DNA from: a virus
IMG/VR virus record: IMGVR_UViG_3300046501_000197
Location: 1 to 51,609 of that record
Length of the DNA stretch: 51,609 bases
Direction: 5' to 3' (one strand)
Part shown: piece after piece, positions 1 to 51,609 of the stretch
How positions within the stretch are numbered: position 1 is the stretch's first letter
How the letters are laid out: each line of letters opens with the position of its first letter
Notes under the pieces: generated by a model
Database searches by the model: none
What the model was told of the DNA's origin: nothing
Seen by the model: only the letters and a program-made list of their open reading frames with translations
Position numbers and translations under genes: made by a program

Positions 1-275
1 GCGCGAGGATCGTTTCTGCCTTGCTCGGCACTGGTACGGCTGGAGCCGGTCGCATCGCGGCGCCATGAGGCGGGCACTTTGTTGCCGGTGATTTCAATGA
101 TCCAAGCTGTAAGAATCACCCCAGTCCCTAGCCCAATGGCAACTGCTGGCCAGTCGAACGGCATAAAGTAAATATACCAAGCCCAAAGAAGAATGAGTAC
201 GACAAGAGCCCATCGCCACGGACCCGGCGTCCGGTCTACAGGAGGTTCGTTCGGGTCGTGATCAATCTGGTTCAT
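1..275 (-). CDS. Small two-helix membrane protein (partial, runs off the left edge)
   Basis: Reading leftward from the ATG at 275, the frame stays open to the window edge (at least 91 residues). The N-terminus is hydrophilic and Asp/Pro-rich. Two hydrophobic stretches follow, rich in Trp/Leu/Val (about residues 23-39) and in Ala/Gly/Ile (about 44-63), so an inner-membrane protein with two helices is expected. Its ATG overlaps the TGA of the preceding leftward gene as ATGA, which argues for translational coupling and for a real gene although the end is missing. Function is not recognised. Accessory or lysogenic-conversion membrane proteins are common at this place beside phage tail genes, but that is only context. 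Confidence 0.6.
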   Translation of the reverse strand, partial: MNQIDHDPNEPPVDRTPGPWRWALVVLILLWAWYIYFMPFDWPAVAIGLGTGVILTAWIIEITGNKVPASWRRDATGSSRTSAEQGRNDPR

Positions 276-604
276 TTAAAAGCGTCTGGACACATTGCGT
301 TGAGGGATTGGATGACCGCGCCTACCGCCCCCTGTGGAAGAGTGGCCGGGTTTCTCCGGATGTAAGACGTGACGAGTTCGTACAAAGTATAAGAGTTGAG
401 TTTAGCACCAAGAATGCACTCGCGCATTATATAGAATGAAGGGTTGGAATCTTCCAACACCTGCGTTTTATATTCGACCATCCCGAAAATATAGCCTGAC
501 GCGAATTCTCGATCCATCTGGATCAGTTCCGCTCCGGTCATTGCGGCGGCGGGTCTCGCCAAAAAAAGAGCCGATAAACAAGCGGCGGCACCAAAGTTTT
601 TCAT
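272..604 (-). CDS. Secreted Rap1a/Tai-like protein
   Basis: From the ATG at 604 the product is 110 residues with a clear Sec signal peptide (MKNF start, hydrophobic Ala/Leu core, cleavage after ARPAAA). The mature part has the spacing of the Rap1a/Tai-like immunity family: an N-terminal helix, a GYIFGMVEY-like segment, one Cys near the middle, and a C-terminal helix ending NAMCPDAFK with a second Cys, probably forming a disulphide in the periplasm. Family members bind amidase effectors or act as small secreted helper proteins. In a phage it could affect peptidoglycan enzymes, but this is inference. It is translationally coupled to the membrane protein downstream. A longer start 12 codons upstream exists but would spoil the signal peptide. 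Confidence 0.6.
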   Translation of the reverse strand: MKNFGAAACLSALFLARPAAAMTGAELIQMDREFASGYIFGMVEYKTQVLEDSNPSFYIMRECILGAKLNSYTLYELVTSYIRRNPATLPQGAVGAVIQSLNAMCPDAFK

Positions 605-626
605 TCCACAACCATAGGAGAAGACG

Positions 627-818
627 ATGATGGATGGCAAGACATACCCCTCGAAAGCAGCACTCCGAGCTGAATACCTGGCTCGGGGCTTTATTGAAGT
701 GGGCGCTTCTGGATCATCTTTTCACGGATGCTTGCGAGCGTGGCTTCAAGCGTCACGAGCACTGCTGGCGTCAATTCTAAGATCAGATCGACCTTCCCGG
801 GCAAGACAAACCCTATAA
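627..818 (+). pseudogene. Detached copy of the DGKxYxSKxALRAxY phage domain
   Basis: An ORF of 63 codons with a good Shine-Dalgarno (AGGAG) begins MMDGKTYPSKAALRAEY and continues to an IEVG block. The same motif (MLDGKMYDSKSALRATY, then TEVG) forms the C-terminal half of the protein encoded just after the portal near 36.3 kb. After about residue 26 the similarity stops and the reading frame runs antisense through a leftward gene, producing Ser/Arg-rich sequence that looks non-natural. I read it as a fragment of a former gene that may still be translated. The alternative is a short intact domain whose tail was replaced. Confidence 0.4.
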
Positions 819-906
819 TCGCCACCTCCGCATCGGATTGATGTACGCCTATAAAATCAATGCCCGACGGTCGCACGACCTCGACTGGCTTATCGTCATT
901 CCCCAT
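691..906 (-). CDS. Small conserved-looking phage protein of unknown function
   Basis: 71 residues from the ATG at 906. It has a hydrophilic N-terminus, a beta-rich middle (segments like IDFIGVHQSD and EVAIIGFVLPG) and a C-terminal helix after a LTPAVL turn. I cannot assign a family. The alternating hydrophobic pattern is that of a folded protein, unlike the frame opposite it. No strong ribosome-binding site is visible, and the GTG at 978 is an alternative start. It lies just downstream of the small secreted protein in the same direction and may share its transcript. Confidence 0.5.
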   Translation of the reverse strand: MGNDDKPVEVVRPSGIDFIGVHQSDAEVAIIGFVLPGKVDLILELTPAVLVTLEATLASIREKMIQKRPLQ

Positions 907-916
907 CTTGGCGCAC

Positions 917-1198
917 TTAGTTGCAGCGCCCCTTGTAACACGTCGTGTTCCAGTTGTTGCCCCGGCTGTCCTGGCCACTCTGCAGCGTAGTATTCCCGTA
1001 GGTATGGGTCTGCTGCGACCAGTTTGAACCGGTCTGCGAATTGTAGCCGTTCATGTAGGTGGAATTGCCCATCCGGTTGACGGTGTAGTTGTTGCCGCTG
1101 TCGTCGTAGCAGGTACGGAAACTTCCGGTGCCAATGCAATTGGCGGAAGCAGTCGAAGCAGCGAGAAGCGCTGCGCCAAGAATAGTCGCGAATTTCAT
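917..1198 (-). CDS. Small secreted Asn/Thr/Gly-rich protein
   Basis: 93 residues from the ATG at 1198, preceded by a strong GGGGAG site. It begins with a textbook signal peptide (MKFATILGAALLAAS, cleavage after TASA). The mature chain is rich in Asn, Gly, Ser, Thr and Tyr with four Cys, in pairs near its start and end, suggesting two disulphides. Repeated GNSTYMNGYNSQTGSNW-type strings suggest a small beta-roll or surface protein. Proteins with this look are frequent in Rhizobiaceae and are annotated as hypothetical. It is probably exported to the periplasm or beyond. A role in the lysogen's envelope is possible but unsupported. Confidence 0.65.
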   Translation of the reverse strand: MKFATILGAALLAASTASANCIGTGSFRTCYDDSGNNYTVNRMGNSTYMNGYNSQTGSNWSQQTHTYGNTTLQSGQDSRGNNWNTTCYKGRCN

Positions 1199-1262
1199 GA
1201 TCATCTCCCCAGTCTGATTTAGCACATGATGATCAATGCACCCGCAAGAGTCGAGTCATTTT

Positions 1263-1286
1263 AGCCCTGCAATCGCGGGGCTTTTT
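1263..1286 (+). terminator. Intrinsic terminator before the tail-fibre operon
   Basis: An 8-bp stem (AGCCCTGC with GCGGGGCT, one T-G wobble) with an AATC loop is followed by five T residues. It would stop rightward readthrough before the tail-fibre gene, whose own GGAGG site follows directly. Confidence 0.6.
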
Positions 1287-1303
1287 CTATTGGAGGGCAT
1301 TGA

Positions 1304-2347
1304 ATGCCACGTAATCCAGGCACCGGCATATATACCCTGCCATCGGGTACTGGCGGAGCGCCAAACACGCCGATTTCCAGCGCAATGTTCAATGTCTATG
1401 TGCAGGACGCCGAGCAGGACGCCAACACCGCTCGCCCGATTTCGGCCGGGGGCACGGGCGCCACTAATGCGGCTGCAGCGCTTGCCAACCTCGGCGCCTT
1501 CTCCACGTCCGGCGGCACGTTGGTCGGGAACATCACATTCGATATGGCTGCCGAGCGCAGGATCAGCTTTTCCAGCGCCTATATCTATGGAAGCACTGCC
1601 TTCGGCGGGACTGTTGGCCTCCGCAGCACTTCCAATGCAAAAGACGTTCTCGTTTATACCAACTCTGACGACACGCTACGCATCAGTTCGCCGACGACGT
1701 TCTCAACGAACATCCAGTTCGACATGACCAGCGAGCGGCGGATCGGGTTCTCGAACGTCTATATCTACGGCAACACGTCTGGGGGCGGGACTTGGGGTCT
1801 CGTCAGCACCGTCAATGCCAAGGCCCCTATGGTCTACGGGACGACGGCCGATGCGATGCAGTTCAACTCTGCCGTAGGTATGGCCGCTCAGTTGACGATG
1901 GCGGCCAATATCACGTTCAGTATGTCGACCGAACGACGGATCAATTTTGCCAGCGCCTATTTGTTCGCTGACGCAGCGTCAAGCGGGATCGTCGGATTCG
2001 TTTCCACCGCCAACGCTCAAGACATCTGGCGCTACACCAACTCCACCAACACGCTTAATCTCAACGCGAACACTACTATCGGCGGTCAGGCTGCGACCCA
2101 TGCCGGGAACATTGCGGCGCAATTTGCGGCTCTCGGGACGAACCAAGTCGGTTCGATAGCACTCCTGCTCAATCTTGTTGGGCTGGCGTTCACCGTAGGT
2201 CAGACGTCGGCGGGCTCGACCCTGGCATATGCTTCGGCATCGGGTTCTTCCAGCGGTAACCCGTCGGGAACGTGGCAGTGCCTTGGATATACGAATGTGG
2301 CCGGCGGCGGCGCCACCGCCGTAACACTCTGGAAGAGGATTGCCTGA
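1304..2347 (+). CDS. Tail fibre protein with three internal repeats
   Basis: 347 residues. The N-terminal 65 residues carry Gly/Thr-rich strings and an ISAGGTGATNAAAALANLGA segment of the kind found where phage tail fibres join the shaft. Residues from about 76, 136 and 202 start three imperfect repeats of roughly 60-66 residues, each with a FDM/FSM-x-x-ERRI-x-F-x-x-x-Y core and a later V/L-x-STxNA motif, suggesting a trimeric beta shaft. The C-terminus is Ser/Gly/Ala-rich and ends in a hydrophobic WKRIA strand. It probably contributes to host binding. It begins the tail-fibre operon after a terminator and overlaps the next gene by one base (TGATG). Confidence 0.75.
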   Translation: MPRNPGTGIYTLPSGTGGAPNTPISSAMFNVYVQDAEQDANTARPISAGGTGATNAAAALANLGAFSTSGGTLVGNITFDMAAERRISFSSAYIYGSTAFGGTVGLRSTSNAKDVLVYTNSDDTLRISSPTTFSTNIQFDMTSERRIGFSNVYIYGNTSGGGTWGLVSTVNAKAPMVYGTTADAMQFNSAVGMAAQLTMAANITFSMSTERRINFASAYLFADAASSGIVGFVSTANAQDIWRYTNSTNTLNLNANTTIGGQAATHAGNIAAQFAALGTNQVGSIALLLNLVGLAFTVGQTSAGSTLAYASASGSSSGNPSGTWQCLGYTNVAGGGATAVTLWKRIA

Positions 2348-2865
2348 TGGCTGACCAAGAAGCCCCATCGCTCGACGATTTCGAAACTCCGGAAAATTCG
2401 CCGATCGTTGTTCCTCCGGAGCCGGAGCTTGACCCGCCGAAACAGCCCAAGGAAATCACGGCTCAAGATATCCGATACGCAACCTATAACGGCAGGGGAA
2501 CGATCGATCTCCAATACAACCATCCGGAATTCGGATGGATTCCATTTACTGCCGGTTCTGACGATCCCGAGCCGTTGGGCGTGCAACTCTATGATCTCGC
2601 CATCCAAGGGACGATAGCGCCATACGCTGCCCCGCCAGCACCACCTTACCAGATTGCCAAAACTACGCCCTGGCTGCGTATGACCGATGCCGAAGGCGAG
2701 CTCGTCTATGCCGCGATGCAGGAAACGTCCTCACGGCTTCGGGCGATCTACGATGCAGCGACATACCTTTCTTCAGGCGACCCGCTCTGGCAGACGCTGC
2801 ACGATATCCTCGCCGCCACTCTGACGCCGGCCCGCGCCGACCACCTGCTTGCACCGGAGACCTGA
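2347..2865 (+). CDS. Tail-fibre-associated or assembly protein
   Basis: 172 residues from the ATG that overlaps the preceding stop. The first 40 residues are acidic and Pro-rich (disordered). A small beta domain follows with the pattern IRYATYNGRGT and HPEFGWIPFTA, and a Pro-rich linker leads into a C-terminal helix. Proteins with a 'this field equals this value at this position' domain of this kind are usually encoded directly after fibre genes and act as fibre assembly chaperones or fibre-attached proteins. No catalytic motif is seen. The assignment rests mostly on position. Confidence 0.5.
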   Translation: MADQEAPSLDDFETPENSPIVVPPEPELDPPKQPKEITAQDIRYATYNGRGTIDLQYNHPEFGWIPFTAGSDDPEPLGVQLYDLAIQGTIAPYAAPPAPPYQIAKTTPWLRMTDAEGELVYAAMQETSSRLRAIYDAATYLSSGDPLWQTLHDILAATLTPARADHLLAPET

Positions 2866-2868
2866 CCG

Positions 2869-3489
2869 ATGCCTCCAAAGATCCCAGATGCAGGCCCGCT
2901 GACGGGCGAGGAGATGGCAATCGTCATCCAGGGCGGCAAGCCCGCCAAGACGACGACGCAGGCTATAGCGAATAGAGGGCCTACCAAAGCAGGGCCGACC
3001 GGCGCGAAGGGAGACAAGGGCGATGCAGGAGCCACAGGAGCGGCCGGCTCAAAGGGAGATACAGGACCTGTTGGACCGGTGGGGCCGTCAGGCGCAGCGG
3101 GAACTAAGGGAGATACGGGCGCAACAGGTGCAGTTGGCCCGGCGGGAGCAACAGGTGCTCAAGGCGCTACAGGGCCTCAAGGCCTGAAAGGCGACACCGG
3201 TGCGGCCGGGACGCCGAAACGGATCGAGCGCTTCTCCGGTGTGACCAACGCCAGCGGCATCGCGACGATCGCCTTCAGCCCCGCATTCGACGCCATCCCC
3301 GATATCGACGTCATTGACGGCTGGAGCGGCGATCAGATGGTAACCGGCGCCGTTGTCGCCGGCACAGCCGCAAAGACCGGCTGCCAGGTGCAAGTCATGG
3401 TGTCCCGCGGAACTCTTCTGCTCACCAGCGGTCCATTCCAGAAAGCAGCGGCGGGCGTGTCTATCACCGTCCGCGCGATCGGCAACTAA
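2869..3489 (+). CDS. Collagen-like tail fibre
   Basis: 206 residues. A short N-terminal domain (about 45 residues, with an EEMAIVIQGGKPAKTTT segment also typical of fibre adaptors) is followed by roughly 25 Gly-x-y triplets with KGDTG and ATG repeats, so a collagen-like triple helix is expected. The C-terminal ~90 residues form a compact beta domain (FSGVTNASGIATIAFSP and onward) that probably trimerises or binds a receptor. The triplets are encoded by diverged codons, so the DNA is not a simple repeat. It sits between two other fibre genes and is most likely a structural fibre or a fibre tip. Confidence 0.75.
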   Translation: MPPKIPDAGPLTGEEMAIVIQGGKPAKTTTQAIANRGPTKAGPTGAKGDKGDAGATGAAGSKGDTGPVGPVGPSGAAGTKGDTGATGAVGPAGATGAQGATGPQGLKGDTGAAGTPKRIERFSGVTNASGIATIAFSPAFDAIPDIDVIDGWSGDQMVTGAVVAGTAAKTGCQVQVMVSRGTLLLTSGPFQKAAAGVSITVRAIGN

Positions 3490-3507
3490 AATCGCAAAGG
3501 TCCGAAT

Positions 3508-5499
3508 ATGGCAACTCCCGTCGTCAAGTCGACCAATGGGTTCGGCACACCGGTGACCGTTGTGGCAAGCGGTGGTCTCCCCGTCGATATCGCCACCAAT
3601 GGATTCGGCATTCCGATCATCGAAGTGGCGTCGGGAGGTCTGCCCATCACCTATGCGCAGGGCGGTGGGGTGGTGCCGCCGTTCTCGCCGGCAGATATTA
3701 CCGGTCTTTGGGGCGCTTGGCAGCTCTCCAACTCCACCAGCGATGCCGATGGCATAGCGTCGGTTCCTGCTGCCTTCGGTGGGTCTCGTACGCTTGCTGG
3801 CGGCCCAACTACGCAAAAGCCTGATATCCTCGTGGCTGGTGGGCCGAACGACAAAACGATTGCCCAGTTCACCGCCGCAACATCTGAATACCTTGCGATC
3901 TCTGAAGCCTACCCGCTCGCGACCAGCTTCACGGCAATCATCCCGGTTGCGCCTCGATCGGCGGCCGGCGTTCAAGGCATTCTGCTCGGCAAGCTTTCGG
4001 ACAGCAGTGGCGCGAACCGTATCCGCTTTGTTTCTGGCGCCAACCCTCTCGCTAATCTTGCCGTTCGCCCCAATGGTGCGGGCGCCGAAACCAACGTGCC
4101 TTATCCTGCCGGCTACTCGCAGGCGACGGATGCTTCCAGAATGGATGTCATTGCGATCGTCTATGATGCTGCTGCCGGCACCATGAAGATTGGCATCGGC
4201 GGCGATTTCGGGACGGCGACTGCAGTCGGCACTGGTGGCTTCAACTTCGACTGCATCGGCCGCGCGGGATCTGGCTATGCCGGCATCTTGATCGGCGATC
4301 CTTTGTTCTACAGCAGGGCTCTGTCTGACGCGGAAGTCATCCAGCTTCAGGGATACCTTGCTGATTTCGCCTCGAGCAAATTCTACGTCGCGGCCAACGG
4401 CAATGACAGCAACAAGGGCTGGTCGGCCTCTGCACCTCTTCTGTTGCCGGCGACCGCCGACACCAAAGCTTCGCGCGCAGGCGACCAGGTGCTGCTCAGG
4501 AAGGGCGACCGCTTTACTACGGCGCTCGCTCCTACCGTGGGCGGTACTGCAGCGAAAAAGAAGGTTCTCGGCGCATACGGTACGGGAGCGCGTCCGCAGC
4601 TCTGGGGCGCAGCGCCAGCGACGGGCATCGCATCGTCTGGCGGCGGGATTTACACCCATGCCGATGCTGCTGCGCCGGCCGGTATCATCATCTGCCCGCT
4701 TGGCGCTTCTCGCATGCCGGCGTCTGCCACAGATTTCGCGTGGATGATAAAGGCAGCGTCGAGCATCGCCAACGATCTCGAATGGAGCTGGACGGGTGGC
4801 GTGACTACCATGCGGAGCGACAGCGTCGATTTGACCACGGTTGAAGTGGTCATCATCCCGGCTGGCACCGTCAACGGGTTCGCGCCGAGCTCGACCGCCT
4901 CCTATTATGACTTGGACGGCGTGAGCGTTCGGTTCTGGAGTTCGTTCGGCGTCCGTCCGTTCAATGGTGGGGGCGAATATCGGAACTTCGACTTCCTCGG
5001 CAACTGCAACGATGGCTGCGGCCCGTCGATCAGCAGCGGGCTGACGCTCGACGGCACTGACGGTGAGGCCTCTTTCAACGGGTCGAAGCCGGAAACGTCA
5101 GGCCAAGGCGATGGATGGTCGGATCATGGCGTAACGAAATCTACCCTGACGCGCGTCAAGGCTCGCTGGAACCGCGTCGGCGGCTTCCGTCATGAGGGTG
5201 GTACGACGACGGTCCATAAGGACTGCATCGCCGAAGGCAACAAGCAGGATTACGAGATCCTTGCGCAAGGTGGTACCGGCGGCACGATGCTCATCGACGG
5301 TGGCTCCACCACGGTCACGACTGCGTCTGCGCTCACCAAGGCAGTGAACGCGATCACAGGCGGCGCTACCACGGTGACGGTGAAGAACCATACCATCAAC
5401 CGTCAGAGCGGCAGTGGTGGGGCAGCTTGCAACGCGAACGGCAATGCGATCGTAGACGGTGGCGGCAACGTTCTGAACGGGTTCTCGTCTCTGTTCTAA
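3508..5499 (+). CDS. Tailspike-like protein with LamG-type and beta-helix domains
   Basis: 663 residues. The N-terminus carries two near-identical blocks (TNGFG, then VASGGLP), probably the virion attachment part. Residues about 65-280 resemble a concanavalin/LamG jelly-roll domain. From about residue 291 a FYVAxNGNDSNKG motif opens a long right-handed beta-helix region with a pectate-lyase-like look. The chain ends in short Thr/Val/Gly strands. Such spikes bind and often depolymerise surface polysaccharide. Exopolysaccharide or LPS as the substrate is inference, and no catalytic residues can be fixed by eye. It is the last gene of the fibre operon before a terminator. Confidence 0.7.
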   Translation: MATPVVKSTNGFGTPVTVVASGGLPVDIATNGFGIPIIEVASGGLPITYAQGGGVVPPFSPADITGLWGAWQLSNSTSDADGIASVPAAFGGSRTLAGGPTTQKPDILVAGGPNDKTIAQFTAATSEYLAISEAYPLATSFTAIIPVAPRSAAGVQGILLGKLSDSSGANRIRFVSGANPLANLAVRPNGAGAETNVPYPAGYSQATDASRMDVIAIVYDAAAGTMKIGIGGDFGTATAVGTGGFNFDCIGRAGSGYAGILIGDPLFYSRALSDAEVIQLQGYLADFASSKFYVAANGNDSNKGWSASAPLLLPATADTKASRAGDQVLLRKGDRFTTALAPTVGGTAAKKKVLGAYGTGARPQLWGAAPATGIASSGGGIYTHADAAAPAGIIICPLGASRMPASATDFAWMIKAASSIANDLEWSWTGGVTTMRSDSVDLTTVEVVIIPAGTVNGFAPSSTASYYDLDGVSVRFWSSFGVRPFNGGGEYRNFDFLGNCNDGCGPSISSGLTLDGTDGEASFNGSKPETSGQGDGWSDHGVTKSTLTRVKARWNRVGGFRHEGGTTTVHKDCIAEGNKQDYEILAQGGTGGTMLIDGGSTTVTTASALTKAVNAITGGATTVTVKNHTINRQSGSGGAACNANGNAIVDGGGNVLNGFSSLF

Positions 5500-5535
5500 C
5501 CCCACCGCCCCATCATCAAATGACGCGCACCAAGG

Positions 5536-5555
5536 CCGCCTCCGGGCGGATTTTT
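5536..5555 (+). terminator. Terminator after the tailspike gene
   Basis: A 5-bp stem (CCGCC with GGCGG), a TCCG loop and five T residues close the fibre operon. The lysis genes that follow then need their own promoter or readthrough. Confidence 0.65.
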
Positions 5556-5580
5556 CTATTCCCCATCACCGGAGACCACC

Positions 5581-5628
5581 ATGACCACGCTACGCACCAG
5601 CGCCGCGGGCCGGGTGGAGCTCGCCTAG
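5581..5628 (+). pseudogene. N-terminal stub of a lysozyme-type endolysin gene
   Basis: A GGAG site precedes an ATG and 15 codons (TLRTSAAGRVELA after the first residues), then TAG. Phage GH24-type lysozymes commonly start with a TSxxGRxxLA block of this kind, so this looks like the surviving start of a lost lysozyme gene. It lies directly upstream of an unrelated M15 endolysin, which could have replaced it. It is too short for a firm family call and could also be a leader peptide. Confidence 0.4.
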
Positions 5629-5662
5629 TCGCGCCCTGAGCGCACAATCAAAGGACATCGCT

Positions 5663-6088
5663 ATGCCTATTTTCGGAACAGCCTCCAAGGCTGCGCTGGC
5701 GAAGTGCCATGCGCATTTGCAGGACATTGCCAATGAAGCGATCAAGGAGATCGACTTCCGAGTGCTCGACGCCACGCGGGGCCGAGATGCCCAGGAGCGG
5801 GCATTCGCTGCTGGCAACAGCAAGGTTCGCTTCGGGCAGTCCGCGCACAACTACGTGCCGGCTATCGCCTACGATCTTTTCCCGGCTCCCTACGACTGGA
5901 ATAACCGCCAGTCGTTCATCGACCTATCCAAAGTCATCCTGCGCATCGGCAAGGCTAAGGGCATCCCGCTTCGTTGGGGCGGCGACTGGAATGGCGACGG
6001 CAACCTGTCGGACGGATGGGACATGCCTCACTACGAGCTTAATCCGTGGCGCGAGTGGGCGAAGAAGTCCAAGCTTTACGAGGGCTGA
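5663..6088 (+). CDS. Endolysin, M15 family peptidase (L-alanyl-D-glutamate type)
   Basis: 141 residues, the normal size for single-domain phage M15C endolysins. The zinc-binding layout is visible: a SAHNY block with His62, Asp71 nine residues on (AIAYDL), and a WDMPHYEL block with His123 and a nearby Glu125. These enzymes cut the peptide stem of peptidoglycan. There is no signal peptide, so export depends on the holin. The next two genes are a holin-like protein and a spanin pair, which supports the lysis role strongly. The ATG at 5663 is the only start that keeps the N-terminal helix. Confidence 0.85.
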   Translation: MPIFGTASKAALAKCHAHLQDIANEAIKEIDFRVLDATRGRDAQERAFAAGNSKVRFGQSAHNYVPAIAYDLFPAPYDWNNRQSFIDLSKVILRIGKAKGIPLRWGGDWNGDGNLSDGWDMPHYELNPWREWAKKSKLYEG

Positions 6089-6089
6089 C

Positions 6090-6380
6090 ATGAAGTTCTT
6101 CATGGATCACAAGGCCTCGCCGGATTGGGCGGTTCGCCGGCGCATCATCATCCTGGCGCTCATCTGGGGCGGCGGGATCATCACCTATCTTGCGATCTGG
6201 GGGCGGCCGATCGCCCTCAGTGACACGATCGCCATGAACCTCATCCTCTTCATGGGTGGGATCATCGGGTCGTATGTGTTTGGCGCCGTCTGGGAAACCA
6301 ACGTCCAGCGCAAGGCCGACGTCGCTCAAGCCGCGGTAGACCAAGGAGATGCCGATACCACCGTCAAGGTGGAACCATGA
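6090..6380 (+). CDS. Holin-like membrane protein
   Basis: 96 residues with two transmembrane helices (about 18-36 and 48-68), a charged N-terminus and an acidic tail (DQGDADTTVKVEP). Size and helix number fit a class II-type holin that would open the inner membrane for the M15 endolysin. It starts one base after the endolysin stop and its own stop overlaps the spanin start as ATGA, so the lysis genes are co-translated. The holin call rests on topology and context rather than on a conserved motif. An antiholin or a pinholin remains possible. Confidence 0.65.
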   Translation: MKFFMDHKASPDWAVRRRIIILALIWGGGIITYLAIWGRPIALSDTIAMNLILFMGGIIGSYVFGAVWETNVQRKADVAQAAVDQGDADTTVKVEP

Positions 6381-6757
6381 GCATCTCCGACGTCGTCAAA
6401 CTGCCGGTCGCCGCGCTCGCCGGCATTGTGGTCTCGGTCCTGTTCTATGAGGGGCTTCGTCTCCCCATCGTCGGGCAGATCATCCCTGGGATCGTCTGGT
6501 ACCGGATCGATGCGGCGACTTCGAACATGGTGACGAAATTCGAACGGGATGCTCTGGCTTCTCAGCTGGCTGAGGAACGGCGTCTCCGGTCCATTTCGGA
6601 CGCTGTCAGCGCCAAGGCTCAAGAGCGCGCTGACGCTGCCCGTATCGCCGAACAGCAAGCCTTGGATGATCTCGACCATCTCAGGACCGAAGCCGACAGC
6701 GACCCCGACCTGTCACGACCAAACGCGAGGGACCGGGAATGGCTTGGAAAACACTGA
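6377..6757 (+). CDS. i-spanin (Rz-like)
   Basis: 126 residues with a single N-terminal hydrophobic segment (about 9-25) and then a long charged helix with heptad-like Ala/Leu/Glu/Arg pattern (about 50-105), as in inner-membrane spanins. The end of the gene overlaps the start of a small lipoprotein gene in another frame, the classic Rz/Rz1 arrangement. The pair is expected to link the inner and outer membranes across the periplasm and fuse them at the end of lysis. Confidence 0.75.
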   Translation: MSISDVVKLPVAALAGIVVSVLFYEGLRLPIVGQIIPGIVWYRIDAATSNMVTKFERDALASQLAEERRLRSISDAVSAKAQERADAARIAEQQALDDLDHLRTEADSDPDLSRPNARDREWLGKH

Positions 6758-7023
6758 CTATTGCTGCGCTGCTGCTGTCTAGCTGCCAGACCATTGAGCA
6801 GCGCGCCAGTGAAGCAGCAAAGACGCAAGGCGAGGTGAATGCCTCAATTCCCTTCCCGGACCCACCAGCGGCCTGCATCGCAAAAATAGGGCGGGTGAGG
6901 GTGGGCGATGAGCCTTGGGTGATCACCTTCAAGCGCTGGGAAATCACCGCCGACAATAGAGACCGGCAGGCAGAAGACTGCGCCAAGTGGTTCGCGGATA
7001 TGAAGGCCCTTTGGGGAAAATAA
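6739..7023 (+). CDS. o-spanin (Rz1-like outer-membrane lipoprotein)
   Basis: 94 residues. It begins MAWKTLTIAALLLSSC, a lipoprotein signal with an LLSSC lipobox, so Cys16 would be lipidated and the mature protein anchored in the outer membrane. A short Pro-containing segment (PFPDPPAAC) follows, as is common in o-spanins. It starts inside the end of the i-spanin gene in a different frame. With 94 residues it is longer than many Rz1 proteins, and the C-terminal ~55 residues are extra material of unknown role. Confidence 0.75.
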   Translation: MAWKTLTIAALLLSSCQTIEQRASEAAKTQGEVNASIPFPDPPAACIAKIGRVRVGDEPWVITFKRWEITADNRDRQAEDCAKWFADMKALWGK

Positions 7024-7054
7024 TCGAAATGCGCATTGAAGGGCAGCGGGACTG

Positions 7055-7735
7055 ATGGCGAACGGGAATGACGACATGCCGAACGGAAACGACTATCGGG
7101 TCTATACGGACGCTGTAACGGCGCAGCTGGGCGAAAGAGTAACCAACCTCGGCCGCCGCCAGACAGACCTTGAAGCGGAGATGCGCGCCGGATTCAAGGC
7201 CATGGAATCCGGCATGGCCTCGATCGCCAATGAAATGCGCAGTTCCGTTTCGGCATTGTCAACGAACCTCTCAGAGCGAAACAAGCCACAATGGCAGGCT
7301 ATCGGCGTAGCGATCACCTTTTGCACCGTACTCGGGGGGCTGGCTTACTGGCCCATCCAGTCGTCGAACACGGACTTAAAGGCCGCGATTTCCAATCTTT
7401 CCGATAAGATCGTCACGCGGCAAGAGATGGACTGGCGGCAGGCGAGGGGCCAAGAGGATCGCCTTCGGATGGAGCAAACCATCAAAGACATCCGGGACAA
7501 CCTTGTCCCGAGGGCAGAGCACGAGCGGGTCTGGCAGAACTACACAAACAAAGACCAGGATCTTCAGCGCCAGGTTGACGAACTGAAGCAGGCTCAGGGG
7601 AGTGTCTATACAGCCAGAGATGTATTATTGTCGACGCAGTCCGAATTGAAAGACCTTCAAGGGCAGTTCAGGAAACTTTACGAATCCAGCGTCCGATCGG
7701 GCGAGTCAGCGCCTCTTCGTGGGAGTAACCCTTAG
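7055..7735 (+). CDS. Coiled-coil protein with one membrane helix, downstream of lysis genes
   Basis: 226 residues: a hydrophilic N-terminus, a helical coiled-coil-like part (about 20-85), one hydrophobic helix (about 89-107, around GVAITFCTVLGGLAYW), then a second long helical region with strong charged heptads to the end. No family is recognised. Its place directly after the spanins suggests an accessory lysis or membrane function. The last 68 bases overlap, tail to tail, the end of the leftward HNH gene, so one of the two C-termini may have been changed by insertion of the nuclease gene. Confidence 0.6.
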   Translation: MANGNDDMPNGNDYRVYTDAVTAQLGERVTNLGRRQTDLEAEMRAGFKAMESGMASIANEMRSSVSALSTNLSERNKPQWQAIGVAITFCTVLGGLAYWPIQSSNTDLKAAISNLSDKIVTRQEMDWRQARGQEDRLRMEQTIKDIRDNLVPRAEHERVWQNYTNKDQDLQRQVDELKQAQGSVYTARDVLLSTQSELKDLQGQFRKLYESSVRSGESAPLRGSNP

Positions 7736-8336
7736 CCAATCGGGTGGCGATAGTGCTGTAATTAATGCCGAGTTCAGCAGCCCATTCTGTCATAGTTTGC
7801 GTGCGCCCATTAAGGGTCAACGGTCGCATTCTTCGGCTGTTGCGGACCTGCGTGGATTGGGTTGCCCAACGGCAATTCTCAGGCTCGTATCCCTTATCGT
7901 TGTCAATCCGGTCTATGCTATGTTCTGGGCTAGGCCTATCGCCCATGTCTGAAAAGAAAGCCTCAAAGCTTTCTCGCCACCTATCGCAAACGACGATGTT
8001 TCTCCCGCCATACGATTCGTAGTTTTTGTGTCCAAGCCGACTGCATCGGTCAATCATGCCGAGCCATATCGAATATTCCGATCTACTTGACATGCCATGC
8101 TTCGCGTTTCTCAGTTTTAGCTGATCTGAATGTACGCAGCCGCATGAAGAGGTGTTACCGCTTCGCATGTCCTTCCCGGCGCCTACATATTGGGATCCAC
8201 AGTCACAAACGCAATTCCAGCGTGTCACACGCCCAACCTTGCCTGCATATTCTAGAACGACAAGGCGACCAAAGCGCATGCCGCGCATATCTATGAAGCC
8301 ATAGGTGGTCGGCATTTTCACTGCATCTTCCTTCAT
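7668..8336 (-). CDS. HNH homing-type endonuclease
   Basis: 222 residues. The N-terminus has a MRGMRFGRLVVLEY block followed by a CVCDCGSQ...SCGC zinc-ribbon-like pair. The middle has the HNH core (IWLGMIDRC, NYESYGGRNI, DRW, then a SIDRIDNDKGYEPENCRWAT block). The C-terminus has a helix-turn-helix of NUMOD type (MTEWAAELGINYSTIATRL). This architecture is typical of free-standing phage homing nucleases, which spread by cutting gene copies that lack them. The start ATG overlaps the preceding stop as ATGA. It opposes the rightward gene before it and overlaps its end, as expected for an invader. Confidence 0.8.
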   Translation of the reverse strand: MKEDAVKMPTTYGFIDMRGMRFGRLVVLEYAGKVGRVTRWNCVCDCGSQYVGAGKDMRSGNTSSCGCVHSDQLKLRNAKHGMSSRSEYSIWLGMIDRCSRLGHKNYESYGGRNIVVCDRWRESFEAFFSDMGDRPSPEHSIDRIDNDKGYEPENCRWATQSTQVRNSRRMRPLTLNGRTQTMTEWAAELGINYSTIATRLAKGYSHEEALTRPIGRWIRKVS

Positions 8337-8509
8337 GGCCGTCCCGCCGCCTTGGCGATGCGATCGATGTCTGCTTCGGATACTCCAGCCTTTTCCAAGT
8401 CATCCACGATGCCTAGCGCAATACGCTTTGCCAACGATGAGCTTCGACCGTAGAGGCGCAACGCGCGCGACCACTCTTTTCTGATCGTTTCGTCCGAAAA
8501 ACGCATCAT
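8333..8509 (-). CDS. Small protein of unknown function in the HNH operon
   Basis: 58 residues from the first of two ATG codons. It is mostly helical and basic in the first half (RKEWSRALRLYGR) with an amphipathic acidic C-terminal half (VSEADIDRIAKAAGRP). It is linked by ATGA overlaps to the gene before it and to the HNH gene after it, which makes it credible despite its length. No family is recognised. Its codon order and helical pattern look like a real protein. Confidence 0.55.
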   Translation of the reverse strand: MMRFSDETIRKEWSRALRLYGRSSSLAKRIALGIVDDLEKAGVSEADIDRIAKAAGRP

Positions 8510-8754
8510 GCCGACACCTCACTGCACTTGAGAGCCTTGGCGACTTCGCGGTCACGCCTAGCGCGAGCCTTGTCCCAACTTTCATACTGACCGCCGCATT
8601 CAACGACGTGCTCGCGCCATTCGCTATAAGCCGCACGCCGCTCTTGGTGGGGCAACGAATACCATCCGCATTCGCAGTTCGTCTCGAACTTGATCTGCAT
8701 ACCGGTTGATTTATGCCCCCTGAGGGGCATGACTTTGCGAAGAATGTCCAACAT
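8506..8754 (-). CDS. Small Cys-containing protein, first gene of the HNH operon
   Basis: About 82 residues from the ATG at 8754; a TTG four codons upstream is possible. A basic N-terminus is followed by CECGWYSLPHQ and a later VVECGGQ, which could form a small zinc site, then a charged C-terminal helix. The family is not recognised. The gene is transcribed away from the inverted-repeat control region and is translationally coupled to the two genes that follow. Confidence 0.5.
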   Translation of the reverse strand: MLDILRKVMPLRGHKSTGMQIKFETNCECGWYSLPHQERRAAYSEWREHVVECGGQYESWDKARARRDREVAKALKCSEVSA

Positions 8755-8771
8755 CGATGGCCTCAAGAAAT

Positions 8772-8838
8772 AATGTGACGTTGATTATTATATATGCTAC
8801 GTTATTTATAGGGTCAACGAGAAAATCAACGTGACATT
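8772..8838. promoter_or_regulatory. Divergent control region with paired 15-bp inverted operators
   Basis: AATGTGACGTTGATT and its near-perfect inverted copy AATCAACGTGACATT (14 of 15 match) lie 37 bp apart. Each is itself a quasi-palindrome (TCAAYGTSACRTTGA-like). An extra half-site TCAACG lies between them. A rightward promoter TTGATT-18 bp-TTTATA fits between the two sites, so a bound dimer pair would cover it. The neighbouring HTH protein is the obvious candidate ligand (inference). Confidence 0.6.
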
Positions 8839-8881
8839 GATTGATTGCAGAGAATCGAGCGGGCAGGTACGAGTCCGGCTC

Positions 8882-9103
8882 ATGGAAAATGAACCGTGGC
8901 AAATGCGTGCAAAGTCGGCAGGGTTGAGCCAGAAGGCTTTGGCGAAGCTATTGGGTGTGGCTGAGAATACGGTGTCGCTTCAACTGCGCGGGAAGTGGGC
9001 GACTGGAACGCCACAGTATGTGAAGACCGTAATCTTGGCATGGGAGAAGCTTTCCCATGAGGCTCGGCAGCAGATTATTGCTGAGGTCGAAGAAGCCGAC
9101 TAA
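8882..9103 (+). CDS. Small XRE-type helix-turn-helix regulator
   Basis: 73 residues from the ATG at 8882. An MRAKSAGLSQKALAKLLGVA segment followed by NTVSLQLRGK is a standard XRE/Cro-type HTH. The rest is a short dimerisation-like helix (SHEARQQIIAEVEE). An upstream GTG at 8831 in the same frame would start inside the right-hand operator, so the ATG is preferred. It faces the HNH operon across the paired operators and probably regulates itself and that operon. It is distinct from the CI-like repressor at 21 kb. Confidence 0.65.
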   Translation: MENEPWQMRAKSAGLSQKALAKLLGVAENTVSLQLRGKWATGTPQYVKTVILAWEKLSHEARQQIIAEVEEAD

Positions 9104-9155
9104 CGCGGCTCCATCCCATTCATCTCCCGCATCTGATCGTACCAGTCTCGGCACC

Positions 9156-9440
9156 TCATTGATCTGCCGTATAGTACCCTAGCAAGATCTCCCCATCGAC
9201 CCTTCCACACTCCCGACACTTCAGGCGCTTGCCGACCGCGCGCAGGTCGCATGTGCCGCCTGCTTTACTCCCGAGGAAATCGTGGTCGATCTCCCTCATG
9301 GTTCCGCAAGCGTTGCACTTGCCCATGATGATGACATGGCGGGGTAGGGTGTTCAGGGTTCCATAGCCACCCATCGGGCTGTGCTCTACGAATTTGCGCA
9401 TGTCGGAATCGTCCTCGTGTTCTACGAGAACCGGCCGCAT
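9156..9440 (-). CDS. Zinc-ribbon protein of unknown function
   Basis: About 94 residues from the ATG at 9440; ATG 9401, with a GAGGA site, is an alternative. The C-terminal half has a CNACGTMREIDHDFL knuckle and a LKCRECGRVDG knuckle, giving a four-Cys zinc ribbon. In between, a TCDLRAVGKRL segment is basic. Proteins of this type occur widely in rhizobial genomes and phages without a known role; nucleic-acid binding is a fair guess. It lies alone between the HTH gene and the attachment region, pointing leftward. Confidence 0.55.
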   Translation of the reverse strand: MRPVLVEHEDDSDMRKFVEHSPMGGYGTLNTLPRHVIIMGKCNACGTMREIDHDFLGSKAGGTCDLRAVGKRLKCRECGRVDGEILLGYYTADQ

Positions 9441-9613
9441 CGGTTCGTCTGTCGGTGACCCTGCTCCCCAGCAGGTGAGGGGATAGATTCCCGATAATGG
9501 ACCGGTGGTCAAGCCGAATGCTGCGAGGGGACCGAGACTAGGACGCAAGCAATATCAAAGGGGCGGTGGAGGGGTGATTTTTTCCTAAGCAGTTGATAAA
9601 GCTTGGTGCTGCG

Positions 9614-9632
9614 ACAACCTCCGGGCCCACCA
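9614..9632 (-). other. Probable phage attachment site (attP core)
   Basis: Two bases beyond the integrase stop codon the sequence CTCCGGGCCCACCA looks like the 3' end of a tRNA gene: acceptor-strand GGGCCC followed by ACCA. Tyrosine integrases of temperate phages often recombine into tRNA 3' ends and carry the matching core beside int. The pattern predicts a host tRNA that begins GGGCCC and ends with the same string. No tRNA body is present here, which fits an attP rather than a host gene. Confidence 0.5.
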
Positions 9633-9634
9633 TA

Positions 9635-10759
9635 TTATTTCTTAGTGGTTGTTTTCATTTCGGTTTTCACTCCCAATCCCTCACGCGGATTAACGTGAGG
9701 GGCTAATTCGTTCTCCAGCTGTTCGGAGACGATACGCGAGGCCTTCACCCCTAACCGCGCCCGATCGGCCCCGCGGGTATAAACTTCTGCCTGTTTTGAA
9801 TTTACCCAGCCGAACTGACTCATCAGTTCGTGAGCGGTCGCGCCGCCGTTCGCTGCCATCGTTGCAGCCAATTTTCTCAAGCCGTGTGTATTTTTTTCAA
9901 TACCGGCTTTTCTAGCGCACTCCCCAAACCAGTTCCCAAAACCAGCGACGGCAAAAGGCTTCCCGTATTCCGTGACAAGGAAATGCAAGTCTCCAGTGGG
10001 TGTCGCATCGATTATGTCGAGAACGCGTTGCGGCAGCTCTACTGTAATGCGAGCGGCGGTTTTCTGCGTCGAGATGGATAGAGCGTTCCCGCGCATGTGC
10101 TGACGACCGATTCGGACTAGATCGGACCGGCGCAACCCGGTGTGCATCGCCAGTTCAAGCGCGAGCCTTTGCCGTGTTCCGATCTCCCATTTAATGCAGA
10201 AGGCGCGAACATCCTCGATTTGCCAGGCAGGGAAGCCGTCGCCTTCAAGCTTCGTTTTGCTGATCCCTTCCGCCGGGTTCGCCTTCATATGACCGTCTTT
10301 AACCGCCCATTTGCATAGCGCAGACATTGATTTGAGGTAATTGTTCGCTGCGGCGGGCGTTGCCCGGCGGTCCTCCATCCCGTTTTGTATTGCCTTCGTC
10401 GTGATGAGGGAGAACGGTTTGCTCCCAATTTTCCCACCTTTGCCGTCAGCTTTTTCTTTGACATGCCAGAAGATGTTGCTGCGCTGTTTTCGAGTAGCCT
10501 CACTCAAGTCGCGCCAGTCGCCACTTTCCACATACCGGCCGATGAGCCATCCGATGGTCTGAGGAATATCGCGAGGCTTGACGGCGGACGGCTCGCCCCT
10601 CAATGCCGCTTCGTATTCCTGTCGGAAAGTAGGTTCGTTGGGCGCCGGCAAACGTGTGCGAGGGCCTTTCCCCACGCGAAAATAATAGACCCAGTCTTTG
10701 GACCGGTTCTTTTGCTTGACGACGTAGAGAGGAAGCTTCCTTGGCATGTCGTCAATCAC
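9635..10759 (-). CDS. int: Tyrosine recombinase (phage integrase)
   Basis: 374 residues. An N-terminal basic arm-binding part and a SAM-like core-binding domain (about 60-165) precede the catalytic domain. Catalytic residues are visible: Arg210 in TGLRRSDL, Lys233 in STQKTA, His292 and Arg295 in HGLRKLA, Trp318 in FGW, and nucleophile Tyr327 in AEVYTRG. It would integrate and excise the phage at a host tRNA. The GTG at 10759 overlaps the preceding stop and has a GAGGA site; the ATG four codons in is the alternative. It is the last gene of the long leftward operon, next to the attP candidate. Confidence 0.9.
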   Translation of the reverse strand: MIDDMPRKLPLYVVKQKNRSKDWVYYFRVGKGPRTRLPAPNEPTFRQEYEAALRGEPSAVKPRDIPQTIGWLIGRYVESGDWRDLSEATRKQRSNIFWHVKEKADGKGGKIGSKPFSLITTKAIQNGMEDRRATPAAANNYLKSMSALCKWAVKDGHMKANPAEGISKTKLEGDGFPAWQIEDVRAFCIKWEIGTRQRLALELAMHTGLRRSDLVRIGRQHMRGNALSISTQKTAARITVELPQRVLDIIDATPTGDLHFLVTEYGKPFAVAGFGNWFGECARKAGIEKNTHGLRKLAATMAANGGATAHELMSQFGWVNSKQAEVYTRGADRARLGVKASRIVSEQLENELAPHVNPREGLGVKTEMKTTTKK

Positions 10760-10935
10760 AGACGAATTTCCTCTGCCTGGTCAATATCGTCATGCTTAAC
10801 ACCCTTGGGGATATCGGGGGAAACTCCGACGCGCCGTCCGTCAATCGTCTCGATCCAGACGGTGACGCCTTGGGTCTTGGCGATCGAGGCCATGCGCTTA
10901 AGGTCCGCGGATTTCACGAGAGCTGGCGTCGTCAT
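10756..10935 (-). CDS. Small protein upstream of integrase (excisionase-position gene)
   Basis: 59 residues: a basic helical N-terminus (LVKSADLKRMASIAKTQGV), then two short strands (TVWIETIDGRRVGVSPD) and an acidic tail. It starts at an ATG overlapping the preceding stop (ATGA) and ends overlapping the integrase GTG. Small proteins of this design immediately upstream of int are common in rhizobial phages. An excisionase or directionality role would fit the position, but no winged-helix motif is evident, so the function is open. Confidence 0.6.
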   Translation of the reverse strand: MTTPALVKSADLKRMASIAKTQGVTVWIETIDGRRVGVSPDIPKGVKHDDIDQAEEIRL

Positions 10936-11036
10936 GGCTCCCTCCCTCCGTCCACAGGCTGTGGAGAAGCGGAGAGGGAGGGTTCGGTACCCAGCGCCCG
11001 AGTTTGCGGTGCGGGGTTCTTGTCAGGTGCGCTCAT
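10932..11036 (-). CDS. Very small Pro/Ser-rich ORF linking the ATPase and integrase genes
   Basis: 34 codons. The product is hydrophilic and disordered (Pro, Ser, Gly, Ala). It is coupled by ATGA overlaps to the AAA+ ATPase gene before it and to the 59-residue gene after it, so it keeps ribosomes moving through a stretch that carries a strong hairpin. Its value may be regulatory (translational coupling) rather than its peptide. Confidence 0.45.
   Translation of the reverse strand: MSAPDKNPAPQTRALGTEPSLSASPQPVDGGREP
10940..10982 (-). promoter_or_regulatory. mRNA hairpin covering the ribosome-binding site of the xis-position gene
   Basis: CCCTCCC and GGGAGGG pair as a 7-bp outer stem, with an inner CCAC/GTGG stem. 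In the leftward mRNA the GGAGGGAGGGAG ribosome-binding site of the 59-residue gene lies in the 3' arm. Translation of that gene, and perhaps of int after it, should therefore depend on ribosomes arriving through the 34-codon ORF that contains the hairpin. Confidence 0.5.
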
Positions 11037-12373
11037 TGCACCCTCCCTTTCGGTTCGAGCATCTCCTTAAGGTGCAATCCGTCGATAAATTCACGAAGCG
11101 CAAAGGCGTGTTCGAGGGGTTTGTTCTCTTCGAAAATCTCTTTGACGGCTTCGAGGACGTCCGTAACGGTGATCCCCTCCCGCTTGCCACTGACGCGGTC
11201 ACGAGCGAATGCGCTTGATCTCGCCCTCCGGCTTACACCGGTCGCCATCGCTCCGGAGACGATGTGCTCCAGGCAGAAATTGACAGCGGTGTCTTTGATT
11301 TTCGCATCGCCGGCCGCGTTGATCATGCCGGAAATGATGTGGCCTTCCTGAATGACGTAATGCGGGTTGAAAAAGCTTTCAGCTGCCGCCATGACGAGGT
11401 CTTCGATGTCGGCGCCGAGAGGGGCATCCTGCAACGTCTTGCGGACGATATGCTCGACTGCCTGCTTTGTTGGCCGTTCGACCTTGATTTTCCGGTCGCA
11501 CCGGCCGTCGCGCAGAAGAGCCTCGTCTATAGCTTCCGGTCGGTTGGTTGCGAGGATGACAAAGGCGCCGACCGAATTCATGCCGTCCATTTCGGACAGG
11601 AACTGGGCGACGTTGCTTTCTTCCCACGGCGATACGCGCCGCGTGCGACCCGTCCGATCAGGGAAAAGAACCTCTGCCTCATCGAAAAACACGGTCAATG
11701 GGTGCTTATGGAAAGCCTGATATTCGCGGGCGTATCTGAATATGTTGCGGATCGTCTCCTCGGTCTTGCCGATGTAGGGCGACTGGATCGAAGGGCCATT
11801 GATGACCATCACTTCCGCCTTTGTGCCGTAAACGCGCGACACTGCAGCTGCAGCGGCCTTCGCAAACATCGTCTTTCCACACCCAGGAGGGCCAAAGAGC
11901 ATCACACCTTTCGGTGGCTTCATCCCGTAATATTCGTAAAGGTCAGGATGGTTCTTAGGCTCCTCGATCGCTTCCATCAAAGCGGATCTGGCAGCGTCGT
12001 TCCCGACAACATCATCCCACGCCGTGTCGTGATTGACCTCCAGCAGGTATTCTTTGACAGTTTCGCGAGCGGCTTTGAGGGCTGCCGGTTGCGTAGGCTC
12101 GTTTGACGTCGACCGATCTGGCCCCGATCCTAAGAAGAAGCTATCGTTGATACGGCGATCCATATTGCGACTAACCTCGCGGATCATCATCTCCCGCATG
12201 CGATCCATGTCGTTCCGGCCATTGAAAATAGACATGTCGTTTGCTCCATTTGAGGCTTCTGCGGCGATGAAGGGGTTTCCAGACTTCTCGCCTGGGCAAT
12301 TTGGATTTCCGCACCAGCAAATCTGGCGCTTTTCGAACCGACGCGGCGGTTCCGGAATTTTGTCGTAGGACAT
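11033..12373 (-). CDS. AAA+ ATPase of the classical (Cdc48/ARC/FtsH-like) clade
   Basis: 446 residues. The N-terminus has a possible metal knuckle (ICWCGNPNCPG), then about 90 residues of Met/Arg/Asn-rich linker. A classical AAA module follows: a W-D-D-VVGNDAAR lead-in, Walker A GPPGCGKT (161-168), Walker B TVFFDEAE (227-234), and the second region of homology with ATN (275-277) and Arg288/Arg291 in LLRDGRCDR. The C-terminal helical lid is present. Such enzymes form hexamers that unfold or remodel proteins. A phage copy in an integration operon is unusual, and its substrate is unknown. AGGA precedes the chosen ATG; an upstream start would add 25 residues. Confidence 0.8.
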   Translation of the reverse strand: MSYDKIPEPPRRFEKRQICWCGNPNCPGEKSGNPFIAAEASNGANDMSIFNGRNDMDRMREMMIREVSRNMDRRINDSFFLGSGPDRSTSNEPTQPAALKAARETVKEYLLEVNHDTAWDDVVGNDAARSALMEAIEEPKNHPDLYEYYGMKPPKGVMLFGPPGCGKTMFAKAAAAAVSRVYGTKAEVMVINGPSIQSPYIGKTEETIRNIFRYAREYQAFHKHPLTVFFDEAEVLFPDRTGRTRRVSPWEESNVAQFLSEMDGMNSVGAFVILATNRPEAIDEALLRDGRCDRKIKVERPTKQAVEHIVRKTLQDAPLGADIEDLVMAAAESFFNPHYVIQEGHIISGMINAAGDAKIKDTAVNFCLEHIVSGAMATGVSRRARSSAFARDRVSGKREGITVTDVLEAVKEIFEENKPLEHAFALREFIDGLHLKEMLEPKGRVQ

Positions 12374-12410
12374 GATTTTGTTCCTGGGATCGAATGGTGA
12401 GCGCGGCTGA

Positions 12411-12749
12411 TTAGGAGGATTTCGTTTCGCCACTCGGCCCCTCCACACGAGTTTCGGGCGGGGTCTGGCTTTCCAGAAACGCGATAACGGCCGCCGTTAT
12501 TCCTGCGCGGGCGCTCGTGCCGGCCGCGTTGATGTAAGCCGATAGCGCTGCATCTACTGCCGGATCGGTGATCACAGGCCTATGGTCCTTGGGTGGTGGG
12601 TCTCCCGGCTCTTCTGGGGAATGGGAGAGGGCGGCGGTGAGGGTGTATTCGTTACCGTTATCAAACGGGAACTGCGACCATTTGCGGATAGTAGCGCTGC
12701 CATCGCCAGCAGTCGCGAACTGGATATAGACTTTGTCGAACGAGTTCAT
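12411..12749 (-). CDS. Phage protein of unknown function
   Basis: 112 residues. The N-terminal half is a beta-type segment (FDKVYIQFATAGDG, ATIRKWSQFPFDN) and the C-terminal half has a Pro-rich linker and an Ala-rich helix (AALSAYINAAG). No family is recognised. The start overlaps the preceding HNH gene's stop by ATGA-type coupling. It is part of the long leftward operon. Confidence 0.5.
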   Translation of the reverse strand: MNSFDKVYIQFATAGDGSATIRKWSQFPFDNGNEYTLTAALSHSPEEPGDPPPKDHRPVITDPAVDAALSAYINAAGTSARAGITAAVIAFLESQTPPETRVEGPSGETKSS

Positions 12750-13138
12750 GGCTGTCTTCCTCCTGAGACGATCTCGCCCGTGCGGCGGTCAACAACCGTG
12801 CCGTCCATCAGGCGTTTGAATTTATCGTGAGTGAGTGCCGACTTCTTCTTGCCGGCCACGCGCTTGATCTGGTTCCGGTGGACCTTCGCCCGAACCGTCG
12901 CCTCGGTCTTCGTCTTGGCGGCATGGGCGGCCTTGGTGATAGCCTGGAGGTTTCCCTCCCGGTTTTCTCCTCCAAGCCAAAGCGGCGTGATATGGTCGAA
13001 CTCGGCCTTCACGCCATCACGGAACTCAACGCCGGTTATCGCGCACTTCCAGCCTTGACGCTCAAGGATGCGGTTCATGCATCCTTGGCTGGGGGGACTG
13101 TCGTCGCTTCTGCCTATCCACTCAGGAACGCTGCGCAT
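12746..13138 (-). CDS. HNH endonuclease domain protein
   Basis: 130 residues from an ATG giving RSVPEWIGRSDDSPPS. A QGWKCAITGVEFRDGVKAEFDHITPLWLGGENREGNLQA segment contains the HNH signature (Cys-x-x-Thr-Gly, Asp-His, then Asn and a final Leu-Gln). A Lys/Arg-rich tail follows. Unlike the homing nuclease at 7.7 kb it has no DNA-binding repeats. It resembles small HNH proteins common in rhizobial phages, where packaging or recombination roles have been proposed. Only one Cys of the usual structural pair is obvious. Confidence 0.75.
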   Translation of the reverse strand: MRSVPEWIGRSDDSPPSQGCMNRILERQGWKCAITGVEFRDGVKAEFDHITPLWLGGENREGNLQAITKAAHAAKTKTEATVRAKVHRNQIKRVAGKKKSALTHDKFKRLMDGTVVDRRTGEIVSGGRQP

Positions 13139-13247
13139 TGCCAGCCTCCCGCTTCTCATCCGTCCGCTTCCATCCGATCTGATCACGGAAGCGATTGACG
13201 GCTGCTATGGCTTCGATCTGGGCGAGGGTGGCTTCGAGGCGGGTCAT
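13122..13247 (-). CDS. Very small helical protein
   Basis: 41 residues, helical and charged (LEATLAQIEAIAAVNRFRDQIGW then a Lys/Arg/Glu tail). It begins at an ATG that overlaps the stop of the ASCH-like gene and ends 17 bases inside the HNH gene. Coupled position and amphipathic pattern support it. No function is recognised. Confidence 0.45.
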   Translation of the reverse strand: MTRLEATLAQIEAIAAVNRFRDQIGWKRTDEKREAGNAQRS

Positions 13248-13960
13248 GCTGCCACCTGCGCAATCTGGTCGATGTTGCCGCGCTGGACGGTGAAGGTATA
13301 GGCGACCACCCAGGGGTTGGCGTCCCATGCACCTTCACCGTTGATCAGGTTCCAAAGCGACGAGTAGCCGAACCGGTATGGCTGGCTTTGGCCGTAAAGC
13401 TCGTAGTCGGTGAACTCATCCGACACGCCTTCAGCCTTGGCGTCAGCCTCGCTGATATCCTGCAGCCGCTCCACCCGCACGTCGGTGACGATGAGCGTCA
13501 GGCGGGAGGCCCAGCGAGGCATATGGATTGATGGGCGCCAGCCAGCCGTGACACGTAAAGGCCGCTTGTCTGCAACTGGGTACTGCTCGCACATGGCGGT
13601 ATATCCGTCGCCTTCGCTGGCGGCGTAGAAGATGGTGGCGACATCTGTCGCCCAGCCATTGCAGCGCCACGCTTCGCGGACCCAAAGCTGGTCGCCAACG
13701 GCAGCCTTGAGCGGAACATACCAGCCGCTGCGACCTCGCGGGTTATCCTCAGGATGCCATAGGCCAAGAAGCGAATGCACGAACTCGACGTGCGGCACGT
13801 TCTTGCCGTCAAGTTTCTTCAGGTTTCCGTCGGTTTCATAGCCGACGAGATGCGGGTATCTGGCGAACGTCTTGGTCAGGTCGCGCCGCGTCTGCGTCTT
13901 CGTGCCGGCGAGCAATGCGCGGACCATGGGGCCGCTGAAAAGGATAGGGCGATCGGTCAT
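13244..13960 (-). CDS. ASCH/PUA-like domain phage protein
   Basis: 238 residues. It opens with RPILFSGPMVRALLAGTKTQTRR, the typical start of a phage family with an ASCH-like RNA-binding fold. It continues through VGDQLWVREAWR and a SIHMPRWASRLTLIVTDVRVERLQDISEADAKAEGV block, with the WRPSxxMPRWASR signature. Databases often label this family 'morphogenetic protein' without evidence. RNA or modified-nucleotide binding is the better guess. Coupled to its neighbours on both sides. Confidence 0.7.
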   Translation of the reverse strand: MTDRPILFSGPMVRALLAGTKTQTRRDLTKTFARYPHLVGYETDGNLKKLDGKNVPHVEFVHSLLGLWHPEDNPRGRSGWYVPLKAAVGDQLWVREAWRCNGWATDVATIFYAASEGDGYTAMCEQYPVADKRPLRVTAGWRPSIHMPRWASRLTLIVTDVRVERLQDISEADAKAEGVSDEFTDYELYGQSQPYRFGYSSLWNLINGEGAWDANPWVVAYTFTVQRGNIDQIAQVAA

Positions 13961-14298
13961 GCCGCACCGCCTTTCCGGGCGGCAATCATATCGTCAGCGA
14001 CCTCATAGCTCATCTTGGCCGCTAGCTTGCCCATAACGCCAGCATCCCACTTGAGGCCTCGGGTTTCGGCCATTGACTTGAATTCTTCCAGTTCAGCCCG
14101 CTCTAGGAGGCCAATGACCGCTCCTAAGCATTTACCGGCGAACCAGTCGCGCTGGGTCATCCCGGGATGCTGAACGTCGCCGTAAGTCGGGCTGTCTTCG
14201 CCATCGATTGGGAACCCATGGTCAGACAGGTTGCCAACCTGTTGGTTTCGCGTGCCTGGAAAGGCCAAGCCGCCGTCATCGATATTGGTATCGGTCAT
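13957..14298 (-). CDS. Phage protein of unknown function (MTQRDWFAG motif)
   Basis: 113 residues. A polar, Gly/Asp-rich N-terminus leads to a PGMTQRDWFAGKCL segment that recurs in small phage early proteins, then helical sequence ending with a DDMIAARKGGAA tail. No catalytic motif. Coupled by ATGA-type overlaps to genes on both sides of the leftward operon. Confidence 0.55.
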   Translation of the reverse strand: MTDTNIDDGGLAFPGTRNQQVGNLSDHGFPIDGEDSPTYGDVQHPGMTQRDWFAGKCLGAVIGLLERAELEEFKSMAETRGLKWDAGVMGKLAAKMSYEVADDMIAARKGGAA

Positions 14299-14729
14299 GC
14301 CACCCTCCGGTTTTCGTTGGCATTCCGCTCCGGCGGCACGTAGCCGAACTCGCGGGCAAGCAGTTCCGTGGCCGCATTGAAGAATGCGATCATCTCAGGC
14401 TCATCGCACTCGCGGGTATTGATCGCGCGGGGAACGCCGACGAGGAAGCCATTCGCAAGCCGGATCGTGTCGACGTAATTCACGGCGGGCCGGATATAGC
14501 TGTCCAGCGCTTCCTTGCTCGGTGCGCATCCCGTGGCCTCGACGCAATCGTGCAACATGCACCAGTAGGCGGCCAGGCGATCCATGTTCCGCCACTGCTT
14601 GATCTCGATGCGGATCTTCTGGCCCTGAGCTACGCCGTCGAGCGCCTGCAGGTCGTATTCCATCTCAGGCACAAGAGAGTTCCCGCGACGGACGAAGGCA
14701 TAGACGGGCTTGTCGCGCTTCTTGGTCAT
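14295..14729 (-). CDS. Early phage protein, possibly DUF1367/NinB-related
   Basis: 144 residues with a short beta start (YAFVRRGNSLVP), a KIRIEIKQWRNMDRLAAYWCMLHDCVEATG helix pair, and a C-terminal part with FFNAATELLAREFGY. The 'RN..x..AxYW.ML' pattern is reminiscent of small recombination-helper or DUF1367-type phage proteins located beside recombination genes, as here. I am not certain of the family. Confidence 0.5.
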   Translation of the reverse strand: MTKKRDKPVYAFVRRGNSLVPEMEYDLQALDGVAQGQKIRIEIKQWRNMDRLAAYWCMLHDCVEATGCAPSKEALDSYIRPAVNYVDTIRLANGFLVGVPRAINTRECDEPEMIAFFNAATELLAREFGYVPPERNANENRRVA

Positions 14730-14740
14730 GATCGTCTCCT

Positions 14741-15064
14741 TCAGCTGTAGTGAGAGAAGAGGACGAGGGCGAAATCTGACGAGCTGACATGCTTGGCGAA
14801 GGCGTCGGAGACCTTCATGGCCAGATCATCCTTGTCGACATCGACGGAGACCGGGTCGATGCGATGCACTGCGAACCCTTCATGAGCGTCGCTGGTGGCA
14901 ATGATCTTGCCAGCCATGCAATACTGCCCTGACATGCCGTCATAGACGATGTCGAAGCGGCGAATAGGCGCACCGTTGCTTTCGGCCTCATGCTTGTCCC
15001 AATCGAACGCATCAGCGCCCATGTCGACAGCCCACATCAAATAGTCTGTGCGATAAACACCCAT
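14741..15064 (-). CDS. Phage protein of unknown function
   Basis: 107 residues from the ATG giving GVYRTDYLMWAVDMGADAFDWDKHE. It is acidic, with alternating strands in the second half (RRFDIVYDGMSGQYCMAGKII). No family recognised. It sits between the YqaJ nuclease and the NinB-like gene, so an early recombination or replication accessory role is likely by position only. Confidence 0.5.
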   Translation of the reverse strand: MGVYRTDYLMWAVDMGADAFDWDKHEAESNGAPIRRFDIVYDGMSGQYCMAGKIIATSDAHEGFAVHRIDPVSVDVDKDDLAMKVSDAFAKHVSSSDFALVLFSHYS

Positions 15065-15069
15065 GATCG

Positions 15070-15732
15070 TCACCCCGCCATCAACAGTTCGCCGGCAGGA
15101 TCGAGATCCTGGGGCTCGTAGCGGCGGCGAAGCTCCATGACCTTGCCGCGAACCTCGTTCAGGAAGAGAACCACTTCCTTTTCGAGGTCGGCAATCATGG
15201 CGTCGTCACGGTGAACGCGCTGGCAGAAAAACCGCATGGATTCCGGCATGCGCGGATCGTAGGATACGAAGTCGCACCACTTGCGGCCGGTGCAGGCCAT
15301 CTGCCACTGCATCTGCGTGACGTATTTGCCGGGAACGGTTGCGCCGACCAGCGTCTCGATGTGTGTTGCAGTATTGGGGCATTTGATCTCGACCAGACCG
15401 TCATCGCCGACGAGACCGTCAGGAGACGCACCGCTGTCGCCGATGGTCGGGTGAGGAACGAAAGCGACCTCGACGACTGTCTCGGCGCGGTTGAACTCGT
15501 AAGCGGCGCGTGCTTGCGGCTCGGTATCGGTTCCCCACTGCATTGCCGCGTTGGTGAAGCCCTCGGTCGGCATGCCGGTCAGGCGCTCGGTAATGAGCTG
15601 CGCGGCATAATTGGCGCGGGTGGCGGCATAGCCAGTCTTCGTCTTGGCGATGACGTCGGCAACCTTGGATGCCGTAACCTTGCCGAGGCGAAGCTGATGC
15701 CATTCCTGGGTGCCCTGAATGATCTCATCCAT
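15070..15732 (-). CDS. YqaJ-type (lambda-exonuclease-like) recombinase nuclease
   Basis: 220 residues from the ATG giving DEIIQGTQEWHQLRLGKVTASKV, the standard opening of YqaJ/lambda-exo proteins. The PD-(D/E)xK core is visible: GASPDGLVGDDGLVEIKCPN has the catalytic Asp and the Glu-x-Lys pair, followed by a QMQWQMACTGRKWCDF helix. It degrades one strand of double-stranded DNA ends to expose single strands for annealing. It overlaps the ERF-type annealing gene, giving a complete two-component recombination system. Confidence 0.85.
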   Translation of the reverse strand: MDEIIQGTQEWHQLRLGKVTASKVADVIAKTKTGYAATRANYAAQLITERLTGMPTEGFTNAAMQWGTDTEPQARAAYEFNRAETVVEVAFVPHPTIGDSGASPDGLVGDDGLVEIKCPNTATHIETLVGATVPGKYVTQMQWQMACTGRKWCDFVSYDPRMPESMRFFCQRVHRDDAMIADLEKEVVLFLNEVRGKVMELRRRYEPQDLDPAGELLMAG

Positions 15733-16549
15733 TGGCCTGCTCCTTCTTCTTTTCAGCGAGAACGGCGATCCGACGGCGCAACGAGCCGACGACGTCGTTG
15801 AACTTCGATGATGGGATTTCCGGGATGGCCTCGACCTTCCAGTGGCCACAGAACTGGTCGATCTCCAGTTCGGCCTTTTCGATCAGCTCGCGGATCACCG
15901 ATGCCTGGACGTCGGTTATCGGGCCGCTGGCCTCCTTGGCGGGAGGCGCGTTGCCGTCCCGGTCATCGCCGGTGCTGATGTTGAAGAGCATGCAGAGAAG
16001 GTAGCGCCGGCCATAGGTCGCGGTGCTGCCGAAAGCCTGGGTGCCGGTCTTATTAACGGCACCCTTCGCGCCAGCGCCGTCAACCGGGATCGCGCCGACA
16101 CCGTTGCGGACATACCCGCCGGCATGGGATATTTCCCACTTGATCAGCAACTCGCCAAGATCGTTATAGCCGTCCGGCTGGAACGAGACGCCAAAGCCAT
16201 GCGCGTAGATGACCGGCATCGCCTGATCTTCGATAGCCGCCAGATCCGCATAGTTCGAGTTGGTGTGGCTATTCCGCTTGTTCTTGACGACGACCGGTAA
16301 TTCCTTCTGGCAGGCGGACATGGCCGCGAAGTAGGCCGTTTTCGCCTCATACTCGCGGTCCTCGCGCAACTGGTCGCGGGCACGGTCCTCCATGCGCTCC
16401 TTCATGGCGAGCATCTGTTCAAGGCGCTCAATCGGAATGGACGGGTCCATCGCGATGCGCTCGATCATGGCGACCATGGGAGCATCATTCGCCGGGACCA
16501 GCTTTGCATCTGCTGGCAGGGCCACGTCTTGCTTTGCTACAGCGTTCAT
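15725..16549 (-). CDS. erf: ERF-family single-strand annealing protein
   Basis: 274 residues, preceded by a GGAG site. A helical N-terminus (IPIERLEQMLAMKERMEDRARDQL) leads to the ERF core: FAAMSACQKELP, VVKNKRNSHTNSNYADLAAIED, GFGVSFQP, and an AFGSTATYGRRYLLCMLFNI block with the conserved YGRRY. The C-terminal part is variable. It should coat single-stranded DNA and anneal complementary strands together with the YqaJ exonuclease encoded by the overlapping next gene, for replication, circularisation or repair. Confidence 0.85.
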   Translation of the reverse strand: MNAVAKQDVALPADAKLVPANDAPMVAMIERIAMDPSIPIERLEQMLAMKERMEDRARDQLREDREYEAKTAYFAAMSACQKELPVVVKNKRNSHTNSNYADLAAIEDQAMPVIYAHGFGVSFQPDGYNDLGELLIKWEISHAGGYVRNGVGAIPVDGAGAKGAVNKTGTQAFGSTATYGRRYLLCMLFNISTGDDRDGNAPPAKEASGPITDVQASVIRELIEKAELEIDQFCGHWKVEAIPEIPSSKFNDVVGSLRRRIAVLAEKKKEQANG

Positions 16550-16559
16550 AGCGATCTCC

Positions 16560-17789
16560 TCAGTATTGAAGGGTGACGTTCGGGACGAGGTCGCGAACGA
16601 GATGGCCAACGATGGCCTGAGCCTGCTCGGCCGTGATGCCGGAGCATTCGACGAGTTCGGCGACGATGTTGTTGTTGACCTGCTTTCGGTGGGCCTTGTC
16701 GGCATCGCGGCGGCGCTGCTTGGCGGCTTCCGCTTCGGCGATATCGGCAAGGCGCTTCCGCTCGGCCTCGACCTCGCGAGCAGCCTTCTCATTGGCCGAT
16801 TTAGCCTCGGCCTCTGCCTTTGCTACCCGCTTTTCAGCTTCCTGCTTCGCCTGCTCGGCGGCTTCGGTAGCAATCTTCGCAGCTTCTTCTGCCTGTCGAG
16901 CTTTTGCCTTTTCTTCGTCTGCGGCGCGCGCTGCGCTGAGAGTAGCGATAGCTTCCTGACGAGCTGCCTCAACCTTCTCGCCGAGATCACCGATATAGTC
17001 GTCGATGACGATCTTCTCTTCCAACTCGCGGAAAAGAATGACGTAAGGGTAAGTCTTCCCGTCGATCATGCCGAGAGCGCACTGCTTGATATGAGCAATG
17101 ATACGGTCGACATAGTCTCTGCGCTGAGCTTCCTTTTCCTCAGCTTCGCGACGTTCGGATTCGATCCGCTCGCGCTCAGCCTGAGCAGCGCGAAGCTCTG
17201 CAAGCTCGGCGGCATCAGCCTCTTGCTTCTCTGCCGTCTGGATCAGACGGGTAAGGGCGGCGGTCGCATCCTGCTTGGCGAGCGCGGCGCGGTCCTGAAA
17301 CTCTTCCCATGCCTCATCGACCACAGAATCATCGACGACCTTGAGCATGCCCTTGAGTTCGTCGGACGGCAGGCCAAGCGGTGTGGTGATGAGCGAGAGG
17401 AGAAGATCGAGCTTCGCTTGATGGGCGGCAACGCGGGCCTCTTCCGCCTTCTCCCAGTCGGTGAGCGGCTGGCGAACCTTCGCCTGCAGGGCGACAAGCC
17501 GGTCCTCGATCTTAGTGCGGGTCGCGTTGACCTTCTTCGTGTTCTCGCGCCATTCGCCGGTAAGGGCCAAGCCCTGCTTGTCCAGCGCCACCTTGGTCTT
17601 CGCGACCTTGTAGGCGAGGGAGGCGATTTCATCCCGGCCCTTCTTCGTCGAGACGTCCGGCTTATGCTCGGCAACCTTGTTCAAGATCGCCTCATAGAGC
17701 TTGTCGAACTCCTTATCGTCGGTGAACGTAGCAACGCTCGGAACGGACGGCAGGGAGATGATGAGATCGTTGGATGCTACCTGTTCCAA
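16560..17789 (-). CDS. Long coiled-coil phage protein upstream of the recombination pair
   Basis: 409 residues. The start is probably a TTG with a well-placed AGGAG site; no suitable ATG keeps the N-terminus. Residues 1-110 form a conserved-looking helical domain (FTDDKEFDKLYEAILNKV, GRDEIASLAYKVAKTKVALD). A long Ala/Glu/Lys/Arg coiled coil fills the remainder, and the end carries an ECSGITAEQAQAIVGHL small domain. Proteins of this design often precede annealing or exonuclease genes in phages and may organise DNA ends. No enzymatic motif is seen. Confidence 0.65.
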   Translation of the reverse strand: MEQVASNDLIISLPSVPSVATFTDDKEFDKLYEAILNKVAEHKPDVSTKKGRDEIASLAYKVAKTKVALDKQGLALTGEWRENTKKVNATRTKIEDRLVALQAKVRQPLTDWEKAEEARVAAHQAKLDLLLSLITTPLGLPSDELKGMLKVVDDSVVDEAWEEFQDRAALAKQDATAALTRLIQTAEKQEADAAELAELRAAQAERERIESERREAEEKEAQRRDYVDRIIAHIKQCALGMIDGKTYPYVILFRELEEKIVIDDYIGDLGEKVEAARQEAIATLSAARAADEEKAKARQAEEAAKIATEAAEQAKQEAEKRVAKAEAEAKSANEKAAREVEAERKRLADIAEAEAAKQRRRDADKAHRKQVNNNIVAELVECSGITAEQAQAIVGHLVRDLVPNVTLQY

Positions 17790-18025
17790 GTGATTTGCTC
17801 CTGCGCTCGCAGCGCCATCCGTTTGCTCTCCGGCATGGCGACGTAGATGAATGAAAGAATGACGAGGCCGGTCACAACGGTGACGCTGGCCATCATGAGA
17901 GCCGTGGCGGCGTTCCGCTTGGCCATGACTGTGTCGAAGGCTGTCTTCCGGTCCTTCCGGTTCTTTTCTATCCGGCAGGAGGAAGTGCAGGAGCAGCCGT
18001 AGGGGCGGGCGGGGCAATCACGCAT
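17777..18025 (-). CDS. Small single-helix membrane protein
   Basis: 82 residues with four Cys in a basic N-terminus (DCPARPYGCSCTSSC), a basic linker and one transmembrane helix (about 41-63), then a short charged tail. It overlaps the gene before it by 8 bases and the TTG-started coiled-coil gene after it. Function unknown. Membrane helices in an early recombination operon could attach DNA work to the membrane, but this is only a guess. Confidence 0.5.
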   Translation of the reverse strand: MRDCPARPYGCSCTSSCRIEKNRKDRKTAFDTVMAKRNAATALMMASVTVVTGLVILSFIYVAMPESKRMALRAQEQITWNR

Positions 18026-18395
18026 CGGCGCGGTCCTCGAAAGCCGACCAGTCGACCTTGCCGGTTTTCACAAGGTGGCGAAGCGTGAAGGCGGCATGAT
18101 CGGGCGTGATTTCATCCCATTCGTCTTCATCTTCGCACGGAGGCTGAAACAGCGCGGACGCCTGATCTCCATCGAGATCTAGGAACTGCTGAGCTTGAAT
18201 GTCGGCATACATCTCAAGCTTGATGGTTCCAGTGGTATCGCCCACAGATGCCGCAGCGGCCCATCCGGCAATGCACGCAGGCGTGCCGCATTCGTGGCGG
18301 TATTCGCCCATATTGAAGCCGGTCTTCTCATTCAACCCGGTGTGTGGCTGAGCCTCGATGAGGTCGGCGAGGGCGAGGATCCGTTCCTTGTTCAT
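18018..18395 (-). CDS. Phage protein with CGTPACIAGWA motif
   Basis: 125 residues. A short N-terminal helix (ERILALADLIEAQPH) is followed by a MGEYRHECGTPACIAGWAAA block, an acidic helix (FLDLDGDQASALFQP) and an ITPDHAAFTLRHLVKTGKVDW end. This layout recurs in many small phage and bacterial proteins of unknown function. Coupled to the 59-residue gene before it by ATGA. Confidence 0.6.
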   Translation of the reverse strand: MNKERILALADLIEAQPHTGLNEKTGFNMGEYRHECGTPACIAGWAAAASVGDTTGTIKLEMYADIQAQQFLDLDGDQASALFQPPCEDEDEWDEITPDHAAFTLRHLVKTGKVDWSAFEDRADA

Positions 18396-18571
18396 ATCGC
18401 AGCCTCCAGAACCGGAGCAGCAATGCGCTCGACGCGGAGACGGGAAAGGCGGGCAAACGCTTCTTCGGCCTTGCGGGATGCGATGGCGCGAATGGTCGGG
18501 TTCTTGTCGGCCATATCTGCGAGGGCGTCGGCAAGATCCTTCGCCGCATTGTATTCAGATGCGATGCTCAT
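18392..18571 (-). CDS. Small helical early protein
   Basis: 59 residues, entirely helical in look (SEYNAAKDLADALADMADKN, then AIASRKAEEAFARLSRLRVERIAAPV). ATGA overlap with the next gene supports it. No family recognised. Confidence 0.5.
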   Translation of the reverse strand: MSIASEYNAAKDLADALADMADKNPTIRAIASRKAEEAFARLSRLRVERIAAPVLEAAI

Positions 18572-18577
18572 GGCGGG

Positions 18578-18799
18578 TTACTCCGCAGCTTCGAGGAAGA
18601 GGAAAGGGGCGCGGGGAAGGTCGTCATGCTCGGCGAAGCGCTGGTAGGTCTCGACGAGACCGCCAAGTTGAACGGCTTCAGCTTCTGCCTCGTCCAGATC
18701 GCGGTATTCCTCCGCGCAGTCTTCGTCCCGGCTGAAATCAGCGCCGGTCCACACGCGGCCGAGCTGATCTTCAATGCGATGCCTGGTTACGAAAGCCAT
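18578..18799 (-). CDS. First gene of the leftward operon, acidic protein
   Basis: 73 residues from an ATG with a GGGGA site. It has a basic start (AFVTRHRIEDQLGRVWTG) and an acidic second half (DEDCAEEYRDLDEAEAEAVQ). It is the first leftward gene after the operator pair near 18.85 kb, so it would be the first product of the repressed leftward promoter. Function unknown. Confidence 0.5.
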   Translation of the reverse strand: MAFVTRHRIEDQLGRVWTGADFSRDEDCAEEYRDLDEAEAEAVQLGGLVETYQRFAEHDDLPRAPFLFLEAAE

Positions 18800-18846
18800 C
18801 TGTCTTCCCCATCTCTGGCGCCGTCCGTGTCGGGCGGCTGATGGAG

Positions 18847-18871
18847 GTAATGTACGCAAATCATACATTAC
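18847..18871. promoter_or_regulatory. Repressor operator, left pair, site 1
   Basis: A perfect 8-bp inverted repeat GTAATGTA-N9-TACATTAC. The same TGTA-N9-TACA core is found at three more places (18883, 21283, 21317), and all lie in divergent regions bordering the repressor and the leftward operon. Likely bound by the CI/LexA-type repressor. Confidence 0.65.
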
Positions 18872-18882
18872 AGTCAAGCGGC

Positions 18883-18903
18883 AATGTATGAAAAACTTAC
18901 ATT
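18883..18903. promoter_or_regulatory. Repressor operator, left pair, site 2
   Basis: AATGTA-N9-TACATT, with the same 6-bp arms and 9-bp spacer as the neighbouring site. Centre-to-centre distance to site 1 is about 34 bp, roughly three helical turns, so two dimers could contact each other. Confidence 0.6.
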
Positions 18904-18995
18904 ACGATAAGCGGAAAGAATCTTTCTCGTTCATGCCGAATCACTCTCGACTCTATCCCGGCGTTCTGGCTTCATAAGAACGAAAGGAGAGCATC

Positions 18996-19226
18996 ATGGG
19001 TTTGGCAATGCGGAAAGAACAGTCGCCCCTGCGGCTGCACATCAGGTGCGAGAACTGCTTGAGGGAGAGTTCACAGGTGCTTGCCGCACCGTCCGGCTAT
19101 GACTTGCCGGATGATCCATATGATCTGGAAGAGGGCGGTTATCTGAACAACCAGCCGTTCTTCTGCACGTACTGCGAAAGCTCGATCGGCAAGCTGTTTG
19201 CTATCAGTGGAGGAAAAGTAGAATGA
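18996..19226 (+). CDS. Small zinc-ribbon protein
   Basis: 76 residues with a good AGGAG site. HIRCENCLRESS and FFCTYCESS give two Cys-x-x-Cys knuckles around an acidic middle (DLPDDPYDLEEGGY). Probably a small zinc-binding regulator or nucleic-acid-binding protein. First rightward gene from the left operator pair; its stop overlaps the next start as ATGA. Confidence 0.6.
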   Translation: MGLAMRKEQSPLRLHIRCENCLRESSQVLAAPSGYDLPDDPYDLEEGGYLNNQPFFCTYCESSIGKLFAISGGKVE

Positions 19227-19525
19227 CCAGAGAAGTTTTAGCCTTCATCATCGTCCCACCATTCCAACAGCGCGCGGCTGTCGCAGCTGCGAAAGAGCGT
19301 TTCGAGGATTATCTCTCGCGCCGCTTTCCTGGCTACGACATGAAGGTTGGCCCCTTCGCGCCGGTCGGCGACGATGAGGACTTCTGCATCCTGCCGGTGA
19401 TGAACTATCCCGGTCCCAACGGCGAAAGCTTCATGTGTGAGCCGCCAAAGCGATGGTTCTTGCAGGAAATCGCTGCAGCCTGCCAAGAATTCGACTTGCG
19501 TGGCAAAAGGAATTTTGCCGCCTGA
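19223..19525 (+). CDS. Small protein of unknown function
   Basis: 100 residues. Beta-alpha pattern (VLAFIIVPPFQQRAAV, AAKERFEDYLSRRFPGY) with a FCILPVMNYPGPNG middle and a helical end. No family recognised. Coupled to the zinc-ribbon gene before it. Confidence 0.5.
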   Translation: MTREVLAFIIVPPFQQRAAVAAAKERFEDYLSRRFPGYDMKVGPFAPVGDDEDFCILPVMNYPGPNGESFMCEPPKRWFLQEIAAACQEFDLRGKRNFAA

Positions 19526-19583
19526 GCAATAATTGTCGATGAATTGACTCCACAACTTTTTGGCGATGTGCCAGAAATTGTAC

Positions 19584-20498
19584 ATGGCTGAAATTCATGT
19601 ACCGCTCTCGATTACGTACGATACCAAGGGTTTGACGCCGATCAACGACGTGATTGCCGCACTTCAAGCGGCTTCGGTTGCCATTGAGGACGCGATATCG
19701 CTCATCCCTAGCCTTAAGGCTGGGGTCTATATCGAGAGCAGCCATATTAATGTCAGATCAATAACGCAGGAAAGCCCGCTTAGAGAACTCTTCGCTCTGA
19801 CATTACTAGTGGCGTTTCAAGATGACTTGAAAGCCGAGATCCCGCCGATGGTGGACAAAATATTGGGTGTTGATATCCCCGACCAGTACGATTCCCTCGT
19901 TACGGTCACGACCATGATTGTCTTGTTTTATGGGGCGTCCTTTCTGAAGGAGGCTGCCGTAAAAGCAGTGGAAAATGGCGCTCTCAAGAGGCAGGTCGCC
20001 GAGCTTATCTCTCAGATGTCGAAAACAACCGGCAAATCAGAGGAAGAGGTTAGGGCGATATTCGATGCTAAATATGGAAAGCCAGGAACTGTCAAACGAC
20101 TGGCGAAAGCGGTGAAGGGTTTCTTCGTTCCGTCACAACGTGAGGGCGGTGTCCCTGTGACATTCGATAGGCAGATAATCTCTCGGGAGGTTATACGGGA
20201 AGTCCCTTATCCGCAGGAGTTCGAGGAAAAAGAGGACTTCGAGCGATATACGCCATACCGACGCACTCACCTGGAAATCCATGCCCAAGATCGAGATAAG
20301 CTTGCAACCGGTTGGGCAGCAGTACCAACGGAAATCACCGCGGCAAGACTGCGCATGAAGCTCGTCGAACCTGTGAGCGTTGCCGATTTATGGACCAAAG
20401 AGGCAGTGGTCGCTGACATCGTGGTCGTTTCGAAGCTGACCGCCGACGGTTACAAGCCGAGCGAAATCCATCTCACTAGGGTCTATGACGAGCTTTGA
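19584..20498 (+). CDS. Probable lysogenic-conversion gene beside the repressor
   Basis: 304 residues from the ATG giving AEIHVPLSITYDTKGL. One hydrophobic helix lies around residues 107-125 (LVTVTTMIVLFYGASFL), followed by a helical region and a basic segment; the C-terminal half is soluble and mixed. The family is not recognised. It sits beside the CI-like gene, converging on it, in the place where lambda carries rex. It has about 60 bp of upstream non-coding sequence with a TTGACT box that could be its own promoter. Expression from the prophage and a role in superinfection exclusion or defence are plausible but unproven. Confidence 0.55.
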   Translation: MAEIHVPLSITYDTKGLTPINDVIAALQAASVAIEDAISLIPSLKAGVYIESSHINVRSITQESPLRELFALTLLVAFQDDLKAEIPPMVDKILGVDIPDQYDSLVTVTTMIVLFYGASFLKEAAVKAVENGALKRQVAELISQMSKTTGKSEEEVRAIFDAKYGKPGTVKRLAKAVKGFFVPSQREGGVPVTFDRQIISREVIREVPYPQEFEEKEDFERYTPYRRTHLEIHAQDRDKLATGWAAVPTEITAARLRMKLVEPVSVADLWTKEAVVADIVVVSKLTADGYKPSEIHLTRVYDEL

Positions 20499-20554
20499 GC
20501 GGGTTGATGAAGTAGGGCGAAGGTGTAGGTCGCCAGAAAATCATGTTGAGCTAA

Positions 20555-21250
20555 TCAGAAACCTGGCATGGTGTTCTGCACCATCCGCACAATGGCGATA
20601 ACCTCCACCGACACGCCATCGTCAGCGTCAAACTGTCGGTTGACGACAATCGGCTTGTGCTTAGGATTGCTCGACCGAGGATGAAACTCCGTCCGGTCCT
20701 CGTAAATCTCAATCTGCTTAACTGACCATTCCCGCATCATGCCGGCATCGCGAGAACGCTGGACGACGACGACCATTCCGTCGCGCAGGACGACGCGGTG
20801 CGCGATGTCTTCATATGCCGTGGCGACGACGGTATCACCCGATAGGATAGGGCGCGGACGCAGCTCGTTCATGCTGTCGCCTTCGACTTCAAACACGAGC
20901 TGCCTGGCATTCGGGAACTTGTCGTCGCGCGGGACGGATATCTCTTCCGGCTCGCTCTGATCGAATTCATCGACCATTCGGAATAGGCCGGCCGCGACGA
21001 TGCCGACCTTGCGAGCAGGGACCCATTGCGCCGTCGATGGTTTGACGTCGCCGCCCGGCGGCTCGACGCCAAGGTAAACGGCGATCTTCGGGATCTCATC
21101 GACCTTCAGTTTCCGCTTGCCCTTCAAGAGCTGCGTGATCTGCGGATGCGCAATGCCAAGGTGAGCTGCGAGGCCGACTTGCGTCTTTCCCGGCTGCTTA
21201 AGGGCTTCTCGGATCCAGTCCAGATACATGTCGGTCGGTGCTTCACTCAT
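20555..21250 (-). CDS. cI: CI/LexA-type phage repressor with S24 self-cleavage domain
   Basis: 231 residues from the ATG giving SEAPTDMYLDWIREAL. Residues about 20-58 are an HTH (KTQVGLAAHLGIAHPQITQLLKGK). A VAAGLF motif gives the Ala87-Gly88 cleavage site, and the S24 domain has Ser126 in EGDSMNE and a candidate Lys178 in EWSVKQI, the expected Ser/Lys dyad. It should maintain lysogeny and cleave itself when RecA is activated by DNA damage. Matching operators lie just upstream of it and at 18.85 kb. A longer frame to 21493 is open but runs through operator DNA and is not credible. Confidence 0.9.
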   Translation of the reverse strand: MSEAPTDMYLDWIREALKQPGKTQVGLAAHLGIAHPQITQLLKGKRKLKVDEIPKIAVYLGVEPPGGDVKPSTAQWVPARKVGIVAAGLFRMVDEFDQSEPEEISVPRDDKFPNARQLVFEVEGDSMNELRPRPILSGDTVVATAYEDIAHRVVLRDGMVVVVQRSRDAGMMREWSVKQIEIYEDRTEFHPRSSNPKHKPIVVNRQFDADDGVSVEVIAIVRMVQNTMPGF

Positions 21251-21282
21251 TGTACAATTTTCGCACGGCGCGCGAAAACATG

Positions 21283-21303
21283 CATTTAGCAAAATCATAC
21301 ATT
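21283..21303. promoter_or_regulatory. Repressor operator, right pair, site 1
   Basis: CATTTA-N9-TACATT, one perfect and one 4-of-6 half-site, 33 bp upstream of the repressor start. It fits autoregulation of the repressor promoter. Confidence 0.5.
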
Positions 21304-21316
21304 GGCTATTGCCTGT

Positions 21317-21337
21317 TCTGTATGAATATCGTACATT
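21317..21337. promoter_or_regulatory. Repressor operator, right pair, site 2
   Basis: TCTGTA-N9-TACATT, with core TGTA-N9-TACA, directly before the Cro-like start codon. Spacing to the neighbouring site is 34 bp, identical to the spacing in the left pair. Confidence 0.6.
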
Positions 21338-21343
21338 GCCGTC

Positions 21344-21580
21344 ATGAGATGCGAACCCGCCAACACGATCATCAAGAAGTTCAAGGGCTTGAAGCCCCTG
21401 GCTGACGTCACGAAGGTCCAGCCGCATACAGTCATGCGGTGGCGAATGCCCAAAGATAAGGGCGGCACAGGCGGGGTCGTCCCGCACTGGCATATCCCGG
21501 CCATCCTTGAGGCCGCGAAAGAGCGTGGGCTCGACATCCGTATCTCGGATTTTACGCCGGTCATGGAGACCGCAGCATGA
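21344..21580 (+). CDS. Cro-like helix-turn-helix protein
   Basis: 78 residues. NTIIKKFKGLKPLADVTKVQPHTVMRW is an HTH of the YdaS/Cro-like kind, followed by a GGTGGVVPHWHIPAILEAAKERG segment seen in many short alphaproteobacterial phage regulators. Divergent from the repressor across the operator pair and the first gene of the rightward early operon, the normal place of cro. It would help switch to lytic growth by competing for the same operators. Confidence 0.75.
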   Translation: MRCEPANTIIKKFKGLKPLADVTKVQPHTVMRWRMPKDKGGTGGVVPHWHIPAILEAAKERGLDIRISDFTPVMETAA

Positions 21581-22470
21581 CCACCTCTGGCCACAACACC
21601 GCAGCGGACCAGCTCAAGGCCATCGTCCAGCGCGTCGAGCGTTTGGAAACCGAGATCAAGGATCTGAACGACGACAAGTCGGAGATCTTCAAGGAGGCAC
21701 GCGCCAACGGTTTCGACGTGAAGGCTATCAAGAAGGTTGTCCAGAAGCGCAAGCTCGACGATCACGTCCGCGAAGAGCAGGACCTCGTCTTCGATACCTA
21801 CTGGGATGCCATCCACGGCACCAATCTCGTGCATGCACACGCACGAGAAAACATTGAAGAATTTGACGCGGAAACCGGTGAGGTCGGCGACACGAAATCC
21901 CCGCGCAAGGCGGCGGAGGCGGTAGCAGAGATGCCCCGCAACAATCCCGTAGCGAACGTCGAGGAGGAGGCAACCGGCGCGATAGCTGCTGCTTCCAATG
22001 ATCCGGCTATTAGGACCGATGAGGGCGGTGAACGCCAGCACTCCTCGACGGTCGGCTTTACTGGCGATTGCCGCACCGAAGGCAAGGAGCAGTCGGATGC
22101 GTCCGCTGCATCGGTAGGGGATGCCGCCGCTGATGCACATGGCATCCCCGCCACCAATTCCCCCATCGCTCCGGCCTCTCAAGGCGAAGCCGAAGCCCCC
22201 AGCGAGGAAGTAAGCCCTCCGATCATCTACCAGCCTGACAGGCCCACGGGCGATATCGAGGCATCCGACGCCAACACAGGAGGCAGCCATGTAGACGAAC
22301 CGGGCACCGCCAACCCAAATCAGGCCGGGCCGGCCTCGTTCAGTGAAACCCGCCCGGCCACCTTCACCCTTCGTCCCAACTGCCGGAATCCCGGCCCATC
22401 CTGTGCCGGTCATGGCGTCAACCATTGCCATGGCTGCAAGGTCGCGATGCGGGAAGGGGAAGCGGCGTGA
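21577..22470 (+). CDS. GapR/DUF2312-domain protein with a long disordered tail
   Basis: 297 residues. The first ~80 residues match the GapR pattern: QLKAIVQRVERLETEIKDLNDDKSEIFKEARANGFDVKAIKKVV-type sequence, a coiled coil ending in a basic DNA-contacting turn. GapR proteins bind AT-rich, overtwisted DNA ahead of replication forks in Alphaproteobacteria and are about 90 residues long. Here about 170 acidic, Ala/Pro/Glu-rich residues and a Cys/His cluster (NCRNPGPSCAGHGVNHCHGC) have been added. The tail could bind metal and a partner. It overlaps the genes on both sides by ATGA-type coupling. Confidence 0.75.
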   Translation: MTTSGHNTAADQLKAIVQRVERLETEIKDLNDDKSEIFKEARANGFDVKAIKKVVQKRKLDDHVREEQDLVFDTYWDAIHGTNLVHAHARENIEEFDAETGEVGDTKSPRKAAEAVAEMPRNNPVANVEEEATGAIAAASNDPAIRTDEGGERQHSSTVGFTGDCRTEGKEQSDASAASVGDAAADAHGIPATNSPIAPASQGEAEAPSEEVSPPIIYQPDRPTGDIEASDANTGGSHVDEPGTANPNQAGPASFSETRPATFTLRPNCRNPGPSCAGHGVNHCHGCKVAMREGEAA

Positions 22471-22778
22471 ACCTGACCTCGAAAGATATCAAATCCGTCC
22501 GCAAGCCGCATTGCTGCGAACAGTGCAATACCACGATCGCCGTCGGCGAGCCCGCGCACTATCAGTTTGGAATTTGGGAAGGCGAGCCCTTCGGCGTCTA
22601 TACGCATATCGAATGCCGGGCGGCTGCACACGAATATGCCGAACTGAACGATCTGTGGTTCGAGGAATATCCGTGGTTCCAGTACATGGATAACAGCGAG
22701 CATGAGCATCATGCTTGGCTCCTCGAAAAGCATCCGATCGTCGCGGCCCGCCTCAAGATAACGGCGGAGGCAGTATGA
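22467..22778 (+). CDS. Small zinc-knuckle protein
   Basis: 103 residues from a GTG preceded by AGGGGA. HCCEQCNTTIAVGEPAHY and a later HIECRAAAHEY give a LIM-like Cys/His metal site, followed by an acidic, aromatic helix region (LWFEEYPWFQYMD). No function known. Start overlaps the GapR-fusion stop (GTGA). Confidence 0.55.
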   Translation: MNLTSKDIKSVRKPHCCEQCNTTIAVGEPAHYQFGIWEGEPFGVYTHIECRAAAHEYAELNDLWFEEYPWFQYMDNSEHEHHAWLLEKHPIVAARLKITAEAV

Positions 22779-22885
22779 CCCCGATCCTTCACCCTCGTTC
22801 CACAGACGCGAAAGCCCAACGGGCCGTCGAGGCCAACGTCGGGCTGGTTCGAAAACAGGTCGCAAGACCGGGCAGGGGCAAATGA
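22775..22885 (+). CDS. Very small basic ORF
   Basis: 36 residues, basic and Ala/Arg/Val-rich. It is coupled on both sides (ATGA before, ATGA after). Short length means it could serve mainly to couple translation. Confidence 0.4.
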   Translation: MTPILHPRSTDAKAQRAVEANVGLVRKQVARPGRGK

Positions 22886-23022
22886 GCATCGCTCTCACCA
22901 TCATCGGCATTCTTCTCGCCGTCGTCATCGTCCTCTGCGCCGTGATTTACGCGATGCGCGAGGCTCGGAAGGACGACGACATCGACAACACCCTGGAGTT
23001 CTGGCGCTGGCCGCCACTGTGA
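22882..23022 (+). CDS. Small single-helix membrane protein
   Basis: 46 residues with a clear N-terminal membrane helix (SIALTIIGILLAVVIVLCAVIYAM) and a charged tail (REARKDDDIDN). Coupled by ATGA to the ORF before it; a bidirectional hairpin follows. Possibly an early host-takeover membrane peptide. Confidence 0.5.
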   Translation: MSIALTIIGILLAVVIVLCAVIYAMREARKDDDIDNTLEFWRWPPL

Positions 23023-23025
23023 ATT

Positions 23026-23051
23026 GACGGGCTTTACTCCTCCAGCCCGTC
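23026..23051. terminator. Bidirectional hairpin between converging genes
   Basis: GACGGGCT and AGCCCGTC form a perfect 8-bp stem with a 10-nt loop, lying over the stop codon of the leftward gene and 4 bases after the rightward one. No T-run follows on either side, so it may only slow polymerase or protect mRNA ends. Confidence 0.4.
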
Positions 23052-23336
23052 GAACTGGTCCCGGTCAGTACCCCCGGATTCCCCGCTGACCGGGACCAGC
23101 CCATGAAACCGGACCGCATTACTCGCAAGGCGCATGACGACTGCTTGAGTTGCGGATCCGAGGGAAACGAAGGCGGACGACACCGGCGGAGTGTCGCCCG
23201 CAGCAAAGCCGGATGGCGGTTCGGCTCTGCGAGGGAATTTCAAAACGTTTGGCCCAGACGGCGGACCAAACGGTGAGGCAGCGGCACCTGCCAGGGTATC
23301 GGCCTCACCGTCTTCAATATCGGTCCTGCGGTTCAT
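23034..23336 (-). CDS. Leftward gene inside the early operon, unknown function
   Basis: 100 residues from an ATG with a strong AAGGAG site. Pro/Gly/Ser-rich and probably partly disordered (AAASPFGPPSGPN, KFPRRAEPPSGF), with a hydrophobic middle (VSSAFVSLGSATQAVVMRLA). The ribosome-binding site and the hairpin at its end support a real gene on the unexpected strand. The function is not recognised. A candidate accessory gene expressed separately from the rightward operon. Confidence 0.5.
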   Translation of the reverse strand: MNRRTDIEDGEADTLAGAAASPFGPPSGPNVLKFPRRAEPPSGFAAGDTPPVSSAFVSLGSATQAVVMRLASNAVRFHGLVPVSGESGGTDRDQFDGLEE

Positions 23337-23383
23337 TGGACGCTCCTTCAACAAGAGCCAATGAACCACAGGAGTTTTCGGAA

Positions 23384-23755
23384 ATGTTCGAAAAGGCTTC
23401 GGAGAAGTCAGAAATGTCTACTGTTGAATTTTGCCAGAAAGCTTTGAGGGAGGAAATTGCACCTCCGTCCATTGGGAATGTGCAGTCGCGTATTCGCGCT
23501 GCGGCACGCGATCTCGGCTGGTCCTACACCAGGACGAAGGACGCTTGGTACGCCGATCCCAGAATTTCAATCAAGCCGGAGGAGCTGTTCCGTGTCGAGG
23601 CGGTCAGCGGTCTTTCGTTCGCAAGGCAGGAGATGCGGAAAAATGACGATGCCATCCAACGAGCCGACGCTCTCCTCGATGGGGAAGATCCGCGTCTCCT
23701 TCGCACGCTGGTTGCTGCGGTACGCGAGGCGTTTGGCCTACGCCATCGCGCCTGA
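23384..23755 (+). CDS. Phage early protein, conserved-looking
   Basis: 123 residues with an AGGAG site. Two helical parts flank a SRIRAAARDLGWSYTRTKDAWYADPRI segment; the pattern 'LGW.YTR.KD.WYADPR' looks like a compact DNA-binding fold. The C-terminal half is acidic-basic helical (RKNDDAIQRADALLDGEDPRLLRTL). Such genes are common in rhizobial prophage early regions without assigned function. Confidence 0.55.
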   Translation: MFEKASEKSEMSTVEFCQKALREEIAPPSIGNVQSRIRAAARDLGWSYTRTKDAWYADPRISIKPEELFRVEAVSGLSFARQEMRKNDDAIQRADALLDGEDPRLLRTLVAAVREAFGLRHRA

Positions 23756-23776
23756 GATTAGGGAAGACGACTGAAC

Positions 23777-24610
23777 ATGCGACAGATTACTCTGCTCGAC
23801 CTCATGATGCAGCGGACAACCTTCGGTCTCCCAGAGGGGAATGTCCACATGACGCTGAGCGGCGGTCGCACGTCTGCTTACCTCTTGCATCGCGTCTTGG
23901 AAGAAAATGGCAACTTGCCCGATCGAGTCCGCGTGGTGTTTGCCAACACGGGCCGGGAAGATCCACGCACGCTTGATTTCATCCAGCAGATTGGGGAGAG
24001 GTGGTCTGTCCCGATCACCTGGGTCCAATACCTGCCGGAAGATCCATGGTTCGAGATCGTCAACCACAACAGCGCAGCTCGTAACGGCGAACCGTTTGAG
24101 CAGATGATTAAGCACAAGCGGTTTGTCCCGAATGGCGGCAAGCGCATTTGCACCGAGCAATTGAAGGTTCGGACGGCTCGCCGGATGCTGGTTGCGTCAG
24201 GATGGTCGAGCTGGACAAAGACGCTCGGCATCCGTGCCGATGAGCCTCACCGTCACGAGCAGGAAGATCAGCCGCGCGAAGAAATTTGGATGCCACTCGT
24301 CGAGGCAGGCATCACCAAACCAATGGTTCTCGATTTCTGGAGCCGGCAACCGTTCGACCTGCCTGAAGGCGTCGATAGCAATTGCCGCCTCTGCTTCCAG
24401 TTCGGGCTTGTCCAGCTCGGTAATCAAATGCGCGAGACCCCGGAAGATGATTTCCCGGAGCGGATGGAAGCGTTGGGCTTTGGAACCTTCCGGAAGCAGC
24501 CTTGGGCTGAAATTCGCAAGATAGCGTTGGGCAGTTCTCCAGCTGTTTCGCAGCCTTCCCGTCGGCTCTCTCCATGCGGGGCTTCGGTCAATGAGGAGTG
24601 CGCTGCATGA
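23777..24610 (+). CDS. PAPS-reductase-like (PP-loop) enzyme
   Basis: 277 residues. The PP-loop SGGRTSAYLL (28-37) binds an adenine nucleotide, followed by the beta-alpha core (VRVVFANTGREDPRTLDFI) of the PAPS reductase/DndC-like superfamily. A GGKRICTEQLKVR block and an SNCRLCFQF Cys pair follow. Phages often carry such proteins without a proven reaction; sulphur metabolism or nucleic-acid thiolation are possible. The last ~30 residues (Ser/Pro-rich, ending CGASVNEECAA) look unlike the family end and might be a replaced terminus. Confidence 0.75.
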   Translation: MRQITLLDLMMQRTTFGLPEGNVHMTLSGGRTSAYLLHRVLEENGNLPDRVRVVFANTGREDPRTLDFIQQIGERWSVPITWVQYLPEDPWFEIVNHNSAARNGEPFEQMIKHKRFVPNGGKRICTEQLKVRTARRMLVASGWSSWTKTLGIRADEPHRHEQEDQPREEIWMPLVEAGITKPMVLDFWSRQPFDLPEGVDSNCRLCFQFGLVQLGNQMRETPEDDFPERMEALGFGTFRKQPWAEIRKIALGSSPAVSQPSRRLSPCGASVNEECAA

Positions 24611-24792
24611 CCGAGCCCGACTTTCTCCGCGAAGAGATCAAGGAAATCGAGGCAGAGATCTTCCGCCTCAAGGGCAGCATGAACCGTGCCGACAACGGTG
24701 TGAAAGTTGCCCGCATCACCATCCTCACCCGCACCCTTGATCGCCTCAAGCGGTCATTGGCAGCGCATGAGAAGAAGGGGGAGGCGGCATGA
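24607..24792 (+). CDS. Small coiled-coil protein
   Basis: 61 residues, nearly all helical with heptad-like spacing (LREEIKEIEAEIFRLKGSMN, then ITILTRTLDRLKRSLAAHEKK). ATGA overlap with the PAPS-reductase-like gene supports it. It could be a partner of that enzyme, but nothing proves it. Confidence 0.5.
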   Translation: MTEPDFLREEIKEIEAEIFRLKGSMNRADNGVKVARITILTRTLDRLKRSLAAHEKKGEAA

Positions 24793-24794
24793 TG

Positions 24795-25421
24795 TTACGG
24801 ATGTACCGAGGCTCTGAGGATATGTGTTTGATGCTTGGTGTCGAGCATTTGCAAGCCGACTACAACTTCGGCGTTCTTCGGCCAATCTCTGATGATCTTG
24901 TCATCCTCGGCCGCGGATATCTTCATCTGCAAAGCGTGGGGGGCTTCGTTGTTACGATTCTCCCAGCCGCGCAGCGGAAAGGGCCATCGCACTTTGGCGG
25001 CGCTTACTTCTTCGCCATCGAGCTTGTATTCCATAACCCCCAACGCGTCGCCGACGTTGACATCAACGGACCTAATCAAAATCGACCGTCGGTTCCAGTT
25101 GACAATGCGCACGACCATCTCACTCGGGTCGTCGAGGTCTGGTGTGACATCCATGGTCGGCGGAGCGTCGCCAAGCATAAAATCGGTTTGTTTTTGCTGC
25201 TGTCTGATCTGCCTGCTCGTGAGGGCCACCGCGATCCCAGCGGCTACAAACCCGGCCCAACCACTGGTGGCTTCGAGCCAGCTGCGGAAATCACAGTCGG
25301 TCCCACACAAGTCCCAACCTTTCGATGCAAGAAAATCGGGCAAAAAACGCATCACAAACACGAAGGCGATGAGTCCCAGTATCGAGACAATTGTGACGCA
25401 GTAGTTTTTGTCGCTGAGCAT
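24795..25421 (-). CDS. Leftward membrane protein inserted in the early operon (moron candidate)
   Basis: 208 residues from an ATG with an AAGGGAG site. Two N-terminal membrane helices (about 7-27 and 54-68) flank a loop with Cys residues (DLCGTDCDF). A basic turn (TSRQIRQQQKQ) is followed by a soluble beta domain of ~130 residues (VVRIVNWNRRSILIRSVDVNVGDA). This topology recurs in prophage accessory membrane proteins. It faces the operon and ends within 3 bases of the neighbouring gene's end, as for a gene inserted between two operon genes. Superinfection exclusion is one possibility. Confidence 0.6.
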   Translation of the reverse strand: MLSDKNYCVTIVSILGLIAFVFVMRFLPDFLASKGWDLCGTDCDFRSWLEATSGWAGFVAAGIAVALTSRQIRQQQKQTDFMLGDAPPTMDVTPDLDDPSEMVVRIVNWNRRSILIRSVDVNVGDALGVMEYKLDGEEVSAAKVRWPFPLRGWENRNNEAPHALQMKISAAEDDKIIRDWPKNAEVVVGLQMLDTKHQTHILRASVHP

Positions 25422-25489
25422 GCCGGCGCTCCCTTATTCTGTTTTGCTCTAGCGCAAGAAGCTGGTGCGGACTTTGCGAGGGTTGCGGC

Positions 25490-26149
25490 ATGAGCCAGAA
25501 CACTTCCTCTGCCGTCATGCAGCAGCGCAGCGAGCCGCACGATAGCCTCGATGACTTTCCTACGCAGCCATGGGCCACGCGGGCGCTCTGCACCTACGTC
25601 CTTTCGTCCAGCGCGCTAAAAGTGATGACGGTATGGGAGCCGACTTGCAATCGCGGTCATATGGTCGATCCGCTCGGCGAATTCTTCAATGCGGTCTGGG
25701 CATCCGATATCCATGACTACGGTCTCGAAGGTGCCTTTCAGCATGACTTCCTGATGCCATTCACGCCGCAGGTGATGAAGTGGGCAGTATCGTCGCCGAA
25801 CTGGATCATCTGCAACCCGCCATTCCGGCTTGCCGAGCAGTTCATCGATAGAGCGCTTGAGGTCGCCACGGTCGGCGTGGCGATGATCGTTCGAACCTCG
25901 TTCATCGAAGGCGTCGGCCGCTACGAGAAGCTTTTCAGCAAGCGCCCGCCTTCCGTAGTTGCCCAGTTCTCCGAGCGCGTGCCGATGGTCAAGGGACGGC
26001 TCACCGCAACCGGATCAACTGCCACATCCTATTGCTGGCTTATCTGGGAGCATGGCGAGGTCGGCACGAAACTCGTGTGGATCCCACCTTGCCGGAAGAA
26101 GCTGGAGCGCCCCGAAGACTATGCAGCTTATCGCGAGGTGGCGGCATGA
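25490..26149 (+). CDS. DNA methyltransferase-like protein (NPPF motif)
   Basis: 219 residues. VWEPTCNRGHM fits the SAM-binding motif region and WIICNPPFRLAEQFI is the (D/N)PP(Y/F) catalytic motif (109-112) of N6-adenine or N4-cytosine methyltransferases. An ASDIHDYG acidic segment lies between, as in motif II. The protein is short, with little room for a target-recognition domain, so either it relies on a partner or its specificity is simple. A role in protecting phage DNA from host restriction or in timing gene expression is plausible. Confidence 0.7.
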   Translation: MSQNTSSAVMQQRSEPHDSLDDFPTQPWATRALCTYVLSSSALKVMTVWEPTCNRGHMVDPLGEFFNAVWASDIHDYGLEGAFQHDFLMPFTPQVMKWAVSSPNWIICNPPFRLAEQFIDRALEVATVGVAMIVRTSFIEGVGRYEKLFSKRPPSVVAQFSERVPMVKGRLTATGSTATSYCWLIWEHGEVGTKLVWIPPCRKKLERPEDYAAYREVAA

Positions 26150-26361
26150 ACTTCACCTCCGCTTTCGCCGAATATGGCCCTGACGTTCCTAAGCTCGCCG
26201 AAGTGCTTGGCATTAGCGAACCAGATGCCGACCGGCTCAAGAATTACATGATGGACCATAAGCCGCTGCCCTCGTCACTTGAGCGGAAATACCTCAACAA
26301 GCGCGCCAGACAAATGGCAAAGGTTTTCACGCTTCGCGAGATACGCGGGAGGCATGCATGA
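26146..26361 (+). CDS. Small protein with HTH-like segment
   Basis: 71 residues. PKLAEVLGISEPDADRLKNYMMD resembles a helix-turn-helix, followed by a basic helix (SLERKYLNKRARQMAKVF). Coupled by ATGA to the methyltransferase before it and to the nuclease after it. Possibly a small DNA-binding protein. Confidence 0.5.
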   Translation: MNFTSAFAEYGPDVPKLAEVLGISEPDADRLKNYMMDHKPLPSSLERKYLNKRARQMAKVFTLREIRGRHA

Positions 26362-26735
26362 CCGAGATCTTATCCAGAGAACAAGGCCAGGCTCTGCTTG
26401 CCAAGCCAAAGCGGAAGAAGTCGAAGTTCAAGAACATTCGGATTGAAATCGATGGCATCCGCTTTGCGAGCAAAAAAGAGGGGAGATACTACTCCGAACT
26501 GAAAATCCGCGAGACTGCCGGCGAGGTTGGCGGTGTGGAGCTTCAGCGGCGCTTTGCCCTTCTGGGTCAAGACGGGACGCTAATCTGCGTCTACGTGGCA
26601 GATTTTTGCTTCTGGGATCATGTTGCTGATCGGTTCCGCTGTATCGACGTCAAAGGCGTTGAGACAGACGTATTCAAAATCAAGCGTAGGCTGATGAAAG
26701 CCTGCCTCGGCATTGATGTTGAGGTGGTCAAGTGA
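26358..26735 (+). CDS. DUF1064 (PD-(D/E)xK) phage nuclease
   Basis: 125 residues. FASKKEGRYYSELKIRETAGEVGGVELQRRF matches the start of DUF1064, and a VADFCFW...CIDVKGVETDVFKIKRRLMKA block carries the Asp/Lys nuclease core (DVKG). Family members are small phage endonucleases, some acting as Holliday-junction-type or replication nucleases. It is coupled to the next gene, which starts with an overlapping GTG. Confidence 0.7.
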   Translation: MTEILSREQGQALLAKPKRKKSKFKNIRIEIDGIRFASKKEGRYYSELKIRETAGEVGGVELQRRFALLGQDGTLICVYVADFCFWDHVADRFRCIDVKGVETDVFKIKRRLMKACLGIDVEVVK

Positions 26736-27421
26736 AGCTTTCCGCAATTCTTGCCCCGCTTATTGCTGCTGGCGTCTCCGGCGACGTCATCCTCGCCACG
26801 GTCAAGGCGTTCGAAGACCAGCAAACGGACGCGCTTGAAAAGCGTCGGGAAGCAGATCGCATCCGGCAAGATCGCAAGCGTCAATCCGACAAGTCACGTG
26901 ACGTCACGTTACGTCACAGTGACAGTCTCCTCGTGCGTGATCGCGTAGCGCCCGGAGATGTAAAACAAATAAACTTAGAGACACCCAACTCTAAAAAAGA
27001 AGAAGACGCGGACAAGCCGCTTTCTGATCTGGCTGGGTTCAAAGCCGAGCTTGCTCAGGTCCTATCTCCAGAGCGCATCGACGCCATCGTGAGCCTTCGT
27101 CGGAAGAAGAAAGCTCCGATCACGCCATATGCTGCCCGGCTTCTCGTCAAAGCCCTCAATGCCTGCCCGGATGTGAACGCAGCCGCCGACGAGATGATCG
27201 TGCGCAACTGGACCAGCATCAAGCCCGAGTGGTTGGAGGCCCGCAATTCCAGCCGAGCTACTGGGCCTCCCCAGCCAACCCTTCACCAGCAGCGCCATCA
27301 GGCGGCAATCAACGCATTCGCAAGACACGGAAAGCCACAAGGAGACCATACCGATGACGAATTTGCCGGTAGCACTATCGACCTTGGAGAACGAGATTAC
27401 CGTTCTAACCGAGCGCCTTAA
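26732..27421 (+). CDS. Candidate replication protein with internal origin-like palindromes
   Basis: 229 residues from a GTG overlapping the previous stop. The N-terminal region (SAILAPLIAAGVSGDVILATVKAFEDQQ followed by a long charged helix of Lys/Arg/Glu/Asp) is typical of replication-type proteins of rhizobial phages. A basic centre is encoded over a dense palindrome cluster. The C-terminal part has FKAELAQVLSPERIDAIVSLRRKKKAP and a LVKALNACPDVNAAADEM segment. No ATPase or primase motif is seen, so an O-like initiator is the best guess. Confidence 0.5.
   Translation: MKLSAILAPLIAAGVSGDVILATVKAFEDQQTDALEKRREADRIRQDRKRQSDKSRDVTLRHSDSLLVRDRVAPGDVKQINLETPNSKKEEDADKPLSDLAGFKAELAQVLSPERIDAIVSLRRKKKAPITPYAARLLVKALNACPDVNAAADEMIVRNWTSIKPEWLEARNSSRATGPPQPTLHQQRHQAAINAFARHGKPQGDHTDDEFAGSTIDLGERDYRSNRAP
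26893..26923. repeat. Cluster of overlapping palindromes inside the replication-type gene
   Basis: GTCACGTGAC, GTGACGTCAC, a GTTACGTCAC variant and GTCACAGTGAC lie within 31 bp, all built from ACGTCAC/GTGACGT units. Such iterated sites inside an initiator gene recall the lambda O gene with its origin iterons. It codes for a Ser/Arg/Asp/His segment, so protein constraint alone does not explain the order. Confidence 0.5.
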
Positions 27422-27830
27422 GCCAGCGACTGAAGACCACGTTTCCGACGCCATCGGTTCACTTCTTGCGTCAGGCCTCGCGCTTCCTTCGGCGATGGAC
27501 CCGGAGAAAGCTCCGGCCGTTTATGCATTCGCCTTGGCGAACGTGTCGTCCTCCGGATTGAAGCGCGCCGTGGCGAAGCTGATCCGTGGCGAATACGACA
27601 ACGTCAACCGTGCCTTCATGCCATCGGCGCCGGAGTTGGCCTCGCTGGCCAGAGGTGAGGCGAAAATCATCATGGACGATCTGGCAAGGGTTCGGCTGAA
27701 GCTAGATTCCATCACGCCCCCAGTATCGGAAAAGAAGTCTCCCGAGGCAATCGCCCGCGTCCAGGCTCTTGTCGCCAACTTCACCGGCAAGAACGACGTT
27801 TCGAAGTCTTGCGGGGAGAGCGGCAGATGA
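27354..27830 (+). CDS. Early protein, replication neighbourhood
   Basis: 158 residues overlapping the end of the replication-type gene by 68 bases. Helical, with NLPVALSTLENEITVLTERLKPATEDHVSDAI and a SGLKRAVAKLIRGEYDNVNRAFMPSAPELASLARGEAK middle that looks like a helicase-loader or helper segment. No nucleotide motif. A DnaB-loader type role is possible by position. Confidence 0.5.
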   Translation: MTNLPVALSTLENEITVLTERLKPATEDHVSDAIGSLLASGLALPSAMDPEKAPAVYAFALANVSSSGLKRAVAKLIRGEYDNVNRAFMPSAPELASLARGEAKIIMDDLARVRLKLDSITPPVSEKKSPEAIARVQALVANFTGKNDVSKSCGESGR

Positions 27831-28051
27831 TCGCGATCCCTGACGAGGTAAACGTCATCGGCCTATCACGCCGTCAGCTGGAGGTCATCGACGGGCTTTC
27901 CAACGGCAAACCAGCCAAGGCCATAGCCGGCGAACTGAAGCTCACCATCAACATGGTCAACAACGATATCCAGCGCGCCATTCATTCGCTGCACGCGGGA
28001 AATGCTGCAGGCCTTGTCGGCACGGCTCTTCGGAAAGGGTGGATCGCATGA
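27827..28051 (+). CDS. LuxR/GerE-type helix-turn-helix protein
   Basis: 74 residues. LSRRQLEVIDGLSNGKPAKAIAGELKLTINMVNNDIQRAIHSLH is a complete LuxR-type HTH domain with no receiver or sensor domain. ATGA overlap with the gene before it and with the gene after it. It could be the activator of late or early phage promoters; stand-alone GerE domains often do this. Confidence 0.65.
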   Translation: MIAIPDEVNVIGLSRRQLEVIDGLSNGKPAKAIAGELKLTINMVNNDIQRAIHSLHAGNAAGLVGTALRKGWIA

Positions 28052-28404
28052 CCAGCCAAGACACCCAGATACCGGAAGACATCCGTCAGGAAGCGCAGGC
28101 GATAGTTGATTCTATGCCTAAATTCACCAGTGAACTTACATGGTGGATGATTGAGGAATCCATTGCCAAGGCCATCCTTGCCGAGCGCCAGCGCGACCAG
28201 TGGCAGCCGATAGACACCGCGCCGAAGGATTCAAGCATCCTTCTTCGTCTGTCTAATGGCGAAGTTTTCTCTGGCTGGGGAACGGAGGAAAGCGACGGAA
28301 GTCGTACGTGGAGCCGTTTTCACGCAACTAGCGCAGATGTTGGATGGCTGAATGCAAAGCATTGGATGCCCCTTCCTGCCGCCCCGAAAGGCGGTGAAGC
28401 ATGA
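28048..28404 (+). CDS. DUF551-like protein
   Basis: 118 residues. The C-terminal half carries the DUF551 pattern: QWQPIDTAPKDSSILLRLSNG and NAKHWMPLPAAP. The N-terminal half is helical (DIRQEAQAIVDSMPKFTSELTWWMIEE). DUF551 proteins are frequent in phage early regions; their role is unknown. Confidence 0.6.
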   Translation: MTSQDTQIPEDIRQEAQAIVDSMPKFTSELTWWMIEESIAKAILAERQRDQWQPIDTAPKDSSILLRLSNGEVFSGWGTEESDGSRTWSRFHATSADVGWLNAKHWMPLPAAPKGGEA

Positions 28405-28514
28405 GTGCGGTCCAAGCGTGTTCTGCCGTCGGTTGGCCCGGTGCGGTCGCCTTCGGATTCTTTCTAATGGCTGTTTGCTACTGCGTTGATGCTTATCTCA
28501 GGAGAAATCGATGA
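28401..28514 (+). CDS. Very small membrane peptide
   Basis: 37 residues with one hydrophobic helix rich in Ala, Gly, Phe and Cys (VGWPGAVAFGFFLMAVCYCV) and a basic end. Starts and ends with coupling overlaps (ATGA). No function known. Confidence 0.45.
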   Translation: MSAVQACSAVGWPGAVAFGFFLMAVCYCVDAYLRRNR

Positions 28515-28786
28515 ACCGATACAGCGCCTATCCTCACCGCATCCCCGGCGGGTTCGGCTATTGGGCGATGATCCGCCTCTGCCGTGACGCTCACCCGACG
28601 CCAGTCATGGGCGAGGCTGCCGAGGAATGCCTCAAGCACATGGTGGCGTTCATGAACGGACGGGAGATCCGCGGCGAGAGCTTCGAGAAGCCGAAGGCCG
28701 CAAATGATGCCCGCGCTAAAGCTGAGCGGCTATTCATCGGGGGAGGCAAGGTCATCGAGGTCGAGAGGTTGGAGGTGGCGCGATGA
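28511..28786 (+). CDS. Small protein of unknown function
   Basis: 91 residues with a Gly/Tyr-rich start (RIPGGFGYWAMIRLCRDAHPTP) and helical remainder (GEAAEECLKHMVAFMNGREIRG). Coupled to neighbours by overlaps. No family recognised. Confidence 0.5.
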   Translation: MNRYSAYPHRIPGGFGYWAMIRLCRDAHPTPVMGEAAEECLKHMVAFMNGREIRGESFEKPKAANDARAKAERLFIGGGKVIEVERLEVAR

Positions 28787-29133
28787 GCAGCCAGGAAGAG
28801 TTCAGCAAGGCGATTCGCAGGCTTCCCAACCCGGTCAGTTGCTTCTCGAATGGCGCATGCTGCCCGTGGTGCGGCGGCCTGAATAAGACCGTTACGTTCG
28901 GCATGAACAACTGCATCGAATGCGGCAAGGAATATGCCTTTGGATATCCCGACTGGCATGGCGAGAAAGACCCGGTGAGTTGGGTTCCTTTCCCTTGGCG
29001 GGAATTCGAGGCCTGCGGCGGCCGGGCCGATCTCCTCCCGGTCTTCGAGCCAAACGAGAGGCTGAAACAAATCTACTTCCAGAAAACCGAAGAGCATCTT
29101 GGCGTCCACGCCGACATGTCCACACCGAATTAA
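28783..29133 (+). CDS. Zinc-ribbon-containing protein
   Basis: 116 residues. ACCPWCGGLNKTV and NNCIECGKEYAFGYPDWH form two Cys-x-x-Cys knuckles of a zinc ribbon, similar to those in RNA-polymerase-associated or DNA-binding phage proteins. The C-terminal half has PFPWREFEACGGRADLLPVF. Role unknown. Confidence 0.55.
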   Translation: MSSQEEFSKAIRRLPNPVSCFSNGACCPWCGGLNKTVTFGMNNCIECGKEYAFGYPDWHGEKDPVSWVPFPWREFEACGGRADLLPVFEPNERLKQIYFQKTEEHLGVHADMSTPN

Positions 29134-29165
29134 TCCGAGCGGCGGCTCTACACGAGGGAACGAAG

Positions 29166-29762
29166 ATGGCGGAACTGAAGAAACCAAGGAAGCGGCAGCC
29201 ACGGACGTTCAAGGGGCTGGTAGCAGCGAACATCGAATTTGAAGGTCTGGGAAACCAGCATTCGAAGATCAAGATCATCGAGATCAACAACCCGAATTAC
29301 AGCAAAGCGCACGCCGGCGCGCCGGGAAACCCGGCGACAGTTTCCGCCGCGCTGAACCTTCGTGAAAGCCCGATCGCCATGATGGCGGCCAAGGGGCATC
29401 TCGAAGTGCATCAGGTCGAGGCAGCAATCAAGTTCCGTCGTCTATGGGAAGCGCTGGGCGGCGCGGGGGCGGGGTCTTTCGACTATTCCCGCGAGCCGGT
29501 CGATGGCGGGGGAGCACGCGAACCTATAACCGAAAGGCAGATAGATGCTGGGTTCAAGCTTGAGGAGGCTCGCAAGCATATCGGGACGCGCTGCTTCGGA
29601 ATCGTCGAGAAGGTGGCAGGCGAAGGTGTGCCGGTTTCCCAGCTTGGCAGCTCTCATCGCGAGAAAACAACGCTTGCCGACTATCTTCGCAACGCCCTCG
29701 ACGATCTTTCAGACCTGTGGGGAATGAAGACGAAAAAGCGAAAGCCTATTGCCAACTTATAA
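29166..29762 (+). CDS. DUF6456-like helix-turn-helix protein, last gene of the early operon
   Basis: 198 residues from an ATG giving AELKKPRKRQPRTFKGL. The N-terminal part is basic. The C-terminal ~90 residues (EEARKHIGTRCFGIVEKVAGEGVPVSQLG, then TTLADYLRNALDDLSDLWG) match the helical pattern of the DUF6456 domain of alphaproteobacterial regulators. A terminator follows. Position at the end of the early operon and before the late region suits a late-gene regulator, but that is inference. Confidence 0.55.
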   Translation: MAELKKPRKRQPRTFKGLVAANIEFEGLGNQHSKIKIIEINNPNYSKAHAGAPGNPATVSAALNLRESPIAMMAAKGHLEVHQVEAAIKFRRLWEALGGAGAGSFDYSREPVDGGGAREPITERQIDAGFKLEEARKHIGTRCFGIVEKVAGEGVPVSQLGSSHREKTTLADYLRNALDDLSDLWGMKTKKRKPIANL

Positions 29763-29767
29763 CCTGT

Positions 29768-29784
29768 TGGCTATGTAATAGCCA
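29768..29784 (+). repeat. Short perfect hairpin after the early operon
   Basis: TGGCTAT-GTA-ATAGCCA, a 7-bp stem six bases after the last early stop codon. No T-run follows; it may stabilise the mRNA end before the true terminator about 35 bases on. Confidence 0.4.
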
Positions 29785-29817
29785 TGATGGTGATTTGCGT
29801 TCGACGCTCACCAAATC

Positions 29818-29841
29818 AGCCGCCCAGCGAGGCGGCTTTTT
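29818..29841 (+). terminator. Terminator of the rightward early operon
   Basis: AGCCGCC-CAGCGA-GGCGGCT, a perfect 7-bp stem, ends in five T residues. It separates the early operon from the tRNA/late region. Confidence 0.8.
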
Positions 29842-29862
29842 GATTCACAGTTTGGAATGATT

Positions 29863-30010
29863 GCCTAGGAGGTCGCGATGACCGAGCGGGAAGTCCAACA
29901 GACCGGAGCTTACCGGTAGTGACCGCCGTAGCAAGACCGTTGGAACTGGCGGTCATTCCAAAGCCATTCTAGCCGCGGGACCCGTAGGGGCGCGGTCGGG
30001 CGAAAGCCCA
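29863..30010 (+). other. Hairpin-rich non-coding stretch with a 13-codon ORF, upstream of the tRNAs
   Basis: No protein gene of normal size. It holds a near-perfect AGGAGG site and a 13-codon ORF (29878-29919). Hairpins follow: ACCGG/CCGGT (29902-29917), TGACCGCC/GGCGGTCA (29920-29955, followed by TTCCA), CCGCG/CGCGG (29973-29995), and a GGGC-GAAA-GCCC GNRA-loop stem (29998-30009). The alternative pairing ATGACCG (29878) with CGGTCAT (29950) is also possible. The stretch looks like structured RNA, perhaps decayed tRNA genes or leader RNA; no known family is recognised. Confidence 0.4.
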
Positions 30011-30015
30011 CTATC

Positions 30016-30087
30016 GCGTGCTTCCTCAAGGTGAGGTCTCAGCCTTCCAAGCTGATAAGGCCGGTTCGATGCCGGCAGCCCGCTCCA
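30016..30087 (+). tRNA. tRNA-Gly (anticodon TCC), reduced D arm
   Basis: The anticodon stem TCAGC/GCTGA encloses loop CTTCCAA (TCC), and a T arm GCCGG-TTCGATG-CCGGC is normal. The acceptor GCGTGCT pairs with AGCCCGC with one T/C mismatch, then discriminator T and encoded CCA. The D arm is abnormal: a 3-bp stem CTC/GAG with a 5-nt loop AAGGT, giving 69 nt before CCA. It may be a degenerate or phage-adapted tRNA. The identity follows the anticodon. Confidence 0.6.
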
Positions 30088-30092
30088 TATTG

Positions 30093-30167
30093 TCAGGCTT
30101 AGTTCAGCGGTAGAGCGTCAGATTTTGGATCTGAATGTCCCTCGTTCGAATCGAGGAGCCTGAACCA
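30093..30167 (+). tRNA. tRNA-Gln (anticodon TTG)
   Basis: A complete cloverleaf can be drawn: acceptor TCAGGCT/AGCCTGA, D stem GTTC/GAGC with AGCGGTA loop, anticodon stem TCAGA/TCTGA with loop TTTTGGA (TTG), variable ATGTC, T arm CCTCG-TTCGAAT-CGAGG, discriminator A and encoded CCA. It reads CAA codons. It follows the Gly-type tRNA by 5 bases, so they are probably one transcript. Confidence 0.9.
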
Positions 30168-30556
30168 GATCGGGAAGGCCGTCATGCGTCTGTGCTTAAA
30201 TCCAGAGGGGCGGAAACGGAAAGCGGGCGTCGGGACACTCGGTGCCAAACCTGCAGGTCGCGATCTATTCCTTCCCGTACCAATCCCGTAGGGGATAGGG
30301 TGACTGATCATCGCCATCACTGAGGTAGCCCTCGGGCGGTCAAGCTCTCTGCCTCGAGAAAGAAATGAGAGTGGCCCGCCGGTAAGGCCTCAGTAGGATC
30401 CGGCAACTAACAGAACCCGCCACGCCTATCCATGGAAGCGCACCCGGCGGGTCATTCATCGGGAAGCGAGCGCGCTGATTGGTACCTCCCTTGTAACGAA
30501 GGGATGAGCTTTTAGCGGAAGCGAGGCTTGTGCGCGCTCCTCCCGGTACCCATCAG
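30168..30556 (+). other. Non-coding, structured region downstream of tRNA-Gln
   Basis: No credible ORF in about 390 bases. Seen: CGGGAAGG paired with CCTTCCCG at 30171-30282, the latter followed by TACCA; nested CGGGC...CTCTC/GAGAG...GCCCG near 30333-30380; ACCCGCC/GGCGGGT at 30415-30452; and a 72-nt fold closed by GAGCGCGC/GCGCGCTC at 30468-30539. That fold has inner stems TCCCTT/AAGGGA and GCTT-TTAGCGG-AAGC and a TTGGTA string where a D loop would be. It could hold tRNA remnants, a phage small RNA or part of the packaging site. Confidence 0.4.
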
Positions 30557-30583
30557 CCCGTCGCCTCACAGCGGCGGGTTTTT
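30557..30583 (+). terminator. Terminator ending the tRNA region
   Basis: CCCGTCGC and GCGGCGGG form an 8-bp stem with one mismatch around CTCACA, followed by five T residues. It lies just upstream of the first late-region ORF. Confidence 0.65.
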
Positions 30584-30611
30584 CGTTTCAACCCAGCAGA
30601 AAGGAAAGAGC

Positions 30612-30842
30612 ATGCGCAGCTACCGTTTCCTCTACAGCCTCTACGACATCCTCGCCGCCGTCGTCCTGATCGTCTCCGACTTCGCGCGCCTCGCGCTTCG
30701 TGTCGATTATGGCCATGCCTGGCGCTTCATGCGTGAAGCCGGCGTGTCGGCCTATCGCAAGATCGCGGATCTCAAGCCTGTCTATCGCGAGAGCTATGAC
30801 AGCCACGGCCTCAGTCTCGAACCCGGCCGAATGCGCGTCTGA
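30612..30842 (+). CDS. Small membrane-associated protein
   Basis: 76 residues with an AAGGAA site. A hydrophobic helix (about 6-30, FLYSLYDILAAVVLIVSDFARLAL) precedes a basic/tyrosine-rich tail (HAWRFMREAGVSAYRKI). No family recognised; such small proteins often start phage late regions. Confidence 0.5.
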   Translation: MRSYRFLYSLYDILAAVVLIVSDFARLALRVDYGHAWRFMREAGVSAYRKIADLKPVYRESYDSHGLSLEPGRMRV

Positions 30843-30865
30843 TCACCGCCCACCCAACAAGGAGG

Positions 30866-30886
30866 AGAGGCCTACCCCCGGCCTCC
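30866..30886. repeat. Hairpin between small late genes
   Basis: GAGGCC-TACCCCC-GGCCTC, a 6-bp perfect stem in a 106-bp gap between genes; no T-run. The gap otherwise holds a CCCT-GAT-AGGG mini-hairpin and the next gene's GGGAG site. Confidence 0.35.
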
Positions 30887-30948
30887 CTCTATTCCACTGT
30901 CTCAATCTGTACCCTGATAGGGCAGAGATGGAGACAAGGGAGAGAGTG

Positions 30949-31143
30949 ATGAAGCCGTTTCATTCCGCAAACCTAATTCATCAGCCATACCCATCATGGC
31001 GCGTCATCCTTCTGGCCTACGTGGGTAGAGCCCTCGGAATTCAGTTCCACATTTGTGGCATCCCGCTTGGCTCTCAACGGAGCGCCTACCGTCTCAGGGA
31101 TGAGGTGGCCCGGATCGGCGACGGTCTCAACGACGCTTTCTAA
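30949..31143 (+). CDS. Small protein of unknown function
   Basis: 64 residues from the ATG with a GGGAGAG site; an ATG 21 bases earlier is possible. PSWRVILLAYVGRALGIQFHICGIPLGSQRSAY contains a moderately hydrophobic helix, and the end is acidic-basic. Not recognised. Confidence 0.45.
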   Translation: MKPFHSANLIHQPYPSWRVILLAYVGRALGIQFHICGIPLGSQRSAYRLRDEVARIGDGLNDAF

Positions 31144-31167
31144 CCCCCGCCTAGCCAGAGGCAGATC

Positions 31168-31506
31168 ATGAACCACACCATCGTCGTCACTGATCGCGAA
31201 AGAGATGAGCGCTTCGAGAACATGCTGAACCAGCGGTTCAGGCGCTGCCGCATCGTCAACGTGAAGCGGAAGACGCCACCGGTGAACATGGTGGGTGGGC
31301 TGAATGATTTACTGCGGAAGCAGCTGGTTATCCCAGCATACCCGTTCAAGAACACCGAATGGGCGCAGACCTACATGGACAAGTGCGGATGCGCCGTAGG
31401 ATCGAATTGCGGGAACGCTGCCTGCCCGCATAGGTCTGGGGCTATTTGCCAGGGGAACGCTATCGGCGAAAGATACGCGTCGACGTTTGGCGGATATCAC
31501 ACGTGA
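31168..31506 (+). CDS. Small Cys-rich protein before terminase
   Basis: 112 residues: a basic helical N-terminal half (DERFENMLNQRFRRCRIVNVKRK) and a C-terminal Cys cluster (CGCAVGSNCGNAACPHR, then C near the end) that may bind zinc or form disulphides. No family recognised. Coupled to the next gene through an overlapping GTG. Confidence 0.5.
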   Translation: MNHTIVVTDRERDERFENMLNQRFRRCRIVNVKRKTPPVNMVGGLNDLLRKQLVIPAYPFKNTEWAQTYMDKCGCAVGSNCGNAACPHRSGAICQGNAIGERYASTFGGYHT

Positions 31507-31859
31507 CCAAGAATTATCATGTGGTCTTTGACGGGTTCCCTTCGCCGGAAGGCCCGCGCTTCGTCGAACTCGAAGATGATGCCGGTTGTTCTATCTCTGC
31601 CGGAGAATGGCGCAAGCGGGATGATGGATTAACGGAGTTGGTCTTGCCGGCGCCTGATGCCGCCTCGATCGAGCTATGGGCTGCCGTAAGTCCAGAAGGC
31701 GACATTGATCTCGATCGTCTCTGCCATTCCAAACGAGACTGCCGAATATCAGCAGCAGAGAAGCGGTCTGGATGGACCGTTCAGCTTATACTTTTGACCA
31801 CAGCAGCCGCTCAGACCGGCAAGGTGATCCATGGCGAGGCCAACCCTATACAGCGATGA
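31503..31859 (+). CDS. Small phage protein before terminase
   Basis: 118 residues from a GTG overlapping the preceding stop. The first ~55 residues have the shape of a known type of phage short protein (NYHVVFDGFPSPEGPRFVELEDDAG, then GEWRKRDDGLTELVLP). The remainder is less regular and may be readthrough of a former shorter gene. It overlaps the terminase small subunit by 29 bases. Confidence 0.45.
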   Translation: MTKNYHVVFDGFPSPEGPRFVELEDDAGCSISAGEWRKRDDGLTELVLPAPDAASIELWAAVSPEGDIDLDRLCHSKRDCRISAAEKRSGWTVQLILLTTAAAQTGKVIHGEANPIQR

Positions 31860-32286
31860 TCTGATCGACGCGATTTGCGAGCGGCTGGCAGATGGCGAAA
31901 GCCTGCGGTCCATATGCGAAGATGAGGATATCCCGTCCAAATCAACTGTCCTTGTTTGGCTGGCTGATCCTGCGAACGAGGGTTTCCGGACCAAGTACGC
32001 ACGCGCACGCGAAATGCAGGCAGATTCGCTCTTCGACGATATGCTTGAGATTGCCGACGACGGGCGCAACGACTGGATGGAAAAGCGAAATTCTGATGGC
32101 GAGGCCATCGGCTGGCAGGAGAACGGTGAATCGCTGCGCCGATCTGATCTTCGTATCAAGACGCGCCAGTGGATGGCTGGAAAGCTCAGGCCTAAAAAGT
32201 ATGGCGACAAGCTCGAACTGGTCGGTGACTCAGAAAACCCGATTGTCACGGTTATAGAGAACCGGATTGTCGACCCTAAGCGTTGA
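31831..32286 (+). CDS. terS: Terminase small subunit
   Basis: 151 residues. ARPTLYSDDLIDAICERLADGESLRSICEDEDIPSKSTVLVWLAD is the usual N-terminal HTH of small terminases, with a helical oligomerisation part after it (KYARAREMQADSLFDDMLEIAD). The WMAGKLRPKKYGDKL block is characteristic of this family. It recognises the packaging site and recruits the large subunit, encoded immediately downstream in an overlapping frame. Confidence 0.85.
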   Translation: MARPTLYSDDLIDAICERLADGESLRSICEDEDIPSKSTVLVWLADPANEGFRTKYARAREMQADSLFDDMLEIADDGRNDWMEKRNSDGEAIGWQENGESLRRSDLRIKTRQWMAGKLRPKKYGDKLELVGDSENPIVTVIENRIVDPKR

Positions 32287-33661
32287 TGTCCCTCGCAAGC
32301 TGTCGCCGCTGCTTCAGCCGGCACGATACAAGGCAGCAAGGGGAGGGCGCGGCGGGGCCAAATCGCATTTCTTTGCCGAGCGCGTGGTCATCCGCTGCTA
32401 TTCGAAGCGCACGAGGGTCGTGTGCATCCGCGAGGTTCAGAACAGCCTCAAGGAATCGGTCAACCAGCTCATCGTCGACAAGATCGCTAAGCTCGGCCTC
32501 GGCTGGGCATTCGACGTGCTTGAAAGCGAAATCCGAGGTCTTACGGGAACACCAGCCGAAGGCTCGTTGATCGTCTTCAAGGGGATGCAGTCCTACAACG
32601 CCGAGAACATCAAATCCCTTGAGGATTTCGATATCGCGTGGGTGGAAGAGGCGCAGACGTTTTCGGCTCGATCGCTTCGGATGCTGCGACCGACAATCCG
32701 TAAGGAGGGGTCGGAGATCTGGTTCTCGTGGAACACGCGCTACGAGACCGACGCGGTTGATATGTTCTTCTTCGGCAAAGAGCGCCCGGCCAATGCCGTC
32801 GTGGTCGAAGTCAACTGGTTCGATAATCCGTGGATACCGCAGGTCCTGATCGATGAGAAGGACCAGGACTATCGCGACGACCCAGAGATGGCCGAACATG
32901 TCTGGGGCGGCTCATACGAGCGGATCACGGAAGGCGCCTATTACGCTCGGCATATCTCAGCCGCCGAGCGCGAGGGCCGGGTCGGGTTCTTCCCGTATGA
33001 TCCAAGATATCCGGTCTTCACGTCGTGGGATATCGGGATCGACGACTACACGGCCATATGGTTTTGGCAGGTGATCGACGGCATTCCTCACGTGATCGAC
33101 TATTACGAGGCGAGCGGGCTAGGCGCCGACGAATGCTTAGCCGAAGCTCTTCCGGAATATACGGCTGATATTCAAGACAGGGTTTCAGCGCTCATTGAAT
33201 TGCAGCGCGACGTCAAATTCCAGTACGCACGGCACTTTCTGCCGCACGACGTAGGGACCAGGGAATGGGGCGCTGGCGGCAAGACGCGGGTGCAAACCCT
33301 CGTGGGACTAGGCGTCAAGTTCGATACAATCCACCGCGGCGTTGCTCAAAACCCGATAGAGCGGATCAATGCCAGCCGTCGGCTTCTGCCGATGGTGCGG
33401 TTTCACAGGTCGGCACGGGTCATGCTCGGTCTATCCAGGCTGCGCCGGTATTCCCGCAAGAAGAATGACGCGCTCGGGACCTATCTAGGACCACTTCACG
33501 ACGAGAACAGCCATGGCGCGGACGCGTTCGGGGAGTTTGCCGTGAATTGCGGCATAGAGCCTCCAACGAAGGTCTTGGCAAAGCCGCCAGAAGCCAAGCA
33601 GGGCCAGGTAGCGTTGCCGCTGCCGCCTGAACCATCAACGGGTAAAAGGATCAATCTGTGA
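32267..33661 (+). CDS. terL: Terminase large subunit
   Basis: 464 residues starting at a TTG inside the end of terS. A Walker-A-like ARGGRGGAKS (24-33), Walker B IAWVEEA (123-129) and a SWNTR coupling motif (154-158) mark the ATPase. The nuclease domain begins near SWDIGIDD (254-260), with an Asp/His-rich HDENSHGADAFGE block near the end. It drives DNA into the procapsid and makes the terminal cuts. Placement after terS and before portal is standard. Confidence 0.9.
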   Translation: MSTLSVDVPRKLSPLLQPARYKAARGGRGGAKSHFFAERVVIRCYSKRTRVVCIREVQNSLKESVNQLIVDKIAKLGLGWAFDVLESEIRGLTGTPAEGSLIVFKGMQSYNAENIKSLEDFDIAWVEEAQTFSARSLRMLRPTIRKEGSEIWFSWNTRYETDAVDMFFFGKERPANAVVVEVNWFDNPWIPQVLIDEKDQDYRDDPEMAEHVWGGSYERITEGAYYARHISAAEREGRVGFFPYDPRYPVFTSWDIGIDDYTAIWFWQVIDGIPHVIDYYEASGLGADECLAEALPEYTADIQDRVSALIELQRDVKFQYARHFLPHDVGTREWGAGGKTRVQTLVGLGVKFDTIHRGVAQNPIERINASRRLLPMVRFHRSARVMLGLSRLRRYSRKKNDALGTYLGPLHDENSHGADAFGEFAVNCGIEPPTKVLAKPPEAKQGQVALPLPPEPSTGKRINL

Positions 33662-35922
33662 GCGAAGACGCCGACATCATCGACGATCCGGATGCGGAGG
33701 TCGAAGCCACGACCAAAACATCCTCGTCGGCCGGCTGGCTGGCTCGCATCGAGGATGCGGAAAAGACCTTTCGCGAATGGCAGCAGAAGTCCGACAATAT
33801 CGACAAGCTGTACGGTTCCTTGGAACGCCTGTCGAAGGACACGCGCGATCGTGAATTCCAGCTGTTCTGGGCAAACATCCAGGTTCTAGGCCCGTCGATC
33901 TATTCGAGGCCGCCGGTTCCCGTTGTGGTGCCAAGGTTCAAGGATCGCCGGCCTGTCCCGCGCGTAGCGTCGGAACTGCTGGAGCGCACCGCAGTCGTCG
34001 GCTTCGAACTGGAAGACATCGACAGCGTCATGCGTCTGGTGCGTGATGATTTGTGCATCGTGGCCCGTGGATCGATCTGGCTGCGCTACGAGGCGAAAAA
34101 CAAGAGCGAGAACAATCTGACGCAAAAGGTTTGCGTAGAGCACGCCGATCGCAAGGATTTCCTTCACGACCCAGCTCGCAACTGGAAAGAGGTCGATTGG
34201 GTTGCCAAGCGGTCGTGGATGACCAAGGGAGAGATGCGGAAGCGCTTCTTCAAATCTTCAGGCAAGGCCTATCAGGAAGCCGGCTTCGATATCCAGAAAG
34301 ACGACCGCGAGAACGGAGCCGCTGGAAAGCGCACGAAGGCCGGCGTTTGGGAACTGTGGTGCAAGTCCAAGAACAAGGTGGTTTGGGTAACTGAAGGCGT
34401 TGACGTCGTTCTTGAAGAAGACGAGCCCCACCTTAGCCTTGAAGGCTTCTTCCCCTGCCCACGGCCAGCCTACGGCACCACGCAGCGTCGTTCACTGGTC
34501 CCGCTACCCGACATGATCTTTTACAAGGATCAGCTGGAGGAAATCAACGAACTGACGGCCCGCATCGCGGCGTTGACGGATTCGGTGAAGGTTCGCGGCT
34601 TCTACCCCGCGGGGGCAGGAGAAATCGGCGATGCGGTTCAAGCGGCGCTGAAGTCGGTATCGAACAATCAGGTTCTGGTGCCGATCAGCAATTGGGCAGC
34701 TTTCGGTGGCGGCCAGGGCGGTGATCCTATCGTCTGGCTGCCGCTGGACATGATCACGACCACCATCGTGCAATTGGTTTCTCTTCGTCGGCAGTTGATC
34801 GACGACGTGTACCAGATCACCGGTCTTTCCGACATTATGCGCGGCGCCAGCGATCCTAACGAGACATTGGGTGCCCAGGAGCTGAAGAGCCAGTACGGCT
34901 CGGTGCGCGTCAGAGATCGGCAGCAAGAGCTTGTGCGGATCGCGCGAGACTCGACCCGCATCATGGCGGAAATCATGGCCGAAAATTTCCAGAGCCAAAC
35001 GCTGCTGGATATGAGCCAGATGGAAATCGCAACCGACGCCGATATCAAAAAGAAAAAGAAGCCCATCGAAGATCAGATCAAGCAGATCGAGCAGGATATC
35101 GAGGACGCGCGAACCAACCCGGAAACGGTCGCTCTTGCCCAGCAGCAGCCGCAGAAAGCCCAGGAGCTTCTACAGCAGGCGCAGCAGCAGATCGAGCAAG
35201 CCAACGGCCAGATAAAGCAGCTTGACGAAACCGTGACTATTGAGAAGGTCATGAAATTCCTCCGGGATCAGCGCATCCGTCCGTTTGTTCTCGATATCGA
35301 GACAGATTCGACCATCCAGCCAAACGAGGACGCCGAAAAGCGCCGGCGTACCGAGTTTTCTCAGGCCTTGGCCGGCGTCATCGCTCAGGTCGCCCCGCTG
35401 GTCTCGGCACAGCCCGCAACCGCCCCGTTTGCAGGCCAACTTATCAAGTTCACGCTGGCTCCGTTCCGCGCCGGTCGTGAAATGGAAAGCGCGGTCGATG
35501 AATTCGTTGAGCAGATGCAGCAGGTGAGCGGCCAGAAGCCCGAGGAAAAGCCCGACCCGAACATCGCTCGCATTCAAGGCGAGATGCAGATCAAGCAGGC
35601 GGAGTCTCAAGGCCGACAACAGGAAATCCAGGCGAAAAGCCAGGCAGCAGTTGCCGAACTGAAAGCAAAGCTGGAGCTGATGGGCAGCGAAATGCAGGGC
35701 AAGCAGGTAGAGCAGGGGCTAAGGCTTCAGGAGATCCAGGCCAAGATGCAGGCCGATGCGCAAAAGCACCAGCAGGAGATGCAAAAGGGCGCCCTCGAAC
35801 TCGAAAAACTTCGATTGGAAATAGCGAAACTCGGCGACCAGATGCAGGCCCAATCGCAGAAATCCCAGATCGAGATTGCCAAGGCACTTCAGCCGGAAGT
35901 CATAGGGGTGGTCAATGCGTGA
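33658..35922 (+). CDS. Portal protein
   Basis: 754 residues from a GTG overlapping the terL stop. N-terminal residues 25-330 hold the portal core (FREWQQKSDNIDKLYG, FQLFWANIQVLGPSIYSRPPVP, then ELLERTAVVGFELE). The middle has a VYQITGLSDIMRGASDPNETLGAQELKSQYGSVRV block conserved in podovirus-type portals. The C-terminal ~270 residues are a Gln/Lys/Glu-rich coiled coil, which may form the barrel. It forms the twelve-fold ring through which DNA enters and leaves the head. Confidence 0.9.
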   Translation: MSEDADIIDDPDAEVEATTKTSSSAGWLARIEDAEKTFREWQQKSDNIDKLYGSLERLSKDTRDREFQLFWANIQVLGPSIYSRPPVPVVVPRFKDRRPVPRVASELLERTAVVGFELEDIDSVMRLVRDDLCIVARGSIWLRYEAKNKSENNLTQKVCVEHADRKDFLHDPARNWKEVDWVAKRSWMTKGEMRKRFFKSSGKAYQEAGFDIQKDDRENGAAGKRTKAGVWELWCKSKNKVVWVTEGVDVVLEEDEPHLSLEGFFPCPRPAYGTTQRRSLVPLPDMIFYKDQLEEINELTARIAALTDSVKVRGFYPAGAGEIGDAVQAALKSVSNNQVLVPISNWAAFGGGQGGDPIVWLPLDMITTTIVQLVSLRRQLIDDVYQITGLSDIMRGASDPNETLGAQELKSQYGSVRVRDRQQELVRIARDSTRIMAEIMAENFQSQTLLDMSQMEIATDADIKKKKKPIEDQIKQIEQDIEDARTNPETVALAQQQPQKAQELLQQAQQQIEQANGQIKQLDETVTIEKVMKFLRDQRIRPFVLDIETDSTIQPNEDAEKRRRTEFSQALAGVIAQVAPLVSAQPATAPFAGQLIKFTLAPFRAGREMESAVDEFVEQMQQVSGQKPEEKPDPNIARIQGEMQIKQAESQGRQQEIQAKSQAAVAELKAKLELMGSEMQGKQVEQGLRLQEIQAKMQADAQKHQQEMQKGALELEKLRLEIAKLGDQMQAQSQKSQIEIAKALQPEVIGVVNA

Positions 35923-36151
35923 GTTCATGTTTGCGCTGTCCGCGACGGCCTTTTCGGCCATCTTCCTCGTCTCGATCATTGTCTTCGGACATGAGCAGTC
36001 GAGGGTCATCGCCATATTCGCGGCCTTCCTGGCGACGTGCTCGCAATACATAGGCCCCGACCCGAAGGCTTACCGGGTCTCGATCGGGTTTGCCTATGCT
36101 GCCCTCGTTGCGGGCCTGATCGCGTTCATCGTCTTTGCGTGGGGTGCTTGA
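35915..36151 (+). CDS. Small membrane protein in the head operon
   Basis: 78 residues with two or three hydrophobic helices (about 5-23, 29-45 and 56-74), overlapping the portal end. Not recognised. A small membrane protein in this place might help ejection or assembly at the membrane. Confidence 0.5.
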   Translation: MREFMFALSATAFSAIFLVSIIVFGHEQSRVIAIFAAFLATCSQYIGPDPKAYRVSIGFAYAALVAGLIAFIVFAWGA

Positions 36152-36495
36152 TGAGACAGCGTTTCTGCCGCGTCTGCTCCGGATGGCACGATCTCGAAGT
36201 GTGGCCGCACAACTGCATGCCGGAAACGGCTGGCGCACCCTCTGACGCTTTCCCGGTGCCGTTCCTCGCGACCGACACCATGCAGCCGGTCCAGTCGATG
36301 CTCGACGGCAAGATGTACGACAGCAAGTCCGCGCTCCGCGCAACTTACAAAGCGGCCGGCGTGACTGAAGTCGGGAATGATCCTGCTCGCCTTCGCCCGC
36401 GCAAGAAAACGAAGATCGATCGCCAGGCGGTCAAGACCACGATTGATATCGCGACGGCTCGCTTCAACCGCGGCGAACGCGCTTCCAAGCCCTAA
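36151..36495 (+). CDS. Zinc-finger/DGK-motif head-region protein
   Basis: 114 residues. The N-terminus CRVCSGWHDLEVWPHNC is a probable zinc site. A TMQPVQSMLDGKMYDSKSALRATYKAAGVTEVGND segment follows, the same motif that occurs as a fragment near 0.63 kb. The C-terminal end is basic. Genes of this type directly follow the portal in many rhizobial and related phages; their role is unknown (virion or assembly protein). Confidence 0.6.
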   Translation: MRQRFCRVCSGWHDLEVWPHNCMPETAGAPSDAFPVPFLATDTMQPVQSMLDGKMYDSKSALRATYKAAGVTEVGNDPARLRPRKKTKIDRQAVKTTIDIATARFNRGERASKP

Positions 36496-36522
36496 CCGTA
36501 TCCTCTCAAACAGGAAACCCAC

Positions 36523-37764
36523 ATGTCTGATTTTGACGCCGGAGCAGCCCCCGCTGCAGCCGAAAGCATTTCCGCGCCTGTTGCCACCCCTGAAATTGAA
36601 CAGGTCGTAGATACCCCCAATCCGATCTCGACACATTCGGAACCGAAACCGAAGGAAGAGCCGAAGGCGCCGGAAGAAAAGAAGCCTCTGACGCCCCGCG
36701 AGTCCCTCCAGAAGGCGGCGGCGAAGGTAAAGGCAGAAGCTGCGGAAGCTGAGGCAAAGGGCAAAGAGGCTGGCGCGGAAAAGAAGCCGGAAGACCCGAA
36801 GGGCTCCGACCCGAAGGGCATCAAAACGGAGCCGGCCAAAGCCCCCGACAAACCGGCAGAAAAGGCCACCAAGGAAGCGACGGAACAGAAGGATAAGCCG
36901 GAACCTGTCGCGACCCAGCCGAAGCCGACGCAGGCGCCCGAAGAGCAGCCCAAGCCAGTTTCGAAGCATGCGGCGCCGGACCGGTTTTCACCGGACGCAA
37001 AGACGGCATGGGAAGCCGCGCCGGAACCGGTCAAGGCGGAGGTCCACCGGGCAATCCGCGAGCTTGAACAGGGTCATCAGAAGTATAAAGCCGATGCCGA
37101 GGCATTCAGCGAAGTCCGCGAATATCACGAGCTCGCGAAACAGCATGGCACATCGATAAAGGACGCGCTCACGCGCTATACGGGGCTAGAGCAGCGTCTT
37201 GCGAGCTCCGACAGCAACGTAAAGGCCCAGGCGGTCGCGGAAGTGCTGCAGTATGCGGGCATTACGCCGCATCAGTATGCCGCTTACGTTTCCGGCCAAT
37301 CGCCCGATCAAGTGCAGTCGCAGAACGACCAGACCATCAATTCACTGCGCCAGGAGCTCTCCGATCTGAAGAAACAGATTGGTGGCGTCACATCCACAAT
37401 TCAGGAACAGCGCTCATCCGCTGTCATGAACGATATAGCCAAGTTCGCCGAAAGCCATCCCCGGTTTGACGAGCTTGGTGAAACCATTGCCGAACTGATC
37501 TCGAAGGGAATGACCGACGACCTTCAGAAGGCATACGACATGGCGGAGCGGCTCAACCCCGCGCCCGTCGTGCAGCAGAAAGCCCCGGAACCCGTCGTGG
37601 TGCCGGTACCAGATATCAAGACAGACGACCTCAAGGCTCAGACCCTCAAAGGCTCGAAATCAGTAGCAGGAGCGCCAACCCCAGGCTCAAACCCAGGCGG
37701 TCAAGGCAAACCTTCATCCTCAATTCGTGAAGCCCTGAAACGCGCACAGGCCGCGTCGGGCTAA
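36523..37764 (+). CDS. Scaffolding protein
   Basis: 413 residues. The first ~150 residues are disordered and rich in Pro, Glu, Lys and Ala. A helical centre follows (AWEAAPEPVKAEVHRAIRELEQGHQKYKADAEAF, then GTSIKDALTRYTGLEQRL), and a helical C-terminus ends with a SSSIREALKRAQAASG segment, the usual basic capsid-contacting tail of scaffolds. It is encoded directly before the major capsid protein, as expected. Confidence 0.8.
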   Translation: MSDFDAGAAPAAAESISAPVATPEIEQVVDTPNPISTHSEPKPKEEPKAPEEKKPLTPRESLQKAAAKVKAEAAEAEAKGKEAGAEKKPEDPKGSDPKGIKTEPAKAPDKPAEKATKEATEQKDKPEPVATQPKPTQAPEEQPKPVSKHAAPDRFSPDAKTAWEAAPEPVKAEVHRAIRELEQGHQKYKADAEAFSEVREYHELAKQHGTSIKDALTRYTGLEQRLASSDSNVKAQAVAEVLQYAGITPHQYAAYVSGQSPDQVQSQNDQTINSLRQELSDLKKQIGGVTSTIQEQRSSAVMNDIAKFAESHPRFDELGETIAELISKGMTDDLQKAYDMAERLNPAPVVQQKAPEPVVVPVPDIKTDDLKAQTLKGSKSVAGAPTPGSNPGGQGKPSSSIREALKRAQAASG

Positions 37765-37781
37765 CCTTAAAGGAGGGGCAA

Positions 37782-38798
37782 ATGCCCTTGAACCCAGTCG
37801 AACAGTATCAGGAGATCCTGTCTCTTGCGCTGGAAGATCGCTCTTCCGGCTATCAGGACCTCGTTTCTAACTCCAATGCGCTGCTTGCCGTCCTGAAAAG
37901 GAAGGGCAATTGGCAGACCTATTCCGGGCCGAAAATCCGCGAAACTCTGCTCTACGCCAAGACCGGCTCGGCCGTCTGGTACAACGGGTACGACTTCCTC
38001 AATCCTGTGCCGGCAGAGTTGTTCAACGACGCCGTCTGGTCTCCAAAGATGTGCGCCGTTGCGGTGACGCTTTCGAACGAGGAAATCCTCAACAACGACG
38101 GCCCGAACCAACTCATGGATACTATGGAGCGCCACATCCAGGCCGCCGAAAGCGAACTGGAAGACGTGGTCGACGCATCGCTTCATGGCGACGGCACGGC
38201 TTTTGGCGGCAAGGAACTCGGCGGCTTGCGCCTCGCGATCCCCACCGTCAACAACTCCGGCACCTACGGCGGCATCAGCCGCACCGACAACGCCATCTGG
38301 CGCACGTCGGTGTTCGATGCCCAGACATCGTTCCCCGGCATCGGGACGCAGGTGACTTCGACCACCATTCGCCCGATGTACAATACGATCATGACGCAGC
38401 GTTCCCGCGGCAAGCGGGGCGCCGATCTGCTTCTGGCGAGCCCGGAGCATTATGCGGCTTACGACGCGGCGACCGTCGCGATCCAGCGCATCAACGACGA
38501 AACCATGTCCGGCAAACTCGGCTTCCAGTCGCTGAAGTATTTCGGCGCCGGCCGCACTGCGGAAATCGTCCAGGAAGGTGGCATCGGCTCGAATATGCCG
38601 GCGAACACCACCTACGGGCTCGACACTTCGACGCTCCGCATCCGGTACCACCCGGAGCGCAACTTCGACAAGATCGGCCGCGCGATGATGCCGATCAACC
38701 AGGACGCAGTTGTCCAGTACATCGGGTTCATGGGCGAACTGACCATGACGAACCCGCTGTTCCAGTGGAAGCTGATCGACAGCAACCCGGCGGCTTAA
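37782..38798 (+). CDS. Major capsid protein
   Basis: 338 residues, strong AGGAGG-type site. LSLALEDRSSGYQDLVSNSNALLAVLKRKGNWQTYSGPKI is a typical N-arm start for this capsid family; MDTMERHIQAAESELEDVVDASLHGDG, then LADLLLASPEHYAAYDAATVAIQR-like and MMPINQDAVVQYIGFMGELTMTNP fit an HK97-type fold. Moderate size and place after the scaffold support the call. Confidence 0.85.
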   Translation: MPLNPVEQYQEILSLALEDRSSGYQDLVSNSNALLAVLKRKGNWQTYSGPKIRETLLYAKTGSAVWYNGYDFLNPVPAELFNDAVWSPKMCAVAVTLSNEEILNNDGPNQLMDTMERHIQAAESELEDVVDASLHGDGTAFGGKELGGLRLAIPTVNNSGTYGGISRTDNAIWRTSVFDAQTSFPGIGTQVTSTTIRPMYNTIMTQRSRGKRGADLLLASPEHYAAYDAATVAIQRINDETMSGKLGFQSLKYFGAGRTAEIVQEGGIGSNMPANTTYGLDTSTLRIRYHPERNFDKIGRAMMPINQDAVVQYIGFMGELTMTNPLFQWKLIDSNPAA

Positions 38799-38811
38799 GG
38801 AGACCGAGAAC

Positions 38812-39327
38812 ATGGCCTATATTTTCCACAACACCAACATCGGCCATCCGCCGATTGCAGCGCATCTGCCGGCCTCCCAGGGCGCCGGCCGGTCCACCCC
38901 CGGTCCGTGGCTTGGTGACATCGCCACTGCCCAGGACCCAGTCTACGGCACTGGCGAATTCATCTACCTCAAGGGCGTTACCGGAACGCTCGTCGGATCG
39001 TGGGTCACCTACAATTCCGACGACAATTCGACGACGCTGCTCGCGGCAAATGCAATCGGGCCAGTCGCCGTCGCTATGGCGGCGACGATCGCCAACGAAT
39101 ACGGCTGGTACCAGATTCAGGGCAAGGCCATCGGTCTGGCCCTCGCTGGCTTCCTCGACGACGCCAACGTCTACGCGACGGCCACGGCCGGCAGCGTCGA
39201 CGATGCGGTTGTCGCGGGCGACCGGGTGAAGGGTGCCAAGGGCGCTTCGGCGGTTGGTACGCCCTCCGCCGGTCTGGCTGAGTTCGAGATCGCTCGCCCC
39301 TACATGGATGACGCCGTAGCGGCTTAA
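38812..39327 (+). CDS. Head decoration-type protein
   Basis: 171 residues, Gly/Ala-rich beta pattern (GTGEFIYLKGVTGTLVGSWVTYNSDDNSTTLLAANAIGPVAVAMAATIANEYGWYQIQGKA). Small beta proteins with a GTGEF..L and GxxWQIQG-like motif immediately after the capsid gene are usually decoration or stabilisation proteins. A terminator follows. Confidence 0.65.
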   Translation: MAYIFHNTNIGHPPIAAHLPASQGAGRSTPGPWLGDIATAQDPVYGTGEFIYLKGVTGTLVGSWVTYNSDDNSTTLLAANAIGPVAVAMAATIANEYGWYQIQGKAIGLALAGFLDDANVYATATAGSVDDAVVAGDRVKGAKGASAVGTPSAGLAEFEIARPYMDDAVAA

Positions 39328-39347
39328 AGCCAGCCTCAAAATTGATG

Positions 39348-39374
39348 AAGGCGGTCTTTGGGGGCCGCCTTTTT
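39348..39374 (+). terminator. Terminator after the capsid genes
   Basis: AAGGCGG and CCGCCTT form a 7-bp stem with a 10-nt loop, and a run of T residues follows. It likely lowers expression of later genes relative to capsid. Confidence 0.75.
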
Positions 39375-39403
39375 CTATGCACCCTTTCAGAAAGGAAACT
39401 CAG

Positions 39404-40219
39404 ATGGCCGAGGCCGACAATCTCATCGTTCCGGTGTTCAAGACACACGTCACGCAAAACGAATACGAATCCAAGCAGAAGGGCAGGCCGATCTTCGACG
39501 AACAGGAAGTTGTCGAAATCCGCATGGCCGCCAACAAGGAGACCGTCGGCGTGTTCCCAGCCCACGAGGTGTGGAAGATCGTCGACCGGCCGGATGGCAC
39601 GCGCGAACCCACGACATATGCGATGCGTTGGCCGGAACAATACCGCAGGTTCAAGGCGAACGAAGCGCAGGAACAGGCAGGCACTCCACTATCGGAAGCT
39701 CCGTTCCTGACCCAGGCGAAGCGCATGGAACTGAAGGCGCTCAACATCCACACCGTGGACACACTTGCTGCGCTCGACGGCCAGCCCCTCAAGATGCTTG
39801 GCATCGGCGGGCGGGACATGAAGGAGCAGGCGAAGGCCTATCTCGAAAAGGCATCAGACAGCGCCGTCGAGACGCGCCTTGCCTCGGAAAACGTGGCTCT
39901 GCGACAGCAGCTCGACGACATGCAAGCGCAGATCAACGCGATGAACAAGAAGGCCAGCAATAAAAAGGCCGAACCGGACGACGAACCGGCGGCGGACGCT
40001 CCCGAAGGCGATGATGAGGACCAGGAAGTCGACGAGACGGAGCAGGAGTTAGAAACCAAGCCGTCGCCGTTCGACGACTGGGAAGACGACGACATCAAGC
40101 TCTGGATCAAGGAAGAGACCGGCGATCGTCCCAAGGGCAATCCCAATCACCAGACCCTTGTCCGCATGGCTGACGAGATCAATGACGACCTCGCCAAGAA
40201 AGCGGCGGGAGCTGAGTAA
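39404..40219 (+). CDS. Head-region protein with a C-terminal LEM/HeH-like domain
   Basis: 271 residues from the ATG with an AAGGAA site. N-terminal beta region (LIVPVFKTHVTQNEYESKQKGRPIFDEQEVVEIRMAAN), a helix-hairpin-like middle (LKALNIHTVDTLAALDGQ, MLGIGGRDMKEQAKAYLEKA), a coiled coil, an acidic spacer and a final DDDIKLWIKEETGDRPKGNPNHQTLVRMADEIN motif resembling HeH/LEM domains. It may bind DNA or link head parts. The longer frame starting 9 codons earlier is less likely. Confidence 0.6.
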   Translation: MAEADNLIVPVFKTHVTQNEYESKQKGRPIFDEQEVVEIRMAANKETVGVFPAHEVWKIVDRPDGTREPTTYAMRWPEQYRRFKANEAQEQAGTPLSEAPFLTQAKRMELKALNIHTVDTLAALDGQPLKMLGIGGRDMKEQAKAYLEKASDSAVETRLASENVALRQQLDDMQAQINAMNKKASNKKAEPDDEPAADAPEGDDEDQEVDETEQELETKPSPFDDWEDDDIKLWIKEETGDRPKGNPNHQTLVRMADEINDDLAKKAAGAE

Positions 40220-40921
40220 ATGGCGATCCTCGACGTCTTCCAGCAAGTGGCGCCGGTCATCGGCTTGACGATCCCCACAGCCGTGATGGGCTCGACGGAA
40301 CGCGAGCATATTGAACTGGCGGCACTTGCGAACGAAATGGCGGCGAGGATTGCTTTCGACCAGAACTATGACTGGTCGATCCTGAAACGGCTTGCCACGC
40401 TGACCGGTGACGGTGTGGCGGAAGCATTCGACATGCCAGCGGACTATCGGCGGATGCTGAAGAAGGCGCGCCTGTGGCCGTCGTCCTCGCCTTACTCCAT
40501 CCTGACGCATTATCCCGACACTGATCAGTGGCTCGGCATGCAGGTTCAGAATTTTCAACCCGTGCTCGGCGGATGGACGATCATCGGCAGTCAGATCATG
40601 ATCCATCCCTTGGTCGATAATGCCGCGACCGTGAAATTCTACTATCTCCACAACCAGATCGTCCGAAAAGCGGATAATACAGCCCAGACGGCGTTCATGG
40701 CCGATACGGACAAATATGTCCTTGATGAGCGCATGTTGAAGCTCGGCATTATCTGGCAGTGGAAGGCGAATAAGGGTCAGCAATACGCTGAGGACCTGTC
40801 CAACTTCGAAGACGCGCTCGCCGAACGCATCGGATCTGACAAGGGGTCCACGAGTATTGTCGTCGGCCGTCAACGTTTCGGCGCTGGAAATTACGCTTTC
40901 CCCGGGTCAATTATCCCATGA
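40220..40921 (+). CDS. Head-tail adaptor protein
   Basis: 233 residues. IELAALANEMAARIAFDQNYDWSILKRLATLTGDG is the typical N-terminal helix bundle of podovirus adaptor proteins (P22 gp4-type position). A beta part follows (GWTIIGSQIMIHPLVDNAATVKFYYLHNQIV). The end is coupled to the next gene. It should sit under the portal and connect it to the tail nozzle. Confidence 0.7.
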   Translation: MAILDVFQQVAPVIGLTIPTAVMGSTEREHIELAALANEMAARIAFDQNYDWSILKRLATLTGDGVAEAFDMPADYRRMLKKARLWPSSSPYSILTHYPDTDQWLGMQVQNFQPVLGGWTIIGSQIMIHPLVDNAATVKFYYLHNQIVRKADNTAQTAFMADTDKYVLDERMLKLGIIWQWKANKGQQYAEDLSNFEDALAERIGSDKGSTSIVVGRQRFGAGNYAFPGSIIP

Positions 40922-42516
40922 GACAGGGTTTCCGACGCATTGCCGTCGCCGGTCAGGCTCGGCAGCAGATGCAGACGCAGACGTTTCCTGCGCCGACGCG
41001 CGGGTGGATCACGAACGAGAATTTGATGCTGGCGACGCCCGGAGGCGCCGCGCGGCTCGAGAACTGGTTTCCGACACAAAGGGGTATCCGGCTGCGTGGA
41101 GGAACCGTCCGGCGCGCCACCATCGGAACCGGCCCCGTTGTCAGCCTGTTCAGTTATCAGGCTGGTTCTATCCGGAGGTTGTTTGCTACCAGCGCAACTC
41201 AGCTTTTCGACGTCACCAGCGTGGCAAGCCCAACGGTTCCACCTGCGGCCACAATTTCGGGTCTGACGAGCGGGTATTTCTCAACCACGCATATGACCAA
41301 CGCCAACGGCGACGTTTTCCTCTATGCCGTAAACGGTACCGACGAACCGCGGACATTCAACGGCACGACGTGGCAGGCCATGAACGGCTCGTCCACACCA
41401 ACGCTCACCGGTGCAGCCGGACTGTCTTCGGTTTGGAAGCATCGGCGTCGGCTGTTCTTCACGCAGTCCGGTACAATGACCGCCTGGTATTTGGCCATCA
41501 ACGCCATAGGCGGCGCTCTACAGATGTTGCCGCTTGCCGGAGTATTTCAGCGCGGCGGCTCGCTTTTGTTCGGCGGCACATGGTCGATCGATGCCGGCGA
41601 CGGCATTGACGACAAGTGCGTGTTCGTCACAACCGAAGGAGAGGTAGCCGTTTTCCAGGGTGGCGACCCGAGCAGCATCAATGACTGGCAAATTGTCGGC
41701 CGGTACGACATTTCCAAGCCGCTCGGGAAAAACGGGTTCCTGTCCGTTGGCGGCGACCTGCTCATTGAGACTGTGGACGGCATCGTTCCTATCTCGACCG
41801 CAATCAACAAGGATGCGGCGGCACTCAGCCTTTCGGCCGTCAGCGTGGCGATCGAGCCGGAATGGCGGCGAGAAGTCAGCGCTCGAAATTCTCTTCCATG
41901 GGAAATCGAGAAATGGAACGCCGGGAGCATGATGATTGTCGCTCTGCCTGCCACGGTTGGGCAGGAGAAGGCGTGTTTTATCGCCAACCTTCAAACGGGG
42001 GCTTGGGCGAAGTTTATCAATTGGGACGCGCGATGCCTCGCCATCTTCAACGAGGGGGCCTATTTCGGAACCTCGGACGGCAAGATTATGCAGGCTGAGA
42101 TCGGTGGTACTGACGACGGCGTTCCGATTGTCCACACCGCAGTTATGAGTTTTGACCACCTCGGCTCGCCCGGTTTTGAAAAACAGGTCCATATGGGGCG
42201 CACGCGATTTCTGGCGAGCCAGGCATTCGATGCGCGCCTGTCCGTTTCCACCGACTACGAAATTCAATTACCTGCACGGCCCAATACGGGCGCGGTCGCT
42301 ACCGTTCCCGGCCTTTGGGATGTTGGTCTTTGGGATGTTGCTGTCTGGGACGACCAGTCCGGCATTAAGTCGGTCACAGCCAAGTGGTCCTCGATAGGGC
42401 TTACCGGGGCGGCAATAGCGCCTCAGGTCCAAGTGACAACCGACGGGCCGAATACGCCCGACGCTGAGTTGCTCGGCATCGACATGACATTTGAGACCGG
42501 ACAAATCGTCATATGA
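40918..42516 (+). CDS. Tail nozzle/DNA-stabilisation-type protein (P22 gp10-like position)
   Basis: 532 residues. TFPAPTRGWITNENLMLATPGGAARLENWFPTQRGIRLRGG is a characteristic start of this podovirus family ('WITN.N', 'A..LENWFP...G...R.G'). The long beta-rich remainder with repeated Val/Gly/Thr strands fits a propeller-type nozzle. It would close the tail and hold the packaged DNA. ATGA overlaps link it to the adaptor and the following gene. Confidence 0.75.
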   Translation: MRQGFRRIAVAGQARQQMQTQTFPAPTRGWITNENLMLATPGGAARLENWFPTQRGIRLRGGTVRRATIGTGPVVSLFSYQAGSIRRLFATSATQLFDVTSVASPTVPPAATISGLTSGYFSTTHMTNANGDVFLYAVNGTDEPRTFNGTTWQAMNGSSTPTLTGAAGLSSVWKHRRRLFFTQSGTMTAWYLAINAIGGALQMLPLAGVFQRGGSLLFGGTWSIDAGDGIDDKCVFVTTEGEVAVFQGGDPSSINDWQIVGRYDISKPLGKNGFLSVGGDLLIETVDGIVPISTAINKDAAALSLSAVSVAIEPEWRREVSARNSLPWEIEKWNAGSMMIVALPATVGQEKACFIANLQTGAWAKFINWDARCLAIFNEGAYFGTSDGKIMQAEIGGTDDGVPIVHTAVMSFDHLGSPGFEKQVHMGRTRFLASQAFDARLSVSTDYEIQLPARPNTGAVATVPGLWDVGLWDVAVWDDQSGIKSVTAKWSSIGLTGAAIAPQVQVTTDGPNTPDAELLGIDMTFETGQIVI

Positions 42517-42977
42517 TCGACGTGCTGTGGGGTGGAAGTAAACTCAGTCCTGAATTGCATGCGGCTGCTGTGGCATTCGTTGATAGCGAGATTGGGAACG
42601 GTCTGGGCTTCGGAAATTGCAAAACCATGTCTGTTTTTGAAGACGGGGATCTGCTCGGGGCAGCCGTGTTCCACAATTGGGAGCCCCAGGCAGGAGTGAT
42701 CGAGATCAGCGCTGCTGCAACCGACAGGAGGTGGCTCTCCCGTCCAGTGCTGCAATCAATGTTTGCATATCCTTTCGAAAGCGTTGGCTGCCAGATGGTG
42801 GTCATGCGGGTCTCGCCGTTCAACACCAACGGCCATAACCGCGGCATTTGCCGCATGCTGGAAGCATTCGGCTTCACCAAATTCGTCATCCCGCGCCTTC
42901 GAGGGCGCCATGAGGATGGTCTGATCTTCACATTGACCGACGACGCTTGGCGTAGCGGTCGTTTCTATAGAGGATAA
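42513..42977 (+). CDS. GNAT-type acetyltransferase in the tail operon
   Basis: 154 residues. AAVFHNWEPQAGVIEISAAATDRRWLSRPVLQSMFAYPFESVGCQMVVMRVSPFNTNGHNRGICRMLEAFGFT carries the GNAT core pattern (acetyl-CoA turn near RRWLSRP, then strand-helix and an E/GFT end). Such enzymes are found between nozzle and ejection genes in many podovirus-like prophages. The target, perhaps a virion or host protein, is unknown. Confidence 0.65.
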   Translation: MIDVLWGGSKLSPELHAAAVAFVDSEIGNGLGFGNCKTMSVFEDGDLLGAAVFHNWEPQAGVIEISAAATDRRWLSRPVLQSMFAYPFESVGCQMVVMRVSPFNTNGHNRGICRMLEAFGFTKFVIPRLRGRHEDGLIFTLTDDAWRSGRFYRG

Positions 42978-42979
42978 CC

Positions 42980-44332
42980 ATGGGTAAGCCGAGCGCGCCG
43001 GAGCCTCCAGATCCGCAGGAAACTGCTGCAGCCCAGACAGCCACAAACGTCTCAACGGCGACAGCAAACAGCTATCTCGGGAATGTCAATCAAGTCACGC
43101 CCTATGGGTCGTTGACTTACACCAACGGCGCAAATCAGTTTGTCGCGGACAAGAACGGGCAGGCTCTCTATCAGTCGCCAACCGGGCGCATCTCTACCAC
43201 GAAGCCAACCGACATGAAGGGTTGGACCGCGCTCGGCACCGGGTACACGGTGCCGACTACCACGGCCACTCAGACGCTTTCGAAAGATCAGCAGCGCCTC
43301 CTGAACATCAATAACGATACTCAGGAGAGCTTGGCGCGGACCGCGAGAAGCTCGTCGGCGCGCATCGGCAACCTGTTGTCCACACCCTTCAGTCTGGGTG
43401 GAGCCCCCGCCGCGGGCGACGCAGGCGCTTTGACTGCGCCTAACTATCAGCGGTTTGCCTCCGGCCCACAGCTTCAAACGACCTACGGGCCGTCTGACAA
43501 TTACAGCAGCAATGTGAAAGAGGTGCAGGACGCGCTTATGACGCGCCTCCAGCCGTCTCTCGATAGCGACCGGCGGGCCTTGGAAACGCGACTTGCGGAG
43601 CAAGGCATCAGCTACGGCTCTCAAGCCTACAACTCTGCTATGGATGACTATAGTCGTGGAGCCAACGATCAGCGGACGTCTGTAGTCCTCAGGGCAGGCG
43701 AAGAACAGTCGCGACTTGCGGGGCTCGATTACCAGCGCGCGGGATTCGGCAACGACGCCAATCAGCAGATGTGGTCGAACGAAAACACGACCACCGGGGC
43801 GAATAATTCGCTTGAAGATCAATCTTTCAATGCCCAGCAGGCGCGCATAGACGCCCAAAACACCCAGCGCTCAAACTTCATCAACGAACAATATGCGATG
43901 CGAAACCAGCCGTTGAACGAAATCTCCGCGCTTATGTCAGGAGGGCAGGTGTCAAACCCGAACTTCGTTCCTACGCAGGGTGCTCAACTGCCGACAGTCG
44001 ATTATGCAGGGTTGGTTCAAAGCAATTATCAAAACCAAGTCGGTGCGTACAACGCGCAGATGGCGCAATCTCAGGGGCTCTTGGGCGGGCTATTTGGTCT
44101 CGGTGCGGCCGGGATCATGGCATCCGACAAGCGTGTCAAACAAGATATCACCCGAGTGGGCGAAGTTGACGGCCAAAAAATCTATCGGTTCCGTTACAAA
44201 GATGGCGGGCCGATGCAGCTCGGTGTTCTTGCTCAGGATATCGAAAAATCTGATCCGGACGCTGTCATGGAAATCGGCGGAGTCAAACACGTCGATTACG
44301 GCAAGCTCTTCCAGTTGGGGGAGGCGGCTTAA
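42980..44332 (+). CDS. Tail/ejection protein with a C-terminal S74-like chaperone segment
   Basis: 450 residues. An Asn/Ser/Gln-rich central part (LETRLAEQGISYGSQAYNSAMDDYSRGANDQRT) is typical of podovirus internal or tail needle proteins. From about residue 383 the sequence ASDKRVKQDITRVGEVDGQKIYRFRYKDGGPMQLGVLAQDIEKSDPDAV matches the intramolecular chaperone (S74) pattern SD.R.K.DI. The segment is short, so it may be a conserved tip rather than a self-cleaving domain. Likely a virion component delivered or exposed at the tail. Confidence 0.7.
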   Translation: MGKPSAPEPPDPQETAAAQTATNVSTATANSYLGNVNQVTPYGSLTYTNGANQFVADKNGQALYQSPTGRISTTKPTDMKGWTALGTGYTVPTTTATQTLSKDQQRLLNINNDTQESLARTARSSSARIGNLLSTPFSLGGAPAAGDAGALTAPNYQRFASGPQLQTTYGPSDNYSSNVKEVQDALMTRLQPSLDSDRRALETRLAEQGISYGSQAYNSAMDDYSRGANDQRTSVVLRAGEEQSRLAGLDYQRAGFGNDANQQMWSNENTTTGANNSLEDQSFNAQQARIDAQNTQRSNFINEQYAMRNQPLNEISALMSGGQVSNPNFVPTQGAQLPTVDYAGLVQSNYQNQVGAYNAQMAQSQGLLGGLFGLGAAGIMASDKRVKQDITRVGEVDGQKIYRFRYKDGGPMQLGVLAQDIEKSDPDAVMEIGGVKHVDYGKLFQLGEAA

Positions 44333-44334
44333 AA

Positions 44335-44541
44335 TTAGTCTTTCAGGTAGCCGTGGCCGGTCAGCCAATCCTTGAGGATGCGGCGGATGGCTTCTGACTG
44401 CGATGGTTTGTCAGGCTCTCCCGCCCCAAACTGCTCGACAGCCGCGATGAGATCAGGGTCCATACGCATACTGACATGCGGCTGTTTTCCTGTCGCCGGG
44501 CGACCTCGTTTTTTAGGTGTTACATTTATTGTTGACGCCAT
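44335..44541 (-). CDS. Ribbon-helix-helix regulator inside the late operon
   Basis: 68 residues, leftward. KKRGRPATGKQ is AT-hook-like, then HVSMRMDPDLIAAVEQFG and SQSEAIRRILKDWLTGHGY give the strand and two helices of an Arc/CopG-type DNA-binding protein. It stops two bases after the rightward gene ends. TTTAGGTGT occurs twice around its start (44513 and 44543), a possible autoregulatory site. It is probably an accessory (moron) regulator; no partner toxin gene is beside it. Confidence 0.7.
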   Translation of the reverse strand: MASTINVTPKKRGRPATGKQPHVSMRMDPDLIAAVEQFGAGEPDKPSQSEAIRRILKDWLTGHGYLKD

Positions 44542-44564
44542 GATTTAGGTGTGCCATAAAAGTC

Positions 44565-44600
44565 GGGCCGAAGCAAGAGTTCGTACCTCTTGCCCGGCCC
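44565..44600. repeat. Strong imperfect hairpin between diverging genes
   Basis: GGGCC and GCAAGAG pair with CTCTTGC and GGCCC around a TTCGTAC loop (12 bp, internal GAA/CC bulge). No T-run follows, so it is more likely a regulatory or mRNA-stability element shared by the leftward RHH leader and the rightward gene. Confidence 0.45.
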
Positions 44601-44632
44601 TAACCGAAACGAAGATCAGTGAGGATCATCGA

Positions 44633-44875
44633 ATGGCTGAATCACGCCATATCATAGGGCGGAATGACCATAAAGCCGGCATGGCCGCCAGGTCTGTAAT
44701 CTCCAATGCCATCACAGAAGCGGATACTAAATTCAGGGCGGTTCGTGTCCATGCCAATCTCATTGGCGAATACATGAGTGAGATGCACGGCGGCGAGTGG
44801 ATGGTTGATGTGGACCACAACGCTGGCTTCGTCTTGATCCGGCCCGCTCTTAGAAACAAACGGGAGCGTGCGTGA
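44633..44875 (+). CDS. Small protein of unknown function
   Basis: 80 residues from an ATG with a GAGGA site. ITEADTKFRAVRVHANLIGEYMSEMHGGEWMVDVDHNAGFVLIRPAL shows a helix followed by beta strands. Not recognised. Coupled to the next gene (TGATG). Confidence 0.5.
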   Translation: MAESRHIIGRNDHKAGMAARSVISNAITEADTKFRAVRVHANLIGEYMSEMHGGEWMVDVDHNAGFVLIRPALRNKRERA

Positions 44876-45240
44876 TGGACCGCCGCGCGCTTTTGAAGCT
44901 CATCCCCTTCATGACGGCAGCACCATCTGTAGCCTTGGCCGCCAAACCCCGCTCAAGCATCGCTGGCTTCCAACTCTCTGATACGCACGCCAGACCTTTT
45001 GCGGATAAGGGCGACACCGTTGACTACGATCAAGACGACCGGGAGTTGGTCTCGGGACGGGTTTACGTCACGCTGACAGATACAAAAAAGAACCTCTACA
45101 TCTGCCGCGCTCGGTTCGCCCAAGGATTCTGGTGGGCTGAGATCTTCGAGCAGGACGTCTGGTACGGGCCGATGACGCGGGACTTCTTCCAAGACCGCAT
45201 CCGAGGCCGAGTAACGGCTGTCTACAAGCCTATCAACTGA
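44875..45240 (+). CDS. Exported protein with twin-arginine-type signal
   Basis: 121 residues. MDRRALLKLIPFMTAAPSVALA is a possible Tat signal peptide (RRALLK, hydrophobic core, A-L-A cleavage). The mature part (ELVSGRVYVTLTDTKKNLYICRARFAQGFWWAEIFEQDVWYGPMTRDF) is a small beta domain. Export would fit a lysogenic-conversion product or a periplasmic helper. No family recognised. Confidence 0.55.
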   Translation: MDRRALLKLIPFMTAAPSVALAAKPRSSIAGFQLSDTHARPFADKGDTVDYDQDDRELVSGRVYVTLTDTKKNLYICRARFAQGFWWAEIFEQDVWYGPMTRDFFQDRIRGRVTAVYKPIN

Positions 45241-45291
45241 ATCACGAAATTCCTCGCTGCCAATGAGGATGTAATGCGAACGACGAGCTTC

Positions 45292-45357
45292 ATAGGCTCC
45301 GGCGTTCGTGAAAGCGAACCCCTGTGCGTTACCGGGCTTGGCAGGCCGGACGCCTAT
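45292..45357 (+). promoter_or_regulatory. Junction-like RNA fold in the leader of the next gene
   Basis: ATAGGC (45292) pairs with GCCTAT (45352), enclosing GTTCG-TGAAAG-CGAAC and a CCGG/CCGG-type stem (CCGGGCTTGGCAGGCCGG), a three-way-junction shape of 66 nt. The closing stem covers the alternative ATG at 45356 and ends 10 bases before the likely start at 45368. It could be a cis-regulatory RNA; it does not match a riboswitch that I recognise. Confidence 0.45.
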
Positions 45358-45367
45358 GGAGACTGAA

Positions 45368-46030
45368 ATGGCTACTGCATCGAAACAAGACGTGGGAATT
45401 GAACTGCCGCCGCTGGCGATCCAGTTGATGGAAGTGACGGTTCTCGGAGATTCTCCGCTGATCGTCCATGCTTGGTCCGAGAAGGCCAAGAAGGAAATGC
45501 TCGGCAAGCAGATGAAGACCGCCAAGCAGGCGAAGGAAGCGAAAGACCCCAAGGCCGATTTCGAAAGCTCGCTCTATCGTCTCGGCGATGGCTACGGCTT
45601 CCCGTCGATCGGCTTCAAGGCCGCTGCGGTGACGGCCTGCACGTCTGTCGCGGGGATCACGAAGGTTGCCGCTCGGCAGGCATTCCACATCCTCGGCGAG
45701 GACATCGACGTCAACGGCGCTTTCGAAGGCACAAAGGCCCGCGTCAACCTTGTCCGCATCCACGGTGGCGCCCCTTCGATGCGCGAAGACATGGTGCGGG
45801 TCGGCATGGGGACGGCCGATCTTCGGTATCGCGGCGAGTTCGCCGACTGGCATGCAAAGCTCTTAGTTCGCTACAACGCGAACGTGCTCAGCGAAAGCCA
45901 GATCCTGAACATCATCAACGTCGCCGGCTTCGCTGTCGGCGTCGGGGAATGGAGGCCCGAAAAGGACGGTATGTCTGGCATGTTCCATGTCGCCACGGAA
46001 GCAGAGCACAAGAAGCTGGAGGCCGCGTGA
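45368..46030 (+). CDS. Conserved-looking virion-region protein of unknown function
   Basis: 220 residues from the ATG with a GGAG site. IELPPLAIQLMEVTVLGDSPLIVHAWSEKAKKEMLGKQMK, then YGFPSIGFKAAAVTACTSVAGITKVAARQAFHILGEDIDVNGAF and a second LVRIHGGAPSMREDMVRVGMGTADLRYRGEF. It has the look of a mixed alpha/beta single-domain protein. Such genes occur near ejection genes in rhizobial phages; function unknown. Confidence 0.55.
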   Translation: MATASKQDVGIELPPLAIQLMEVTVLGDSPLIVHAWSEKAKKEMLGKQMKTAKQAKEAKDPKADFESSLYRLGDGYGFPSIGFKAAAVTACTSVAGITKVAARQAFHILGEDIDVNGAFEGTKARVNLVRIHGGAPSMREDMVRVGMGTADLRYRGEFADWHAKLLVRYNANVLSESQILNIINVAGFAVGVGEWRPEKDGMSGMFHVATEAEHKKLEAA

Positions 46031-46548
46031 TGAAGATCGCTGGCTTTGAGTTTTCCGAAGGCGCTCGATTTCAGCCGGGCGCCCAGGCCGACGCCAATCT
46101 CGTCGGCAATCACATCGAAATGCTGCGGGCGAAGTTCAAAGGCGAACTTACCCCGCAAGACATCCTCGACGATGCAAGGCACGACAATTCGCCACTCCAC
46201 TCGTTCTTCGAATGGAATGACAGCGCGGCTGCCGAGCACTACCGCCTACAACAGGCGAGAGGGCTAATTCGCAGCGTCGTGGCGATCTATACTCAGCCGG
46301 ATAAGCCCGCCGTTCGTGCCAGAGCTTATGTCCACATAAATGAGCCCTCGGCGCCTCACTACCGCGAAACATCGCATGCCATGTCACAGACTAAGACGCG
46401 CAAGATGGTGCTCGATCGGGCATGGAATGAACTGAAAGCCTGGAAATCTCGATACAAAGACCTTGAAGAGTTCTCGGCGCTGGTCGGGATTATTGAAACG
46501 ATAGACGCGGACTTCCCGCGTTCATTGAAGAAGATCGGCAAGAACTAA
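46030..46548 (+). CDS. Phage protein of unknown function
   Basis: 172 residues from an ATG one base into the previous stop (TGATG). FQPGAQADANLVGNHIEMLRAKFKGELTPQDILDDARHDNSPLHSFFEWNDSAAAEHYRLQQARGLIRSVV resembles a segment often annotated as hypothetical and found with the preceding gene. The C-terminal part is helical and basic (ELKAWKSRYKDLEEFSALVGIIETI). Confidence 0.55.
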   Translation: MKIAGFEFSEGARFQPGAQADANLVGNHIEMLRAKFKGELTPQDILDDARHDNSPLHSFFEWNDSAAAEHYRLQQARGLIRSVVAIYTQPDKPAVRARAYVHINEPSAPHYRETSHAMSQTKTRKMVLDRAWNELKAWKSRYKDLEEFSALVGIIETIDADFPRSLKKIGKN

Positions 46549-46554
46549 GTGCGG

Positions 46555-46574
46555 AGCCGGATGCCCGTCCGGCT
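46555..46574 (+). repeat. Perfect hairpin opening the pentamer-repeat region
   Basis: AGCCGGA-TGCCCG-TCCGGCT, a 7-bp perfect stem located 6 bases after a stop codon. It has no T-run and leads straight into the repeat stretch, so it is probably part of that element. Confidence 0.5.
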
Positions 46575-46591
46575 GGCAGGGATCAAGGTAG

Positions 46592-46700
46592 GGCAGGCAA
46601 GGCATTGTATGGCATGATGAGGTCAGGCAAGTTCAGTTATGGCAGGCGTGTTATGTTGCGGTCAGGCGAGGCGTGGCGAGGTAAGTCTCGGCAAGCTAAG
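46592..46700 (+). repeat. Degenerate pentamer array (consensus KYRDG), about 22 units
   Basis: Split in fives, the stretch reads GCAAG, GCATT, GTATG, GCATG, ATGAG, GTCAG, GCAAG, TTCAG, TTATG, then after a one-base slip GCGTG, TTATG, TTGCG, GTCAG, GCGAG, GCGTG, GCGAG, GTAAG, TCTCG, GCAAG, CTAAG. Position five is G in nearly every unit and position two is mostly C or T. There is no ORF with a protein-like product, and a five-base period is not codon-related. Sequence varies but period is kept, so something selects the spacing. Confidence 0.65.
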
Positions 46701-46711
46701 CAGACAAGAAG

Positions 46712-46739
46712 GGCGGTTCTCTCGGGAGCCGCCTTTTTT
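46712..46739 (+). terminator. Terminator closing the pentamer-repeat transcript
   Basis: GGCGGTTCT and GGGAGCCGCC pair as a 9-bp stem with two wobbles, followed by six T residues. The array therefore lies in the 3' untranslated end of the upstream transcript or in a small separate RNA. Confidence 0.75.
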
Positions 46740-46758
46740 CATGAATTGGAGAAATTGA

Positions 46759-47007
46759 ATGGTGTCCTTCAACATCCCGGCGAATGAGACGCCCGAGCAG
46801 GCGCAACTGCGCATGCGCGCTGATCAAATGCGGGTTGCTGCCAGCCATCCGACAGACATGGCGAGCGGGATTGACGCGGTGACGCAGGCTCTGATGCTCC
46901 GCCAGAGGCAACAGCAGGCGCTTTTCCCTGCCACACCTGGCGGGGAAAAGCCGTCCATGATGACTGGTTTCAAAAACATGTTTGGGCTCGGCGGAGGGCT
47001 TTACTAA
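46759..47007 (+). CDS. Small virion-region protein before the ejection lysozyme
   Basis: 82 residues with a GGAG site. An N-terminal helix (ETPEQAQLRMRADQMRVAAS), an Ala/Gln-rich helix (AVTQALMLRQRQQQALFPATPGG) and a Gly/Phe-rich end (FKNMFGLGGGLY). It overlaps the next gene by one base. Probably a small internal virion protein, by position. Confidence 0.5.
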   Translation: MVSFNIPANETPEQAQLRMRADQMRVAASHPTDMASGIDAVTQALMLRQRQQQALFPATPGGEKPSMMTGFKNMFGLGGGLY

Positions 47008-49262
47008 TGTCGTTGCCAAGCTTTTTATTCGGTGGGAATACCGGTCTCACGGCCGAACAGGTCGGGCGGCGGCGGAAGGTATTGGACGCCATGGCGCTCC
47101 GGGGAACGACAGCGCCTAAAGATGTTGGTTCAGGTCTGAGCGCCATCGGCAACGCACTGCTTTATCGGAGCATGTTGGGCGATGTAGATGCTGCTGAATC
47201 CGCAGGGAAAAAGTCGGCAGCCGAGAACGAGGCTGCACTGTTTTCGGCTGCGAGCCCTTCGTCTTCCGTGGTCGATCCGATAGTTCCATCTGCATCATCC
47301 TTGCCGGCGCCCGGTGCGCAAGCGCAGATCGCCGCAACCGATCCGTCTGTTGACGTTTCGCAGAATGGCTCGACGTACTCGCCATTCATCGACACCATCA
47401 AGGCCGGTGATCCGGCGAAGAACATTGCCGGCATCACCAACCCGAACGCACTGGCAGCGGTAGCATCGACGGGTAAGTCGGAAAGCGGCTGGTCAGCGAA
47501 GAATGCAGGCGGGTCGTGGTCTGACCCGTCGCAATCCGGCCAGCCAGGGACAGCCGGCGGTGTCATGTCCTGGCGCGGTCCTCGGCTTCAGGCATTGCAG
47601 TCGTTCGCCGCCGAGCGAGGCGAGCAGGGCAATGGCAGCCCGCAGACGCAGGCTCTGTTCTTCCTGCAGGAAAGCCCGGACCTGACGACGGCGCTCAACT
47701 CCGCAAAGTCGCCGGAGGAAGCCCAGCGGCTGATGAATAACGCCTGGGCCTTCGCAGGGTACGACAAGCCGGGCGGAGAGACTGCGCGAAGGATCAGCCA
47801 GGCGAACGCATATCTGCCGCAGTTTCAGGGGCAGGGCGGTCAGCAGGTAGCTTCTCTCGATCCTTCAGCCGGTATGCCGCCCGCCGCTGCCGCAATCGAG
47901 GTGCAGGCGCCCGGCTCCGGTGTGGTCGATCCCAATGCGGCCCCTGCCTTCGATGCGGGTCGGTTCGCGCCGCCTATTAAGCTGGCTGAAATGCCTGCCT
48001 CTCGCGAGGAGCTTCCGGGCAACCTTGATGTTCAGGCAGCCGCTTATGCCGCGCCAGCCAGTCGTCAGGCCGTTGCGAACGCCATGTCCACGCTTCCGCA
48101 GCAGGCACCACAGTTCCCTCCATCCGTTACGGCAGTTGGCAATGCGTTGGCTGGTGTGCAGCCGAACGCGGCGGCAGCCCCCACGCTCCCGGCCCCAACC
48201 AACGTCGGCCCTGCGCCGCAAGTCGCCGCCGCTCAGCAGGCGCAAATTGCTGGCAACTTCCCACCCGCTCCACAGCCGGCTTCGTCGGGTCCGTCAATGG
48301 CTTCAATCCAAAAGGTTCTAAGCGATCCCTATTCTTCAGACGGTGCGAAGGCTTACGCCCAATCGCTGATGGAGCAGCGAGTTTGGCAGCAGCGCCAGGA
48401 CTACACGCGCCAGCAGCAGGCGAGCGACCCATTGCGACAGGCGCAGGTCCAGGAGGCGACTGCTCGCGCCAAAGCCCTTCAGACCCCGTCGCGTCCCATC
48501 ACTGCCGACGAACGCCTTCAGTGGGGCATTCCTGAGAATGACGCCCGGCCATATGCAATGACGACTGAGGGGCCAAAGCTCATCGGGAGCTCGGGGCAGA
48601 CTATCAATGTCGGCGGGCAGGTTGAGGCACGAATGAAGGCGGCCGAAGCGCTTGGTCTCACGAAGGACGACCCTCGGTACATGGGATACGTCCTTGGCGG
48701 AGATATGCCGAAGGAGAGCCAGCAGAACCTAACCGCGATCGACAAGAAAGCTGTGCTGGACGCGCTGGACCAGGTGCAGGCGTCCAAATCTGCAACTGAT
48801 CAGCTTCAGAGCATCGTCACACCGGGAGAGAATGGGCAATCGCTTAACGATAGAGCTGGGTCGGGAGCTATGGCTAATTGGCAGTCGTGGGCGGCGCGGA
48901 ACGATCCGACCGGCTTTTTTGATGACGCGAAGGGTGAGGCGACGACCGAGTTGAACAACACGGTTCTCAACCAGGCCCTCGGCTCCCTCAAGTCTATTTT
49001 CGGCGCCGCGCCAACAGAGGGCGAACGTCAGATTTTGCTCGATATGCAGGCCAGCGTGGACAAGACGCCGGCAGAGCGAAAGATCATTATCGACAAAGCC
49101 ATCGCCCTCGCTCAACGTCGCCAGCAGTTCAATCAGGAACGTGCAGACGAGATCCGCGGCAACACCTTCTATAAGCCTAAAGGCGGTCAGGTGGGCACCC
49201 CATCAGCTCCGGTGGCTCCAGCCGCAGGCAACGATTATCGGTCGCGATACGGGCTAGACTGA
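47007..49262 (+). CDS. Ejection protein with a tail-lysozyme domain
   Basis: 751 residues. Residues about 145-270 (AGITNPNALAAVASTGKSESGWSAKNAGGSWSDP, then GTAGGVMSWRGPRL and FAGYDKPGGETARRISQANAYLPQF) fit the phage tail lysozyme domain, which cuts peptidoglycan during infection; a Glu in KSESGW is the likely catalytic residue. The rest is Ala/Pro/Gln-rich low-complexity sequence and a helical end. It would be packed in the virion and enter the host envelope with the DNA. Confidence 0.75.
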   Translation: MSLPSFLFGGNTGLTAEQVGRRRKVLDAMALRGTTAPKDVGSGLSAIGNALLYRSMLGDVDAAESAGKKSAAENEAALFSAASPSSSVVDPIVPSASSLPAPGAQAQIAATDPSVDVSQNGSTYSPFIDTIKAGDPAKNIAGITNPNALAAVASTGKSESGWSAKNAGGSWSDPSQSGQPGTAGGVMSWRGPRLQALQSFAAERGEQGNGSPQTQALFFLQESPDLTTALNSAKSPEEAQRLMNNAWAFAGYDKPGGETARRISQANAYLPQFQGQGGQQVASLDPSAGMPPAAAAIEVQAPGSGVVDPNAAPAFDAGRFAPPIKLAEMPASREELPGNLDVQAAAYAAPASRQAVANAMSTLPQQAPQFPPSVTAVGNALAGVQPNAAAAPTLPAPTNVGPAPQVAAAQQAQIAGNFPPAPQPASSGPSMASIQKVLSDPYSSDGAKAYAQSLMEQRVWQQRQDYTRQQQASDPLRQAQVQEATARAKALQTPSRPITADERLQWGIPENDARPYAMTTEGPKLIGSSGQTINVGGQVEARMKAAEALGLTKDDPRYMGYVLGGDMPKESQQNLTAIDKKAVLDALDQVQASKSATDQLQSIVTPGENGQSLNDRAGSGAMANWQSWAARNDPTGFFDDAKGEATTELNNTVLNQALGSLKSIFGAAPTEGERQILLDMQASVDKTPAERKIIIDKAIALAQRRQQFNQERADEIRGNTFYKPKGGQVGTPSAPVAPAAGNDYRSRYGLD

Positions 49263-49269
49263 AAACAAA

Positions 49270-49297
49270 AGACGCCGCCATGTTCCAGGCGACGTCT
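49270..49297 (-). terminator. Terminator for the small leftward gene
   Basis: AGACG and CGCC pair with GGCG and CGTCT around an 8-nt loop (one C/A mismatch). In the leftward direction it is followed by TTTTGTTTT. It lies 5 bases beyond the stop codon of the 30-residue leftward ORF. Confidence 0.65.
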
Positions 49298-49301
49298 AAT
49301 G

Positions 49302-49394
49302 TCACATCAGCACTTTCAAGATCGCCGCAATACCGAGCAGGCAAGGGGCGAGATTGATTGTAATGGTGACGCGGATCGTGGTTTTCTTCCACAT
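49302..49394 (-). CDS. Small hydrophobic peptide (30 residues), leftward
   Basis: A strong GGAGG site precedes an ATG and 30 codons: a basic start (WKKTTIRVTIT) and a hydrophobic end (LAPCLLGIAAILKVLM). A terminator lies directly after it and a hairpin (CACG, AACCT with AGGTT, CGTG at 49419-49440) sits in its leader, so it looks like a tiny, complete transcription unit against the late genes. Small membrane peptides of this design include type I toxins, superinfection-exclusion peptides and regulatory peptides; none can be chosen. Confidence 0.5.
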   Translation of the reverse strand: MWKKTTIRVTITINLAPCLLGIAAILKVLM

Positions 49395-49494
49395 GGGAAA
49401 ATCCTCCGATCCCGTGGCCACGGAACCTAAAGGTTTCGTGATACGCGCCTGCCGGAACAGATAGCCGCTGTTCACAGGTGCACCGGCTGGCCTT

Positions 49495-49512
49495 GCAATG
49501 TGCGCACATTGC
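49495..49512. promoter_or_regulatory. Perfect 18-bp palindrome
   Basis: GCAATGTGCGCACATTGC is its own reverse complement over 18 bases. It lies about 100 bases upstream of the small leftward gene, in a non-coding stretch of about 300 bases, and is a likely binding site for a dimeric regulator. It contains AATGT/ACATT half-sites as in the phage operators but without their 9-base spacer. Confidence 0.5.
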
Positions 49513-49628
49513 TCCGCCCGCCCGTCTGGTACCGGGTATTCAGCTTGGGTTGGCCGTCTGAGGGCTCCCATCTGGCCGGAACGGGCAGCAGCGTGCTGGG
49601 GAGGTTGGCCGATTACCACTCGGCTCCT

Positions 49629-49653
49629 CCTCAGGGCTGCTATCGCCCTGAGG
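49629..49653. repeat. Perfect 9-bp hairpin before the last ejection gene
   Basis: CCTCAGGGC-TGCTATC-GCCCTGAGG, followed by no T-run. It lies 43 bases before the start codon of the next gene, so it may shape that gene's mRNA leader or end an upstream transcript. The rest of the stretch between 49395 and 49695 shows no ORF that I can support. Confidence 0.45.
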
Positions 49654-49695
49654 GCGACGACTGATCATTGAATCAATTTTAGGAAGAGTCGAGCC

Positions 49696-51609
49696 ATGGC
49701 TGACCTTGATCGCATCAAGCGCAATGTCGCGAAGATGGCGGCGCAAAATGCGCCAACGCAAGATATCGACGGATATATCGCGTCGGAAGGCGTGACACTG
49801 GACGACGTACGCGGCCATAGGGCATCGGCACAGCCGCAGCCAGCGCAAGCCAAGCCCGAATTCGCGGGCGGAATGGCCGGCGCCGCGGCCCTCGGTGCTG
49901 GTGATACAATGTCTTTCGGTTTCGGTGACGAATTGGGTGCGGGCCTCGGCGCGACCTCCGAATATCTCGCCTCGCTTGTCGACAGCAACGTAAAGCCTCG
50001 GTCCTATGACGAATTGCTCGGCAAAATGAGGGATCAGGAAAGCCGGGCGAAGGAAACCAATCCCGGATCGTTCTTGACCGGCCAGATTGCTGGCGGGTTG
50101 GCGGGTGGCGCTGGTCTCGCACGAGGTGGTCTTTCTGCGACGGCAAACGCTATCGGGCGTGGTTCCGGGCTCGGCCGAGTGGCGGCAACGTCTGCGATAG
50201 AAGGTGCCGGGCTCGGCGCTCTGCAAGGTGCAGGAAGCGGCGAAGGTGCGGAAAATAGAGCGTTCAACGCGGGCCTTGGCGGAGTTACGGGGCTTGCTCT
50301 TGGTGCCGCCACGCCTTTGGGCGTGGCCGGCGTTCAACAGGCAGCCGGCATGGCCGCCGCCCCGATCGCCGCCCGGGTCTTTCCCCAGCGTTACGCAGAG
50401 CGAGCTTTAGGCGAGGGTGTCCGACGCGCCGGAATGACGGCTGACGAGGTGGCCGACGCTTTGACCGCGGCTCGCGCCGACGGCCAAGATATGTTCACGG
50501 TGGCCGATGCACTCGGCAACTCCGGCCAGAGAATGCTATCGACTGCCGCGCGTACGCCCCACAACGAACGTCAGATGGTCATCGAAGGGCTTCAGGGTCG
50601 TCAGGTAGGGCAGGGCGATCGTCTTGCGAGTTATCTGGCTGAAGGCTTTGGAGCCACGGACACAGCCGCGCAGAGAATGGCAGCACTCACGCAGGCCCGC
50701 GCAAATGCGGCCAATGCGAACTACGGCGCGGCTAGAGACAGTGCCGGGACAGTAGATCCCACGTCGGCGATCGCTGCTGCGGATGATTTCCTCACCCCTG
50801 GTGCTAGCCGCCTTATGAACCCCGGCAACAACATCACGGATGATAGCATTGAAGCCGCTGTTCGGCGCGCTCGTAGCTATCTCACGGACGGCAACTCGGT
50901 CCTGACAGATTTCAATGCCGCCCTGCGATCTAAACAAGAGATCGACGCAATGATTGAGGGCGCTCGCCCGGCGGTCCAGCGGCAGCTTATTCCGATCCGC
51001 AATGAGCTTGATCGCTCGCTCGAGGCCGCTTCGGAGCCTTATGCGGCAGCAAGGAATGCTTTTCGGCAACAGAGCCAAGCGATTGAAGCTGTGGAGACAG
51101 GGCGAAACGCTTCATCTGGACGAATGAGGTCCGCTGATACTATCCCTGAATTCCAAGGGATGCGACCGGATCAGCAGGATTCATTCCGCGCCGGTTACGT
51201 TGATCCGAAGATTGCCAGCATCGAATCTTCCTCAATGTCGCCCACTACTAATAAAGCCAGAGCGCTAATCACGCCGAAAACCGGCGAAGAATTTCCAGCC
51301 TTTGCTGTTCCCGGTAGAGGCGACCAAATGGGAAACCGTATTGCTCGCGAACAGCGGATGTTCGAGACGTCGAATGCAGCGCTCGGCGGCTCCAAAACAG
51401 CCGACAATCTCGCGGACGCTGCCGAACTCAATAGGTTCGATCCCAGTATCATGGGAGCCCTCATGAACGGCAAGCCCATTTCGGCACTACTAGCCGGGGC
51501 CAAAGGGCTTTTGAATGAAGCGTCAGGGACGCCGCCTCGGGTTGTTGAGCAAATAGCCCGGGCTTTGATGGAGCGTAATCCGCAAGCGGCTCGGGCTATT
51601 CTGCAAGGT
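49696..51609 (+). CDS. Large ejection/internal virion protein (partial, runs off the right edge)
   Basis: At least 638 codons, open to the window edge. An AGGAAGAG site precedes the ATG. The N-terminus is helical (DRIKRNVAKMAAQNAPTQ), then a Gly/Ala-rich hydrophobic part (residues about 55-230, with FGFGDELGAGLG, GGLAGGAGLARGG, GGVTGLALGAAT) that could insert into membranes. Alternating helical regions follow (AAVRRARSYLTDGN, AMIEGARPAVQRQL). This is the pattern of large podovirus ejection proteins, which pass into the host with the DNA. It follows the tail-lysozyme ejection gene, as expected. Confidence 0.7.
   Translation, partial: MADLDRIKRNVAKMAAQNAPTQDIDGYIASEGVTLDDVRGHRASAQPQPAQAKPEFAGGMAGAAALGAGDTMSFGFGDELGAGLGATSEYLASLVDSNVKPRSYDELLGKMRDQESRAKETNPGSFLTGQIAGGLAGGAGLARGGLSATANAIGRGSGLGRVAATSAIEGAGLGALQGAGSGEGAENRAFNAGLGGVTGLALGAATPLGVAGVQQAAGMAAAPIAARVFPQRYAERALGEGVRRAGMTADEVADALTAARADGQDMFTVADALGNSGQRMLSTAARTPHNERQMVIEGLQGRQVGQGDRLASYLAEGFGATDTAAQRMAALTQARANAANANYGAARDSAGTVDPTSAIAAADDFLTPGASRLMNPGNNITDDSIEAAVRRARSYLTDGNSVLTDFNAALRSKQEIDAMIEGARPAVQRQLIPIRNELDRSLEAASEPYAAARNAFRQQSQAIEAVETGRNASSGRMRSADTIPEFQGMRPDQQDSFRAGYVDPKIASIESSSMSPTTNKARALITPKTGEEFPAFAVPGRGDQMGNRIAREQRMFETSNAALGGSKTADNLADAAELNRFDPSIMGALMNGKPISALLAGAKGLLNEASGTPPRVVEQIARALMERNPQAARAILQG

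Follow-up and report, generated by a model that had tools for sequence, protein, structure and literature searches.

A periodic stretch of DNA in a temperate phage

A short stretch of DNA at positions 46549-46739 of a 51.6-kb IMG/VR virus record is built on a period of five bases, and the question that it raises is what such a pattern might encode. The whole record, to which we refer as the window, is that of a temperate tailed phage with an integrase, an S24-type repressor, and terminase subunits. An initial annotation described the stretch as an untranslated, G-patterned RNA whose units are too degenerate to be explained by slippage, a description that we judge to be right. The same annotation called it an undescribed element, but the array belongs to VIPR, a relative of CRISPR that was reported in a 2026 preprint (PMC13142463).

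As published, VIPR pairs a phage-encoded RAMP protein of ~20 kDa, Vipr, with vrRNAs, which are intergenic RNAs near vipr made of ~9-16 tandem repeats in which GGY alternates with a variable NN pair (PMC13142463). The NN pairs bind double-stranded DNA with one base skipped per unit, and transcription is repressed; the RNA, the binding, the one-base skip, and the repression were demonstrated for SUSP1, an Escherichia phage (PMC13142463). In the available text of the report, the minimal locus is vipr plus a vap gene in a phage, and architectures vary among seven types (PMC13142463). From comparison of sequences, we consider it very likely that 46549-46739 is a two-guide VIPR RNA that would be read by Vipr with a one-base skip and whose second guide would be aimed at the S74 gene of competitors.

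Architecture of the array

Autocorrelation against shuffled controls bears out the period of five. Dinucleotide-shuffled sequence averages an identity of 0.274 at lag 5, whereas 46575-46709 reaches 0.515 (z 6.2), a value attained in 0 of 2000 shuffles. Identity is high at lags 10 and 15 too, and this is the strongest lag-5 stretch across the whole 51.6-kb window. The pentamers of the initial annotation stand, but the KYRDG register assigned to them does not; the natural register is GGY-NN (9 + 9 units, then ~3-4 degenerate ones), so that, as parsed, GGY is the constant part and NN the variable part. On the plus strand, guide 1 (46596-46640) reads GGC-AA GGC-AT TGT-AT GGC-AT GAT-GA GGT-CA GGC-AA GTT-CA GTT-AT, then GGC-A, and its NN pairs are AA AT AT AT GA CA AA CA AT. 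Guide 2 (46645-46689, plus strand) reads GGC-GT GTT-AT GTT-GC GGT-CA GGC-GA GGC-GT GGC-GA GGT-AA GTC-TC, with the NN pairs GT AT GC CA GA GT GA AA TC. The single one-base slip noted earlier is present, but it is one of two: identical GGCAGGC motifs lie on the plus strand at 46592-46598, where the slip opens guide 1, and at 46641-46647, where it separates guides 1 and 2 and was originally seen. GGC-A-GGC serves as a recurring delimiter and divides the array into guides, each with 9 NN pairs. The degenerate 3′ units GGCAA GCTAA GCAGA CAAGA (46690-46709, plus strand) are probably not read as guide, because the guide-2 targets match little past unit 9. The window therefore carries, near vipr, tandem GGY/NN repeats of the vrRNA kind, in two guides of 9 units each with some triplets degenerate.

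The perfect 7-bp hairpin and the strong terminator reported at the ends of the array are both present. The 5′ leader (46549-46595, plus strand) consists of a hairpin followed by GGGATCAAGGTAGGGCA; the hairpin has 7 perfect base pairs (46555-46561 with 46568-46574) and is closed by one G-U pair (46562/46567). This type of leader is conserved and covarying in 10 loci, in which 94.9% of cells are paired and 3 pairs have changed on both sides, a level of covariation reached in 0/500 shuffles. A second leader type of the clade, GTTACGGCGAGAGTT..CAACCTCGC, is 100% paired and has three doubly changed pairs. At the 3′ end lies an intrinsic terminator (46706-46739, plus strand) with a 15-bp stem and a U run (-21.4 kcal/mol, z -3.0), over which an Rfam search gave its only match, a sub-threshold one to sbrA. 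A conserved 3′ tail after the repeats is a feature of the SUSP1 clade (PMC13142463), and no such tail follows the repeats here, where only degenerate units and the terminator are found and the conserved structures sit 5′. Because architectures vary among the seven types in the available text of the report (PMC13142463), the missing tail counts against membership of the SUSP1 type rather than against VIPR.

The vipr gene and its partner

The second gene upstream of the array (45368-46030, plus strand, 220 aa) is predicted to encode Vipr, a RAMP-fold, guide-binding homolog of SUSP1 Vipr. Its close orthologs are found in 27 IMG/VR loci, and a profile built from 26 orthologs matched exactly one PDB sequence at E<1, that of 36pp, the "SUSP1 Vipr protein" (E 8.2e-7). 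The alignment with the SUSP1 gene product by hhalign (E 1.3e-8) extends across the Gly-rich C-terminal part. A Foldseek search with the AlphaFold model (pLDDT 82) returned 35 matches at E<=1e-3, and all among the matches listed are CRISPR RAMP complexes (Csm, Cmr, and related).

Between vipr and the leader lies a candidate vap (VIPR-accessory) gene (46030-46548, plus strand, 172 aa), whose start overlaps the vipr stop (ATGA) and which follows vipr in the related loci of the clade. The predicted fold of its product weakly resembles winged-helix DNA-binding proteins (E 0.2-3), and it has no similarity to SUSP1 vap1. Neither gene has a match in Pfam, and their PHROGs matches are to families of unknown function. 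Both genes are intact and strongly conserved, and the window locus is phage-borne and has two genes, vipr and a second gene unrelated to vap1. The partner gene of one related locus (L028; 18738-19249 of contig G027) is in two pieces in different frames, one of them with an in-frame TGA, which reflects a sequencing error or a broken copy.

Arrays in related phages

One profile recovered 305 Vipr relatives in IMG/VR. An array scoring >=35 was found on the vipr strand in 107 of 124 Vipr loci and on the opposite strand in 10; the only two control strands above 35 were diffuse GC-rich coding chains, a parser artefact. As the initial annotation had proposed to check, the array keeps its place in related phages, where it lies straight after vipr or after the partner gene. 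Triplets of the form GTY are also present in other arrays. The spacings between GGC-A-GGC motifs in related phages are 5n+4, most frequently 49 (25 times), 44 (14 times), and 54 (11 times), which corresponds to guides of 8-10 pairs, and this recurrence indicates that the slips are structure and not a lapse.

Vipr and arrays sharing the GGC-A-GGC delimiter also occur in Gordonia and Mycobacterium phages. In Gordonia phage UmaThurman (L251), the annotated coding sequence of gene 40, a "hypothetical protein," coincides with a multi-guide GGYNN array (3617-3945) flanked by the vipr homolog (gene 39) and gene 41, and gene 40 is therefore probably no protein gene. The arrays of Mycobacterium phages Saal (L253, 2594-2844) and ByChance (L254, 2648-2844) lie upstream of the vipr homolog. 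A whole guide module and one further unit distinguish these two closely related phages, a difference that points to turnover of guides by module. Two 11-pair guides of Saal have no exact match in IMG/VR. A second layout is seen in Clostridia MAGs (L041, L042, L043, and L045), which carry a distant Vipr, 40-48% identical, with the array directly after vipr and no partner gene in between.

The target code

We searched 1.93 Mb of DNA from related phages and prophages, with arrays masked, for targets of 363 guides of >=8 pairs. Contigs fetched by guide pattern were left out, because a contig such as L046, which was fetched with the guide-2 pattern, matches by construction. With one target base skipped after each NN pair, there were 7 perfect targets, compared with 0 for skips of 0, 2, and 3 bases and with a mean of 0.05 (maximum 1) in 100 shuffles. 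At <=1 mismatch, the skip of one base gave 21 targets, and skips of 0, 2, and 3 gave 2, 1, and 0, respectively (shuffles: mean 2.5, maximum 8). The perfect targets belong to only a few per cent of the guides in the DNA tested. All 7 perfect sites are in codon phase, the wobble base being the one skipped, and the NN frequencies of the guides track codon positions one and two of the sense frame alone (rho 0.59; other frames, -0.59 to 0.13). Judged by these target statistics only, it is the NN pairs that specify the DNA target, one base being skipped after each. The period had been said to be unrelated to a reading frame; this is true of the array's own frame and fails for that of the target, in which each NN pair corresponds to one codon with the wobble base skipped.

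The genes with perfect targets look like virion genes, as named by context and not by database match: two tape-measure-like genes (>1000 aa), together with tail-type genes, one capsid-like gene, and one internal-virion-like gene. One guide of locus L002 has a one-mismatch match in the partner gene of a different VIPR phage (L116), in agreement with the report of VIPR directed against VIPR (PMC13142463). Two different phages (L005 and L022) have the guide GA AA CT TA TG CA AA AA in common, and under the one-base-skip rule it matches DNLYWQNN in L098 exactly.

Candidate targets of the two guides

Guide 2 decodes to GTNATNGCNCANGANGTNGANAANTC, which spells VMAQ(D/E)V(D/E)(K/N)S, the S74 chaperone motif. 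It has 6 exact matches in IMG/VR, in six phage contigs, all in the frame of G-V(M/I)AQ(D/E)V(D/E)(K/N)S. Guide 2 also matches prophages: across 396 genomes from the family of Phyllobacterium (L029), there are 11 one-mismatch matches, compared with 0 for the reversed control, and 7 of the 11 lie in S74-domain proteins resembling the product of the window's gene at 42980-44332. Because the S74 motif is common, some guide-2 matches represent widely shared sequence. The gene at 42980-44332 (plus strand) is the phage's own Peptidase_S74-domain gene (PF13884, E 2.6e-6), a homolog of the guide-2 target genes. At its own site (44225-44251, VLAQDIEKS), 16 of the 18 read bases match guide 2 and 2 differ, a difference that would let the phage escape its own guide only if binding is lost with two mismatches. 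Read at two letters in five, guide 2 spells part of a structural-type gene of competing phages of the same kind, which the phage could probably silence.

Guide 1 has no convincing target in IMG/VR, in the genomes of the family of Phyllobacterium, or in the Vipr loci. Its 14 exact IMG/VR matches are mostly in AT-rich contigs and its one-mismatch genome matches lie outside convincing genes; we judge both to be chance. A match to the divergent vipr gene of L041 (15/18, KLMMLQKQM) was also rejected: three mismatches are the usual chance level, one of the guide pairs is at odds with a Leu that never varies in the close family, and the match became no better after wider sampling of Vipr.

Proposed mechanism and alternatives

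We propose that vipr, the vap candidate, and the guide RNA (46549-46739) are probably cotranscribed, with the terminator as the end of the transcript. Vipr would coat the RNA, gripping each GGY triplet, and each NN pair would read two bases of double-stranded DNA. One target base would be skipped after each pair, as others have shown for SUSP1 and as the target statistics suggest here, so that each pair would read one codon minus its wobble base. GGC-A-GGC would delimit independent guides of ~9 pairs, possibly by processing at the delimiters. Guide 2 would take the complex to related, competing phages and prophages, where it would settle on their S74-domain gene and presumably block its transcription, and the phage's own S74 copy may escape through its two mismatches.

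An alternative that we regard as unlikely is that the two modules form one continuous guide and that the RNA reads through GGC-A-GGC into one longer target. In its favor are L046 and L049, where the guide-2 site is preceded by AAx CAx ATx (K-H-I); these three codons equal the final NN pairs of guide 1, and a single Gly codon falls at the junction. Across all matches with <=1 mismatch, however, neighboring modules fit the flanking target at chance (0.18-0.33 for gaps 0-9), two adjacent guides of L011 match the same gene region 182 bases apart, and the Saal and ByChance arrays differ by a whole module. Still a little less probable is a decayed array whose guides are relics out of use, as the degenerate triplets of the window (TGT, GAT, and GTT among them) and the targetless guide 1 might suggest; against such decay, Vipr and the vap candidate are conserved, covariation maintains the leader helix, guide 2 still matches sampled phages exactly, and GTY is not peculiar to this array. 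The bending, packaging, or coating site, or guideless sponge RNA, of the initial annotation has a G-rich pattern and a period of half a helical turn in its favor, but such DNA-element readings are wrong or unsupported, and we regard them all as highly improbable, given that the variable positions hold codon-like information, that targets appear only under the one-base-skip rule, and that the array goes with the vipr gene and with its strand.

Relation to SUSP1 VIPR and to CRISPR

The reading of 46549-46739 as a two-guide VIPR RNA makes this locus another member of a kind known since 2026, with a multi-guide layout unlike that of SUSP1. The type II system of SUSP1 (PDB 36pp) shares with that of the window a Vipr RAMP that is Gly-rich in its C-terminal region, GGY/NN pentamers, the one-base-skip code, and a second gene of small size, and both are phage-borne and aimed at competing elements. 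The SUSP1 RNAs, of ~9-16 repeats, are discrete, are found on both sides of the genes, have a separate 3′ tail apiece, and lack GGC-A-GGC delimiters, whereas the guides of the window are joined head to tail through GGC-A-GGC and follow a leader hairpin at the 5′ end. The second genes are unrelated, and the perfect targets found here are virion-type genes of sibling phages instead of the satellites or lysogeny regulators targeted by SUSP1. Class 1 CRISPR-Cas systems (Csm/Cas7 RAMPs) share the RAMP fold of the guide-binding protein and the presence of several guides per array, but the window array has no near-identical repeats with unique spacers, only its GGY triplets being constant, and its pairing is gapped where that of CRISPR is continuous.

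With its concatenated guides, slip delimiters, and 5′ leader and no SUSP1-type tail, the locus may represent one of the further types of PMC13142463, the available text of which mentions "staggered arrays with overlapping vrRNAs" that may or may not equal the concatenated-guide layout. We tentatively suggest, as a possibility that we hold at somewhat under even confidence, a branch of VIPR in which concatenated guides are split by a GGY-A-GGY slip, are gained and lost as whole modules, and have as their main targets the virion genes carried by sibling phages and the VIPR genes of rivals. Such a branch would be a compact guide array without CRISPR-type repeats. The target statistics lend independent support to the VIPR target code, from another clade and without use of the authors' data. 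Conserved structural-type genes of the closest relatives are the apparent object of contest between such phages, and because the code ignores the wobble base, synonymous changes would be of no help to the victim. Cultured mycobacteriophages and Gordonia phages carry such arrays, which makes the delimitation of guides, the turnover of modules, and interference between phages accessible to laboratory tests.

Elsewhere in the window, an AAA ATPase gene (PF00004; 11033-12448, minus strand) lies close to the phage integrase and is possibly unusual cargo for a temperate phage.
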